Source: a bacterium HR17 (GTDB taxonomy: Bacteria; Armatimonadota; Fervidibacteria; Fervidibacterales; Fervidibacteraceae). Taken from it: a stretch of 49,985 bases of DNA. A program made the translations under genes and the position numbers. This document shows, piece after piece, positions 1 to 49,985 of the stretch (the stretch's first letter is position 1; each line of letters starts with the position of its first letter). The notes beneath the pieces are model-generated. The model did not search any database. It was not told the origin of the DNA and saw nothing but the letters and a program-made list of their open reading frames with translations. The stretch covers positions 1-49,985 of the forward strand of contig BEHT01000027.1 in NCBI GenBank assembly GCA_002898575.1. Reading direction: 5' to 3'.

Positions 1-356
1 CCAAAGCGTTTTTGCAGTTTCCTTTTATCGGCGAGGATTTTGGGGTTGTTAGTGACGAAAGTGGCGTTGCGGCGTATTGCGTTCATGTAATGCACGAAAC
101 TGTCGCCATACTCGTCCCGATAGGTGCGTCGCAACTCGTCCCATTCTGCCTCTGTCAACAACTTTGCCTCCTCAATCGCCCAGCGTTTGATGTCCTCAAA
201 CTCCTTGCGGGCTTCAGGTTCAACCTTTTGCTTTGCCCGCCAGTAGACATCAAAGGGAATCTGCCCCGACAGGAACAGGAGGGTGATGATCTCCAGTTTA
301 ACCAGCGCTGCCGTCGTAATTTGCGTTTGCTGTCGGTCTTTGCGCTTGCGTCCCAT
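1..356 (-). CDS. Unidentified protein, N-terminal part (runs off left edge)
   Basis: An open frame starts at the ATG whose first base is 356 and continues without a stop to the window edge, giving about 118 residues of a longer protein. A GGGGAGG ribosome-binding site lies 12 bases upstream. The N-terminus is very basic (MGRKRKDR). Residues 60-118 are charged and helical, and the stretch DSFVHYMNAIRRNATFVTNN near the edge resembles the D..H..A......FVT.D segment of PIN-like nuclease folds. That resemblance is weak and is only a hint. The missing 3' part lies outside the window. Codon use matches its neighbours. Function unassigned; that the frame is real is fairly secure because it is long, open and has a good RBS. 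Confidence 0.6.
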   Translation of the reverse strand, partial: MGRKRKDRQQTQITTAALVKLEIITLLFLSGQIPFDVYWRAKQKVEPEARKEFEDIKRWAIEEAKLLTEAEWDELRRTYRDEYGDSFVHYMNAIRRNATFVTNNPKILADKRKLQKRF

Positions 357-415
357 GCCGCTTCAAACCTCCCCAACTGTGTCGCGGATACCGGTGCTAA
401 TAGCCACCGCGCGGA

Positions 416-1297
416 TTAACCCCCGACGGTGTGTCCTAAGAGATCACGATACTGTGACGGGGTGATACCAAATTTGGCTTTGAAATAGCGGGAGAAGTGG
501 GACAAACTCTCAAACCCGCACTCGTCCGCGATTTGCTGGACGGTTTTGTCGGTCGTTTGCAGCAATTGAGCGGCTTTGCGTAACCGACGCTCCAGCAACC
601 ATTGCTGTGGCGACATTCCGACGACTTTTTGAAACAGGCGCCGAAGGTGTGTCGGGGAACACATCACGACCCTTGCCAAATCGCTGACCGTGACTTTCCC
701 GTCGGTAGAGGCGAGCAGCTGAAAGGCAGGGCAGAGCCATTTGAGCACCTTCGCGTCGCGCGGTGCCGCATCGGGTTGGAACAGGTAAGGGTATTCGTGC
801 GTGCACCGCAGCAACAACTCCGTCACGCTGGCTTGGGCTCTCAATTTCCATCCGGGCGGTTGCAACGCGTGCAAGCGAGCGAGTTCGTTGATCGCACCGG
901 CGAGACTTTTCGCCCCATCAATTTTTGGCGGAAAGCCAAGCAAAGAAAGGATGCATTGAATGCCGAGCACACGGGCAGTGAGGTGCACAAAGGTCGCGCA
1001 AAATGGGTGCGGGGGCAGCAAGTCAGCCCGATGGCGCACTCCCTCCGGGATGAAAAGGAGGGTGTCCGCTGACGCGACGACCGTCTCACTACCGATTTGC
1101 CATCGCGCTCTCCCCTCGTGGACGAACACCAACACGCTATGCGGCAGGCTGCGGGGCGCAATATACCAACCTAAAAGGCATTCGCGCGTCCACGCCCCGA
1201 CGAAATGGATTTCGGCGTTGTCCCACACCCATCCCCACTCCGCTAACGAACCAGGTTCAGGGTAAGGCAAAAAATGTGCCCGTGACCTGGTCAACAT
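416..1297 (-). CDS. AraC-family transcriptional regulator
   Basis: This 293-residue protein has the usual AraC layout. An N-terminal cupin-like ligand-binding part (about residues 30-110, with HSVLVFVHEGRARWQIGS typical of the first beta strands) is followed by a C-terminal double helix-turn-helix (about 200-290). The second HTH carries the family signature: QIADECGFESLSHFSRYFKA followed by FGITPSQYR. It would bind DNA as a ligand-responsive activator or repressor; the ligand cannot be read from the sequence. It starts 163 bases from the divergently transcribed manganese catalase, so control of that gene or of itself is plausible but not shown. Length is normal and no defect is visible. Confidence 0.93.
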   Translation of the reverse strand: MLTRSRAHFLPYPEPGSLAEWGWVWDNAEIHFVGAWTRECLLGWYIAPRSLPHSVLVFVHEGRARWQIGSETVVASADTLLFIPEGVRHRADLLPPHPFCATFVHLTARVLGIQCILSLLGFPPKIDGAKSLAGAINELARLHALQPPGWKLRAQASVTELLLRCTHEYPYLFQPDAAPRDAKVLKWLCPAFQLLASTDGKVTVSDLARVVMCSPTHLRRLFQKVVGMSPQQWLLERRLRKAAQLLQTTDKTVQQIADECGFESLSHFSRYFKAKFGITPSQYRDLLGHTVGG

Positions 1298-1460
1298 AAC
1301 CGCTCACCACCTTGCCAACCCAATTTTGCCACCCGCCTGCCATACGGGCGGTGCGATAATGGCAAAAGATTGGTCGGTTTTACCCTGTCCCATCTAAGCA
1401 ACTTCCGTCACTCTCTTTCTCGGTGCAACAAACCACGCTGCAAAAGGAGGGTGAAAAACG

Positions 1461-2348
1461 ATGTATCTGCGGATTGACCGCTTACAAATTGAGTTGCCTG
1501 CACCGAAAGACGCTGACCCCAACGCGGCAGCCGCTGTGCAAGAGTTGCTGGGCGGGCGGTTCGGCGAAATGTCCACGCTGATGAACTACACCTACCAGTC
1601 CTTCAACTTCCGCGCCCACGACAAACTTAAGCCGTTCCGGGACTTGATCGCTAACATCGCGACCGAGGAGTTGGGGCACATTGAGTTGGTGGCGGCGACG
1701 GTCAACGCGTTGCTGACAGGCACGACGAAACCCGACGACCCCGATAAGGCGCCGCTATTGCCCGGCAAGGATGCCCGCAACACTTGGCACTTCATCGCCA
1801 CACCCCAGACCGCCCTCGTCGGCGACTCTATGGGCGGGTTCTGGAACGGAGGTTATGTCTTCAACAGCGGCAACTTGGTTTTAGACCTGCTCCACAACTT
1901 CTTCCTTGAGTGCGGGGCACGCTTGCATAAAATTCGCGTCTACGAGATGACGACTAACCCTGTCGCCCGTGAAATGATTGGCTACCTACTCGTGCGCGGT
2001 AGCGTTCACGCCACCGCTTACGGCAAAGCCATTGAAGTCGTCACCGGCGTTGACATGACGAAACTTCTCCCCATCCCCAACATCCCCAACAGCAAGTTCC
2101 CAGAAGCCCGCAAGTATGAGGAGGCAGGTATCCATCGCACCCTCTATCGTTTCAGCCCTAACGACTACAAGGACATCGCCAAAATCTGGCGCGGTCCGGC
2201 GCCGACAGGCGACGGCGATTTGGTCGTCGTGGACGGTCCACCACAAGGTGGTCCTATCCCCGTCCTACCCGAAGTGCCCGAAGAGTTCGCCCCCGGCTTG
2301 ACCGCAGAAGAAATCGCAGAACTGGCGAAAAAGTTGGCTGGATCGTAA
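1461..2348 (+). CDS. Manganese (non-haem) catalase
   Basis: A 295-residue dimanganese catalase, converting hydrogen peroxide to water and oxygen in the cytoplasm. The ferritin-like four-helix metal ligands are all recognisable: Glu36 (FGEMSTL), Glu70 and His73 (ATEELGHIEL), Glu150 (FLECGARLHK) and His183 (GSVHATAY). Their spacing matches the known Mn catalases. The start follows an AGGAGGG ribosome-binding site at about 1446. The C-terminal tail is acidic, Pro-rich and variable, as in relatives. The gene is monocistronic: an AraC gene diverges upstream and a strong terminator follows. Such enzymes are common in thermophiles and anaerobes exposed to oxygen. Confidence 0.95.
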   Translation: MYLRIDRLQIELPAPKDADPNAAAAVQELLGGRFGEMSTLMNYTYQSFNFRAHDKLKPFRDLIANIATEELGHIELVAATVNALLTGTTKPDDPDKAPLLPGKDARNTWHFIATPQTALVGDSMGGFWNGGYVFNSGNLVLDLLHNFFLECGARLHKIRVYEMTTNPVAREMIGYLLVRGSVHATAYGKAIEVVTGVDMTKLLPIPNIPNSKFPEARKYEEAGIHRTLYRFSPNDYKDIAKIWRGPAPTGDGDLVVVDGPPQGGPIPVLPEVPEEFAPGLTAEEIAELAKKLAGS

Positions 2349-2374
2349 AAAGCACAGCGCACAACGACAGGGCA

Positions 2375-2409
2375 AGGGAACGCCTCTAAGGGCGTTCCCT
2401 TTTCTTTTT
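2375..2409 (+). terminator. Rho-independent terminator after Mn catalase
   Basis: A perfect 10-bp stem (AGGGAACGCC at 2375-2384 with GGCGTTCCCT at 2391-2400) and a 6-base loop are followed by a T-rich tract, TTTCTTTTT. It lies 26 bases after the catalase stop codon. Confidence 0.9.
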
Positions 2410-2438
2410 AGCGGTATTGGACCGCTTTCTTTCTCTTC

Positions 2439-2699
2439 AGCGGCTCAGGAGAGCCGCCCTCCGAAAAACCTTCAACTTTCGGAGGGCGCATCTCCTGATG
2501 CGCCAATTTCTTTTCGGCGGCTCGGAGAGCCGCCCTCCGAACGCACCTTCAACACTCGGAGGGCGCGTCTCTTGACGCGCCGATTGCTCTCTTCGGCGGC
2601 TCAGGAGAGCCGCCCTCCGAAAAACCTTCAACACTCGGAGGGCGCATCTCTTGACGCGCCGATTGCTCTCTTCGGCGGCTCAGGAGAGCCGCCCTCCGA
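2439..2699. repeat. Tandem array of structured intergenic repeat (about 3.5 units, 77-79 bp period)
   Basis: Four copies of hairpin A (stem GGCGGCTC, loop AGGA, stem GAGCCGCC, then CTCCGA) begin at 2439, 2516, 2595 and 2674, giving intervals of 77, 79 and 79 bases. Between them are three copies of hairpin B (TCGGAG, then stem GGCGCATC, loop TCCT, stem GATGCGCC). CTCCGA and TCGGAG can pair as an outer stem. The B stems vary in a compensating way (CATC/GATG in the first copy, CGTC/GACG in the second). The array fills the gap between the catalase terminator and the 3' end of a convergent membrane-protein gene. The same element, inverted, forms the array at 22601-22847. No gene is visible in 2410-2752. 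Confidence 0.92.
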
Positions 2700-2752
2700 C
2701 TGGACCTGATTGTTCAACACAGCAGTGCCGTTACACTTTTGCCCAAGGACCC

Positions 2753-4135
2753 TTACCTTGCGGGCAGTGGCACCCAAAGCCAACCGACGGTAGCGCTCAA
2801 AACCGCCAACAAACTGGCGCTACCCACAACGCCCCATTTCAGACGATGGGTCGGCACTGTCTGCACGACACCGACAGCGAACAGCACCGCCATCGCTGCG
2901 TGAGCGGGGTAAAAGTAGCGAGCCTGCGCCTGGAAAAAATGGCGGTTGAACTGTATGAACTCAGCGAAAACGAGCAGGGTCATCAACACCGGCAAAACAA
3001 CGGCGAGCGCGGGCGCCCACGCCCGTTGCGTGCCAGTGCACCAACTTTGCCGCACTGTTGCGACGCTCCCTAAGCCGATGCCTACCAACAATAGTGCCCC
3101 GATGAGTGCGCAGAGAATGACGAAAGGCAAAGTCGGTTCGGTGCCTTGCATCAACCGCCCTAGCCCTTTGACGGCTTCGTTGGGTTCGCCGAAAACACCC
3201 AGCCAAGTGAACAGCGTCACTTGCGCTACCATCAGCAAATAGGTCGGTAACGATAAACCCAGTTGCTCCAAGAAATAATTGGGCTTGGGCGATGTGGCAA
3301 AGCCTTCCAAGAACGCCCGCACAGCCAGCGGGTCACCGTAAAGCACCGTGTTGCGCCATAGCCACCAACCCGCAGTCATTAAAAATGCCGCTAAGCAAGC
3401 AACCGGTGACTGCCACTGCACCGTCGCTGCGAGCGGGCGCTGTCGGGGCTCAGTGGGTTTGCTCGGCGTTGTCAGCCCGCCTCGCTGAACGGGCGCCAAC
3501 GCCACTGCGATCAGTGCCAGCGGCACAACGATTAAGTTGCTGCTTTTTGCCAGCAAAGCCCCGCCACTAAGCGCGCCTGCAACGAATGCGCGCCTCAGCG
3601 CTGCACGGTGGTCACTTGCCGGACGCAACAGCACAAAGCACAGCCACAGCCACGCCGCTGCGGCAGTGGCACCGGCAGCCGCATCGTTGCTGACTGATGC
3701 GCAAACGAGCAGGTGCATCGGGAGTAACGCCGCGAACAACCCTGCCGTAAGAGCGGCAGACAACCGCAGGGTGTGAGGGCACAACAGCCACGCTGCCCCC
3801 ATCGCGCAAAGGACGACGAGCGCGCCCCAAAGCGTGGAGATGCCCCGCAGGACATACAAAGCGATTTGATGGTGTCCTTCAGAGCGCAACAAGGGGGCGA
3901 CGATGGGCAAAGATGTCAAGTAGTAAAGGGGCGGTTGATGGGCTTCGTAGGTGGCGCCCCGTCCCATCCCTTCAAAGACAGGCAACGACTGCGTGCGCGC
4001 GAGGTGCAGGATGTAAGCAAAATGCGCTCCTTCATCGGGGGCGCGCCATGGGGGAAACCGAGCCGCGTAAATGCCGGCGGCGACGAAGTGCACCGCTAAT
4101 ACACCGATAACACCCCAAAGGAAACGCTGACGCAT
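2753..4135 (-). CDS. Multi-spanning membrane glycosyltransferase-like protein (GT39/PMT or DUF2142 type)
   Basis: A 460-residue integral membrane protein with roughly ten hydrophobic segments. The first periplasmic loop carries the acidic PDEGAHF motif (Asp34-Glu35), followed by HQPPLYYL at about 66-73. This is the pattern of GT-C enzymes that use polyprenyl-phosphate sugars, where the acidic pair is catalytic. Acceptor and sugar are unknown. It is the last gene of a minus-strand operon, 12 bases after the membrane protein at 4148-4900, and its 3' end abuts the repeat array. A transport or flippase role for a DUF2142-type member is possible. Confidence 0.75.
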   Translation of the reverse strand: MRQRFLWGVIGVLAVHFVAAGIYAARFPPWRAPDEGAHFAYILHLARTQSLPVFEGMGRGATYEAHQPPLYYLTSLPIVAPLLRSEGHHQIALYVLRGISTLWGALVVLCAMGAAWLLCPHTLRLSAALTAGLFAALLPMHLLVCASVSNDAAAGATAAAAWLWLCFVLLRPASDHRAALRRAFVAGALSGGALLAKSSNLIVVPLALIAVALAPVQRGGLTTPSKPTEPRQRPLAATVQWQSPVACLAAFLMTAGWWLWRNTVLYGDPLAVRAFLEGFATSPKPNYFLEQLGLSLPTYLLMVAQVTLFTWLGVFGEPNEAVKGLGRLMQGTEPTLPFVILCALIGALLLVGIGLGSVATVRQSWCTGTQRAWAPALAVVLPVLMTLLVFAEFIQFNRHFFQAQARYFYPAHAAMAVLFAVGVVQTVPTHRLKWGVVGSASLLAVLSATVGWLWVPLPAR

Positions 4136-4147
4136 CGTCTATTTCCC

Positions 4148-4900
4148 TCACCGTTGCATCAAGGCAACAACAAAAAGTGTAAGCATCAAGCCAGCGACGC
4201 ATATCAAGAGGGCGACGATTAACCCTCGCCAAAGGCGCAGCCCCGTTAGGCGCGGTTGTCTCGTTGCAGAGCACGGGCGCAACAGCCCCCACCGTGTCAT
4301 CTCCCATTCACCGGTTGCGACCAGCCAGGTGGCGCACTCCCATTCCAGAAATCGCTCCAGCGAAGGGCGCAACCAGCGCGCCCAACTGAACGCAGTTACG
4401 GCATTTTTGCCGCCATATGTTACGGCGAAGAAGCCATAAACCAAAAGCACAACGCCCAAAGGCGAAACTGTTGCATGCCCTTTGCATGAGGCAGCGGCTG
4501 TGGTAGATAACCCCAATAACCCGAAGAGGGCAAGGCATTCCAGCAAAATAAAACCACCCTCCATCAGCCGCAAGTAGAGGCTGATGGCTTGACGGCGTCG
4601 GGGCGGCGGGCAACGGTCGCCCCCAATCCACCGCAGAAACGCATCGGGTGCCCGCTGCAACAGCGATGATAACCCCAGCGCGCGCAAGACACCTAACCCT
4701 ATCCCCAACACGAAACTGGCAACGCCCAACCGGAGCGCCAATGCCCATCCGTTGGGCAAAATCCACCCAGCGGCGCTTAGCCCCAGCCCACCAGCCAGCA
4801 ACCATAAGATGCCGTGCATCCATCGCTCGTAAAAACGCCACTCCACTGCAGCCCAGCAGTCATGAAACTGACGGGCGCGCAAGAATGCAGGTGTCTTCAC
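4148..4900 (-). CDS. Hypothetical integral membrane protein
   Basis: A 250-residue protein with about five or six hydrophobic segments (approximately residues 30-50, 55-80, 115-135, 145-165 and 225-247) and a basic, Trp-rich N-terminus. I do not recognise a family. Its ATG overlaps the TGA stop of the upstream glycosyltransferase gene in an ATGA junction, so the two are translationally coupled. It is followed after 12 bases by a second GT-like membrane protein. The position between two GT-C-like proteins suggests a role in the same envelope-glycan process; this is inference from context only. Confidence 0.7.
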   Translation of the reverse strand: MKTPAFLRARQFHDCWAAVEWRFYERWMHGILWLLAGGLGLSAAGWILPNGWALALRLGVASFVLGIGLGVLRALGLSSLLQRAPDAFLRWIGGDRCPPPRRRQAISLYLRLMEGGFILLECLALFGLLGLSTTAAASCKGHATVSPLGVVLLVYGFFAVTYGGKNAVTAFSWARWLRPSLERFLEWECATWLVATGEWEMTRWGLLRPCSATRQPRLTGLRLWRGLIVALLICVAGLMLTLFVVALMQR

Positions 4901-6906
4901 AGCCCTCGCCTCCTCACCACAGCCAACACCTCGGTGCTTGGCAGGGCAGCGTCATCGCGCCACAGCGTTTCTAACAGCCCGCGCCGCTTACCGTCGGCGA
5001 TCCAGCGCGCGATAACACTCTCCGCAGGCACATAGCGCCAGTTGACGATGATGTGCGTGACGCCTAACCGGCGCCACGCCACGATTAAATCGTCCACTCG
5101 CTTCAACCGCGCATACGGAACGAGACGGTTGTGTCCGTCGTCCGCCCAAAAATAGCGGCGTTCAAAATAATAGCCTAACGGCTCACCGTAGGTGGCAATG
5201 ACGGCATCGTGCGGTAGCGCCCGATTGACGAACTCAGCGACACGGTAAACAGGTGTCGTCGCCCGCAGGAACGACTCCGGCTCCTCTACACCCACCGCAA
5301 CGGGAAGTAACGGCTTAGCATACCACATGATAACCAATGACGCATACACAACGCCTGCTGCCACAACACTGCGCACAAGGGTTGCCATCACCGCGTTGAT
5401 GCGCACCCACGCTGCCACGGTCACGCCGACGACCAAGCAGCCCACGGCTAAAACGGGCAACAAGTAGCGCAAATACTGCGCTTCCGCGAACCCCCACGCC
5501 AGCCACGCAACGGCGACAGCCACAGGCAATCCAACTCCCACACTGAAACTAACGGTAGCCCACGGCACGAGCAGCACCGCCGTCGGCGATATAGCCAACG
5601 GCAAAATGCCGACGCTCAGCGGCGGTGTGTCCACATTGTCAAACTTGCCGCATTTCCAGCGCTTGGGGCATGTCCCTTTTTGGAAGCAATTACCCAACCA
5701 CTGCCCGGCGCACCGCCCGAAGCGGATTTCGTTGAGTGTCAAGTTAAACGGCAGCGCCAGCAAAGCGCCGATGTCGCGTCCGCCTCCGAACTCGCGGTTG
5801 GACAGCGTATACGCCTGCGCCATTTCGGCAGACCATTGTCGCCCCCCGAACAGCCCGTAGGCGAACGGGAAAACCGGGTTACCCGTCCAAAGCCAGTTTT
5901 TGATATACCATGGCGCCGCCACACCGAAGGCTAAAAGCGTCGCGGCGAGAACGGCGCGCCATTGACCCGCTAAAGGTCGTCGCATCAGCCACAACACAGC
6001 GGGGGCTGCCACCACAACCGCCACGCACAACAATCCCGTGTATTTCGTTCCGGCAGCGGCGCCGGCGAACAGACCAGACCAGAGCAACCATCGCCCATCG
6101 GGTTGCTGCAAGAACCGCGTCAGCCCTAACAGGTGCAATAAAACGAACGCCGTTAACGCCACATCCACATAAGCGGTGGTCGCTTCCGTGAACGCCAGCG
6201 GCATCGTGGCGAAAGCGACTGCGGCAAAAAGACCCATCCGCAAACTGCGGTGTGGCAAGCCCGCTCCCCAACTGAGCAACGCCAACTGACACAGAACAAA
6301 GCAGAGCCAATGAAACGACTTAGCGACTGCTGCGCTCTTTAACTCCGTCAAACCTAGTCCCAGCAGGTAGAGCATTTGGGGCGTCATCGGAAACTGGGCG
6401 TGATGGGTGAAGGGCAAGTAATGAACGCGCCCGTCCAACCAATAAAGTTTCGGCACCGCCAAGTGGTAGGACAAACTGTCCCATTCGCCCGCCCACGGAG
6501 GCACGAAACAAAGCAATAACGCTAACAGGTTCAACACCACCGTCAACACCGCCAACACCCGTTCAGTCCAGTGCAAATCGCGCCAACGCTCCGCAAAGGG
6601 GTAAGGGAAACGGCGTCGTCCCAGTTCCTGCAATGCGTCGCGCAACCCGACGGCGTAACACACCGCCAACCACCCGATTAACACCGCGCGGTGCAACCAT
6701 CCCAAAAGCCCAATCACCAACACCCCGTAAGCGATGACCACAATGCCAGCGCCCAACGCCAGCGTAACGGCTTCCAGTCGGCTGATGCCGAACGGCGCCA
6801 GTCGGCGCACCGATGCGGCGCCGACACTCAACGCCGCCAACACACAGCCGCCAAAAAGGACTAAATCAACGCCGCGTTGTAGCAGGGTCACCAACATCGT
6901 CGGCAC
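4897..6906 (-). CDS. Polytopic GT-C glycosyltransferase-like protein
   Basis: A 669-residue membrane protein with about 11-13 hydrophobic segments and a soluble C-terminal part (from about residue 560). After the third or fourth segment comes GEWDSLSYHLAVPKLYWL (residues 140-157), the acidic first-loop motif of polyprenyl-phosphate-dependent glycosyltransferases of the PMT/ArnT type. The C-terminal region contains YGEPLGYYFERRYFWAD and THIIVNWRY, a pattern common at the end of such proteins. The 5' end overlaps the preceding folate-family gene by 41 bases, and the 3' end overlaps the next gene by four. Sugar and acceptor are not predictable. An internal ATG at codon 4 is an alternative start. 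Confidence 0.78.
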   Translation of the reverse strand: MPTMLVTLLQRGVDLVLFGGCVLAALSVGAASVRRLAPFGISRLEAVTLALGAGIVVIAYGVLVIGLLGWLHRAVLIGWLAVCYAVGLRDALQELGRRRFPYPFAERWRDLHWTERVLAVLTVVLNLLALLLCFVPPWAGEWDSLSYHLAVPKLYWLDGRVHYLPFTHHAQFPMTPQMLYLLGLGLTELKSAAVAKSFHWLCFVLCQLALLSWGAGLPHRSLRMGLFAAVAFATMPLAFTEATTAYVDVALTAFVLLHLLGLTRFLQQPDGRWLLWSGLFAGAAAGTKYTGLLCVAVVVAAPAVLWLMRRPLAGQWRAVLAATLLAFGVAAPWYIKNWLWTGNPVFPFAYGLFGGRQWSAEMAQAYTLSNREFGGGRDIGALLALPFNLTLNEIRFGRCAGQWLGNCFQKGTCPKRWKCGKFDNVDTPPLSVGILPLAISPTAVLLVPWATVSFSVGVGLPVAVAVAWLAWGFAEAQYLRYLLPVLAVGCLVVGVTVAAWVRINAVMATLVRSVVAAGVVYASLVIMWYAKPLLPVAVGVEEPESFLRATTPVYRVAEFVNRALPHDAVIATYGEPLGYYFERRYFWADDGHNRLVPYARLKRVDDLIVAWRRLGVTHIIVNWRYVPAESVIARWIADGKRRGLLETLWRDDAALPSTEVLAVVRRRGL

Positions 6907-7594
6907 TCACACACCGCTTGGGCGTTCGTATGACAGTGTCCGGCGTCACGATCAGGTTGACGCGACGGTCAACCTCAGTTATCCATCTGGCTAAATCGTC
7001 GGCGAATTGAAGCGGGTGGACGATCGTGGCGATCACCGCGTCCTGCTGCACCCATCCGCTTTCTAACAAACGCTCCAATTCGCGGTCGCCCAACCCGCGA
7101 AAGGGGCTCAGGCGATGTCCCTGCTTGTCCACCACGACACTCCCTACAACGACCAGCGTGATAGGTGTGCTCAGCGGTTGACCGTAGCGGTGGAAATTGT
7201 CCACTTCTGCCGCCGCTTTGATTGCCCGTCGCTCCGTGATTTGCAACAAAGGAGCGCCTTGACGCCGCCAGCGGCGTGGTGGTGCCACCGCTAACACCTT
7301 GCCCCGTTCCAACACCAATTCGCGCACGCGCCGCAACACATGGTCGGGTGCGACGAACACGCAACGGGCGCGGATGAACTCCGGTTGCTCCGCCAGCAAC
7401 GCTGCCGCTCGGTCGGCGCCGATGAAATTGGGCACCCGCCCGAACGCGTCCAGCGGGAACGATAAAACGCCTGCATCCCGCATCGTGTTCCAAACGCGTT
7501 GGCGGATGCGTTCACGGCGTGTCAACAAACGGTCTATGGGAACCGGCATCGGATATCGCCTCGTCGGTGCTGGTCTCACCGCCACGCCGTTCAC
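6866..7594 (-). CDS. 5-formyltetrahydrofolate cyclo-ligase family protein
   Basis: A 242-residue protein of the 5-FTHF cyclo-ligase / MTHFSD-like family. It has an N-terminal arginine-rich helix (RRERIRQRVWNTMRDAG), then GRVPNFIGADRAAALLAEQP and VFVAPDHVLRRVRELVLERGK. The later part has SPFRGLGDRELERLL (about residues 163-177), equivalent to the G.GxGxxD phosphate/folate loop, and QDAVIATIVHPLQF. The canonical enzyme uses ATP to convert 5-formyl-THF to 5,10-methenyl-THF. This subgroup may differ, as the glycine loop is degenerate. The GTG start overlaps the upstream thioredoxin-like gene by four bases (GTGA), and its 3' end overlaps the glycosyltransferase gene by 41 bases, so it sits inside a tightly coupled operon. 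Confidence 0.8.
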   Translation of the reverse strand: MNGVAVRPAPTRRYPMPVPIDRLLTRRERIRQRVWNTMRDAGVLSFPLDAFGRVPNFIGADRAAALLAEQPEFIRARCVFVAPDHVLRRVRELVLERGKVLAVAPPRRWRRQGAPLLQITERRAIKAAAEVDNFHRYGQPLSTPITLVVVGSVVVDKQGHRLSPFRGLGDRELERLLESGWVQQDAVIATIVHPLQFADDLARWITEVDRRVNLIVTPDTVIRTPKRCVSADDVGDPATTRR

Positions 7595-8457
7595 GGTCCG
7601 TCGCCCCGCCGCAGGTCAGCGGGCGGTTCGGCGTCCAAAAAGCGCAGTAACTTTTGGGCTTGCGCCCGCAGTGTCGGCGATTTGCTGACCCGCAGAACCG
7701 CCACCAGCCAGCGACGCGCTTCGGCGTCTTGCCCCAACGCCAAGTGGGTGACCGCCAGATAAAAACGCGCTTCGTCGGCGACGGGTGCCTGTGGAAACCG
7801 TGTCACCACCGCACGAAAGTCGTCCAGCGCACGGTGGGCGATACGGGCACGATGCATCGTGTAAAACAACCCCCGATGCACCAGCATCGGTGCATGGTAA
7901 CCTTTGCGGTTGTCGGGGTCTTTCGCCAACACCTTCTCCGCCAGCGGTAACCCGCGCGCTCCGTCGCCGCGTTCCAGAAACCAGACCGCTGCTTCGTAAA
8001 GCGTCGCTAAGTCGTGGGGGCGTCGTTGCAAGCGCCGCTCTACCGCGTCCGACCGTTGTCCCCTTAAAAACGCCCGCAAAGCCGCTGCAAAAGTGGTAGC
8101 GTTTAGATGCCCGACGATGTAGTCTTGCGGCGTCCCCTTTGCATCCGTGAACACCACCACTGGCAGCACCTCTTGCCAACCGGGCACCAACTTGCGCAAC
8201 TGCCCCGCCGATTGGGGCATGGGAAGGGACACCACAACGAACCGTCGCAACAACGCCGCCAACTGAGGGTTGTCCAGAGTCTCCGCACGGTAGCGTTGAC
8301 AGGTGAAACAATCAGGGTCGGCAAAGTAAGCCAAGACGAACTTGCGTTCCGTTTTCGCCCGTTGCAGCGCCGCTGCCCAATTGTGCGGCGCCGCCGCCAC
8401 CGAGGCAACAAACACCCCAACGATACAACCAAGCACGCCTCCCCGGACACAGCGCAT
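7591..8457 (-). CDS. Secreted thioredoxin-fold protein with C-terminal TPR-like region
   Basis: A 288-residue protein with an N-terminal signal peptide (about residues 1-22, cleavage near VAAA-PH). A thioredoxin-like domain (about 25-135) follows, with redox motif CFTC at 50-53 in the context YFADPDCFTCQRYR and a cis-proline-type LPVVVF near 118. The C-terminal half (about 150-280) is helical and repetitive and resembles TPR repeats. It resembles the thioredoxin_7/DUF255 class of periplasmic thiol proteins. First gene of the minus-strand operon that continues to 2753; the stop overlaps the next start (GTGA). The partner substrate is unknown. Confidence 0.85.
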   Translation of the reverse strand: MRCVRGGVLGCIVGVFVASVAAAPHNWAAALQRAKTERKFVLAYFADPDCFTCQRYRAETLDNPQLAALLRRFVVVSLPMPQSAGQLRKLVPGWQEVLPVVVFTDAKGTPQDYIVGHLNATTFAAALRAFLRGQRSDAVERRLQRRPHDLATLYEAAVWFLERGDGARGLPLAEKVLAKDPDNRKGYHAPMLVHRGLFYTMHRARIAHRALDDFRAVVTRFPQAPVADEARFYLAVTHLALGQDAEARRWLVAVLRVSKSPTLRAQAQKLLRFLDAEPPADLRRGDGP

Positions 8458-8702
8458 TGTTTGTCCCCCCTTTGATCCGAACCCTCATGATTTTGCGTCA
8501 CTGAAAGGACGCGTCTCCTGACGCCACCGCACATCGTTTTGGAAGGCATACGCCCTGCGCGCCGAAACCGCCCGCCTTTTCGGACGGCGCCGCTCTTACA
8601 GTGTCGTTTGATTTTGGAGAGCACCGATTTCGGCGCACCGCGTTTCTTGAAGCGGGCAAGAAACCGTCCCTCCGAACGCCTACGCTGTCGGAAAGATTGT
8701 CA
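8458..8702. other. Intergenic stretch with decayed copies of the structured repeat
   Basis: No gene is apparent between the thioredoxin-like gene and ogt. The stretch has a small hairpin with stem GCGTC/GACGC and loop TCCT (8512-8525), which is the B hairpin of the repeat arrays. It also has GC-rich partial inverted repeats near 8565-8595 and a CCCTCCGAACGCC fragment near 8672. These look like eroded units of the element found intact at 2439-2699 and 22601-22847. Confidence 0.5.
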
Positions 8703-9245
8703 CTAAAACGCAGAGCGCAGACAGCACCCAGAATCTCCCTTGCCCCTCGTTGCGATAGCGCGTTCCAACGCCAACAAACGAGCCTTCAGGGCGAGCCCGC
8801 CGCCGAACCCACCTAGCGCCCCATTGGCACGGACAACCCGATGGCAAGGCACTAACAACGGGACAGGGTTTTTTGCCATTGCTTGCCCGACCAACCGTGC
8901 CCCACGCGGCACGCCGCAGCGTCGCGCCAGTTCGCCATAGGTGATTGTCTGCCCCAGCGGAACCGTGCGCTGCAGCGTTTGCAAGATGGGCTTGTGGGCA
9001 GCGGCGACGACGCGCCAGTCAATCGGCACAACAGCCAAGTCCACTGCGTCGCCGCACAAATAACGCTGTAACAAAAAGGCGCATTGATCGGCAAGCGCCA
9101 TCGCTGTTCTGTCCGCAAACGGGGCGAGGCGGTGTGCCACAGCTATACGGTCAGGGCGGGGCAGCACGACCTGCGCGATTCCTTGTTCTGTAGCGCCGAC
9201 ACCGATCCAGCCCCATCGGGGCACACAACATATCGCAACGCCCAC
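8703..9245 (-). CDS. ogt: Methylated-DNA--protein-cysteine S-methyltransferase
   Basis: DNA repair suicide enzyme that takes methyl or alkyl groups from O6-alkylguanine onto an active-site cysteine. The C-terminal domain is canonical: VPLGQTITYGELARRCGVP (DNA-binding HTH), then the active-site VPCHRVV and a GGFGGGL loop. I chose the GTG at 9245 because an AAAGGAGG site precedes it by about nine bases, giving 180 residues, normal for the family. An upstream in-frame ATG at 9329 would add 28 residues with no ribosome-binding site and would run into the promoter of the divergent transporter gene. The short C-terminal tail ends in a Cys-Cys pair, GCCLRSAF. Confidence 0.92.
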   Translation of the reverse strand: MGVAICCVPRWGWIGVGATEQGIAQVVLPRPDRIAVAHRLAPFADRTAMALADQCAFLLQRYLCGDAVDLAVVPIDWRVVAAAHKPILQTLQRTVPLGQTITYGELARRCGVPRGARLVGQAMAKNPVPLLVPCHRVVRANGALGGFGGGLALKARLLALERAIATRGKGDSGCCLRSAF

Positions 9246-9273
9246 GGGGCAATGCCTCCTTTGCGCTTCCGCC

Positions 9274-9302
9274 TTGCTCAACCGTGTAGAGTTTGCTACA
9301 AT
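9274..9302 (+). promoter_or_regulatory. Sigma-70-like promoter for the MFS gene
   Basis: TTGCTC at 9274-9279 and TACAAT at 9297-9302, separated by exactly 17 bases, lie 55 bases before the chosen ATG at 9358. Its presence also argues that coding of the transporter does not start at the TTG at 9274. Confidence 0.65.
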
Positions 9303-9357
9303 TGGGCACAAACAACACGGCGGCGTCACATTCAGCCTGAGAGGGGGAAGGTCGGTT

Positions 9358-10728
9358 ATGCGTGAGCCTTCTGAAGAGTGGCGCGGTTACAATCGGCAGC
9401 GGTTGTTCGTCGCCAGTTGCATCGCCCTTGTCACGACGGCGATGGCGTTTTCCATTCGGGCGGACATCCTCAAGGAGTTGGGCGTGCAGTTCAACATCAG
9501 CCACGAGCAGCAAGGGTTAGTAAACCTCATGGGCATCTGGGGCTTCCCCATCGCCATCCTCATCATGGGTCCATTGTGCAACATCGTCGGGATGGGACGA
9601 CTGCTCACGCTGGCTGCTATCGGGCACATCATCGGCACGCTCCTGACCATTCTATCGCCCCAGTTAGGTGGGTTTCCGATGCTGCTGTTTTCCACGCTTA
9701 TCATCGGCTTAGCGAACGGCACCGTGGAAGCCGTCATTAATCCGCTGGTGGCGACGATGTATCCCGCCGAAAAGACCCACAAACTCAATGTCTTGCACGC
9801 ATGGTGGCCAGGCGGGCTCATCATCGGCGGGCTGTTGACCTACGCGTTGGGGCAACTGGGGTTAGGGTGGCAAGCGCGCATGGCAACCATCGTCGGCGCC
9901 GCTGTCGTTTACTTGACCCTCATCCTCGGCCAGCGTTTTCCGCCGACGGAACGCGCTGAAGCGGGTGTGCCTTTCCGCGACATGTTCAAGGAAATCTTGC
10001 GCCCTGGCTACCTATTGCTCTTGGCAATTATGTGCATGACCGCCATCACGGAGTTAGGTCCCGACCAGTGGGTGGGGTCAGTGCTAACGGACATCGTGGG
10101 TATCAGAGGCATCCTCTTCCTCGTTTACACAGCCGGGTTGATGTTTGTGTTGCGGCAATTTTTTGCCGGCGCTGCGGTCAACGCTTTCACACCGCCAGGG
10201 TTGCTGGCCGTTTGTTCGGTGCTGGCTGCCGTCGGGTTGTTCTGGTTGAGCCTCGCCTTTGGGTCTCCCTTGATGGCGTTTGCCGCAGCGACACTTTTCG
10301 GTATCGGCAAAACCTACTATTGGCCGACGATGTTGGGTATCACTGCGGAGCGGTTCCCTCGCGGCGGTGAATTTTTGCTGGCGGTGACCGGCGCCACTGG
10401 TATGATTGCTGCAGGCATCGCTGGTCCGGTCATGGGCGCCATCTATGACCACTACACCATCGCCCACCTGCCCCCCGACATTGCCGCCAAAGTGGTCGTG
10501 GACGGGCGCTACAGCCCCGAAGCAGCGCAGGCGCTAATGCAACAAAGCCCAGAGATCAAGGCAACCATTGAAGAGGCGCTGCGACACGGAGCGTCCATGA
10601 CTTTCCGCTATGTGGCGATCCTGCCAGCCATCCTGACATTCGTCTTCGCCGCGCTGTTCCTTTATTTTCGCGCGCGCGGCGGTTACCGACCAGTGCGGCT
10701 GGATGAGACACCCGGCGAACCCGCTTGA
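9358..10728 (+). CDS. Major facilitator superfamily transporter (sugar-porter-like)
   Basis: A 456-residue protein with about 12 transmembrane segments and the MFS two-halves layout. Between helices 2 and 3 lies GPLCNIVGMGRLL, a form of the conserved G..D..GRR loop. Helices 4-5 contain GLANGTVEAVINPLVATMYP and LNVLHAWWPGGLIIGGLL, reminiscent of FucP/glucose-type symporters, where NPL and HAWWPGG-like motifs occur. The start is placed at the ATG 9358 after GAGAGGGGGAAGG. Substrate cannot be fixed, but downstream sugar-metabolism genes make a sugar or sugar derivative likely. Separate promoter; diverges from ogt. Confidence 0.88.
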   Translation: MREPSEEWRGYNRQRLFVASCIALVTTAMAFSIRADILKELGVQFNISHEQQGLVNLMGIWGFPIAILIMGPLCNIVGMGRLLTLAAIGHIIGTLLTILSPQLGGFPMLLFSTLIIGLANGTVEAVINPLVATMYPAEKTHKLNVLHAWWPGGLIIGGLLTYALGQLGLGWQARMATIVGAAVVYLTLILGQRFPPTERAEAGVPFRDMFKEILRPGYLLLLAIMCMTAITELGPDQWVGSVLTDIVGIRGILFLVYTAGLMFVLRQFFAGAAVNAFTPPGLLAVCSVLAAVGLFWLSLAFGSPLMAFAAATLFGIGKTYYWPTMLGITAERFPRGGEFLLAVTGATGMIAAGIAGPVMGAIYDHYTIAHLPPDIAAKVVVDGRYSPEAAQALMQQSPEIKATIEEALRHGASMTFRYVAILPAILTFVFAALFLYFRARGGYRPVRLDETPGEPA

Positions 10729-10811
10729 GTTGATCGCCGGTGAACATTGTGGGGTGGGATTGACGCTGACACGGCGCTCATTTTGTGGCTTACTTACGAC
10801 GGGTGACCACG

Positions 10812-12695
10812 ATGCGTTTCGGTCGGTGCTTGCTCACGCTGGCAATTGTCGGGGCAGCGTCCGCGCAAACGCCCGCGCCTTTGCGGTGCGTTTTTCTCGC
10901 CGAAGACGGAACGCCGTTAGCGAACACGCCAGCGGTCGCAGAAATCGTCGCCGCCCCACCGCTGCAAGGTATTCGCATGGGCGCGCAAGGGATGACCACG
11001 CCGCAGGGGGAGTACCTGATTTTGATGCCTGACAGTAGCCGCCCTTGGTGGGTCTTCGTCGGTGTCCCCGGCGCAGTGTTCTTCCTGAACGCTGCTGACC
11101 CCAAACGCATCCCCACATCGCTCAAATGTTGGTTGGGCGAAAAGCCATCGGCGATATGCCGCGTAGAAGGCGATGACAGCAAGTTGGCGCTGTTTCTGCG
11201 GCTTGCGGATAGTTCGTGGTGGGTGCGTTTACCCCCCTTGAAGGACGGACACCTGCTTCTTTACCGTCTACCGCCCGGACGCCATCAATTGGTGTTAGCA
11301 CCTGCCTCCGTCGCCATGTTTTGGGAAGGTGTGCCGCCGTTGCAGACCGAAACACTGGCGGTGACCGATGACCACATTGCTGAAGCCACCTTCACCGCTG
11401 TCCCGATGGGCAGCGTGACGGGCACGGTGGTCACATCGCAGGGCGAACCGGTGGGCAATGCGACGGTGACTTTAGAGCGTAACGGCGTCGGACTTATGAC
11501 CGTTACGACCGACCCGCAAGGGCAGTTCCGCATAGATGCCGTCCCAGCGGGCGAGTATCGGTTGATGGCGTTTGCCCGCGACCACGACACGCGTGTGCAG
11601 GGCGTTCAAGTCCATCCCGACCGCACGACGACCGTCGTCCTTACCCTTCAGCCTCAGCCGCTGGGAACAGTGCGCGGGCGGGTCATCAGCGATGACGGCA
11701 CCGCTATCGCTGAAGGGCGCGTGTTGATAGAACGCGTTATCTCCCCGACAGTGAGGCAACCGGTCGGTGCGTGGTCGTTGCTGCCGAACGGTCGTTTTGA
11801 AGGCAAATTGCGCGAGGGCAGTTACTTGTTGACGGTCCAAGTCGGTGGACGGCGCACCGCGCGCCCTGTGCGCGTCTTGGCTGATCAAGTCACGGATCTC
11901 GGTGACCTGCGGTTGCCTGCGCCCGCTCTTGTGGAAGGGATTGTCAAGAGTGCGTTCCCGATAACCAACTGGCGCGTGCGCATCGTCGCATTGGATGGAA
12001 GTGAGGAACCCGCTCAACCCCAATGGACAAGTTGGGTGGCTGAAGTGCCGGTGCGCTCAGACGGTCGGTTTCAAGTCCAAGTGCCCGCAGGCTCGCTTGC
12101 TGTCATCGTGCAACCGGCGGGCAGCGGCAAACCGCTGGTGCGGCGTTTGCGGGTGCGAGCGGGGCAACGGGTTAGCGTTCAATTTACCCTGCCCGACTTT
12201 GGCAGCATTGAAGGGCAAGTCTACCGCGCCGACACAGGACGCCCCGTTCCAGGTGCCATCGTGACTTTACTGGACGAAACGGGCGCGCCTGTCGCCCAAA
12301 CGATGACCAACCCGCTGGGCGCTTATCGCTTTGCCCCTGTGCTGCCGGGGCGTTATGCTGTGCGCTGTCAAGGGCGGGGCTTGGCAATGGGCATCCGCCA
12401 CGAAGTGCGTGTGAACGAGGGGGCTCGCGTGCCCGTTGACTTTCTGCTAACGACCGGCGCCACCATCGTCGGCAAGGTGCGCGGTCAACCGGCAGCGCCG
12501 GCGCGGTTTTATGTCCTGGTAGATGCCGACAGTAACCTTATCGGAAGTGTCGCTCCAGACGGCACTTTCCGCGTGGACTTTATCCCGCCCGGTCGGCATG
12601 TCGTCATGCTCTTTCGCTTGGGCGAAATGGTTGCCGCCAAAGAAGTCACCGTCCACAGCGGCGAAACTGCCGAAGTCACCTTTGACTTGCCGTAA
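10812..12695 (+). CDS. Secreted protein with repeated carboxypeptidase-regulatory-like domains
   Basis: A 627-residue exported protein. The start is placed at ATG 10812 because it yields a clean signal peptide (MRFGRCLLTLAIVGAASAQ) with cleavage after ASA. From about residue 200 on there are at least four beta-sandwich units of the CarboxypepD_reg / prealbumin-like type. Each has the G.V.G.V....G.p...A.V.L...G....T.TdpqG.f....vp.G.Y pattern; clear examples are GSVTGTVVTSQGEPVGNATV and GSIEGQVYRADTGRPVPGAI. Such domains are structural or carbohydrate/protein-binding modules, not enzymes. No catalytic domain is visible. It may be a cell-surface adhesion or matrix protein. It follows the MFS gene by 83 bases. 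Confidence 0.82.
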   Translation: MRFGRCLLTLAIVGAASAQTPAPLRCVFLAEDGTPLANTPAVAEIVAAPPLQGIRMGAQGMTTPQGEYLILMPDSSRPWWVFVGVPGAVFFLNAADPKRIPTSLKCWLGEKPSAICRVEGDDSKLALFLRLADSSWWVRLPPLKDGHLLLYRLPPGRHQLVLAPASVAMFWEGVPPLQTETLAVTDDHIAEATFTAVPMGSVTGTVVTSQGEPVGNATVTLERNGVGLMTVTTDPQGQFRIDAVPAGEYRLMAFARDHDTRVQGVQVHPDRTTTVVLTLQPQPLGTVRGRVISDDGTAIAEGRVLIERVISPTVRQPVGAWSLLPNGRFEGKLREGSYLLTVQVGGRRTARPVRVLADQVTDLGDLRLPAPALVEGIVKSAFPITNWRVRIVALDGSEEPAQPQWTSWVAEVPVRSDGRFQVQVPAGSLAVIVQPAGSGKPLVRRLRVRAGQRVSVQFTLPDFGSIEGQVYRADTGRPVPGAIVTLLDETGAPVAQTMTNPLGAYRFAPVLPGRYAVRCQGRGLAMGIRHEVRVNEGARVPVDFLLTTGATIVGKVRGQPAAPARFYVLVDADSNLIGSVAPDGTFRVDFIPPGRHVVMLFRLGEMVAAKEVTVHSGETAEVTFDLP

Positions 12696-12696
12696 A

Positions 12697-12712
12697 GCGG
12701 GCGCTTGCCCGC
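12697..12712 (+). terminator. Short hairpin after the secreted protein gene (weak terminator?)
   Basis: A 6-bp stem GCGGGC/GCCCGC with loop GCTT lies immediately after the TAA stop. No T tract follows, so it may pause or be processed but need not end transcription before the SIS gene 40 bases downstream. Confidence 0.35.
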
Positions 12713-12751
12713 CTGCCAATTAACCGATGCAGAGAAAGGGGTTGAACGAAC

Positions 12752-14011
12752 ATGGCAGGAAAACTGCCCCGATGGGCGCAAAAGTTGCTGGCTAAGTATC
12801 CCGACGCTGAACGCCCCACACCTGACAACCCGATGCCAGCGTGGCTGGAAAACGAATTGCGTCGCGTGCCGTTGTGGTATCACATCCGCGAAGCGACCGA
12901 CGACCCCCGCTTTGCCCCGCCCTTTCACCTCATTGAAGATGTCCGTCGCCAACCGCACCTGTTGCGGCAAACCTTTACCTGGCGGGAGCAATTAAGCGCC
13001 CTCGCCGACCGTATCATCGCTGAAGGTTATGAGCATCTGGTCTTCATCGGTTGCGGTTCAGCCTTTTACACCTCGCTGTTGGGTGCCTTCGTTTTCCCCC
13101 GCCTGACGGGTTTGACGGCAGAAGGCGTGGAAGCGTGGGAGTTCCACAACTATTGGCAACCTCATCAGCGCAAAACCCTCGTCATCGCCCAGTCGGCGAC
13201 GGGGGGCAGTTTTGAAGTATTGGAAGCCGTCAAGCGTGCCAAGACTGCCTTCGGCTTACCGACTTTTGCCCTCACCAACACCCTTGACAGCCCGTTAGAA
13301 GCCCTCGCCGATGCGACCGTCGCCTTTCCGACAGGGCAAAAAACTGGTCCTGACATTTGCGTCATCCCGACCCGCTTGATGCTCCTTTACCTGTTCGCCT
13401 TTGAATTGGGCAAGCGGACGCGATTCAACTTGCCCCTTGTGGAACGCTTAGAAGCAGCACTGACGACGGTGCCTGACAGCGTGGAACGCTTTTTGCAGGA
13501 ACAGGATGAACCCGTTCAACGCCTCGCCCAAAAACATCACCGGCAAAGTTGCCTGTTCGTCGTCGGGGGCGGACCAAATTGGTTTACGGCGTTGGAAGTG
13601 GCGCTGAAGATTGAAGAGGAGTCACGCACGCCTTGCCGCACTTACCAAACCGCCGATTACCCGCACATGGCGATTTCGCTCCTTGCCCCCGACCGAACGA
13701 CGCTGGTCATCGCGCCCCCTGGACCGAGTTACGACCGCCTGCACACTTGCGTGCGGACAGCGAAAGCCGGTGGCTCTCCGACGATCGGCGTCGTCGTGGC
13801 GGGGGATGACCGCATCGCTTACGAAGCGGACGATGTCATCGTTGTGCCCAGCGTGGACGAATTGCTTTTCCCCGTCAGCGGCACCGTCGTCGGTCAGTTG
13901 TTCGGTTACTACTTGGGCGTCGCTAAAGGCGTCAACCCTGACACCTTAGGCACCGACCACCTTTCCCACGCCAAAGCGTGGCTAACCGCCTTCCCTTTGG
14001 GGACACATTGA
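12752..14011 (+). CDS. SIS-domain sugar isomerase / GlmS-isomerase-like protein
   Basis: A 419-residue protein with two SIS (sugar isomerase) domains like the C-terminal half of glucosamine-6-phosphate synthase or AgaS/FrlB-type enzymes. SIS1 starts at about residue 93 (HLVFIGCGSAFYTSLL) and continues with VIAQSATGGSFEVLEAV, the Ser/Thr-rich phosphosugar loop. SIS2 begins near residue 268 (LFVVGGGPNWFTALEVALKI) with EEESRTPCRTYQTADYPHM. There is no glutaminase domain. The likely job is isomerisation or deamination of a phosphorylated amino- or keto-sugar. An AGAAAGGGG site precedes the ATG. It heads the SIS, Gfo/Idh, ROK, SDR, SDR gene run. Confidence 0.85.
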   Translation: MAGKLPRWAQKLLAKYPDAERPTPDNPMPAWLENELRRVPLWYHIREATDDPRFAPPFHLIEDVRRQPHLLRQTFTWREQLSALADRIIAEGYEHLVFIGCGSAFYTSLLGAFVFPRLTGLTAEGVEAWEFHNYWQPHQRKTLVIAQSATGGSFEVLEAVKRAKTAFGLPTFALTNTLDSPLEALADATVAFPTGQKTGPDICVIPTRLMLLYLFAFELGKRTRFNLPLVERLEAALTTVPDSVERFLQEQDEPVQRLAQKHHRQSCLFVVGGGPNWFTALEVALKIEEESRTPCRTYQTADYPHMAISLLAPDRTTLVIAPPGPSYDRLHTCVRTAKAGGSPTIGVVVAGDDRIAYEADDVIVVPSVDELLFPVSGTVVGQLFGYYLGVAKGVNPDTLGTDHLSHAKAWLTAFPLGTH

Positions 14012-14246
14012 AGCGATAAAAGTCCTGCCCGTTGGGAAGGCGGTGCCACCGCAGCGCTCTTTTGAACGGCTCATCGCCCATCACCGCCACGACCCAGTTG
14101 CAGCCACCCCTTTGGGCTCGTCGCTGTGTTGGCGTTGATGACTTTGTGTCGGCGTGGCGGTTCATAAGGGTTGGTCAATAGGGCAAAATTGTGGGCGTCG
14201 GCTCGGTTTTTTTGCCAGCGCTATTGACAAAGGAGGTGTGTCGGCG

Positions 14247-15293
14247 ATGGCGTCCGTCGTGCGAATCGGCTTAATCGGTAGCGGGTTCGTGTCCACCTTC
14301 TACATGCAAGGGCTGAAGGATGTCGCGGGGCATGAGGTCAAAATCGTGGCGTCGCCTCATGCGGAACGCAGTGAAGCCTTCGCTAAACGCTGGAACATCC
14401 CTGAATGGACGACGGACATTGACGGGACGATCCGCCGCACCGACCTTGACCTCATCATCTTGGGCGTCCCCAACTTCGTCCACGCCGAACTAGCGGTCAA
14501 ATGCGCGCAGGCGGGCAAAAATGTCGTCTGCACAAAACCGCTGGCGCGCAACAAGCAGGAAGCCAAACGGATGCTGGAAGCGGTCAAAGCAGCGGGTGTG
14601 CTGCACGGGTATGCGGAAACAGAGGTGTTCAGCCCTGCCGTCATGAAAGCGCGCGAGTTCATTGAACGGGGCAGTATCGGGAAGGTGCTGATGGTGCGGT
14701 CGCGAGAAGCCCACGCCGGTCCGCATGCCGATTGGTTCTGGCAGAAGGAACTGGCAGGCGGTGGGGCGCTTTTGGACATGGGTTGCCACATGGTGGAAGC
14801 AGCGCGCTACTTCGTCGGTAAGGACAATCCCATTGTGGAGGTCTTAGCGTGGGGTGACCGCCTTTACCATCACGACCGCACCGATGCCGAAGACAACGCT
14901 GTGCTGCTGATGCGGTTTGAAGGGGGACAATTGGCGATCGCAGAGACGAGTTGGACGGCGCGGGGTGGATTGGACTTGCGCAACGAAGTCTATGGCACGG
15001 ACGGCGCGATCTTTACGGATGTGACGCGAGAGACGGGCATCCGTGTGTTCGCCCTCAAAGGGGCAGGCTACATCGTTGAAAAAGGCGAGACAGACATCGG
15101 TTGGCTCATCCCACCCATTGAAGAGGCGTGGGTCTACGGCTACCGCGAAGAGATGAAGCATTTCGTGGAGTGCGTCGCGCAGAACACCATGCCCCGCGAA
15201 ACCTTTGAAGACGGTTACATCGTCAACTGCGTGTTAGACGCTGCCTATCGGTCTATGGCGACGAAACAGTGGGAACGCGTGGATTACAATTAG
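14247..15293 (+). CDS. Gfo/Idh/MocA-family oxidoreductase
   Basis: A 348-residue NAD(P)-dependent sugar dehydrogenase-like protein. The N-terminal Rossmann fold carries IGLIGSGFVSTFYMQGL (residues 6-22). The EKP-type motif appears as VVCTKPLARN (about 93-102). The C-terminal alpha/beta domain has GGALLDMGCHMVEAARYFVG (about 171-190), with the usual D..H substrate pair. The ATG at 14247 is preceded by AAAGGAGGTG, which decides the start against longer readings. Substrate unknown; neighbours suggest a sugar or inositol derivative. The 235 bases before it (14012-14246) hold no gene that I can support. Confidence 0.92.
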   Translation: MASVVRIGLIGSGFVSTFYMQGLKDVAGHEVKIVASPHAERSEAFAKRWNIPEWTTDIDGTIRRTDLDLIILGVPNFVHAELAVKCAQAGKNVVCTKPLARNKQEAKRMLEAVKAAGVLHGYAETEVFSPAVMKAREFIERGSIGKVLMVRSREAHAGPHADWFWQKELAGGGALLDMGCHMVEAARYFVGKDNPIVEVLAWGDRLYHHDRTDAEDNAVLLMRFEGGQLAIAETSWTARGGLDLRNEVYGTDGAIFTDVTRETGIRVFALKGAGYIVEKGETDIGWLIPPIEEAWVYGYREEMKHFVECVAQNTMPRETFEDGYIVNCVLDAAYRSMATKQWERVDYN

Positions 15294-15321
15294 GCGCACC
15301 GCGCGAGGGGGTTGAAATACA

Positions 15322-16179
15322 TTGCGACGGCAAGACCTCGTCGGCTTCGTCGGTGTGGACATCGGCGGTCAAACGACCCGTGTCGGCACTTTTGATGAAC
15401 GGGGACGCTTGAAAGTCATCAGTTTCGCGACGGCACCCGATTTCACGGCAGAATGCGAACTTATCGCCCAAGCGGCGCGACAGTTGTTGCCCAAGGGTAT
15501 TCAGCGCGTGGCGGTCGGTTCGCCCGGACCGTTGGACTGGCGGACGCGCCGCCTCACGGGCAAAACGCCCAACCTACCTTGGGCAGATGTCAGTTTCGCC
15601 CGCTTGGAAAAACTGGTCGGGTGCGAGGTGTTGCTGGACAACGACGCCAATGTCGCCGGCTTGGGCGAAGCGACTTTGGGTGCAGGCAAGGGCAAACGCT
15701 TCATCGCAGGTTTTACGCTGGGCACGGGCATCGGGCACTTTCAGGTCAAAGACGGGCGCATCTATCACGGGCGCTTGGATGTGGAGGCAGGGCACCAAAT
15801 CCTTGACCCCAACGGTCCTGAATGTGGGTGCGGGCAACGGGGATGCCTGGAAGCCTTCGCGTCGGCGACCGCCATCCAAAAGCGCTATGGCGTTCCGCCC
15901 CACGCATTGAACGACCCAAAGGCGTGGGAAGAGATCGCCTTTCGGTTGGCACAAGGATTGACCAACGCAGCGGTGTTCGTTTGCCCCGACGCATTGATTT
16001 TGACCGGCGGGATGTTGGCGCGGGGCGCAATGTTGCTGACGCCTTTACGGCGCTTCTACGACGAAATGCTCAAGGTTTACCCGCCCCGCTACCGACCGCC
16101 CGTTTTGACCGCTAAGTTGGGCGACAAAGCCGGTGTCGTCGGCGCAATCGTGTTGGCAAAAGTCGGGCACACTGAATGA
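15322..16179 (+). CDS. ROK-family sugar kinase
   Basis: A 285-residue ROK protein that would phosphorylate a hexose or amino sugar with ATP. VGVDIGGQTTRVG (about residues 10-22) is the phosphate-1 loop. DNDAN holds the catalytic Asp108. TLGTGIGHFQ is the phosphate-2 region, and the zinc site CGCGQRGCLE (Cys168, Cys170, Cys175 with His158) is complete. The start is a TTG at 15322 preceded by GAGGGGGT. No N-terminal HTH is present, so this is a kinase rather than a NagC/XylR-type repressor. It follows the dehydrogenase by 28 bases and is probably cotranscribed. Confidence 0.92.
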   Translation: MRRQDLVGFVGVDIGGQTTRVGTFDERGRLKVISFATAPDFTAECELIAQAARQLLPKGIQRVAVGSPGPLDWRTRRLTGKTPNLPWADVSFARLEKLVGCEVLLDNDANVAGLGEATLGAGKGKRFIAGFTLGTGIGHFQVKDGRIYHGRLDVEAGHQILDPNGPECGCGQRGCLEAFASATAIQKRYGVPPHALNDPKAWEEIAFRLAQGLTNAAVFVCPDALILTGGMLARGAMLLTPLRRFYDEMLKVYPPRYRPPVLTAKLGDKAGVVGAIVLAKVGHTE

Positions 16180-16241
16180 GTCACCCTGTCAGCGGCGGGA
16201 TGCTTTGCGGCTCACTGTGAGCGGAAAGGAGCGATACAAAA

Positions 16242-16958
16242 GTGCGGGTGCTGGTGACGGGGGCAGCCACATCTGTCGGGCAAGTGTTGGCGCAAGGGTT
16301 GCAAGGCGAGCACGAATTGCAGTTGACCGACCGTCAAACGGTGACGACAGAGTTACCTTTTACCGTCGGCGATTTACGCGACCCTGCGTTTGCAGGGCGT
16401 ATCGTGCAAGGCGTTGATGCTATCGTCCATTTGCCCGTCTTGCCCCACCTGGCGGACGAGGCGGAACGGTTGGATGAAGCGATGCGGGGCACTTACCACC
16501 TGTTGCATGCAGCGGTGGCAGCGGGCATCGCCCGTTGCGTGCTGGTCAGCAGCCTCGCGGTCATGGCGGGCTACCCCGCCGATTTCGTCGTGACAGAGGA
16601 GTGGAAGCCTAAGCCATCGCTCACTGACGACGGGTTGGCTTACTACCTGAGCGAATTAGTCGCCCGCGAGTTTGCCCGCGCCACACCGTTGGAAGTCATT
16701 TGCTTGCGGTTGGGCAAACTGGTGCGCGAGGAAGCGGTGCGCGATAAGCCGTTTGACCCACTGTGGCTAGATGAACGGGATGCCGTGCAGGCTGTCCGCA
16801 CCGCTTTGACCGCAAGCGGAGAAAGGCGACGGCACCGCTACCGCTGGCGGGTGTTCCATATCGCTCCAGACCACCCGCAGGCGCGTTTCGGGAACGAAGC
16901 GGCAAAGCGGTCGCTACTGCAGTTTCACCCTCAGCATAACTTCACCGCAACGAGGTGA
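16242..16958 (+). CDS. NAD-dependent epimerase/dehydratase-like protein with altered catalytic triad
   Basis: A 238-residue extended-SDR protein. The Rossmann glycine loop is VTGAATSVGQ (about residues 4-13), followed by DAIVHLPVLPHLAD and VLVSSLAVMAGYP. Where active family members have YxxxK, this one reads YYLSELVAREFA, so the lysine is replaced by Glu or Leu. It may bind a nucleotide without normal catalysis, or use another mechanism. The start is GTG 16242 after GCGGAAAGGAGCG. Its TGA stop overlaps an in-frame GTG of the next epimerase gene and lies 8 bases before that gene's ATG. It pairs with the intact SDR that follows. Confidence 0.82.
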   Translation: MRVLVTGAATSVGQVLAQGLQGEHELQLTDRQTVTTELPFTVGDLRDPAFAGRIVQGVDAIVHLPVLPHLADEAERLDEAMRGTYHLLHAAVAAGIARCVLVSSLAVMAGYPADFVVTEEWKPKPSLTDDGLAYYLSELVAREFARATPLEVICLRLGKLVREEAVRDKPFDPLWLDERDAVQAVRTALTASGERRRHRYRWRVFHIAPDHPQARFGNEAAKRSLLQFHPQHNFTATR

Positions 16959-16966
16959 CCACGACA

Positions 16967-17734
16967 ATGCGTGTCTGCTTTTACGGTGCGGGTGGACCCG
17001 TCGCAGCGGCTGCCATCCGCGCGTTGGAAAAGGCAGGCGGGTTCACTATGCGCCTAACGGATCTCAACGCCGATTCGCTTGCCCCTTACACCGACCGCCA
17101 CGAAACGATGGTCGTGGATGTGACAGACTTTGAGCAAGTCTCAGCGGCAGCACAAGGCATGGACGCGTTGGTGAACTGCACCGTTATCCGCCATGACATC
17201 GCCGGCGCGTTTCGCGTGAACGCGGTAGGGGCTTACAACATCATGCGGGCGGCAGTCGCTCACGGCGTTCGGCGCGTCGTGCAAACGGGTCCGTATTTGG
17301 CGCAAGGCGGTTACATGGGTGATTACGCAGCCGACTTTGACATCCCTGACGACGCGCCGCCACGCCCTGGCGTCGGCGATCCGCATTTCGGTGCCTACTT
17401 TTTGACCAAGTTTTTGGGGCAAGAGATTTGTCGTGTGTTCGCCGAGACCTACGACATCACGGTCGTCGTTTTGTTGTTCGTCGCGTTTTACGACCCCAAC
17501 GACGAGCGGCTTGTGGCGGGCAAAGGCGTGAACGCGTTTTGCGTTTCGTGGGACGATGCGGGCGAGGCGTTTCGGTGCGCTTTGACGGTGCCGGCGCTAC
17601 CGCGCCCGTTTGAGGTTTTCCATATCCTTGCCGATTTGCCGCACGGCAAGTTCACCAACCACAAAGCCAAGACGCTGCTGCACTGGCAACCCAACGAAAA
17701 CTTTGCCCGCTATTGGCGCCGCTCTGTCGGCTAA
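16967..17734 (+). CDS. NAD-dependent epimerase/dehydratase family protein
   Basis: A 255-residue extended-SDR protein with an N-terminal glycine loop FYGAGGPVAAAAIRALE. It has an intact catalytic YFLTK (YxxxK) near residue 143 and FDIPDDAPPRPG in the substrate region. It would oxidise/reduce or epimerise a sugar or sugar nucleotide. The ATG at 16967 follows GAGGTGA by eight bases; an in-frame GTG at 16955 is the alternative. The TAA stop overlaps the stop codon of the convergent nuclease gene. Last gene of the sugar cluster that begins at 12752. Confidence 0.85.
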   Translation: MRVCFYGAGGPVAAAAIRALEKAGGFTMRLTDLNADSLAPYTDRHETMVVDVTDFEQVSAAAQGMDALVNCTVIRHDIAGAFRVNAVGAYNIMRAAVAHGVRRVVQTGPYLAQGGYMGDYAADFDIPDDAPPRPGVGDPHFGAYFLTKFLGQEICRVFAETYDITVVVLLFVAFYDPNDERLVAGKGVNAFCVSWDDAGEAFRCALTVPALPRPFEVFHILADLPHGKFTNHKAKTLLHWQPNENFARYWRRSVG

Positions 17735-18393
17735 GGTCGGCATTCGCGGCAGGGATGGTAGCCCGCCTGCAATGCCGCTTCAGCGTTGCGGAAACGGACA
17801 CGGTTGTGCGGGCGGATGCGTTTTGCCAACGGGCAAGTGAGGCGATGAAAGGTGCGGGTGTTGCGGTTACCGACGACGGGCTGGCGTGTCGGGCGATAGA
17901 CCGACCATAGCCCCCGCCGATTTTTGCGGGCTTCTTCCTGCAGCCGCACGAACATCTCTGCGTAGCGGACATTGGGCGGCTTGGTGTAGGTGCGGGCGAA
18001 CCCGTTGCGCACCATCTCGGCGTTGACGAAGATGCGCCGTCCCTTACTGTCCCGCACGAATACATACGCCAGCAACCGACCGTAGTGGTCGTAGCGCTCC
18101 ACATCAAACTCCAATTCCACTTGTTTACCTGCCACGAGTTTGCGGTTGAAGTTGCGGGCGGCGTCGTAGTAGGGTTGACCCTGTTCAGGGGTGTCGATGC
18201 CGATGTAGCGGACGGTGCGCCCATCGGACAAAACGATGGTGTCACCGTCCACGACCCGCACGACGCGCAGATGGGTTAGTTTGGAGGCGGGGCGCCGTTG
18301 CGCCCACAGCGCCAGCAATGCCGCCAGCAACGCCAAAAGGAGAACAGGTGACTTGCGCCGCAACCTCACGATGTGACGATTCAGTGGCACCAT
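17731..18393 (-). CDS. Membrane-anchored thermonuclease-like protein with Ada-type zinc domain
   Basis: A 220-residue protein. It has a basic N-terminus and one hydrophobic segment (about residues 16-30) that anchors or exports it. A staphylococcal-nuclease (SNase) domain follows (about 42-165): VVDGDTIVLSDG, RYIGIDTPE and YGRLLAYVFV are conserved, including the Asp and Arg positions used for calcium and phosphate. The C-terminal 45 residues resemble the Ada metal-binding domain, ending in HPCRECRP, with Cys187, Cys215 and Cys218 plus nearby histidines as likely zinc ligands. The nuclease would act outside the cytoplasmic membrane on DNA or RNA. Its stop codon overlaps that of the convergent epimerase gene. 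Confidence 0.88.
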   Translation of the reverse strand: MVPLNRHIVRLRRKSPVLLLALLAALLALWAQRRPASKLTHLRVVRVVDGDTIVLSDGRTVRYIGIDTPEQGQPYYDAARNFNRKLVAGKQVELEFDVERYDHYGRLLAYVFVRDSKGRRIFVNAEMVRNGFARTYTKPPNVRYAEMFVRLQEEARKNRRGLWSVYRPTRQPVVGNRNTRTFHRLTCPLAKRIRPHNRVRFRNAEAALQAGYHPCRECRP

Positions 18394-18565
18394 GCCCCAT
18401 CACCTCTTGAACACGACCCGATGCGGCTCACAATTATTGCGGACGCCACCTAAACGATGGCGCATCGCATTGTGCAGAGTTTCGGCTGCCCGTCGGTTTG
18501 GGCATCGGATTTCAAAAATGGGGGCAAAATCGGTTATGCGGGTTTTGTTGTGAACGCCGAATTAC

Positions 18566-19570
18566 TTGCCCGCCGTCGGCGGGAATGTGACGACGGTGCG
18601 GCGCATCGCGGTGCACTTGGAACGGCTGGGTGCGACGGTCAAGGTGCTGACGACGCAACCGCTGCCGCCGGATGGGTGGGACCAAGCGAGGGCTGTTCGC
18701 CCCGATGTGGTGCACGCCTTTCACGCCGTCAAAGCCGGCGTCATCGCTCGCGCTATCGCGCAGGCGTTGAGTGTGCCCCTTGTGGTCACCCTAACGGGCA
18801 CGGACATTCACGGCGATTGGTCGGATCCACAGCACCGCGCCGCGATGGAAGCGGTGTTGGGCGACGCTGCCGCCGTCGTCGTTTTCGCGCCTGAAGTGAG
18901 AGGCGAAGTAGCAGCGTTGCTGCCGACCGTCGCCCCCAAAGTGGTGGTCATTCCACAAGGGGTTTGGTTACCGCCGCAGGAACCTTGGGAGGTGCGGCGC
19001 CACGCCGGCGTGCCGCCCGAAGCGCCTGTCCTGTTGCTGCCCGCCAACATCCGCAAGGTCAAACGCCCGTCGCTGGCGGTTAACGGTGTCGCCCGGCTGC
19101 GGCAACGCGGCGTAGATGCCCACTTGCTGCTGGCGGGTGCGGTGCTGGAAGCCGACGAGTGGCAACGGGTGCACAGTTGCCTGCAGCGCTGCGCATGGAT
19201 ACACTATCTCGGTGCCGTGCCATCAGAACGCATGGCAGCCGTTTACCGAGCGGCAGACATCGTGCTGAACACCAGCGCCCACGAGGGGGGTATGGCGAAC
19301 GCCCTTTTGGAAGCGATGGCGCTGGGGCGCCCCATCTTGGCAGCCGATGTGCCCGGCAACCGGTCGCTAGTGCAGGACGGAGTGACAGGGTTGCTATTCT
19401 GCGACGCTGAAGAACTGGCTGAAAAGGCGTGGCGGCTTTTGACGGACGAGGAGTTGCGCCGCCGCATGACGCAAGCGGCGCACGAGTGGGTGCGGCAGCA
19501 TTGTGACCCGATGCAGGAAGCCCGACGCTATTGGCAAGTTTACACCCGTGTCTTGACCCGTTGTCCGTGA
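18566..19570 (+). CDS. GT4-family glycosyltransferase (natural start appears cut by an in-frame TGA)
   Basis: This frame (334 codons from a TTG at 18566) encodes a GT-B glycosyltransferase of family 4: N-terminal GGNVTTVRRIAVHLERLG, VPLVVTLTGTDIHG, and the C-terminal EGGMANALLEAMALGRPI with the E-x7-E nucleotide-sugar signature. The first strand expected in such proteins is missing at this start. It is present in the same frame just upstream: ATG 18536 reads M-R-V-L-L, then TGA at 18551-18553, then T-P-N-Y before this TTG. A GGGGG stretch lies about 12 bases before that ATG, whereas the TTG has no evident ribosome-binding site. So the gene is either damaged by a nonsense change, mis-sequenced, or restarted. 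Confidence 0.85.
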   Translation: MPAVGGNVTTVRRIAVHLERLGATVKVLTTQPLPPDGWDQARAVRPDVVHAFHAVKAGVIARAIAQALSVPLVVTLTGTDIHGDWSDPQHRAAMEAVLGDAAAVVVFAPEVRGEVAALLPTVAPKVVVIPQGVWLPPQEPWEVRRHAGVPPEAPVLLLPANIRKVKRPSLAVNGVARLRQRGVDAHLLLAGAVLEADEWQRVHSCLQRCAWIHYLGAVPSERMAAVYRAADIVLNTSAHEGGMANALLEAMALGRPILAADVPGNRSLVQDGVTGLLFCDAEELAEKAWRLLTDEELRRRMTQAAHEWVRQHCDPMQEARRYWQVYTRVLTRCP

Positions 19571-19589
19571 GCGGGGGCGACCGACCACG

Positions 19590-20384
19590 ATGATGCGCAA
19601 GTTCCTTGCCTTTCTGCGGCTGCAAATGGCGGTGCAAATGGAATATCGCGCGGTCATGTGGATTTGGCTACTGAGCGGGTTCACCTTGCCCCTGATCAAC
19701 TTGGCGGTTTGGACATCGGTCGCCGCCCACCGCTCCGTCGCTGGGTTCACTGTCGCTGACTTCGTCAGTTACTTCCTTGCCGTCATGGCGGTGGACCACT
19801 TCACCGCTGAGTGGTCGGCTTACGAATGGGAGTGGTATGTTCGTCAAGGGCATCTATCGCCTCGCTTGCTGCGTCCCGTTGACCCGATGTGGGAACTGGC
19901 GGCGGCAAATCTCGCCTACAAGGTGGCTCAAGGGGTCATCCTGCTGCCCGTGTGGATGCTGCTCTGGAACCTGCTCGGTGGCACCCCTTACGCCCTGACA
20001 GGACCGACCCTTGCTGCTTTCCTAGTCACACTGACGCTGGCGGCGGTGCTGAATTTTTTGGTCGGTTATTGCTTTGCGATGTTGGCGTTCTGGACGGTGC
20101 GGGTCGGGGCACTCTATGACATGTTTGCGTGGGGCATCGGCTACTTTTTTTCGGGGCGATTGGCGCCGATGGAAGTGTTACCGGCGTGGGTCAACGCTAT
20201 CGCCAATTGGCTGCCGTTCCGCTACATCGTCGCCTTTCCCGTTGAGGTGTTGATGGGGCGTGTGGCGCCGTTGGAAGCGGTCAAAGGGGTTGCCATGCAA
20301 TTGGTGTGGTTGAGCGTTTGCGTCGTGCTTAAACGGTGGCTGTGGCAGCGTGGGTTGCGTCAGTATACCGCCGTCGGCGGGTAG
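19590..20384 (+). CDS. ABC-2 type transporter permease
   Basis: A 264-residue membrane protein with six hydrophobic segments and the layout of the ABC-2/DUF990 permease family. It has a cytoplasmic N-terminus, LLRPVDPMWELAAANLAYK after helix 2, and a C-terminal segment with GRLAPMEVLPAWVNAIANWL and PFRYIVAFPVEVLMG, both typical. Such permeases work with an ATPase, and usually a second permease, to export lipids, glycans or drugs. Neither partner lies in this window. It begins 19 bases after the glycosyltransferase gene, so a role in glycan export is possible. A second ATG at codon 2 is an equivalent start. Confidence 0.87.
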   Translation: MMRKFLAFLRLQMAVQMEYRAVMWIWLLSGFTLPLINLAVWTSVAAHRSVAGFTVADFVSYFLAVMAVDHFTAEWSAYEWEWYVRQGHLSPRLLRPVDPMWELAAANLAYKVAQGVILLPVWMLLWNLLGGTPYALTGPTLAAFLVTLTLAAVLNFLVGYCFAMLAFWTVRVGALYDMFAWGIGYFFSGRLAPMEVLPAWVNAIANWLPFRYIVAFPVEVLMGRVAPLEAVKGVAMQLVWLSVCVVLKRWLWQRGLRQYTAVGG

Positions 20385-20435
20385 TGTTAGCATAAGGGCG
20401 TGAACGGAGCGCCGCACCAAAGGGAGTGACCGACG

Positions 20436-21341
20436 ATGAAGCGCTGGAGTATCGCGCTTGTTGCCGCACTCGTTGGCGGGTGGGCAGTCACCGCCCAGCA
20501 GGGGGGACAACCGACCCCGCCGCAAACTTTTACCCTGCGCTACAAAGGCAAACCCGGCGACACCAACCGCTACCGTTCGTGGTTTCTTTTGCGGATGGTC
20601 GGCACCTTCCCCAGTCCTAGCGGACCGCGCGAGGGGCGGATGGAGTATCGGGCGGAAGCAACCTACCTGCACAAAATCGTCAGCGTCGCCGAGGACGGGA
20701 CACTGGAAATTGAGACGACGAAGGAGAGCGGCAAGGCGCGTATGGGCGTGGATGAAAACATGCGGGACCTGCCTGACCGCCCCTACAAGCGCATCGTGCG
20801 GATGACCAATCGCGGTAAGGTGTTAGAAGAGCGGGTCGTAGAAGGTGAGGAAGGCGACGAGGACGAGGTGGACGAAGATTTTCCCCTTGCCAGCCCCCGC
20901 TACCAACCAACCCGTTGGCTGGACAAACTCTTTGAGACCGCCGTGCACAACATTGCGTTTCCCGAACAAGCCGTCACGGTCGGCGCCACTTGGCGCGAAC
21001 AGGTCACCGAAACGCTGACGCCCAACTGCAAGGTCACCCTCACCATCACTTCGCGCTTCAAGGAACTTGTCAAGTTAGACGGCAAACTGTGCGCTGTCAT
21101 TGAAAGCGCGGTGGACGCACCCATTGACGGGCAAGACACTGTCGGCGATTGGACGGTCGCCGTCCGAGGACGCTTTACGGCGACGGTCACCCTTTACTTT
21201 GACCTTGAACGAGGCGATGAGCGGCAATCGTTTGATGAGGGGCGGTTGGCGCTGGAGATGACGCAAAGCGGACCCGACCGTCCGACCATCACCTTGACCC
21301 ATCGGCTCATCAGCCGGGGCAAGACGGTGCTGCTGGAGTGA
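20436..21341 (+). CDS. Secreted protein of unknown function
   Basis: A 301-residue protein with a signal peptide (MKRWSIALVAALVGGWAVTA, cleaved near TAQ). The mature part is rich in beta strands and acidic residues, with a very acidic loop at about residues 130-150 (EGEEGDEDEVDEDFP). The second half alternates TATVTLYFDLERG-like strands. I do not recognise a family with confidence. It is similar in style to DUF6263-type secreted beta proteins of planctomycetes and armatimonads. An AAAGGGAGTG site precedes the ATG. It sits 51 bases after the permease and 24 before pncB, in one apparent operon. Confidence 0.75.
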   Translation: MKRWSIALVAALVGGWAVTAQQGGQPTPPQTFTLRYKGKPGDTNRYRSWFLLRMVGTFPSPSGPREGRMEYRAEATYLHKIVSVAEDGTLEIETTKESGKARMGVDENMRDLPDRPYKRIVRMTNRGKVLEERVVEGEEGDEDEVDEDFPLASPRYQPTRWLDKLFETAVHNIAFPEQAVTVGATWREQVTETLTPNCKVTLTITSRFKELVKLDGKLCAVIESAVDAPIDGQDTVGDWTVAVRGRFTATVTLYFDLERGDERQSFDEGRLALEMTQSGPDRPTITLTHRLISRGKTVLLE

Positions 21342-21365
21342 TGGGCGTGGAAAGGAGGCATCGCC

Positions 21366-22535
21366 ATGTTTCACATCGCCTCGCCCGACGACATCAAAGC
21401 GGGCAAGGTGACCGATGTCTACTTTGAGCGGACGATGCAAGTGCTCAAAGCGGCGGGCGTGCGCAAGCGTGTCGTCATGGAAGTGCGGACGACCCATTTG
21501 CCTGACCGCTACGAGTGGGCGATTTTCGCGGGCGTAGAAGAAGTTCTGCGGTTGCTGGAAGGGTTGCCTGTTGATGTGGATGGGTTGGAAGAGGGCAGCG
21601 TCTTTTTCGCAGGTGAACCTGTATTACGCGTCAGCGGCGAATACACGCAATTTGGCATCTATGAGACGCCCTTGTTGGGCATGTTGTGCCAAGCGTCAGG
21701 GGTTGCGACAAAAGCGGCGCGGTGCAAAAAGGCAGCAGGACATCGCCCCGTGTTGAGTTTCGGGGCACGCCGAATGCACCCTGCCATCGCCCCAATGATT
21801 GACCGTGCCGCCTACCTCGGCGGGTGCGATGGCGTGGCGGCGACTAAAAGCGCCGAACTGTTGGGGCTTCAACCCGCCGGCACGATGCCTCACGCCCTCA
21901 TCCTACTCATGGGTGACACGGTGGAAGCGCTGCGGTGGTTTGACCGCGTGATTGACCCGTCGGTGCCCCGCGTGGCGCTCATTGACACCTTCAACGACGA
22001 AAAGTTTGAGGCACTAAGGTGCGCTGAAGCCTTGGGGGAAAAACTGTTTGCCGTCCGCTTTGACACACCCAGTTCGCGACGGGGCGACATGGTAGAGTTG
22101 CTGCGGGAAGTCCGTTGGGAACTGGATTTGCGCGGCTACCGCCATGTCAAGTTGTTCGTCAGCGGCGGCGTGGACGAATACGAAATTTTGCGGCTCAACG
22201 AAGTCGCCGACGCCTACGGCGTCGGCACTTCCATCAGCAATGCCCCGACCATCAACTTTGCGATGGACATCGTGGAGATTGAAGGGCAACCAATTGCCAA
22301 ACGGGGCAAGATGGCGGGCGCTAAGGATATTTGGCGGTGCGAAAGTTGCTTGCAGGCTGTCATCACACCCGCCGACCGTTCACCCGACGACAATTGCCCG
22401 CGCTGCAGCGGCAAGTTAAGCAAGGCGACGAGACCGCTGATGCGCAACGGGCGCATCGTCGCCGAACTGCCATCCCCCCAGCAGCTGCGTGACCGCGTTT
22501 TGTCCATCTTGCCGCTGCTGCCCCCGCCGGGGTAA
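21366..22535 (+). CDS. pncB: Nicotinate phosphoribosyltransferase with C-terminal zinc ribbon
   Basis: A 389-residue enzyme of NAD salvage, joining nicotinate and PRPP to nicotinate mononucleotide with ATP. The family is clear from LSFGARRMHPAIAPMIDRAA (about residues 130-149), GGCDGVAATKSAELLGLQPAGTMPHA, the phosphoribosyl-binding RVALIDTFNDEKFEAL and KLFVSGGVDEYEILRL, then GVGTSISNAPTINFAMDIVE. The C-terminal extension carries CESC and CPRC (about residues 326-350), a probable zinc ribbon found in short archaeal-type enzymes of this family. An AAAGGAGG site precedes the ATG. Last gene of the run from 18.5 kb. Confidence 0.92.
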   Translation: MFHIASPDDIKAGKVTDVYFERTMQVLKAAGVRKRVVMEVRTTHLPDRYEWAIFAGVEEVLRLLEGLPVDVDGLEEGSVFFAGEPVLRVSGEYTQFGIYETPLLGMLCQASGVATKAARCKKAAGHRPVLSFGARRMHPAIAPMIDRAAYLGGCDGVAATKSAELLGLQPAGTMPHALILLMGDTVEALRWFDRVIDPSVPRVALIDTFNDEKFEALRCAEALGEKLFAVRFDTPSSRRGDMVELLREVRWELDLRGYRHVKLFVSGGVDEYEILRLNEVADAYGVGTSISNAPTINFAMDIVEIEGQPIAKRGKMAGAKDIWRCESCLQAVITPADRSPDDNCPRCSGKLSKATRPLMRNGRIVAELPSPQQLRDRVLSILPLLPPPG

Positions 22536-22600
22536 ATGGCAAAGCAAAAGGCGACGCTGGACGCCCGCCGCACCATTTTACGGTTCGTTTTGATGTCCGC

Positions 22601-22847
22601 TCGGAGGGCGGCTCTCCTGAGCCGCCCAAAGCGGCGCATCAGGAGATGCGCCCTCCGAGTTGCAGAAGGTTCGTTCGGAGGGCGGCTCTCTGAGCCGCCC
22701 AAAGCGGCGCATCAGGAGATGCGCCCTCCGAATGTTGATGTCCGTTCGGAGGGCGGCTCTTTTGAGCCGCCGAAAAGAAAGCGGCGCATCAGGAGATGCG
22801 CCCTCCGAATGTTGAGGTTCGTTCGGAGGGCGGCTCTCCTGAGCCGC
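22601..22847. repeat. Second array of the structured intergenic repeat, inverse orientation
   Basis: Three complete units start at 22601, 22675 and 22746, and a half unit at 22823. A unit runs TCGGAGG, hairpin GGCGGCTC-TCCT-GAGCCGCC, a short linker, hairpin GGCGCATC-AGGA-GATGCGCC, then CCTCCGA. The ends TCGGAGGGC and GCCCTCCGA pair as a closing stem. Relative to 2439-2699 the units are inverted. The array lies between pncB and the next gene. Spacing is 71-77 bases; the linkers vary in length and sequence (for example CAAAGC against GAAAAGAAAGC). Confidence 0.93.
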
Positions 22848-23073
22848 TGAGCGTTCAGGTGTTTTGCTCTCCCGCTACGCCTCGCTCGGCGTTGGAGCCT
22901 AAAGCGTGACACAAGGCGAGTCTCTGGCGCAATTGCAAAGCGGCGACACATAACTGTTTGGTGGATGACCTGTGGACGCATCGCGTTGGCGGACAACTTG
23001 AACCTTGAAGACCAGTTGCGGGGGCATCCCGCTTCCACCAAGCAAGCCGACACGGAAAGGGGTGACGGCAACG
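22848..23073. other. Gene-free stretch upstream of the cyclase gene
   Basis: About 225 bases after the repeat array contain no open frame with an acceptable start and no clear promoter or RNA fold. The last 20 bases hold the GGAAAGGGG ribosome-binding site of the next gene. I see nothing else in it. Confidence 0.4.
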
Positions 23074-23844
23074 ATGCGGCAGTTTGCGATCGGCGCAGTC
23101 ATCGGGGTCACGATAGCGATGGGATTGAGTTGGATGGTGGCACAGCCGCGATTGGGCACATGGCGCGTCGTGGACTTGACCCACTCTTTGCACCTTGCCA
23201 TTCCCGTGTGGCCGGGCAATCCGCCTTTTGAGTTCCGTAACTTAGCCCGCCACGCGCAGGGCTATTACGCTAACGCCTTCAGTTGCGCCGAGCACACAGG
23301 CACACATGTGGATGCACCCATTCATTTTGCGGAAGCCCAACGGACGATGGAGCAAGTGCCGCCGTCGCAACTGGTCGGCGAAGCCTGTGTCCTTGATGTC
23401 CGCGACAAAGTCGCCCGCGACCCAGACTACCGCATCAGCGCCCGCGATCTCCGCGATTTTGAGAACCGCTACGGACAAATCCCGCCTGGCGCCTTCGTTA
23501 TCGCCCGCACAGGCTGGGAGGAACGCTGGACCGATCCCAAGCGCTACATCAACATGGACGACAAAGGCGTCATGCATTTTCCCGGCTTCGGCGCTGACGC
23601 GGCAAAGTTACTGGTGGAACGCAATGTTGCGGGGGTCGGGATTGACACGCTGAGCATTGATTACGGACCGTCGCAAGATTTCATCGCCCACAAGATCTTG
23701 AACGGCGCAGGGAAGATCGGCTTGGAAAATTTGGCGAACCTCGGCGCGCTTCCGCCGCGCGGTGCGACGGTCATCGTCGGCGCTTTGAAAATTCGGGACG
23801 GGTCAGGCGCACCTGCCCGCGTTTTGGCGTTGGTGCGCCGGTAA
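23074..23844 (+). CDS. Cyclase-family hydrolase (kynurenine-formamidase-like), exported
   Basis: A 256-residue protein of the cyclase / KynB-like metal-dependent hydrolase family. The signature HTGTHVDAPIHF lies at about residues 72-83 and holds the His-x3-His-x-Asp metal site. IDTLSIDYGPSQDFIAHKIL supplies the late histidine and the substrate pocket. Unlike the usual soluble enzyme it begins with a hydrophobic segment (FAIGAVIGVTIAMGLSWMV) and so is probably exported or membrane-anchored. The ATG at 23074 follows GGAAAGGGG. The substrate, an amide or lactone, is not predictable; there are no tryptophan-degradation neighbours. Confidence 0.87.
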   Translation: MRQFAIGAVIGVTIAMGLSWMVAQPRLGTWRVVDLTHSLHLAIPVWPGNPPFEFRNLARHAQGYYANAFSCAEHTGTHVDAPIHFAEAQRTMEQVPPSQLVGEACVLDVRDKVARDPDYRISARDLRDFENRYGQIPPGAFVIARTGWEERWTDPKRYINMDDKGVMHFPGFGADAAKLLVERNVAGVGIDTLSIDYGPSQDFIAHKILNGAGKIGLENLANLGALPPRGATVIVGALKIRDGSGAPARVLALVRR

Positions 23845-23853
23845 TTTGCGGAG

Positions 23854-23873
23854 GGGTAAACCATGGTTTGCCC
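23854..23873 (+). terminator. Hairpin after the cyclase gene
   Basis: GGGTAAACC pairs with GGTTTGCCC across a two-base AT centre, with one T-G wobble, and is followed by GTCTTAAAA. It lies 10 bases after the stop. The T tract is weak. Confidence 0.45.
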
Positions 23874-23890
23874 GTCTTAAAAGTCGTCAG

Positions 23891-23908
23891 GGTGCAGCAG
23901 GCTGCACC
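23891..23908 (+). promoter_or_regulatory. Small hairpin in the ilvD leader
   Basis: A 7-bp stem GGTGCAG/CTGCACC with loop CAGG lies about 33 bases before the ilvD start. It could affect ilvD leader transcription or be incidental. No leader peptide rich in branched-chain codons and no T-box motif is visible. Confidence 0.3.
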
Positions 23909-23941
23909 TCCCAACTCATTCTGCACGAAGGAGGGTCATAA

Positions 23942-25621
23942 ATGGCATCGGTCGGCAAAGAGCGCAGCCGGTTGCTGACAGAAGGCGTTGAGCGCGCCCC
24001 ACACCGGGCGATGCTGCGGGCAATCGGTTTAACCGATGAGGATTTGCGACGCCCGCTGGTCGGCATTGCCAACACTTGGGCAGAAGTGAACACTTGTAAC
24101 CACCATTTGCGCCGGCTCGCTGAAGTCGTTAAGCAAGGCGTGCGCGATGCGGGTGGCACGCCGCTGGAGTTCAACACTGTCGCCGCCAACGATGCGATGG
24201 GCATGGGGCACATCGGCATGAAAGCGTCGCTCGTCAGCCGCGACTTGATCGCCGACTCCATTGAGTTAATGGCGACGGCGTATCAGTTTGATGCTCTCGT
24301 GCTCATCGGCGGGTGCGACAAAACCCAACCGGGTTGCGTCATGGCAATGGCGCGGTTGAACATCCCCAGCATCTACCTCTACGGCGGCAGCATCCCGCCC
24401 GGCAATTGGCAGGGCAAAAGCGTGACCATTCAGGATGTCTTTGAAGCCGTCGGCGCGGTCGCCAAAGGCAAGATGACGCTGGAACAGTTGCGTGAACTGG
24501 AATGCTCGGCGTGCCCGACTTTCGGGGCGTGTGGCGGCATGTTCACCGCCAACACGATGGCGTCAGCCTTTGAAGCGATGGGCGTAACACTGCCCAATTG
24601 TGCCGCACCGATCGCCCCTGACCCGCGCCGGGAGCAAATCGCTTATGAAACGGGACGGGCTATCATGCGCGTCTTGGAGTTGGGTATCCGCCCGCGCGAC
24701 ATCATGACCCGACAGGCTTTTGAAAACGCTATCGCCGTTGCGGCAGCGATGGGCGGCTCGACCAACTTGGTTTTGCACTTGCTCGCCATCGCTTACGAGG
24801 CGGGCGTGGATTTGACGCTGGACGACTTTGAGCACATCAGCGAACGCACCCCTTATCTTGCCGACTTGAAACCGTCGGGGCGCTATGTCATGGCAGATGT
24901 AGACCGCATCGGTGGTGTGCCCGTCATCATGAAAACCCTGCTGGATGCAGGCTTGTTACATGGTGATTGCCGCACCGTCACGGGCGAAACGATTGCCGAC
25001 CGCCTGGAACATGTGCAATTTCCGACCGACCAAGATGTCGTGCGGCCGGTTAGCAACCCGTTGCATCCAAGCGGCGGCTTCGTCATCATGCGGGGCAACT
25101 TGGCGCCAGAGGGCGGTGTCTTGAAAGTCACGGGCACAGCCAAACGGTTCCATCGCGGTCCAGCGAAAGTGTTTGACTGTGAGGAGGATGCCTTCAAAGC
25201 CGTTACCGAAGGACGCATCCAAGCGGGCGACATCGTTATCGTCCGCTACGAGGGTCCGAAAGGCGGACCGGGCATGCGCGAGATGCTGGCGGTGACAGCG
25301 GCGTTGGTCGGTGAAGGGCTGAAGGACGAGGTGGCGTTGCTGACCGACGGACGATTTTCGGGCGCGACGCACGGCTTGATGGTCGGGCACATCGCACCCG
25401 AAGCGATGGTCGGCGGTCCGATCGCGTTGGTGCGCGACGGTGACATCATCACGATTGATGTGGACAAGCGCACCATCACGCTGGAAGTGGACGACGCTGA
25501 ACTGGAACGGCGCCGTCGGGCGTGGACGCCGCCACCACCCAAGTTCCCGCACGGCGTTTTCGCCAAATACGCTAAACTCGTCACTTCCGCCGCTAAAGGC
25601 GCCGTGTGCGTCGCAGAGTAA
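23942..25621 (+). CDS. ilvD: Dihydroxy-acid dehydratase
   Basis: A 559-residue enzyme of isoleucine and valine synthesis that dehydrates 2,3-dihydroxy acids to 2-keto acids. Three cysteines in the expected places, Cys52 (NTCNHHL), Cys125 ([10 protein letters not shown]) and Cys197 ([16 protein letters not shown]), indicate the oxygen-tolerant [2Fe-2S] class. Other signatures are [40 protein letters not shown] and [30 protein letters not shown] site precedes the ATG, and a good terminator follows at 25665. It stands alone; no other ilv or leu genes are in this window. Confidence 0.97.
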
Positions 25622-25664
25622 ACATCTCGTTCCGCGACAAGAATACAAACCGTTTGTTTATGTC

Positions 25665-25690
25665 GGGCAGGCTTGGTTCCTGCCCTTTTT
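25665..25690 (+). terminator. Rho-independent terminator of ilvD
   Basis: Stem GGGCAGG/CCTGCCC with loop CTTGGTT is followed by TTTTT, 43 bases after the ilvD stop. Confidence 0.92.
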
Positions 25691-26018
25691 AACTTGCACA
25701 ATGCCTGTAAGGAACCCAAAAGCAAGGCAGAACGCGACGGGCTTGTCACCGCCTCAGCCGTTTGCCTAAAAGTTTTGCCCGCTGAAGGACAAAGGAAGAT
25801 TGGGGAAGGGATAGCAGCGACAGGTCGGTAAATTTCTTCCGTTTCGGAAGATGGGGGCAATGGACGCTGTGGCTCTATTCCGCAAGCGCCATGTGGTCGC
25901 TGTAGTGCAGGTTCAAAATTGCTCAAGGAATTTCGTAAGGGTTGCGGGCAGATTTGACACCTGACAGCCCAAAGCAATGGCAAATTTTTAGGGCAAACTG
26001 GCGATGGAGGTGGTCTCT
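25691..26018. other. Intergenic stretch upstream of the DUF1080 gene
   Basis: About 330 bases without a convincing gene. It holds a small hairpin CTTCCG-TTT-CGGAAG at 25836-25850. A TTGACA at 25954-25959 could be a -35 element, but the -10 region 17-18 bases on is poor, so the promoter call is tentative. GGAGGTGG at about 26007 is the ribosome-binding site of the next gene. Confidence 0.4.
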
Positions 26019-27131
26019 ATGCGGAGCAGGATGATACTTTTAGGAATGACAGCGCTGGTGACGATAACGGCATCAATAGGCTTTGTGCAACCTTTGACGC
26101 CTGAGGAACGAGCGCAAGGGTTCATGGCGTTGTTCAACGGCAAAGACTTGGACGGTTGGGACATCATCGGCGATGCGGACACATGGCAGGTCAAAGACGG
26201 CGTCATCGTTTGCACAGGCAAAGGCAGCGGGTGGCTCAAGAGCAAGTGGGAGTTTGACGACTTCGTCTTTCGTGTGGAGTGGCGAGTCAAAAAAGGCGGC
26301 AACAGTGGGGTCTTTTTCCGCGCTTTGCCTGTCGCCGACCCTTGGGTCAACGGGTTTGAGGTGCAAATTTTAGATGACGGTGGACAAATCAGCCCGACCA
26401 ACTGCGGTGCCCTTTACGGCTTAGTAGCGCCGAAGACCAACCCCATCAAATCAGACGCGTGGAACACCTACGAGATCCGCGCCGTCGGCGACCGCGTGCA
26501 GGTTTACTTCAACGGTGTGCTCGTCCACGATGTGGATTTGAGCGCACAGCCTGAAATGGCAAAGCGTCCAAAGCGCGGTTATATCGGGCTGCAAAATCAC
26601 GGCGACTATGTGGAGTTTCGCAACCTACGCGTTTTGGAAATCGGTTATCGCTGGTTGTTCAACGGCAGTGATTTGTCAGCGTGGAAAACGGAAGGGGCGG
26701 GGGAGTGGAAAATTCTGCCTGACGGCGTTTTGCACTACACGGGCAAGGGCACCCACCTTTGGACGCGGGAGAGTTTCCGCAACTTCGTCCTGCGATTGGA
26801 GTGGCGTATTGAAAAGGGCGGGGATAGTGGGATTTACCTGCGGGGCGATGTGCGAGGGCGGGCACAAGTGAACATTTGGGAACACCCAATGGGTTCGGGA
26901 CAAATTTGGGGTTACAACATCGCTCCCCAAAAACGCATGGACGCCCCGACAGGGCAGTGGAACTACATGGAAATCCGTATGGTCGGCAACAAGGTCAGCG
27001 TATGGCTCAACGGCATGTGGGTCATCGAGGACGCCGCATTACCTGACATCGCCAGTGAAGGTCCCATCGCCCTGCAGCATCACGGAACGCCGCTGTGGTT
27101 CCGCAACATCCGCATCAAAGTGCTGCCGTAG
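26019..27131 (+). CDS. Secreted tandem DUF1080 (3-keto-disaccharide hydrolase-like) protein
   Basis: A 370-residue exported protein with a signal peptide (MRSRMILLGMTALVTITASI...). Two DUF1080 concanavalin-like domains follow. The first (about residues 30-205) has ALFNGKDLDGWDIIGDADTW, WRVKKGGNSGVFFRAL and GYIGLQNHGDYVEFRNLRV. The second (about 210-370) has WLFNGSDLSAWKTEGAGEW, WRIEKGGDSGIYLRGD and PIALQHHGTPLWFRNIRI. DUF1080 proteins bind or cleave oxidised (3-keto) glycosides. The ATG at 26019 is chosen over that at 26004 because GGAGGTGG lies between them. It is convergent with the DUF6785-type gene, two bases apart. Confidence 0.9.
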   Translation: MRSRMILLGMTALVTITASIGFVQPLTPEERAQGFMALFNGKDLDGWDIIGDADTWQVKDGVIVCTGKGSGWLKSKWEFDDFVFRVEWRVKKGGNSGVFFRALPVADPWVNGFEVQILDDGGQISPTNCGALYGLVAPKTNPIKSDAWNTYEIRAVGDRVQVYFNGVLVHDVDLSAQPEMAKRPKRGYIGLQNHGDYVEFRNLRVLEIGYRWLFNGSDLSAWKTEGAGEWKILPDGVLHYTGKGTHLWTRESFRNFVLRLEWRIEKGGDSGIYLRGDVRGRAQVNIWEHPMGSGQIWGYNIAPQKRMDAPTGQWNYMEIRMVGNKVSVWLNGMWVIEDAALPDIASEGPIALQHHGTPLWFRNIRIKVLP

Positions 27132-27133
27132 CG

Positions 27134-29197
27134 TCAGAACAAAAAGAACCGATGCCCAACTTTGCCGAAGGCGTAATCCAGTGCCAACCACAAACCTGCC
27201 GTCAAGTATTCGCCGATGAGCAGTCCGAGAAAAAACGGGCGCCAGCGCCGGAATGCCCCTAAACCGCCGTAGCGTAGCAGCAACGCTTTCAGCAACCAAC
27301 CCAACAGCGTGGAAAACCACAGTTGAATCATCGGCCAACTCGGCCCCATCGCGTAGCCGATGGGGTGCAGCGGAAACCAACCGAACAATTGACGCAACCG
27401 ATATAGCAGCAACGCCACGATAAAACCGAGGGCAAAGCAACTACGGCTCAACGGTGTCGGTGAGCGGGGTTGTTCAAGGTAGGCGACGGTGAAGTCCAAG
27501 ACTTGGCGGGGGCTGTGTTGTAAAAACCATGCCCCTGCCCCTTGCATCATCGTGTTGGCACCCTTGCGATAAACCAACCGCAAAAATGACCATGACGATG
27601 CGACCAAAGAAGCCATGACCGAAAGCCCCATCGCGCCGGTCAAGGGACGCAGTGGGATGTCGGCAACGCGGGCGATGCGAAAACTGTCCATAAAAAAAGG
27701 CATCAAAAATGTGCGCAGGTCAAACATGAACACCTTCTCCACGAACGCCATGACGGTCATGTGCCGCGCCGAAAAGGGGCGCGTGCCGACAAAGGCGATG
27801 AACAAATCTGAGGGGCGAAAGGCTTGGACGAACAGCAACCCCCCTTCGCTCACGAATCGCGTCAAGGCGATAGCGACGACGAACAACACGAGCCAACTCA
27901 GCAAAGCGACGCTCCACGATGCGCCCGCCAACACGCACCAAAGGGTCGCAAAGGCGATGGCAGCGGTGAAGCCGAGCGATGCTATGCGGTAAGTTATCGG
28001 TTCATCGACGGGGGTCTCGCCTTTCAACACTTGCCGCCAATGTTTGCGACCGACGGTGAAAAAGTGCGCCACGATGGCGAAAAAGGCGCCCAGCATTTGC
28101 AACGCCGCGTGCGAGGGCGTAGCGTAGCCAGGGAAATTGGGTAGTTGCCAGCCCAAGTAGGTCAACAGCACTGATTGCGCCATGAAGACAAAATAGAAAA
28201 ACCACAAACTGAACGCCAAGTCGGACGGCAGCAAAAACGCCACACCGATGACGGAAAAATGCACGATAGCGATGAACGGTCCAATTTGGCTGAATAGATA
28301 ACCCGTCAGATAGGGGTTGAGCGGGAAAGTTAGGCGGATTTCAGGTGCAGCCGGGAAGTAAAAGTGCAGCCCATTGAGGCTGTGAATGGCGAAGGGGATG
28401 AGGGCACCGAGCCACATGATCCGTTGGCGCAAAAAGAACGCCAGCGGCGTCTGTGGTTCATCCACACTTTCAGTCATTTCCAAGGGCGGTTGAGTGAGGG
28501 GAAAAGTGAGGCGGTCGTAGTCCAACCACGGGCGTCGCAATAACACGCTGACGCAAAAGAGGGCGACGAAAAACGCCAGCGCCAATAGGCTCCACGCGAC
28601 GGTCGGGACGACCCAGTGAGACAACGGGACAGCAGTCCCCGCCGGTGTGCCTTCGTAAAACAGCCGCACGACCTCCCGACCGCCCGGATGGAGGGCAGTG
28701 GGCAGCAACGCGTAAAGCCCTCTCCACCAACCTTGCTCAGGTGGTGCGCCCCCCAACGCCCGCGCCGCTTCGGCGACATCCCAAGGGACAAACCATTGCG
28801 GGATATAGCGAAAAGTCAACTCCGCCCAACGGTTTTCAGGTCGGGCGTAGTAGAGCGTGCCTGCCAAAGTCGGGAACAAGTATTCGGTGAACCCGAATGA
28901 AGGTAACCCTGAGCCCGCCAACATCATGCAGTAAGCGACCGACAATTCCTGCCGCGTGAGCGCCCAAGCAGGACGCAAGACTTTGAGGAGCGCATTAGCG
29001 AAAAGCAAAAAAACGAACAAATTGAAGACGCCGATGGGCAAATGGCAGGAGGCAATCCAAGTCCCTTGAACCAGCAAATCAAAAATCGGCACAAGCCACG
29101 CTAACAGAACTGTCCCTACCAGCCCCAACAAAACTGCCCGCCAAGAAACAGCACTTTCCTTCGTAGCCGTTCTATCCTCAACCTTCAACTCTGCCAT
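27134..29197 (-). CDS. Large polytopic membrane protein (DUF6784/DUF6785 type)
   Basis: A 687-residue protein with about 14 hydrophobic segments. It resembles the DUF6785/DUF6784 membrane proteins common in planctomycetes, verrucomicrobia and armatimonads, with features such as LTRQELSVAYCMMLAGSGLP near residue 80, YDRLTFPLTQPPLEM, LSEGGLLF-like FVSEGGLLFVQAFRPSDLF and a C-terminal HPIGYAMGPSWPMIQLWFS. These recall oligopeptide-transporter (OPT) folds, but transport is not proven for the group. The ATG at 29197 has GGTGGAG just upstream; an in-frame GTG at 29230 would add 11 residues. It lies 87 bases downstream of the giant secreted protein gene on the same strand and may be cotranscribed. 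Confidence 0.8.
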   Translation of the reverse strand: MAELKVEDRTATKESAVSWRAVLLGLVGTVLLAWLVPIFDLLVQGTWIASCHLPIGVFNLFVFLLFANALLKVLRPAWALTRQELSVAYCMMLAGSGLPSFGFTEYLFPTLAGTLYYARPENRWAELTFRYIPQWFVPWDVAEAARALGGAPPEQGWWRGLYALLPTALHPGGREVVRLFYEGTPAGTAVPLSHWVVPTVAWSLLALAFFVALFCVSVLLRRPWLDYDRLTFPLTQPPLEMTESVDEPQTPLAFFLRQRIMWLGALIPFAIHSLNGLHFYFPAAPEIRLTFPLNPYLTGYLFSQIGPFIAIVHFSVIGVAFLLPSDLAFSLWFFYFVFMAQSVLLTYLGWQLPNFPGYATPSHAALQMLGAFFAIVAHFFTVGRKHWRQVLKGETPVDEPITYRIASLGFTAAIAFATLWCVLAGASWSVALLSWLVLFVVAIALTRFVSEGGLLFVQAFRPSDLFIAFVGTRPFSARHMTVMAFVEKVFMFDLRTFLMPFFMDSFRIARVADIPLRPLTGAMGLSVMASLVASSWSFLRLVYRKGANTMMQGAGAWFLQHSPRQVLDFTVAYLEQPRSPTPLSRSCFALGFIVALLLYRLRQLFGWFPLHPIGYAMGPSWPMIQLWFSTLLGWLLKALLLRYGGLGAFRRWRPFFLGLLIGEYLTAGLWLALDYAFGKVGHRFFLF

Positions 29198-29284
29198 CGT
29201 CTCCACCAATAGAATTTTAGCACTGCCCACGAGTTAATTGCAGTGGTGTTGACAAAAATTTTTTGACACAGTAACCGCTTCAAG

Positions 29285-32200
29285 TCAATCGCTACAAGCA
29301 GATATTGACATGTTTGGTGGTAAGAACAGTTTTTGCCGCTGTCTTTGCGCTTCCCGATGATGACCTTCGTGTAGACGAATCCATAAACGCAGGCGGATAG
29401 GCTTTGGCGGTTTGGCAATTAACTCCATCGTTGCGTAACGCCGTTCAGTTGCGGGCTTGCCTCGCTGTTCGCCCCAAAAACCTTGTCTCACCCAGTTCAC
29501 TCCTCCGTTCGCATTCTTTGAAGAGTTCGGTACCTGCCGAACCGTTTCGTTTTCAACGATGAGCAGCGACAGAGATTCTGTCAAGTCGTTTGGGTTGAAC
29601 AAGCACAAAACTGGTGGCAGCCAATCACCCATCCGCCAGCCAAAGTGAACGACATGCTGTCCGTAGACTTCTGGCGGTTTATCCCCTAAGCCGACAAAGT
29701 TCGGGAACGATTTCGTCCACCAGCGAGCATTAAAGCGAGCCTCTAAGGCAACGAGTTCGTCGGGACGCGGGACGAGGGTCGTGGGACGAGGTTCAACAGC
29801 ACTACTCAATTCCACCAATGGCAAGCCTGAGAAGATGCGATAGCGTTGCGTTGCTTTGAACCCTTGCCCCGTGACTTCAACTGTAACCCAAACGGGGTTA
29901 TGCTCAACAACTCTCACTTTCGCCGCACCGTTTCGTTGCCAAATGAAATTGTCAACGATAAATCGGTCTGTTGTGGTGGCGGGATTTTGCGGGTCAAAGA
30001 GACCGAAGGTGCCGATGCCTGTACCGAAACTTTGTGCAGCGTAATCGCGCCCTGTCACTTTTGAGCGAAACTTTGTCAATGTCCCACCCGCACCTTCACT
30101 CCACTCAAGTTCAATCACGCCGTTATCAACTTGAACGCTACCATCTTTCACCTTCACAGCGATTGACGAAGTTTGAGGTTTGTTGGCACGACATAATGCC
30201 AGCAATAAAGGTTGCCCATCAAAACTGGGTTCAAGGATCAACGAATTTAGTGCGAAGTTGCAGACTCGCTTGTCAGTGCTGCCCTGCAATTTTTCGGCGG
30301 GGATATGAGCGTGATGGAAAACAAGCCTAACTTCTACATCTTTTCGGCGCTCCCACAAATTGGCAGGCAGCATGACTGTCAAAGTTTGCCAACCGCTTTT
30401 GATGTCCAACTCGTCTAACTTCTGATTATCCACGAATACGCTGACACGATTTTGCCAGAAGGCTTGACCGTGCAACTTCAAGCGATAAGAAGGAGCAGTT
30501 GCGGCGGGCATCGTAAGGCGCAGCACTGTCTCACGCCCTTCACCGGGCAACCATCGGATAGTCACATTGTTCGCCCAAATTTCACGGCGGCTAAACCCAC
30601 GCACCAAAACTTTTTCATCGCCTTCCGTCCCGATGTCAACCTGTAACAGTGCTTTTGAAGGCGGCACAACGAAATGCAACCTTTGGGAGTGTGAGGCTCC
30701 TGCCGAACCTTTCAACTTCTCCACATGGGTTGGCAAAGGTGTCCCATCAGGCAAACGGACAATAAAGGTTTCGCCCTTGACACTTTTAGGCAAATCAACG
30801 CTCATCGGTAACCCTTGCGCAGCCTCTGCATCAGCAACGACTATCGTTGCAACTTGGTTGGGATGAGTTTTGGGTAACTGCTCAGGCAACAAAGTTACGC
30901 TCAAAGGTTGCGATCGCTCATGAACACCCGAACTGTCGCGCCAGCGGATGATAAGGGATGCGGGATGGAAGACGAGGGACGATGCAAACGGTAAAGGTAA
31001 GCGAATTTGTCTGCGTTCACCGTCTTTGAGGTCGCCAATGCGAAGGCGCAATTCCTCAGGCAAGTAAGCGTTTGCTTCTGCACGGAGAACGACTTCAACA
31101 TCCTTTGCTGTTTCGCCAGGAACATCCAACGCAGGGTGCCACCATGTCATGTCTCCGAAGGGTGTCGTTGGAGCATTGACAATCATAATTGTGGGCGTAT
31201 GAGAAGTCACACTTGTTGTCAAGCAACGAACATTTGCATTGCGTCCGACGATGAGCGGACGCAGCCAATATGCCGTTTTTCGCGTCCCTCGTCCTGCATC
31301 CCACGCCCCTTTCACGAAAACCGTTTTTGTGCCCCAATCTGCAAACGGCTTAACCTCAACGGGCAAAGCAATTTGGCGTTGTTCCTTTGGCTGTAACCGC
31401 ACAGTCACAGGTTTGCCTTTGATGCTCGCAATTACCGAATCAATTTGGAGCGTGATGGTGATTGGTTCGTCCATCAAATTGCTTACTCTGATGGGCAATG
31501 TCGTTTGCTGCCCCGGGAAAACTACCCACTTGGGCAACGATAACCGCACTGGTGCGTAAACGACTTGATAGACAGCGTAGTGTTGAACGGAATTAACAAA
31601 TGGGACGCGAGACGAGGAATGAACTACAAAGCGATTTCCATCGCGTGAAAGGACAACAATTTCGCTAACAGCCAACCCCCGAACAAGTTTGCCATCTTTG
31701 GACGACAACTCTTCTGGAACGGTCAACCGCAATTTGCGGGGTTGACCTGTGCGATTTTCCAGAAGCAAAAATTTAGTCGTTCCTGCCGTCAAAACAGCGC
31801 TCATTAAGTCGGGATGGTCAGGCAACGAACCTTTGTCAAGGCAGGCAAACTTACCGCATTTCACTTTTGCCACTTGTTCTAAAATTGCCGCCCACCAACG
31901 AGGGTCATCAGTGAAGATGCCGTTGACGAACAAAAGGGACGCGGGACGGGAGACGAGGGATGAGTTTAAAGTGATGAGCAAGTCGCGGAAAATGCCATCG
32001 GCGTAGACGCTGAGCACTTTGCCATCAAGCAAACGAACGCGACGAAGTTGCAGTGGCGCACGAAACTGCTTCGTGTAAGGATTTTTCTGCATTTCACCTA
32101 CAAACTCTGCTGCTTCCATTGGCTGCCACTTGACACTTTTTCGTCCACCGACAGGCACATTGGGGGTGCAAATTTGCACCCAATCAAGCGCCAAGTTACA

Positions 32201-34222
32201 AACTCGCTGTTCGCCCGGAAACCGTTGAGGTTCTTTTTCGCCAGGGATGTGCACTTCAGCGAACTGCAGCCGAACCTCAATGACCTTCATCCCGCCAACG
32301 ATGTCGGCAGGCAACCGCACTTCGTAAACATGCCAACCAGGTTCAATCGTCACTTCGCCGACATTTTGCTCATTCACGAACACAGTCACACGGTTTTGCC
32401 AGATAGCGCTACCGTGCCAGCGTAAGAGCAAGTCATTGTTGGGCAGTGCGGGAAGCAAAAGAACCGTCGTGTTACCAGTTGCTGGTGTCCAACGCACTGT
32501 TGCCTTGCTGCCAGCACCGAAAGCGCCTTCAGGCAACTTGCCCCAATCTTCGCGACCGCTGAAACCTTGAATCAAAACAACTTCGTCACCTGGTGAACCA
32601 ATGTCTGCGAAGAAGTTGAAGAAGCGGGACAGATAACGCTGGATAAGAGATGCAGTTGTCTTTTTCTGTGTTCCTTGCCCTGTGTCCTTTATTCCACCTT
32701 GCGAAGTGATGAGCGTTCGTCCGCCAAGTCGCAACCATTCGTTCAACACTTGGTCAATCCGTTCGTTTTTTGCGTTGAACCCGAAACCGACACCGCCAGC
32801 AGGCGCAATGAGAACGCGAAAGCGCTTCAGGTTCTCCAGCGTCGCTTCACTTTGCAGCACTATGTCAAAAGGAGCATTGACAACCCGCAGCCCTTGCACA
32901 GCGTTGTAAAGGTCATTTGCGTCACCGCCACCGTGCTCAAAAATCCAATCGTTAACGAGCAGACCTATTTCCTCGTCCCTCGCCCCTCGTCCCCCGTCCC
33001 GATAGGTCAGTTGCCAGATTGTGCTGTAGAGCAAGTTGGTTTCACAGAAACGCTTTCCACCTTCCATGCTCGGTTCAAGGTTTGAACCTTCCCACCACTC
33101 GTTCCAACTCAAGTGCAAAACGCCGTCAACAGACCGCATCAAGTTGCCGACCCAAAATCGGTCAAAATGGTGAGGTTCAGGTGGATAAGCAGTGCCGGGC
33201 ACCCGAATGTTCCAGTCAAAGTAACGATGCTTGAGGTGGTCAAAGAAAACAGCCCCGCACTTTTTAGCAACCGCTGCTTGCAAAAATCGTTCGGCATCTT
33301 GTTCGTGAGGTTGACCGAAGATGCCTGCATATGAATGCGGTCCGCCGAAAGTGCGGGCAAATTTTTCAAAACCGAACCCACGAAAAGGAGCGTAACCGAC
33401 ATCAAAAGAGACCCCCAAACCCGGCGAACCCAACTCTTGCCGAACAAGTTGTTCCAACTTCGCCCAATCTTGTTGCCAACGCTCATACTGGTAGGCGATG
33501 CTCATCGCCCTTTGAAACCCGACGGCTTGGAAATTCATGCGGATTTCGGAAAAGTCGCGGAAGTTCGTGCCCCATTCGGCGTTGAGTTTTTCAATGCTGC
33601 CGTAGCGCTGTTTCAGCCAACTCTGGAAGCCTTCGTGGTCAACTGTCAATTCGGGAGCGCCGTTGCGAGCGTAAACCATCTGGAACGGTTTGCCGAACAG
33701 CCAAGTCCACGCAGGCGAACGGGAATAATCACGAAGCCAAAGGTAAGTGTCGCGGTGTTCGCTGATATTGCGCCAAAAGTCGCGCATCGCAAAATTTGTG
33801 CCATCTTGGTAGTAGCCGATGAAAATTGGGTAGCCAAGTGCCCGAACTTTTTCGGCAGCCTTCAAAACTGTTGTCTCGCGGGGTTCGTTGTTCTCACCGC
33901 GCCAATCATGTCCCCAGTAGTCAAGGAAAAAGTGTGTCAAGCCCCAATCGGCAGCGAGCAAAAGTGAGCGGAAGTTGTCGCGAACTTTTCGGCTGTCATA
34001 GTAGCCGTAAAGGGGCGTGTTGTGGACAGCACCGAGCCAATTACCCCACTCTTCATCCTCGTCCCACTCATACCAGTAAAAGAACACAGCGCCGACGATA
34101 GGGGTGTCAAGGTGCTGCGCCCCAACGCTCCTGCAAACACTACTAACCACCACGATCACCGCCAAAGTCCATCGCATCATTACCACGAGTAGTTCAAAAG
34201 CGTAAAGGTGTAACGCACGCAT
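29285..34222 (-). CDS. Giant secreted multidomain glycosidase-like protein (1645 aa)
   Basis: Domains in order: signal peptide (to about residue 35); TIM-barrel-like domain (about 40-400) with FFYWYEWDEDEEWGNW, THFFLDYWGHDW, YGSIEKLNAEWGTNF and LSWNEWWEGSNLEPS, resembling GH99/GH42-type enzymes; a Rossmann-like trimerisation/amidotransferase-type domain (about 418-510); a jelly-roll domain (about 545-690); beta-rich linkers; a second copy of that jelly-roll (about 1195-1345); and a C-terminal beta-sandwich like that ending GH38 alpha-mannosidases (about 1365-1640). The jelly-roll copies share GDE.VL..GFS.RE.W, ..HG.A.WQNRV.VFV and HIP.EK. Probably degrades an extracellular polysaccharide; the catalytic acids are not assigned. 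ATG 34222 has AGGAAAGGTG upstream. Six GGGACGAGGG-type insertions interrupt the frame without breaking it. Confidence 0.87.
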   Translation of the reverse strand: MRALHLYAFELLVVMMRWTLAVIVVVSSVCRSVGAQHLDTPIVGAVFFYWYEWDEDEEWGNWLGAVHNTPLYGYYDSRKVRDNFRSLLLAADWGLTHFFLDYWGHDWRGENNEPRETTVLKAAEKVRALGYPIFIGYYQDGTNFAMRDFWRNISEHRDTYLWLRDYSRSPAWTWLFGKPFQMVYARNGAPELTVDHEGFQSWLKQRYGSIEKLNAEWGTNFRDFSEIRMNFQAVGFQRAMSIAYQYERWQQDWAKLEQLVRQELGSPGLGVSFDVGYAPFRGFGFEKFARTFGGPHSYAGIFGQPHEQDAERFLQAAVAKKCGAVFFDHLKHRYFDWNIRVPGTAYPPEPHHFDRFWVGNLMRSVDGVLHLSWNEWWEGSNLEPSMEGGKRFCETNLLYSTIWQLTYRDGGRGARDEEIGLLVNDWIFEHGGGDANDLYNAVQGLRVVNAPFDIVLQSEATLENLKRFRVLIAPAGGVGFGFNAKNERIDQVLNEWLRLGGRTLITSQGGIKDTGQGTQKKTTASLIQRYLSRFFNFFADIGSPGDEVVLIQGFSGREDWGKLPEGAFGAGSKATVRWTPATGNTTVLLLPALPNNDLLLRWHGSAIWQNRVTVFVNEQNVGEVTIEPGWHVYEVRLPADIVGGMKVIEVRLQFAEVHIPGEKEPQRFPGEQRVCNLALDWVQICTPNVPVGGRKSVKWQPMEAAEFVGEMQKNPYTKQFRAPLQLRRVRLLDGKVLSVYADGIFRDLLITLNSSLVSRPASLLFVNGIFTDDPRWWAAILEQVAKVKCGKFACLDKGSLPDHPDLMSAVLTAGTTKFLLLENRTGQPRKLRLTVPEELSSKDGKLVRGLAVSEIVVLSRDGNRFVVHSSSRVPFVNSVQHYAVYQVVYAPVRLSLPKWVVFPGQQTTLPIRVSNLMDEPITITLQIDSVIASIKGKPVTVRLQPKEQRQIALPVEVKPFADWGTKTVFVKGAWDAGRGTRKTAYWLRPLIVGRNANVRCLTTSVTSHTPTIMIVNAPTTPFGDMTWWHPALDVPGETAKDVEVVLRAEANAYLPEELRLRIGDLKDGERRQIRLPLPFASSLVFHPASLIIRWRDSSGVHERSQPLSVTLLPEQLPKTHPNQVATIVVADAEAAQGLPMSVDLPKSVKGETFIVRLPDGTPLPTHVEKLKGSAGASHSQRLHFVVPPSKALLQVDIGTEGDEKVLVRGFSRREIWANNVTIRWLPGEGRETVLRLTMPAATAPSYRLKLHGQAFWQNRVSVFVDNQKLDELDIKSGWQTLTVMLPANLWERRKDVEVRLVFHHAHIPAEKLQGSTDKRVCNFALNSLILEPSFDGQPLLLALCRANKPQTSSIAVKVKDGSVQVDNGVIELEWSEGAGGTLTKFRSKVTGRDYAAQSFGTGIGTFGLFDPQNPATTTDRFIVDNFIWQRNGAAKVRVVEHNPVWVTVEVTGQGFKATQRYRIFSGLPLVELSSAVEPRPTTLVPRPDELVALEARFNARWWTKSFPNFVGLGDKPPEVYGQHVVHFGWRMGDWLPPVLCLFNPNDLTESLSLLIVENETVRQVPNSSKNANGGVNWVRQGFWGEQRGKPATERRYATMELIAKPPKPIRLRLWIRLHEGHHREAQRQRQKLFLPPNMSISACSD
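29761..33003. repeat. Six dispersed GGGACGAGGG-type repeats inside the giant gene
   Basis: Purine-rich repeats of about 23-34 bases built from GGGACG(C/A)GGGACGAGGGA lie at 29761-29791, 30954-30983, 31601-31623 and 31935-31963 (plus strand reads GGGAC) and at 31281-31310 and 32970-33003 (plus strand reads GTCCC). Each sits in the coding frame. Those whose plus strand is purine-rich encode V/P/R/S-rich loops (VEPRPTTLVPRPDE; NSSLVSRPASLLF). The reverse ones encode R/D/G-rich loops (RDGGRGARDEE; GAWDAGRGTRKTA). I saw no further copies elsewhere in the window. Confidence 0.75.
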
Positions 34223-34247
34223 CGTTCACCTTTCCTCTTGGGTCGAT

Positions 34248-34433
34248 TTAACGCCCCTGCTGTTGGGAAGGTTGAGGGGCTCCTTTGCCGAACCACGATG
34301 GCGGGTGAGTCGGCAGCACCTGGTGCTGCCGCGCCTGTTCCTGGCGCTGGCGCACAAAAATGAAACCAATGGCGACGAGAATAATTACGACAGTAGCGAT
34401 CGCGAGCCACCATCGTCGTTGCTCACTTGTCAT
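34248..34433 (-). CDS. Small single-pass membrane protein (61 aa)
   Basis: The start at 34433 is preceded by GGAGGG. The product has a short polar N-terminus (MTSEQRRWW), one transmembrane helix (LAIATVVIILVAIGFIFV), a basic stop-transfer RQRQ, and a Gln/Pro-rich tail (PTHPPSWFGKGAPQPSQQQG). No known family. It has the same plan and position as the 70-residue protein at 35350-35562: each follows a prepilin gene. It lies 25 bases before the giant secreted protein gene. The tail is probably exposed on one side of the membrane and could help pilin assembly or export; that is inference from context. Confidence 0.72.
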   Translation of the reverse strand: MTSEQRRWWLAIATVVIILVAIGFIFVRQRQEQARQHQVLPTHPPSWFGKGAPQPSQQQGR

Positions 34434-34477
34434 GGCGTATCCCTCCGTATTCCCCATGAGGCTTAACGATCAAGCGT

Positions 34478-35257
34478 TCAATCTACATCCCAGCCGCTCC
34501 CGGGGTGCCAATCGTTTCTACGATCGTCGCGTACATACCAATGTGGGTCAAGGTTCGGGCAGGGGTAAGGCTCCACTTCCCAAACCCGCAGGCGGACAAA
34601 TCGATGCAAGCCACCTCGCACCAACTTGGTATGTCCATCTGCGTAACCACCGTGCCAGACCATTTCGTTAAAGACCCCAGGGTTATTGGTGCACGCCCAG
34701 AATCCAATGGGTGTCTTAGCGTGGATGGGGCTGTTTTCGTAATAGACGAAAGTTTGAGAAGGCTTATCAATTTGGGGCAACCCTACACCGCAACGGGCAG
34801 CGACTCCCAACGCCAGTTTCATGTCGTAAGAAATCCCGTCCCAACCTGCTGGCGGCCAAGGAGTGTAGCATTGTTGGTAAATCCAACCACCCCATTTCCA
34901 AAAACCCTTCGGGTAAGAGGGGCAAAGGAACGATTGGGTGTTGCGTATATAAGGTTGAATGAGGAAGGCGTGACGGAAAAACGCCATTTCCGTATCGTTA
35001 CCACACCGCCCCGGTGGGTCAATTGTGCCGAAAGGATCGTGCGCACATTGATTGCTCCATGCAGGGAATCGTTCGTCGTAGTCCTGTACATACTGCGCCA
35101 TGCCCAAATTAATCTGGCGAATGTTGCTTAAACAACTCGTCATGCGTGCCTTTTCGCGAGCCTGGCTGAACACAGGGAACAGGATGGCTGCCAAGATCGC
35201 GATAATCGCGATCACCACCAGCAACTCAATGAGCGTAAAGGCATAACGCCGCAACAT
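34478..35257 (-). CDS. DUF1559-type prepilin-like protein (copy 2)
   Basis: A 259-residue type IV pilin/pseudopilin-like protein. It has a short basic leader MLRRYA, a prepilin peptidase site before F ([20 protein letters not shown] with the essential Glu at +5), a hydrophobic N-terminal helix, then [12 protein letters not shown] and [22 protein letters not shown]. This N-terminus and the C-terminal [16 protein letters not shown]-like end are typical of the DUF1559 family. It would be processed by a prepilin peptidase and assembled in or exported through a type II secretion/type IV pilus-like machine; none of those machine genes is in this window. The first 100 bases are nearly identical to copy 1 at 36490. 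Confidence 0.93.
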
Positions 35258-35314
35258 AATACGCCTCGAGCGATTGTTACGAAGGCACGCTCAAACGCAC
35301 AGCAGTGCGGCAAC

Positions 35315-35362
35315 GCCGGGGCGCTGCCTTTTCAAGAGTAGTTTGGCAGTTAACGCCCCGGC
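35315..35362 (-). promoter_or_regulatory. Long stem-loop containing the stop codon of the 70-aa membrane protein gene
   Basis: GCCGGGGCG plus CTGCC (35315-35328) pair with GGCAG (35345-35349) and CGCCCCGGC (35354-35362), giving 14 bp with a TTAA bulge that contains the TAA stop of the upstream gene. It lies between that gene and prepilin copy 2. Without a T tract it is more likely an RNA-processing or pausing element than a terminator. Confidence 0.5.
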
Positions 35363-35562
35363 GCAGCCGGAGACGGCGCACCAGGTTGCATCGGCGGCAT
35401 GTTTGGACGCGCCGTGAACGCAGGGTTAGGAGGGTTCTTGATTTGCTCTTCTGGCACTGTCGGCGGTTGCCGCCGCTGCAAGTAGACAAACACTCCAACG
35501 ACAACAAGCACCACAGCCGCAATCACCAACGCTGCCAACCAAGTTGGTATCTCACGCTGCAT
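35350..35562 (-). CDS. Small single-pass membrane protein (70 aa)
   Basis: An AGGGGAGGAAAAGG site precedes the ATG. The product has a short N-terminus (MQREIPTW), one transmembrane helix (LAALVIAAVVLVVVGVFVYL), basic QRRQ, and a Pro/Ala/Met-rich tail (NPAFTARPNMPPMQPGAPSP). Family unknown. It lies 55 bases after prepilin copy 1 and mirrors the 61-residue protein that follows prepilin copy 2. The tails differ in sequence but both are Pro/Gln-rich and probably disordered. Cotranscription with the prepilins is likely from spacing. Confidence 0.75.
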   Translation of the reverse strand: MQREIPTWLAALVIAAVVLVVVGVFVYLQRRQPPTVPEEQIKNPPNPAFTARPNMPPMQPGAPSPAAPGR

Positions 35563-35617
35563 CCTTTTCCTCCCCTTTGCTGAAGGTCAAAGGCAGCGAT
35601 GCCTCCGATTATTTCAC

Positions 35618-36490
35618 TCATTGCCACCGAAAGCGCGACAGTTGATCCAGTCCTGTCAAGCGATAACCCTGTGCCCAGATAGTGCGGTGCTGGATGAATT
35701 TAGTGTGTCCGTCCACAAAAGAAAGGATAGACCCTAAATGATGGCGTGTGTTGTTGTCCGTGCGTCGGGCTGTGTCACAAAAGGCAGCACAAGTGTTAGA
35801 CCAGATAATACGCGGCGCCACCAACTCGTCTGGATAACCCCCGCCTGAAAGGACTACTTGTTCAGGCACAGCATCTTTGTGCGCAGAGTCAGCGAACAGC
35901 AAGATGTCTGCGGGTCGTTGGATCTTGGCGATGCTGCCGGCGTTTCCTGCGTGAGCGGCAATTAGTTGATTGTAGCCGTAGGAGAAGCGAATTTGGTCAA
36001 ACATTGGGTGCCATATCCATCCCCAAGCGACAGGTAAAGGTGTGGGTGAAATGAACTGGAAGGCAGTCCTGCATCCTCCTCGGCAACCATCCCCTGAGTT
36101 GATAACGGCTGTCCCACCGCTTGGGTCCGAGAAAATCTGCACATTCCGCATGTAAGGCTGGATGCGGTGTGCCCAGCGCTGGAAAGGATCGCAGGCAGGG
36201 GAGACAGTAGTTGGGTCGGCAGTGAAGACATCGCCACCTGCATAGCGCACTCCAGCACAACTGGACACTCCTGCCCAAAGTTCAAAGGGTGAGACGCGTT
36301 CGTCGTAGTCGTTGGTGTATTGCGCCATCGCCATGGCGATGTTGCGGTTGTTGCTGGTGCATTGGGCTTGTCGGGCTTTCTCGCGAGCTTGGCTGAACAC
36401 GGGGAACAGAATTGCCGCCAAGATCGCGATAATCGCGATCACCACCAGCAACTCAATGAGCGTAAAGGCATAACGCCGCAACATACGCAT
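35618..36490 (-). CDS. DUF1559-type prepilin-like protein (copy 1)
   Basis: A 290-residue relative of copy 2, with the same processed N-terminus ([20 protein letters not shown]), [38 protein letters not shown], a Cys-rich centre (Cys residues near the DGCRGGC segment) and a C-terminal [15 protein letters not shown], the usual DUF1559 ending. A GGAGGG site precedes the ATG at 36490; an ATG two codons on is an equal alternative. First gene of the minus-strand run prepilin, small membrane protein, prepilin, small membrane protein, giant glycosidase. It diverges from the SorC-type regulator upstream, which may control the run. Confidence 0.93.
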
Positions 36491-36656
36491 CGTTCATCCC
36501 TCCTCGCGCGATCGTTATCGTTAAAGGCGAACATCTTTCGCCGTCGGCAAAATTTAAAGTGGGGTGAGGGATGCAGCGAGGGGTAGTCGCGCTGGATTGA
36601 GCAAATTGGACGCTGCAGGCAATTTGCACTGATGCCCGTAAAGGGGCGATGGAACG

Positions 36657-38414
36657 ATGGTGCAACGGGAAACGCCGCCTGCAGTATCGGAGAAAATTGC
36701 GGGACGCTCGGCGTCTCGCTTGCCGTTGCGGGACATTTACCGCATCGTATGCTTCAAGTATCATCCCGCCCCGCGACGCAACAAAGAAGTGGTGCAGACC
36801 CTCCGTCAGTTGTCAGGATATCAGCAGCAATCGGAGTGGAGTCTTTGGAAGGCTGTAGAACGCGCCCTCAGCGATCCCCGCGCAGAAGCCTTCCTCAAAG
36901 TCAATGTCTGTGTGCCTGTCAATGAGCAATTAGGTGAACAGCTTCGCCACGCTTTAGGGCTGGATGAAGTTGTCGTCATCCCTGCCCTTGATGACCCCAT
37001 CGCCCTCAGCCATTACTTGGGTATGGCGGCGGCTCAAGTGTTTGGACCCCGTTTGCGCCCCGGGCAGGGACTGGGCTTTTCAGGTGGACGCGGTGTCGGA
37101 GCGTTAGGGCAAACGCTGCAACTTCCGTTAGATGACCGCCGTCCCTTCCGCCTTTACGCCTTGAGCCTGTTGAAGGGGCACGAGGTGTTGGGCGTTACAG
37201 CCGAAGGGATTGTGGAGGAAATTGTCGCCCGCCACCTTTGGGGCTTAAAAGGTTACCTCTCCTCCCCCGAACGCTGTCCGGTCGTCGGGCTCCTTGACCC
37301 GGCTGGGTTGTCTCCTTCCGACTTGGACTGGGCGTTCATCGGGGTCGGTGCGTTGACCCAAGGCGATGTGATCTTTGACTATGCGGGGGCGTTTGAATTT
37401 GATGTCACCTGGGCGCGTCAAGCAGGGATCGTCGCCGAGATGCTCTTTCACCCCTTCTGTGCCGACGGTTTGCCGCCGCGCCAACGCCCCCGTTGGCTGT
37501 CCAAAGTGGTCACGGTATCTCTCGCGCTGCTACGGGCGATGGTGCGGGAAGGCAAACCCGTTGTCGTGGTCGCCGGCGGTCGGGAAAAAGCCCTCGCGGT
37601 GCTATCTGTCCACCGAGCGCAACGCGCGGGTGGTCCGCTGTTCAACCGCTTGGTGACCGACGAAGCGTGCGCTAAAGAAGCGCTGCACTTGTTGGGGCAG
37701 AAGGACAGCGAAATCCTTGACAAAGCGTGGCAAAAAGTGTGCCAGTGTTTTCTCGCCGTCCACTGGCGCTTCTTGGCGAACGAACGGTGCCGCACTGTCA
37801 AAGAGGTCGCCCGCAAGTTAAGCAAAAGCCGCAACAAAGCCAGCCGCCTTTTGCACGAAGCGTTGCACGGAACGCCTCCGTTGGCAAAAGTTGAAGTCGT
37901 CCCGCCCGTTCCCGAACCCGTTTTTCGGCTGGACTTGGAGGCTGCCCTCCTGCAAGCGTTCCCTTTGCGTGAAGCCCGCGTCGTCCAGCCATGGGATGGG
38001 CAGCACAGTTACCAAGCCGTTGGCGCCGCAGCAGCCCAATTGGTCTTGGAGTGGTTGAAAAATGCCTCACATTTACGGCTCGGCTTGGGCTCGGGGCGCG
38101 TGCGAATCGTCGTGGACGCCTTGGGGTTTCCTCAGACGCTACAGCGATTAACAGCGCTGCGCCAATTGGACATCACTGTCTTAGAAAGCCTCACTTGGCC
38201 GCAGACGATCAAGGTTGGCACCCGAGGGGCTGCCATCGCGAACTCGTTGATGGTGCGGTGTTTGGGCGACCGCAGGCTGCGGGTACGGCTTTATCATGAG
38301 GGGGGAAGCGGATTTGCACCGTTTGGACGGCGCCGTCGTGGAAGTCGGTGGGATGTATCGCCCCGCCGGTTTTCTACACGACCTTTACCTAAGCCGATGG
38401 GGTATCGGTCCTGA
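36657..38414 (+). CDS. Tandem SorC-type transcriptional regulator, frame broken near its end
   Basis: The 585-codon frame encodes two SorC/DeoR-like regulator units in a row. Unit 1: N-terminal HTH-like part (about residues 22-72), then a sugar-binding domain (about 88-347) with GLGFSGGRGVGALGQTLQL, PVVVVAGGREKALAVLS and RLVTDEACAKEALHLL. Unit 2: HTH at about 376-405 (TVKEVARKLSKSRNKASRLL) followed by a second sugar-binding domain (from about 420) with LGLGSGRVRIVVDALG. At residue 548 (codons GAG GGG GGA, 38298-38306) the sequence leaves the family. The expected C-terminal part continues in the +1 frame at 38296-38697. Dropping one G of the G6 run restores one protein of about 679 residues. 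Ligand, probably a phosphorylated sugar, unknown. Divergent from the prepilin run. Confidence 0.82.
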   Translation: MVQRETPPAVSEKIAGRSASRLPLRDIYRIVCFKYHPAPRRNKEVVQTLRQLSGYQQQSEWSLWKAVERALSDPRAEAFLKVNVCVPVNEQLGEQLRHALGLDEVVVIPALDDPIALSHYLGMAAAQVFGPRLRPGQGLGFSGGRGVGALGQTLQLPLDDRRPFRLYALSLLKGHEVLGVTAEGIVEEIVARHLWGLKGYLSSPERCPVVGLLDPAGLSPSDLDWAFIGVGALTQGDVIFDYAGAFEFDVTWARQAGIVAEMLFHPFCADGLPPRQRPRWLSKVVTVSLALLRAMVREGKPVVVVAGGREKALAVLSVHRAQRAGGPLFNRLVTDEACAKEALHLLGQKDSEILDKAWQKVCQCFLAVHWRFLANERCRTVKEVARKLSKSRNKASRLLHEALHGTPPLAKVEVVPPVPEPVFRLDLEAALLQAFPLREARVVQPWDGQHSYQAVGAAAAQLVLEWLKNASHLRLGLGSGRVRIVVDALGFPQTLQRLTALRQLDITVLESLTWPQTIKVGTRGAAIANSLMVRCLGDRRLRVRLYHEGGSGFAPFGRRRRGSRWDVSPRRFSTRPLPKPMGYRS

Positions 38415-38697
38415 CAGTGCCGAACGCATCGCTGGGCAAATCCTCAACCGCCCCTTTGACGACGACGGTCATCCGCTGCCATCGGGTGATCTCAACACCT
38501 CGCCGCCTTTAGAAACCTTTCGCCAGTTAGTTGAGAAGGGTGTTCCTGTCATTGGCATCTGTGCGGCGCGGGACGAATGGACCGCCGACACGACCCGAGC
38601 GGCATTGGCAGCCATTAGGGGGCGCCTGATTAACTGCCTCGTCACTGATGCCGAGACGGCGATCAACCTGCTCGCTAAGTCAGCCCATCCCGTTTGA
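38296..38697 (+). pseudogene. C-terminal SorC sugar-binding segment in the shifted frame
   Basis: This frame holds the missing end of the second SorC domain: DLHRLDGAVVEVGGMYRPAG, SPPLETFRQLVEKGVPVIGI and CAARDEWTADTTRAALA, then the typical closing motif LINCLVTDAETAINLLA. Its ATG at 38296 overlaps the G run and has no good ribosome-binding site, so I read it as the downstream half of a frameshifted gene, not a separate gene. The 3' end overlaps the convergent DUF1501 gene by 23 bases. Confidence 0.75.
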
Positions 38698-40429
38698 TGA
38701 AGGTCAGGGGCGGGGCTTGATTGCGCCCTTTGCCTTTGGGGTCAATATCGGACAGGTAAAGGGCTGTGGCGTAAATATGCCCGTGGTTGGGCACAAACGA
38801 TTGCGGGTGCTTTTTCATGCCCGGTTTCAATTCGCCCGTGACGGGGTCGTAAGCGGGGTCAAGGCTACCGTCGGGCAAGATGGGGATGGGCATCAGCGTC
38901 TTTTCGCCGACGCCGCCAAATTGTGAATTGCCTTTGACTTTGCCGCCCAAAAACGCCGCTGAAGTGACCGGCCAGTGCTGGCAGATGTCCTGCTCGTCAA
39001 TCATTTCCTTCTTTTTGTCTTCGGGGATGTTGAGTTTCAGGATGGCGTCCACATCGCCGTGAATGGTGCGCCCGAATTCTGAAGTGATGACGATGACCGT
39101 GTGGTCAAAGTAACTGGTGCCTGTGTTGCCATACTCGGTGTTTTTGAGCAAATCCACCAACGCCAGCAACGGTTCCCACAAGTTGCGCCGAATCATTTCG
39201 CTCTGGTCGGTTTGTCCGACGGGGCGCCCTGCTCTGTCCCACAAGGCGCGGCGGCTGCGGTGGCTGTCAAAGAGGCGGATGTCGCGGTTCTCAATCCAAA
39301 AAGCACACGACAACCCGTTACGCATCAACTCCCAAGTCATCATCGCTTGGACGTTCGGCATCGGCGAATACTTCGTCCGCGCCTTGTTGCCGTTGACGCT
39401 GGTGTAGGTGATGAGCTCGTCTTCAGGTCTGATGTTGAACTTCTCGCGCAAAGTGGGGTCGGTGAACAACCGCGAAATCATGCCCTTGTCCAGCCGAAAA
39501 CCCGTCGCCATCAGGTTACGGTAAATTTGCAGCGCCGATTGGTAACTTTTGACGGCTTCAATGTGCGTGTCTTTGAGGACGAGCCGGTGCACTTCGTCCA
39601 GAAAACTTTGGACGGCGCGGTTGACGACATCGCTGGTCGTGCTGTGCAGCCGCAGCAAAAACTGCTTGAGGTTGTGGGGTGTGCCCGCGTAGATTGTGTG
39701 CGCCCAGACGGGACCGAGAGCGTGATAGTAACCTTTACGCCCCGTAAATTGCGCTTCGTTCAATTCACCGTCTGAGAGCCAATAGTGCCACGAAATGTTG
39801 GGCAGCAAGTAAGGTTGCCCGTAAACTTCGCAAAACGCCTGCGTGACGGAGCGTTCGTCGTCCTCGCGGTCAGCCGTGATTTGCAACCGATATTCACCCA
39901 TGTGGGCTTTGAGCCGCTCGCCCGAATGGAAAGTGCCCGTGCTCATGGAACTGAGCACCGCCATGTCTTTGAACAGCGGTTTGCCCGGCTCGGCGAGAAA
40001 CCCGTAGCGGATGTTGCCGTAGGTGAAAATGCCGTAAGCGGGGTCTTGCTTCCACTTGAGGACGCGGTAGCGCTCTTCGCTGATGTTGGCGAGGCGCTGC
40101 AGGACATTGTTGGGCGTGTCTACGGGGCTGAACATGTCGTAACTCATCCAACCACCTTCCAAAAACCAGTAGATGAGGAAGTGCGGGGTGTCCGCCCGCC
40201 GAGTGGCTTGTTCTGCCATCGCGTTGGCTTTGCTGGAGACAGGGGGCAAACCGAAATGCAAAAAGTAACTGAGGAAGTCGGCGCAAGTCAGCGTCGCTGT
40301 CGTCACTAAGGCGTTGCGCAAAAATCGGCGGCGCGTTTGCAAGCAATGTTTGGTCATCGGGTTCGTCTTGACATCTTTGAGCAAGTGCCGTCCATCAATC
40401 AAGATGGGTTCAACCTGACACGATTTCAT
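38675..40429 (-). CDS. DUF1501-family protein with Tat-like leader
   Basis: A 584-residue protein of the DUF1501 (sulfatase/phosphatase-fold-like) family, widely paired with large planctomycete-type cytochromes. It has a twin-arginine-like leader RRRFLRN (residues 33-39) and a hydrophobic segment, then YWFLEGGWMSYDMF, STGTFHSGERLKAHMGEYRL and TVIVITSEFGRTIHGD near the C-terminal metal-binding end. PNHGHIYATALYLSDIDPKG closes the fold. It would be exported folded. The ATG at 40429 has AGGAGGTG upstream; an ATG 24 codons on would give a more usual Tat leader. It lies 61 bases after the cytochrome gene. Confidence 0.87.
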   Translation of the reverse strand: MKSCQVEPILIDGRHLLKDVKTNPMTKHCLQTRRRFLRNALVTTATLTCADFLSYFLHFGLPPVSSKANAMAEQATRRADTPHFLIYWFLEGGWMSYDMFSPVDTPNNVLQRLANISEERYRVLKWKQDPAYGIFTYGNIRYGFLAEPGKPLFKDMAVLSSMSTGTFHSGERLKAHMGEYRLQITADREDDERSVTQAFCEVYGQPYLLPNISWHYWLSDGELNEAQFTGRKGYYHALGPVWAHTIYAGTPHNLKQFLLRLHSTTSDVVNRAVQSFLDEVHRLVLKDTHIEAVKSYQSALQIYRNLMATGFRLDKGMISRLFTDPTLREKFNIRPEDELITYTSVNGNKARTKYSPMPNVQAMMTWELMRNGLSCAFWIENRDIRLFDSHRSRRALWDRAGRPVGQTDQSEMIRRNLWEPLLALVDLLKNTEYGNTGTSYFDHTVIVITSEFGRTIHGDVDAILKLNIPEDKKKEMIDEQDICQHWPVTSAAFLGGKVKGNSQFGGVGEKTLMPIPILPDGSLDPAYDPVTGELKPGMKKHPQSFVPNHGHIYATALYLSDIDPKGKGRNQAPPLTFIKRDGLT

Positions 40430-40490
40430 CGACGACACCTCCTGTCGGCGCGAAGTGCTGCCATGCTTGGACCTCCGTCAGCATGGCAGG

Positions 40491-43400
40491 TCATCGGCGC
40501 TGCGGCGCTGCCCACACAATTTGCCTTTGCCGGTGCCACGAAGCGGTGCGACGGCGGACATCGGCGGGGCGCAGCGGTGGCGGCGCTAACTCCACACCGC
40601 CGTTCAAGTATTCGGGCGACAAGACGATGGCTTTGATGAGCCCCCGCACAGTGAAACGGGTGCGATGGACAGCGTCCCACAAGCGCTTGTAAAGCGTTCG
40701 CTCGTCTTTGTCCCAACGCATGCCCCGTCCGAAGAAAAACAGAAAGTGCGTGTCAATCATCGTGCGGATGAACCGCTCTTTTTTGACGGCTTGAGTCGCG
40801 AAGGCTTCCATGCCCCGCCCTTTGAAGGGATACCACGCCACTTCGTTGCGGTCGCTGTCATCAATGGGGTTGCCCTTTTCGTCCTTTTCGCGGTATTGCC
40901 CATCGTCCGTCCACCGCAACCGCTGATATGCCAACGGCGTCAACAACTTGTGGCAACTGTAACAAACCGAACCGGGCTGCGTCGTCGCGGCGGCGGTGGC
41001 GGTCTGGCGGGCTTCCACGATTTCGGGTGGCACTTCAAAGACATAACCCAAAAACTTCTCGGCGACGACGGCGGCGTAGTTGAAATGGGGCAAGCCAGGT
41101 TTGCCCTTGATGAAGCCCTTCATCGTCAACAGTCCCGTCTTGCCGTGGTAGACGGGGCGCTCTTTGCGTTGCCAGTTGGCGTCCACTGTGTAGTCTGCCG
41201 TCAAGATTTCCTGAAACGGACGGTCGTTGAAAGCGATATAGCACCATAACCGCACGGGTTCATCGTCTTCGTCCGTGCCGTGACTTTCCAGCAGCAAGCG
41301 GATGCGATGGAAGTAAAAGTCGCGGAACTCTTGGCTGTTCAGGTAATCGTTCACCAATTGCGCCAACGCAGCGCCTTTGTCCAGTTGAGACAGTTCCGTT
41401 TCCGTCGGCGGGCGTCCGACCAAATCTTGGGCGATTTTGACCAATTGCAACCCACGGCGCTGCTTGACATCGGTGATGAGCGCCAACGACGGCGGGCGCG
41501 TGAACAGGAAGTCGGGATGCTTCATCAACGCACGGCACAACCCTTCCCATGCGGCTTGGTGCGGCGTCAACCGCGGCGCGACGAAAGTGACGGTCGCACC
41601 GTGCCCGTCCGAAAGTTGCACTTTCGGTCCGCCGATTTGTCGCCAAGTGAAACGCAACGGCGTTTGCTGGACATTGTAACTGCCGGAGGCATCCAAAGTG
41701 ACCGTTGCGCCGACATGGGCGCGCACGGGATAGCGCACCCGCACGATCGGCGACGATGCCGTTGCGCGGATGATCACGGGCGTTTGCGTCTCGTTGCCCG
41801 CTTTGGCGGGATAGGTGATGTGGACGAAGTAAAAGGCATCGGGGCTCCACTCCTTGCGCACCGACGGCTTGTAAAGCAACCGCAATTCGCCCTTGCGTCG
41901 GTTGCGGTCGGAGAGCAGTTTGGGACCGATAGTGTTGTAGGCTTGAAAACCGCCGTGCTCAAACTCTTGCCACTGTTCATTGCCGTCGGCTTCGTGGGCG
42001 CGCACCAACAGCGGGTCGCCCCCGTTGAGCGGGACGAAGCGCACCGCATCGGCGACGACTTGCCGCAGCGTGCCTTTGTTGTTGATTTCCACGCCTTGCG
42101 TTGGGTCGCTGAAACGGAACGCCGTCTTGCTGTCCCAATAGGGCACGGTGTCCACCGTTTGGTCAACGGCAAAGTGGGCTTCGCCCTTAGGCGGCGTCGG
42201 CAAAGCCGGTGGCAGCGCTAAGCGATGTTGCCCGTCATGCGACAGCACCTCCACCGGCACGGCTTTCGCCATGTAACGGTCGGGCAAAACACGATACAGC
42301 AGCGTCACTTCGTAGCGCCCGTCTTCATCCACGCGGATGGGAAAAACGATGTGGCTGCTGCCTTTGTTTTCGTCGTTGTCGTGGTAAGCGTCGTCGGTTC
42401 TGCGCCACGCCCCTTGCAACTCGGCTGCGCCCTTGTCGGTGACATTGATGCGCTTGACCGTTTCCTTCGGCAGCGGACCGCGCAACTCAATCCCGACGAC
42501 GGAGACGACACCGTAAGTGCCCGCGTTGCTGACCCGAACGCATTGCCCGTCGTCAGCGCGCTTGAAAGTGAAAGCGGCTGCCAACTTGTGCCGACCGATG
42601 CCGCTTTTTTCGGCTTGCGTTTCGTCCACGAACTCCTGAGTCAGCGCGTAGGGCGTGTTGAGGACGGTGAGGGCAAGCGTGCGGGTCGTTTTCAGCCCCT
42701 GCTCGTCTTCAACGGTCAACTCAAATTGCAAGTCGTAAAAGTCGGGCGTCAGGTTTTTCGCTTCACGATAGACAGATTGCAGGAAGCGAAAGGCTTGCTG
42801 CATCTCCTGTTCCATCGCGTCGCGGAACAGCAGACGGTTGTAAAGCAAGTTGATGGCGCGCCGATATGCAGCGTCGGGCGCTGTCAATTTCGTCGGGTCA
42901 GGCAAGTTTGTCGGGAACCCGCGGAACGGACCAGAGTTGTTCAGGTAAGCCAACGACGCCACATCGCGGCTGAGCATATCTATGCCCGTCAGATATTGGG
43001 CTGTCGGACGGTTTGTTTCGCTGAAGTAGCGGCGGAAATCGGCACCGCCAAACAGGGCGATGTTTTCGGCAAACAAATCCCGCTCGTTGCGTTTCCATTC
43101 GTCGTCAAAAATCACCTTGATTTTGCGCCGCAGTTGGTAGTAGGACAAAAAGGTGTTGTCCATGCCCACCGCAGGGCGGTCGCCTTCGTAAGGCAGCAGC
43201 AACGCAAAGGGAAACACTTCGTCGGGTTTAACGCCTAACCGCTGCAATGCCGCCGACACTTGTTCGCAAAAAGAGCGTAAGCGGTTGATGTCCTGTTCGC
43301 TCCACGCGGGGAACGGGTCTGGGGGCATCCGCTTTTGCGGGTCGGTCATGCCGATGCGCCCCACCAACCCGCTGGGCGTGTCGGTGCGAAAGTAATCGTG

Positions 43401-43736
43401 CTCTAACAGCACACGGAAAGCCGCGATGGGATTGTGCGGCAATTCCAACGGCGAAGGGTTCCTTTTGCCGTGACAGGTCAAGCATCCCGTCTGCCGAAAC
43501 AACGGCCAAAACTCATCAGCAAAGCGATGTTCCAAAGTCGCTAACGGCTCGGGCAAACGGGCACCAGCGGGCAGCGTTTTGGCTGTCGCGGTTGAAGGAT
43601 CGGATTGGACTGCAGATGACGGCGGTGTTTTCTGCGGCGCTGCCGATTGAGGCGGTCGGGTCAAACCCAGCGTGACGAGCCACACCAACGCGAGGCTGGC
43701 GCTCACACCGATTTGCCAGCGCCACCAGTGTCGCAT
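40491..43736 (-). CDS. Large c-type cytochrome, planctomycete (PSCyt/DUF1592-DUF1588) type, with golvesin- and PKD-like domains
   Basis: An exported 1081-residue protein. It has an N-terminal membrane segment (about residues 10-28), then a haem-binding CLTCH (85-89) in a PSCyt-like domain. A DUF1592-type helical region includes LLYNRLLFRDAMEQEM. A golvesin/Xly-like beta domain follows (RYEVTLLYRVLPDR; VVADAVRFVPL), and a PKD-like domain (VTLDASGSYNVQQTPL). The C-terminal DUF1588/DUF1585-like part has a second haem motif CYSCH near residue 930 and HFLFFFGRGMRW. The protein family is linked to extracellular redox or polymer metabolism, but its reaction is unproven. I start at ATG 43736; an in-frame GTG lies four codons upstream. 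Paired with the DUF1501 gene downstream. Confidence 0.88.
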   Translation of the reverse strand: MRHWWRWQIGVSASLALVWLVTLGLTRPPQSAAPQKTPPSSAVQSDPSTATAKTLPAGARLPEPLATLEHRFADEFWPLFRQTGCLTCHGKRNPSPLELPHNPIAAFRVLLEHDYFRTDTPSGLVGRIGMTDPQKRMPPDPFPAWSEQDINRLRSFCEQVSAALQRLGVKPDEVFPFALLLPYEGDRPAVGMDNTFLSYYQLRRKIKVIFDDEWKRNERDLFAENIALFGGADFRRYFSETNRPTAQYLTGIDMLSRDVASLAYLNNSGPFRGFPTNLPDPTKLTAPDAAYRRAINLLYNRLLFRDAMEQEMQQAFRFLQSVYREAKNLTPDFYDLQFELTVEDEQGLKTTRTLALTVLNTPYALTQEFVDETQAEKSGIGRHKLAAAFTFKRADDGQCVRVSNAGTYGVVSVVGIELRGPLPKETVKRINVTDKGAAELQGAWRRTDDAYHDNDENKGSSHIVFPIRVDEDGRYEVTLLYRVLPDRYMAKAVPVEVLSHDGQHRLALPPALPTPPKGEAHFAVDQTVDTVPYWDSKTAFRFSDPTQGVEINNKGTLRQVVADAVRFVPLNGGDPLLVRAHEADGNEQWQEFEHGGFQAYNTIGPKLLSDRNRRKGELRLLYKPSVRKEWSPDAFYFVHITYPAKAGNETQTPVIIRATASSPIVRVRYPVRAHVGATVTLDASGSYNVQQTPLRFTWRQIGGPKVQLSDGHGATVTFVAPRLTPHQAAWEGLCRALMKHPDFLFTRPPSLALITDVKQRRGLQLVKIAQDLVGRPPTETELSQLDKGAALAQLVNDYLNSQEFRDFYFHRIRLLLESHGTDEDDEPVRLWCYIAFNDRPFQEILTADYTVDANWQRKERPVYHGKTGLLTMKGFIKGKPGLPHFNYAAVVAEKFLGYVFEVPPEIVEARQTATAAATTQPGSVCYSCHKLLTPLAYQRLRWTDDGQYREKDEKGNPIDDSDRNEVAWYPFKGRGMEAFATQAVKKERFIRTMIDTHFLFFFGRGMRWDKDERTLYKRLWDAVHRTRFTVRGLIKAIVLSPEYLNGGVELAPPPLRPADVRRRTASWHRQRQIVWAAPQRR

Positions 43737-43846
43737 CGGGACATCCACTCCCCTGCATCGGTTGCTGCGCTGTGAGACGCAGCGGTTGCCGTTTATGTTA
43801 ACACACCGATGCCCACGCCGCTATTCAGGGGTCGGCGTTTCGCCCG

Positions 43847-44674
43847 CTATGGTGACTGGGCGGTTTCGCGCAAGATGTTTTCGGCACCGATAACCCATGC
43901 GTGGCGAGGGTCGTAGCGGAAAAACAACCGCCGCCCTTCGCCCGCCAACGCCCAAAGGTAGTAAACGCTGTAGCCGGGTGGGGCTGCGACGGGGTGGTAA
44001 CCCTTGGGGATGACGATCGTGTCGCCGTCGCGCACGATGACGGCGTCGTTCAAGGTGCCATCATCGCTGTAAAGCAGCTGCACTGCGAACCCGTTAGGCG
44101 GCGTGATGCGGAAGTGGTAGACTTCTTCCAAGCGGGCTTCAAAGGGCGGGTCTTCCACTTCGTGCTTATGGGGCGGATAGGACGACCAATTGCCAGGCGG
44201 GTTGCGGGTTTCACCGACGAGCAAGCGTTTGGCAGGGAAAGTGGCGTCCACGAGGTCGTCAATGTCGCGCCGCCAGTTGAATTGACCGACGCTGCGGCTT
44301 TTGATGCGGTCGGGCGTGATGACAACCACCTCGCCGCCTTGCCGAGCGGGTGCGCTCATCAGCGCTATTTCCACAAAAGTCTGAGCGCGCACCCGAAACT
44401 TCGTTGCCGGCGGCAAATAAAGCCCGAAGGCTTTGTCATTGAACACATCGCGGCGTTGCCCTGTAAATCGCTTGCCGTCCGCTTCCATCTCCACGATGCC
44501 CACCAGTAGGACAGCGACGGTTTCTTCGCTGCCCGTTTCTCCCTCATACTCACTGCCCGCTTCCAGCCGCAGCAGCGCGGCTGAGAGCCACTGGGTGTGT
44601 CCCAGCAGCGGCGAAACGATGGGCAACCGCCCTGTCCCTTCAGGTAGAGGCACATGGAGTTTTTCCCGCAACAC
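43847..44674 (-). CDS. iolB: 5-deoxy-glucuronate isomerase-like protein (IolB)
   Basis: A 275-residue bicupin protein of the IolB family, which isomerises 5-deoxyglucuronate to 2-deoxy-5-keto-gluconate in myo-inositol breakdown. Diagnostic segments are GNWSSYPPHKHEVEDPPFEA (metal-binding His residues), LEEVYHFRITPPNGFAVQLL and VIPKGYHPVAAPPGYSVYYL. Length fits the family. No iolC, iolD, iolE or iolG homologue is adjacent; the nearest possible partner is the Gfo/Idh/MocA gene at 14.2 kb. It begins 16 bases after the HupE/UreH-like gene and is probably cotranscribed with it. Confidence 0.92.
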   Translation of the reverse strand: MLREKLHVPLPEGTGRLPIVSPLLGHTQWLSAALLRLEAGSEYEGETGSEETVAVLLVGIVEMEADGKRFTGQRRDVFNDKAFGLYLPPATKFRVRAQTFVEIALMSAPARQGGEVVVITPDRIKSRSVGQFNWRRDIDDLVDATFPAKRLLVGETRNPPGNWSSYPPHKHEVEDPPFEARLEEVYHFRITPPNGFAVQLLYSDDGTLNDAVIVRDGDTIVIPKGYHPVAAPPGYSVYYLWALAGEGRRLFFRYDPRHAWVIGAENILRETAQSP

Positions 44675-44690
44675 GACACATCCGCCTCCT

Positions 44691-45407
44691 TCACGCCGTC
44701 ATCAAGAGGTATCCCAACTCCCACAACAAGTAGAAGCCGAACGCCACGCTGACAACGCCCGTCGTCGCCAACAGCGTCCAGTAGACGCGCTCAAAGCGTT
44801 GTTGCGCCAGCCAAACGGGCAAACTCAATGCGAATGCCGTCGCCGTCATGCCCACGATAGAGCCGATGCCGAAGACGGCGAGGTAAACGATGCCTGCAAG
44901 CAACGAAGGCGCCGTCGTCATCACCATGACTGCCGCTGCCCCGCTACCCGCCAACCCATGCACCATGCCGATAAGCAATGGGCGCCATCCCGTTGACCGT
45001 TGAGGATGTTCGTGGTGATGGGCTGTGGGAAGATCGTGAGGCGTTGCGCCGTGGGCGTGAAAGTGCAAATGGCGCTTACCATCGTGCTCATGCCAATGCA
45101 AGTGGATGCGACGCCGCCACAACCGCCACAAAGTCGCTCCGCCCAACGCAATCAGGGCGATGCCGACCAACCCTTCCAAACCCGCTTGCACCTTTTGAGG
45201 CAATTGCATCCGCAGCAGCAACAACGGAACGCCCAAAATTAGCAGGGTCAAAGTGTGTCCGATGCCCCAAAGTGCACCGACGCGGGCGGCGGGACGAAAA
45301 CTGCCCGTCTCTGCCACCATGACCGAGACGGCGACGAGGTGGTCAGGGTCTAAGGCATGCCGCAACCCCATCGCCAAGCCCAGCAGCCAAAAGCCCAACC
45401 CGCTCAT
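44691..45407 (-). CDS. HupE/UreH/NicO-like membrane transporter (nickel or cobalt)
   Basis: A 238-residue membrane protein with about six transmembrane segments. The first helix has RHALDPDHLVAV, matching the HxxxxDH metal signature of nickel/cobalt permeases. A cytoplasmic loop between helices 3 and 4 is strongly histidine-rich (HLHWHEHDGKRHLHFHAHG and HHHEHP), as expected for metal binding. Helix 4 has MVHGLAGSGAAAVMVM, helix 5 GIGSIVGMTATAFALSL. Nickel or cobalt uptake or efflux is likely; no urease or hydrogenase genes are in the window. It diverges from mqnA. Confidence 0.88.
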   Translation of the reverse strand: MSGLGFWLLGLAMGLRHALDPDHLVAVSVMVAETGSFRPAARVGALWGIGHTLTLLILGVPLLLLRMQLPQKVQAGLEGLVGIALIALGGATLWRLWRRRIHLHWHEHDGKRHLHFHAHGATPHDLPTAHHHEHPQRSTGWRPLLIGMVHGLAGSGAAAVMVMTTAPSLLAGIVYLAVFGIGSIVGMTATAFALSLPVWLAQQRFERVYWTLLATTGVVSVAFGFYLLWELGYLLMTA

Positions 45408-45456
45408 GTCCGTTCACCTGCCGCGCCCAATTGTGCCGCAGTGACGAATTTGCGGC

Positions 45457-45462
45457 TATAAT
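45457..45462 (+). promoter_or_regulatory. mqnA: Perfect -10 hexamer upstream of mqnA
   Basis: TATAAT lies 60 bases before the mqnA ATG. A weak TTGTGC lies 20 bases upstream, farther than usual, so the -35 element is unclear. Confidence 0.5.
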
Positions 45463-45521
45463 TGCCACACCGAAGCCGCGCAACCAAACGACGCGACGCC
45501 ACAGTTACGGGGTGAACGCGC

Positions 45522-46307
45522 ATGGTCATCGGTTCAGTGCCGTTTTTGAACGCGGTGCCGTTGACTTGGGCGCTGCCGCGTTTGGGGTTTGACGGCAGGC
45601 TCGTCTACGGCACACCCGCACAACTCGCTGAATGGCTGCAGCAAGGAGCGATTGATGTCGGTCTTATTCCCGTCGCCCAATATTTGCGGGGTGTCGGCGA
45701 GGTGCTCATTGACCGTTTAGGCATCGCTGCCGATGGCGCTGTCCGCAGCGTTGCGGTGTTCAGCCACCAACCGTTGACGGCGCCCCGCACCATCGCCGTT
45801 GACGCTGGGTCACGCAGTTCCGTTTTGCTGCTGCAAGTGTTGCTACGGTGGCGATGGGGGCTGACACCGCAACTGGTGCCGATGGAACCCGACTTAGAAC
45901 GCATGCTGGCTGTGACTGACAGTGCGCTGCTCATCGGCGACGCTGCGTTGCGGGCGTCGCTGAATACACAGTTGCACGCATGGGATTTGGCAGCGGCATG
46001 GAAGGAGTGGACGGGGTTGCCCTTTGTGTTTGCGGCGTGGGTCGCCCGCGATGAAGAGGTCGCCCGTAAAATAGCGCCGCTGCTTTTTGCCGCCCATGCT
46101 GAAGGCGTGCGCCGTTTGCCGACCATCGTGGCGGAAGAAGCCGAGCGCCGCCACCTGCCTGCGGAAGTCGTGCAGCACTACTTGACGGAGCACATCCGCC
46201 ACACTTTAAGCGAAGTGCACCACGAAGCCGTTCAGCGATTTGCCCGCGCCGCCGCAGAAATCGGAGCGCTTTCAACGGTGCGCACCATTCGTTGGTTCAC
46301 TTTGTAG
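45522..46307 (+). CDS. mqnA: Chorismate dehydratase (menaquinone biosynthesis, futalosine pathway)
   Basis: A 261-residue MqnA-type protein with a periplasmic-binding-protein-like fold. It turns chorismate into 3-enolpyruvyl-benzoate, the first step of the futalosine route to menaquinone. Signatures are IGSVPFLNAVPLTWAL at the N-terminus, GAIDVGLIPVAQYL, IAVDAGSRSSVLLLQVLLR and ALLIGDAALRAS, then LPFVFAAWVARDE. The ATG is preceded by GGGGTGA. The gene stands alone; MqnB-E are not in this window. Presence of this route fits deep-branching thermophilic bacteria. Confidence 0.93.
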   Translation: MVIGSVPFLNAVPLTWALPRLGFDGRLVYGTPAQLAEWLQQGAIDVGLIPVAQYLRGVGEVLIDRLGIAADGAVRSVAVFSHQPLTAPRTIAVDAGSRSSVLLLQVLLRWRWGLTPQLVPMEPDLERMLAVTDSALLIGDAALRASLNTQLHAWDLAAAWKEWTGLPFVFAAWVARDEEVARKIAPLLFAAHAEGVRRLPTIVAEEAERRHLPAEVVQHYLTEHIRHTLSEVHHEAVQRFARAAAEIGALSTVRTIRWFTL

Positions 46308-46322
46308 CGTCCTTGACTACAC

Positions 46323-46372
46323 CACCCGTTCGGAAGCGCCTCTTATGTGAATAGGCGACGGTTCAACGGGTG
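46323..46372. terminator. Nested inverted repeat between convergent genes
   Basis: CACCCGTT (46323-46330) pairs with AACGGGTG (46365-46372), and inside it CGCCT (46337-46341) pairs with AGGCG (46353-46357). It fills the gap between the convergent mqnA and dehydrogenase genes and probably ends transcription from both sides. No T tract flanks it. Confidence 0.55.
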
Positions 46373-46375
46373 CGC

Positions 46376-47428
46376 CTACGCTGACGCGCGCCAGTCAAAC
46401 ACGACGCCGAGAAACTCATCGGCGCGGTCGCGCAGCCCTGCATAAGCGTCGGCGCATTGTTCGGGGGGCAAGCGGTGCGTCAGCAACGGTTCCACCTTCA
46501 ACCTGCCTTCGGCGATCAGGCGCAGCGTGATCTTCGCGTTGCGCTCCACGCTGTGCTTGTAAAGGTGGGCGTTGCGCTCAATAGGCAGCAGGTCATCGCG
46601 GGCTTCCTTGACGGGGTAACGCCACTCGTGAGCGCCCTTGAAAGTGATGCACCCATAGCCCGAAAGGTGGATGCGTTCCAGCAGTTCGGTGATGTTCGTC
46701 TCCAAGCGTCGTCCAAAGTAAGAGCCGAGCAAAATCACTTCGCCATACTTTGCTGCCAGTTGGGGCGCCAAAAGTGCCGCCTGCGGGTTGCCCGTTGCGT
46801 CCACGACGACCTCGCACCCGGCGCCGTCGGTCCACTCCTTGACCGTTTGGACGGGGTCAGCGACGGCAGCGTTGATTAAACGCTCAACGCCGCAGGCGCG
46901 GGCGATGTCCAACCGTTTGGGGATACGGTCAATGCCGATGACGCGACAACCCGCTAATTGAAACAGTTGCGCCGCCAAGTTACCGACTAACCCCAACCCG
47001 ATGACCGCCACCGTGTCACCCAGTTCCGCGTTGCTGACCCGCAGCGCCGTGATGGACACATCCGCCATGCGGGCGAAAACGGCTTTCACGGGGTCAAGTC
47101 CGTCAGGCACTTGGACGGCGATGACCCGTGCCTTGGCGTGGCTGGCATGGTTGCTGTGGGTGAGGATGATGTCGCCCACCTTGATTTTGCTGACCGCGTC
47201 GCCGACAGCGATAACTTCTCCGACAGCGCCGTAGCCAGGGCGAAACGGGAAGGGTGCCCAATCGGCTAAGCCCGCAAGGCACGCCAATTCCGTGCCGGGG
47301 CTGATGATGGACACCAAGGTGCGGATGACGATTTCATCGGGCGCCGGGGTGAGGTCAACAGTTTCAGTCACCAACTCTACGGCGTTTGCCGCCGGAAAAA
47401 CGACCTGACGCATCACCACGCTCGGCAT
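46376..47428 (-). CDS. MDR-superfamily (alcohol-dehydrogenase-like) oxidoreductase lacking catalytic zinc ligands
   Basis: A 350-residue medium-chain dehydrogenase. The N-terminal GroES-like part has SIISPGTELACLAGLADW and FPFRPGYGAVGEVIAVGD. The Rossmann part has VAVIGLGLVGNLAAQLFQLA and VIGIDRIPKRLDIARACG (the Asp favours NAD). The catalytic Cys and the four structural cysteines of classic zinc ADHs are missing, so it is a zinc-independent or divergent member, like those near sugar or bacteriochlorophyll-type reductases. The ATG at 47428 follows GGGGGGTAGA. Substrate unknown. It follows the GAF/HD-GYP gene by 40 bases on the same strand. Confidence 0.85.
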   Translation of the reverse strand: MPSVVMRQVVFPAANAVELVTETVDLTPAPDEIVIRTLVSIISPGTELACLAGLADWAPFPFRPGYGAVGEVIAVGDAVSKIKVGDIILTHSNHASHAKARVIAVQVPDGLDPVKAVFARMADVSITALRVSNAELGDTVAVIGLGLVGNLAAQLFQLAGCRVIGIDRIPKRLDIARACGVERLINAAVADPVQTVKEWTDGAGCEVVVDATGNPQAALLAPQLAAKYGEVILLGSYFGRRLETNITELLERIHLSGYGCITFKGAHEWRYPVKEARDDLLPIERNAHLYKHSVERNAKITLRLIAEGRLKVEPLLTHRLPPEQCADAYAGLRDRADEFLGVVFDWRASA

Positions 47429-47468
47429 CGCATTCTACCCCCCTTATCCCGTCGTCCAAAACTCGGTT

Positions 47469-48698
47469 TCATATCGCCGCTTCACCCACGACGGCGAAGG
47501 GGCTGGGGAGAGGAGGGCGCCGTTTTTGTTCCACGATGGTGCTTTTTTCCCAAGCCCGTAAAAACGCCGCAAACACATCGGAGTCAAACTCATTAGGCAC
47601 ATCGCGGCGGATGATCTCAATGGCAGCGGACGGCTCCAGCGCCGCTCGGTAAGGGCGGTCGGAGGTGAGGGCGTCAAAGACATCGGCGACGGCGAGGATG
47701 CGGGCGTCCAGCGGGATTTCGTCGCCTTTTAAGCCCAGCGGGTAACCTTTGCCTGAAAGGCGTTCGTGGTGGTAACGCACCCCCCCTAAGTAGGGGCGCA
47801 TCCGCTTGATGGGCGCTAAGATGCGGTAGCCGATTTCTGGGTGCTGCTTCATCACAGCAAACTCCACATCGGTCAACAAGCCTTCTTTCAGCAAGACAGC
47901 GTCGGGGATACCGACTTTCCCGATGTCGTGCAAAAGCCCGGCGAGACGGATGCGTTCGCAGTCTTCGTCGCTCAACCCCATTTCACGGGCGATGGCAACG
48001 GCGAACTCCGTCACGCGCTCCGAGTGCCCACGCGTGTAAGGGTTGCGGGCGTCCAACATGGCGACGATCGCCCGCACCAAATCCCAAAACAACTCCTGCA
48101 GCGCTTGGTGAGTTTGGGCTTTGTCGATGGCGACGGCACATAGCGAGGAAATCGCCATTAATTCGTTGACATCCGCTTCGGTGAAAGTGCTGCTTTGGCA
48201 GTTCAAAACTTCCAGCACACCTTTGATTTCGTCGCCGATGCGCAGGGGCACCGCGATCAAGTTGCGCGTCACGAAGCCGGTCGTTTCGTCCACGATTTTG
48301 GCGTGACGGGCGTCGCTGGTCACATCAGCGACCAACATCGGTTGCCCCGTTTCCAATACATGACCGGCGATTCCCTGCCCGCGCTTTAGCCGCATCTGCT
48401 TAACGGCTTCGCCCTTCTCGCCCGTCGCGACCTCAAAAAACAGTTCGTCGGTCTCAGGGTCATAAAGCAGCAACGAACTGGTCTCGGCATCGGTCAAGCG
48501 TTCAGCGGCGTGCATGATGGCAGTCAGGACGCGGTGCAGGTCCAGCGAGGCATTGACCTGCACCATCAAATCCAGCACCATTTGCAGGTGGCAGAGTTTT
48601 TGTTGAGACTCAACGCGCACTTGCGCCAACTCCGCTTCCAGCTCTGCGACGCGCCGCTCCAATTGGGCGATGCGCTCCTGCGCCGTTCGGTCATCCAT
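47469..48698 (-). CDS. GAF and HD-GYP domain protein (probable cyclic-di-GMP phosphodiesterase)
   Basis: A 409-residue soluble protein. It has a coiled coil (about residues 1-35), then a GAF sensory domain (about 50-193) with TSSLLLYDPETDELFFEVAT and LIAVPLRIGDEIKGVLEVLN, then an HD-GYP domain (about 205-390). The metal-binding motif is LLHDIGKVGIPD (His257-Asp258), with KQHPEIGYRIL, YHHERLSGKGYP (GYP 318-320) and AVADVFDALTSDRPYR. All key residues are present, so it should hydrolyse cyclic-di-GMP in response to a small ligand or redox signal bound by GAF. Cyclic-di-GMP often controls pili and surface polysaccharides, which this window also encodes. Confidence 0.93.
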   Translation of the reverse strand: MDDRTAQERIAQLERRVAELEAELAQVRVESQQKLCHLQMVLDLMVQVNASLDLHRVLTAIMHAAERLTDAETSSLLLYDPETDELFFEVATGEKGEAVKQMRLKRGQGIAGHVLETGQPMLVADVTSDARHAKIVDETTGFVTRNLIAVPLRIGDEIKGVLEVLNCQSSTFTEADVNELMAISSLCAVAIDKAQTHQALQELFWDLVRAIVAMLDARNPYTRGHSERVTEFAVAIAREMGLSDEDCERIRLAGLLHDIGKVGIPDAVLLKEGLLTDVEFAVMKQHPEIGYRILAPIKRMRPYLGGVRYHHERLSGKGYPLGLKGDEIPLDARILAVADVFDALTSDRPYRAALEPSAAIEIIRRDVPNEFDSDVFAAFLRAWEKSTIVEQKRRPPLPSPFAVVGEAAI

Positions 48699-48998
48699 GG
48701 CTCTCTGTCACCTCGGGTTTGGCTGCGCTCATCTACCCGGCAGATAGGCACACCCCGCTGCCACCTCCACACCCAAAACACTTGCGGATGAAGGCATCAT
48801 AACGGCTTGAGAGGCTTCCGCCGCCACGCATGGAAAAATTCCTCGCCGTTAAAAAATTCTGCCGCCTTTTGCAGCCAACGGTCTTAAACAAAGGTTCACC
48901 GAATGAACCAATCAATCGCGTCCAGACCCACTCAGTGCCCTTTACTTTCCAGCCATTCCAAAACCTCACGCCACCCGATAATGCCCTGACGACCTTGT
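48699..48998. other. Gap between HD-GYP and methyltransferase genes, with a possible coding remnant
   Basis: No full gene is supported. On the minus strand, from an ATT at 49003 to a TGA at 48932, a 23-residue frame reads IKQGRQGIIGWREVLEWLES and then KGH. It looks protein-like but has no ATG, GTG or TTG start. It follows directly on the short ORF at 48999-49133 in a different frame, so it may be its shifted continuation. Nothing recognisable is seen in 48699-48931. Confidence 0.35.

Positions 48999-49985
<987 letters not shown>

Follow-up and report, generated by a model that had tools for sequence, protein, structure and literature searches.

A dispersed four-unit heptad patch lying in frame inside the genes of an uncultured Armatimonadota lineage

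Rehm et al. described dispersed heptamer repeats with the unit GGGAATC in Xanthomonas and GGGGA(C/T)T in Nostoc, which prefer four units and fold as quadruplexes in vitro, with unknown function (Rehm et al. 2015; PMC4692102). These repeats are mostly intergenic, with 7-11% intragenic copies in Xanthomonas and about 32% in Nostoc, where the arrays run from 2 to 26 units (PMC4692102). Also dispersed are the Rickettsia palindromic elements, small sequences found in frame inside unrelated genes, including housekeeping genes (PMC10969869). Neither an origin nor a role has been established for the known four-unit heptamer repeats, and only exceptionally do they lie in coding sequence. The STRR1 repeats of cyanobacteria are of the same type as the Nostoc GGGGA(C/T)T repeats. 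Where such repeats lie in coding sequence, orthologous sites can be compared base by base and the question of their origin becomes testable: the flanking protein serves as a clock, the reading frame as a filter, and element-free relatives as the prior state.

The DNA analysed here is a stretch of 49,985 nucleotides (the window), one contig of the 3.15 Mb genome, 96% complete, of bacterium HR17. It was scanned with the period-7 pattern GGGACGN, using mismatch penalties and a threshold score of at least 11.5, which returned six arrays of about four units each, all in one open reading frame:

29285..34222, reverse strand: host gene, an ORF of 1645 aa with a GH42-like domain, carrying all six arrays
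29762..29791, forward strand, antisense to the gene: array 1, residues 1478-1487 (PRPTTLVPRP), score 23.5
30955..30981, forward strand, antisense: array 2, residues 1081-1090 (SSLVFHPASL), score 14.0
31281..31309, reverse strand, sense: array 3, residues 972-981 (GAWDAGRGTR), score 17.5
31602..31617, forward strand, antisense: array 4, residues 869-874, score 11.5; short, the most degenerate of the six
31936..31964, forward strand, antisense: array 5, residues 753-763 (NSSLVSRPASL), score 20.0
32971..33000, reverse strand, sense: array 6, residues 408-418 (RDGGRGARDEE), score 23.5

A sequence-only reading of the window had reported six repeats within this gene, in both orientations and without damage to the frame. 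All six were recovered, two sense and four antisense, in an ORF whose translation stays open for all 1645 codons, and its statement that the rest of the window holds none agrees with the scan, which found no further array at a score of at least 11.5 and none in the reversed window. The word GGGACGAGGG is found 12 times when at most one mismatch is allowed, where 3.5 would be expected; the true repeat unit is the heptad GGGACGN, repeated about four times, and not a 10-base word. The same reading took the repeats to encode low-complexity loops in both orientations, which is borne out. The host protein matches the Pfam family GH42 (E 9.7e-6), the fold match of its structure model is to GH42 beta-galactosidases (5dfa), and its N-terminus looks, by eye only, like a signal peptide. 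An AlphaFold model of residues 30-1200 (mean pLDDT 80.8) covers five of the arrays and places them at a helix end or in loops and hairpin turns between strands: array 2 in a loop that continues into the next strand, array 3 in a hairpin turn, array 5 in an inter-strand loop and array 6 at a helix end with a low-confidence turn.

The family reaches far beyond this gene. The query GGGACGCGGGACGAGGG, with up to two mismatches, gave 41 matches in the bacterium's own genome against 1 in the backwards control; an additional count gave 49 against 1, and the sequence is present in two congeneric genomes as well. With up to three mismatches, the four-unit pattern has 34, 41 and 6 matches in the own genome and the two congeners, and none in the reversed control. 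It has 1 match in the next genus of the family and 2 in the same order, is absent from 271 of the 291 phylum genomes searched, and a few distant lineages of the phylum have copies of the heptad pattern of their own. The genomic count that the sequence-only reading had proposed as a check thus shows a clear excess (41 to 1; 34 to 0), in keeping with its idea of a dispersed micro-element; its description of repeats inserted in one gene was right about the frame and too narrow about the gene. The reversed-pattern controls rule out an artefact of base composition, and an assembly artefact is unlikely, the arrays being found at the same sites in separate genomes.

For the anatomy of the element we used 80 arrays with a score of at least 14, which come from stretches fetched around matches, and weak copies elsewhere may be missed. 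Aligned at the first G, the copies are conserved over 29 positions, that is, four units and a G, after which conservation drops sharply. The element is a discrete patch, 28-29 nt long, in which four GGGACGN units are followed by a single G. The start register falls at this first G in 60 of 73 copies in the two congeneric species G000 and G002, whereas phases come out even when the register is randomised in a simulation. Within each unit, the third G is near-invariant and the best-kept base, A4 is sometimes replaced by G and G6 by A, and N is A in about half of the cases. In the flanks, A is weakly preferred at -2 and C or T at -1 upstream, as is A at +32 downstream; the A at -2 is found in several frames and in both orientations and so belongs to the DNA. 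Because seven is not a multiple of three, all frames of one strand spell the same peptide cycle, GTRDEGR on the G-rich strand and VPRPSSL on the other, which amounts to 9-11 aa per array. A perfect GGGACGN unit is free of stops; openness in all six frames was dismissed as a rare property, since half of all heptamers share it. With four GGG tracts and 4-nt loops, the motif is compatible with a quadruplex, as the suggestion of a G-rich strand structure had it, and many copies have only two or three intact GGG tracts. The arrays contain direct heptads only, with no inverted repeat or palindrome. The order of the letters at N is not common to the copies beyond chance, which gives no support to a single master copy of recent date. 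In a YfhO-like membrane protein of G002 (L137:5980-6422), two groups of three consecutive whole-element copies each were seen, with ATGAT-type spacers between the copies and a period of about 33-34 nt, yielding PVPRPSSPVPSFVPRPLSPVPSSVPRPSSLVP.

Almost every copy lies within a gene. Of the 80 arrays, 77 are wholly inside ORFs that were kept at a length of 100 aa or more, and three are not, with none in the reversed control; the coding fraction of the fetched stretches is 0.86-0.90, and 60 kb of unselected genome contained no array. Relative to their genes, 50 arrays are sense and 27 antisense. The hosts include UvrA, GcvPA, AsnB, GlgB, a 2-oxoacid oxidoreductase pair, an alpha-2-macroglobulin, the CCA-adding enzyme, a dihydroorotase-like amidohydrolase and several glycosidase-like proteins, together with GcvT and a P-type ATPase in G002, both named by eye from the sequence; the array-bearing genes have no common function. 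Among RNA genes, the RNase P RNA of G002 and G000 holds no array. This RNA (L231, L233) is about 40-60 nt longer in the genus than in the relatives G003 and G004. In G000, the same array-bearing stretch stands at the end of one contig (C26:50501-50531) and the start of another (C44:10-40), and the two contigs probably overlap, with one rhamnosidase-like gene split between them.

The state of these sites without an array can be read from orthologues. The closest orthologue of the host protein, in the order-level relative G004, is 68% identical and has no array. At five of the six sites, that of array 1 included, its loop is nonetheless as long as in the host; at the array 4 site the host is 7 aa shorter than G004 and of the same length as L040-L044, while other orthologues are 3-6 aa shorter at some array sites. 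The DNA of the G004 orthologue is slightly heptad-like at three of the four gap-free sites, which could be seeds or very old copies. The word "inserted" in the sequence-only reading is therefore only partly right: at five of six sites G004 has loops of the same length made from other DNA, the outcome that this reading had itself named as contrary to it, and in the host gene the arrays mostly replace variable loops already there, where it had them adding linker peptides.

Codon alignments of UvrA, GlgB, GcvPA and about 20 further genes, with orthologues from G000-G004, extend the picture. The arrays sit in hypervariable loops, and the net length difference, taken against orthologues that lack the array, lies mostly between 0 and +5 aa, below the 9-11 aa that an array contains, which means that old loop sequence was lost and that the arrays largely replace loops; in the CCA-adding enzyme the difference is +9 aa. 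G003 has no array at any tested site, which places the spread on the stem of the genus. Some sites have an array in only one of G000 and G002, many have one in both, often at equal length, and some look decayed, as does the third site of UvrA; GlgB has a full array in G002 and a native GGAACGCAGGA in G000, a difference of +24 nt. In the dihydroorotase-like gene (L236:2814-2839; L024, G004:C103), the copy on a G004 contig has 87% amino acid identity to that of G000 and an array at the same site, and the G003 orthologue is only 55% identical; the G004 gene may have been transferred horizontally, or its contig may belong to the genus and have been misbinned.

Constraint was compared at 14 shared gap-free sites of G000 and G002, a small set affected by saturation and by the choice of sites for a high score in one species. 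Differences there amount to 0.69 at N and 0.10-0.38 at the other heptad positions, and are flat by codon position (0.30/0.26/0.31), whereas the rest of the same genes gives 0.19/0.11/0.48 and differs at 58% of four-fold sites. In the partner of a chosen array, mismatch to the heptad is 0.13-0.19, against about 0.40 expected under neutral decay at equal rates; a value of 0.181 falls to about 0.13 once one misaligned site is left out. Since protein selection is blind to a period of seven and the differences follow the phase of the heptad, the heptad is kept or renewed at the DNA level: constraint or recopying acts on DNA. Shared arrays may also have arrived independently at the same loop in both species. 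Convergence at the protein level is ruled out, as the same DNA pattern occurs on both strands and in several frames.

We lean towards a dispersed four-unit patch, specific to the genus, that is copied at the DNA level, overwrites loops and is filtered by selection, and regard this as the best explanation, somewhat more probable than its negation. New copies of the patch would arise elsewhere, most likely through template switching or through repair between G-rich tracts that stall replication, and the incoming copy would overwrite a similar length of local sequence. Selection would then leave only in-frame copies in tolerant loops, where the loop-like and stop-free character of both peptide cycles may help to make the patch harmless, and inherited copies would decay or be recopied. 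The copying itself and any role of a quadruplex are what we infer here, and the spreading mechanism is putative. Random insertion and selection alone would make intergenic copies common, and the mere three of 80 outside ORFs count against this; their scarcity would need an extra assumption, such as a more rapid loss of copies outside genes or some tie to transcription. Reverse transcriptase (PF00078) is absent from G000-G004, two of these five genomes being only about 60% complete, while control genomes were positive, and there is a single Y1 transposase (Y1_Tnp) in G000 and none in G001-G004; neither enzyme is supported as a driver in the five genomes. In our view the arrays are for the most part tolerated sequence, rather than a gain of protein function. 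A bolder version, in which a quadruplex-type patch of 28-29 bases actively moves or is recopied, rewrites loops in frame and is homogenised over dozens of genes, we entertain only tentatively; if it were true, a DNA-level process would be repeatedly rewriting the loops of housekeeping proteins.

Three other explanations bear on the same observations. Arrays could be born locally by slippage, with chance words in loops (GGGAC, as Trp-Asp or Gly-Thr codons; CTCGTC) being extended while selection keeps the frame. Partial units do occur at array-free sites, namely the GGAACGCAGGA of GlgB in G000, CTCGTC in gcvPA of G003 and GGGGACAGGCGAC in the L136 orthologue of G000, and one distant genome has an open-ended 120-nt array. 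Within the genus, however, length is narrow and ends sharply after four units, net gains are often zero and are not multiples of 7 (the +24 nt of GlgB), and the start register is fixed; open-ended slippage, which the sequence-only reading had also raised, fits the four-unit length poorly, and we consider local birth unlikely. A functional quadruplex or another DNA or RNA signal within genes, marking transcription, translational pausing or replication, would suit the presence of exactly four G-tracts, the preservation of the third G in each, the tracking of conservation with heptad phase and, by analogy, the folding of related heptamers in vitro (PMC4692102). Such a signal sits badly with the use of both strands relative to the gene, with the many copies lacking a full set of GGG tracts and with hosts of no common function, and is distinctly improbable in our view. 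Least credible, and very doubtful indeed, is selection for the GTRDEGR or VPRPSSL peptides as useful linkers, for example for heat stability: the copies are nearly all coding, in frame and in loops or hairpins, but the two orientations give chemically different peptides, changes at N are non-synonymous as often as synonymous, codon positions being equal, and synonymous-type positions in the heptad are better conserved than in the rest of the genes.

Heptads of other forms or arrangements occur in the genus and elsewhere in the phylum. A GGGACGA array of 120 nt and about 17 units lies in or beside a 543-aa open frame in G112 (L271:1461-1580); open-ended growth of arrays thus exists elsewhere in the phylum. 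On several contigs of the distant members G008 and G064, heptads form facing inverted pairs 60-200 bases apart, as opposed to the single patches of the present genus. In G004 the heptad takes a form of its own, GGGACAN (GGGACAT/GGGACAA), and stands in pairs spaced by about 150-200 bases (L237, L238, L239); most of them have only short ORFs nearby and hence look intergenic. A GGGATTT heptad array lies near a distant orthologue of the host protein (L061:11692-11766). G002 contains a second heptad type, GGGACTG/GGGATCA, with the Nostoc-repeat unit and in frame inside genes (L137:5561-5586, L138:689-721, L141:3843-3868).

The sequence-only reading knew of no described element of this form, yet a relative exists: the patch comes nearest to the four-unit G-quadruplex heptamer repeats (PMC4692102), the present motif being compatible with a quadruplex. 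A search of the open-access literature found no paper on coding heptad patches of such form, which is weak evidence, and nothing relevant on the exact word or on Armatimonadota and quadruplexes. Other in-gene or mobile repeats resemble the patch only in part. Like the Rickettsia palindromic elements it is present in frame inside unrelated genes, but those are palindromes of about 150 bp, and the patch consists of 28-29 nt of tandem heptads that mostly replace loop sequence. Unlike REP elements with their RAYT transposase, which pair an extragenic palindrome with a Y1 enzyme, it has no palindrome, and Y1_Tnp was found only in G000; unlike diversity-generating retroelements, it is not accompanied by a reverse transcriptase (PF00078) anywhere in the G000-G004 genomes. 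With phase-variable simple sequence repeats it shares short tandem units within coding sequence, and it differs from them in its near-fixed four units, its place in core genes and the lack of any frame switching seen; in place of their variation in unit number, many shared sites here are equally long in two species, although L137 has extra whole-element tandem copies.

The likeness to the Xanthomonas and Nostoc heptamers is far closer. Both have a seven-base unit in which a tract of three to four G is followed by A, a preference for four units, a dispersed distribution on both strands and hosts of many functions, and G002 and G001 also hold GGGACTG/GGGATTG arrays whose unit is identical to the Nostoc type. 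In contrast to these mainly intergenic repeats, 96% of the present arrays are inside ORFs and in frame, and in contrast to the 2-26 units of Nostoc they are fixed near four. Thus, the kind of repeat is known, and what is new is its almost exclusively in-gene, in-frame location in an uncultured Armatimonadota lineage, where a usually non-coding repeat type can supply loop variation in core enzymes.
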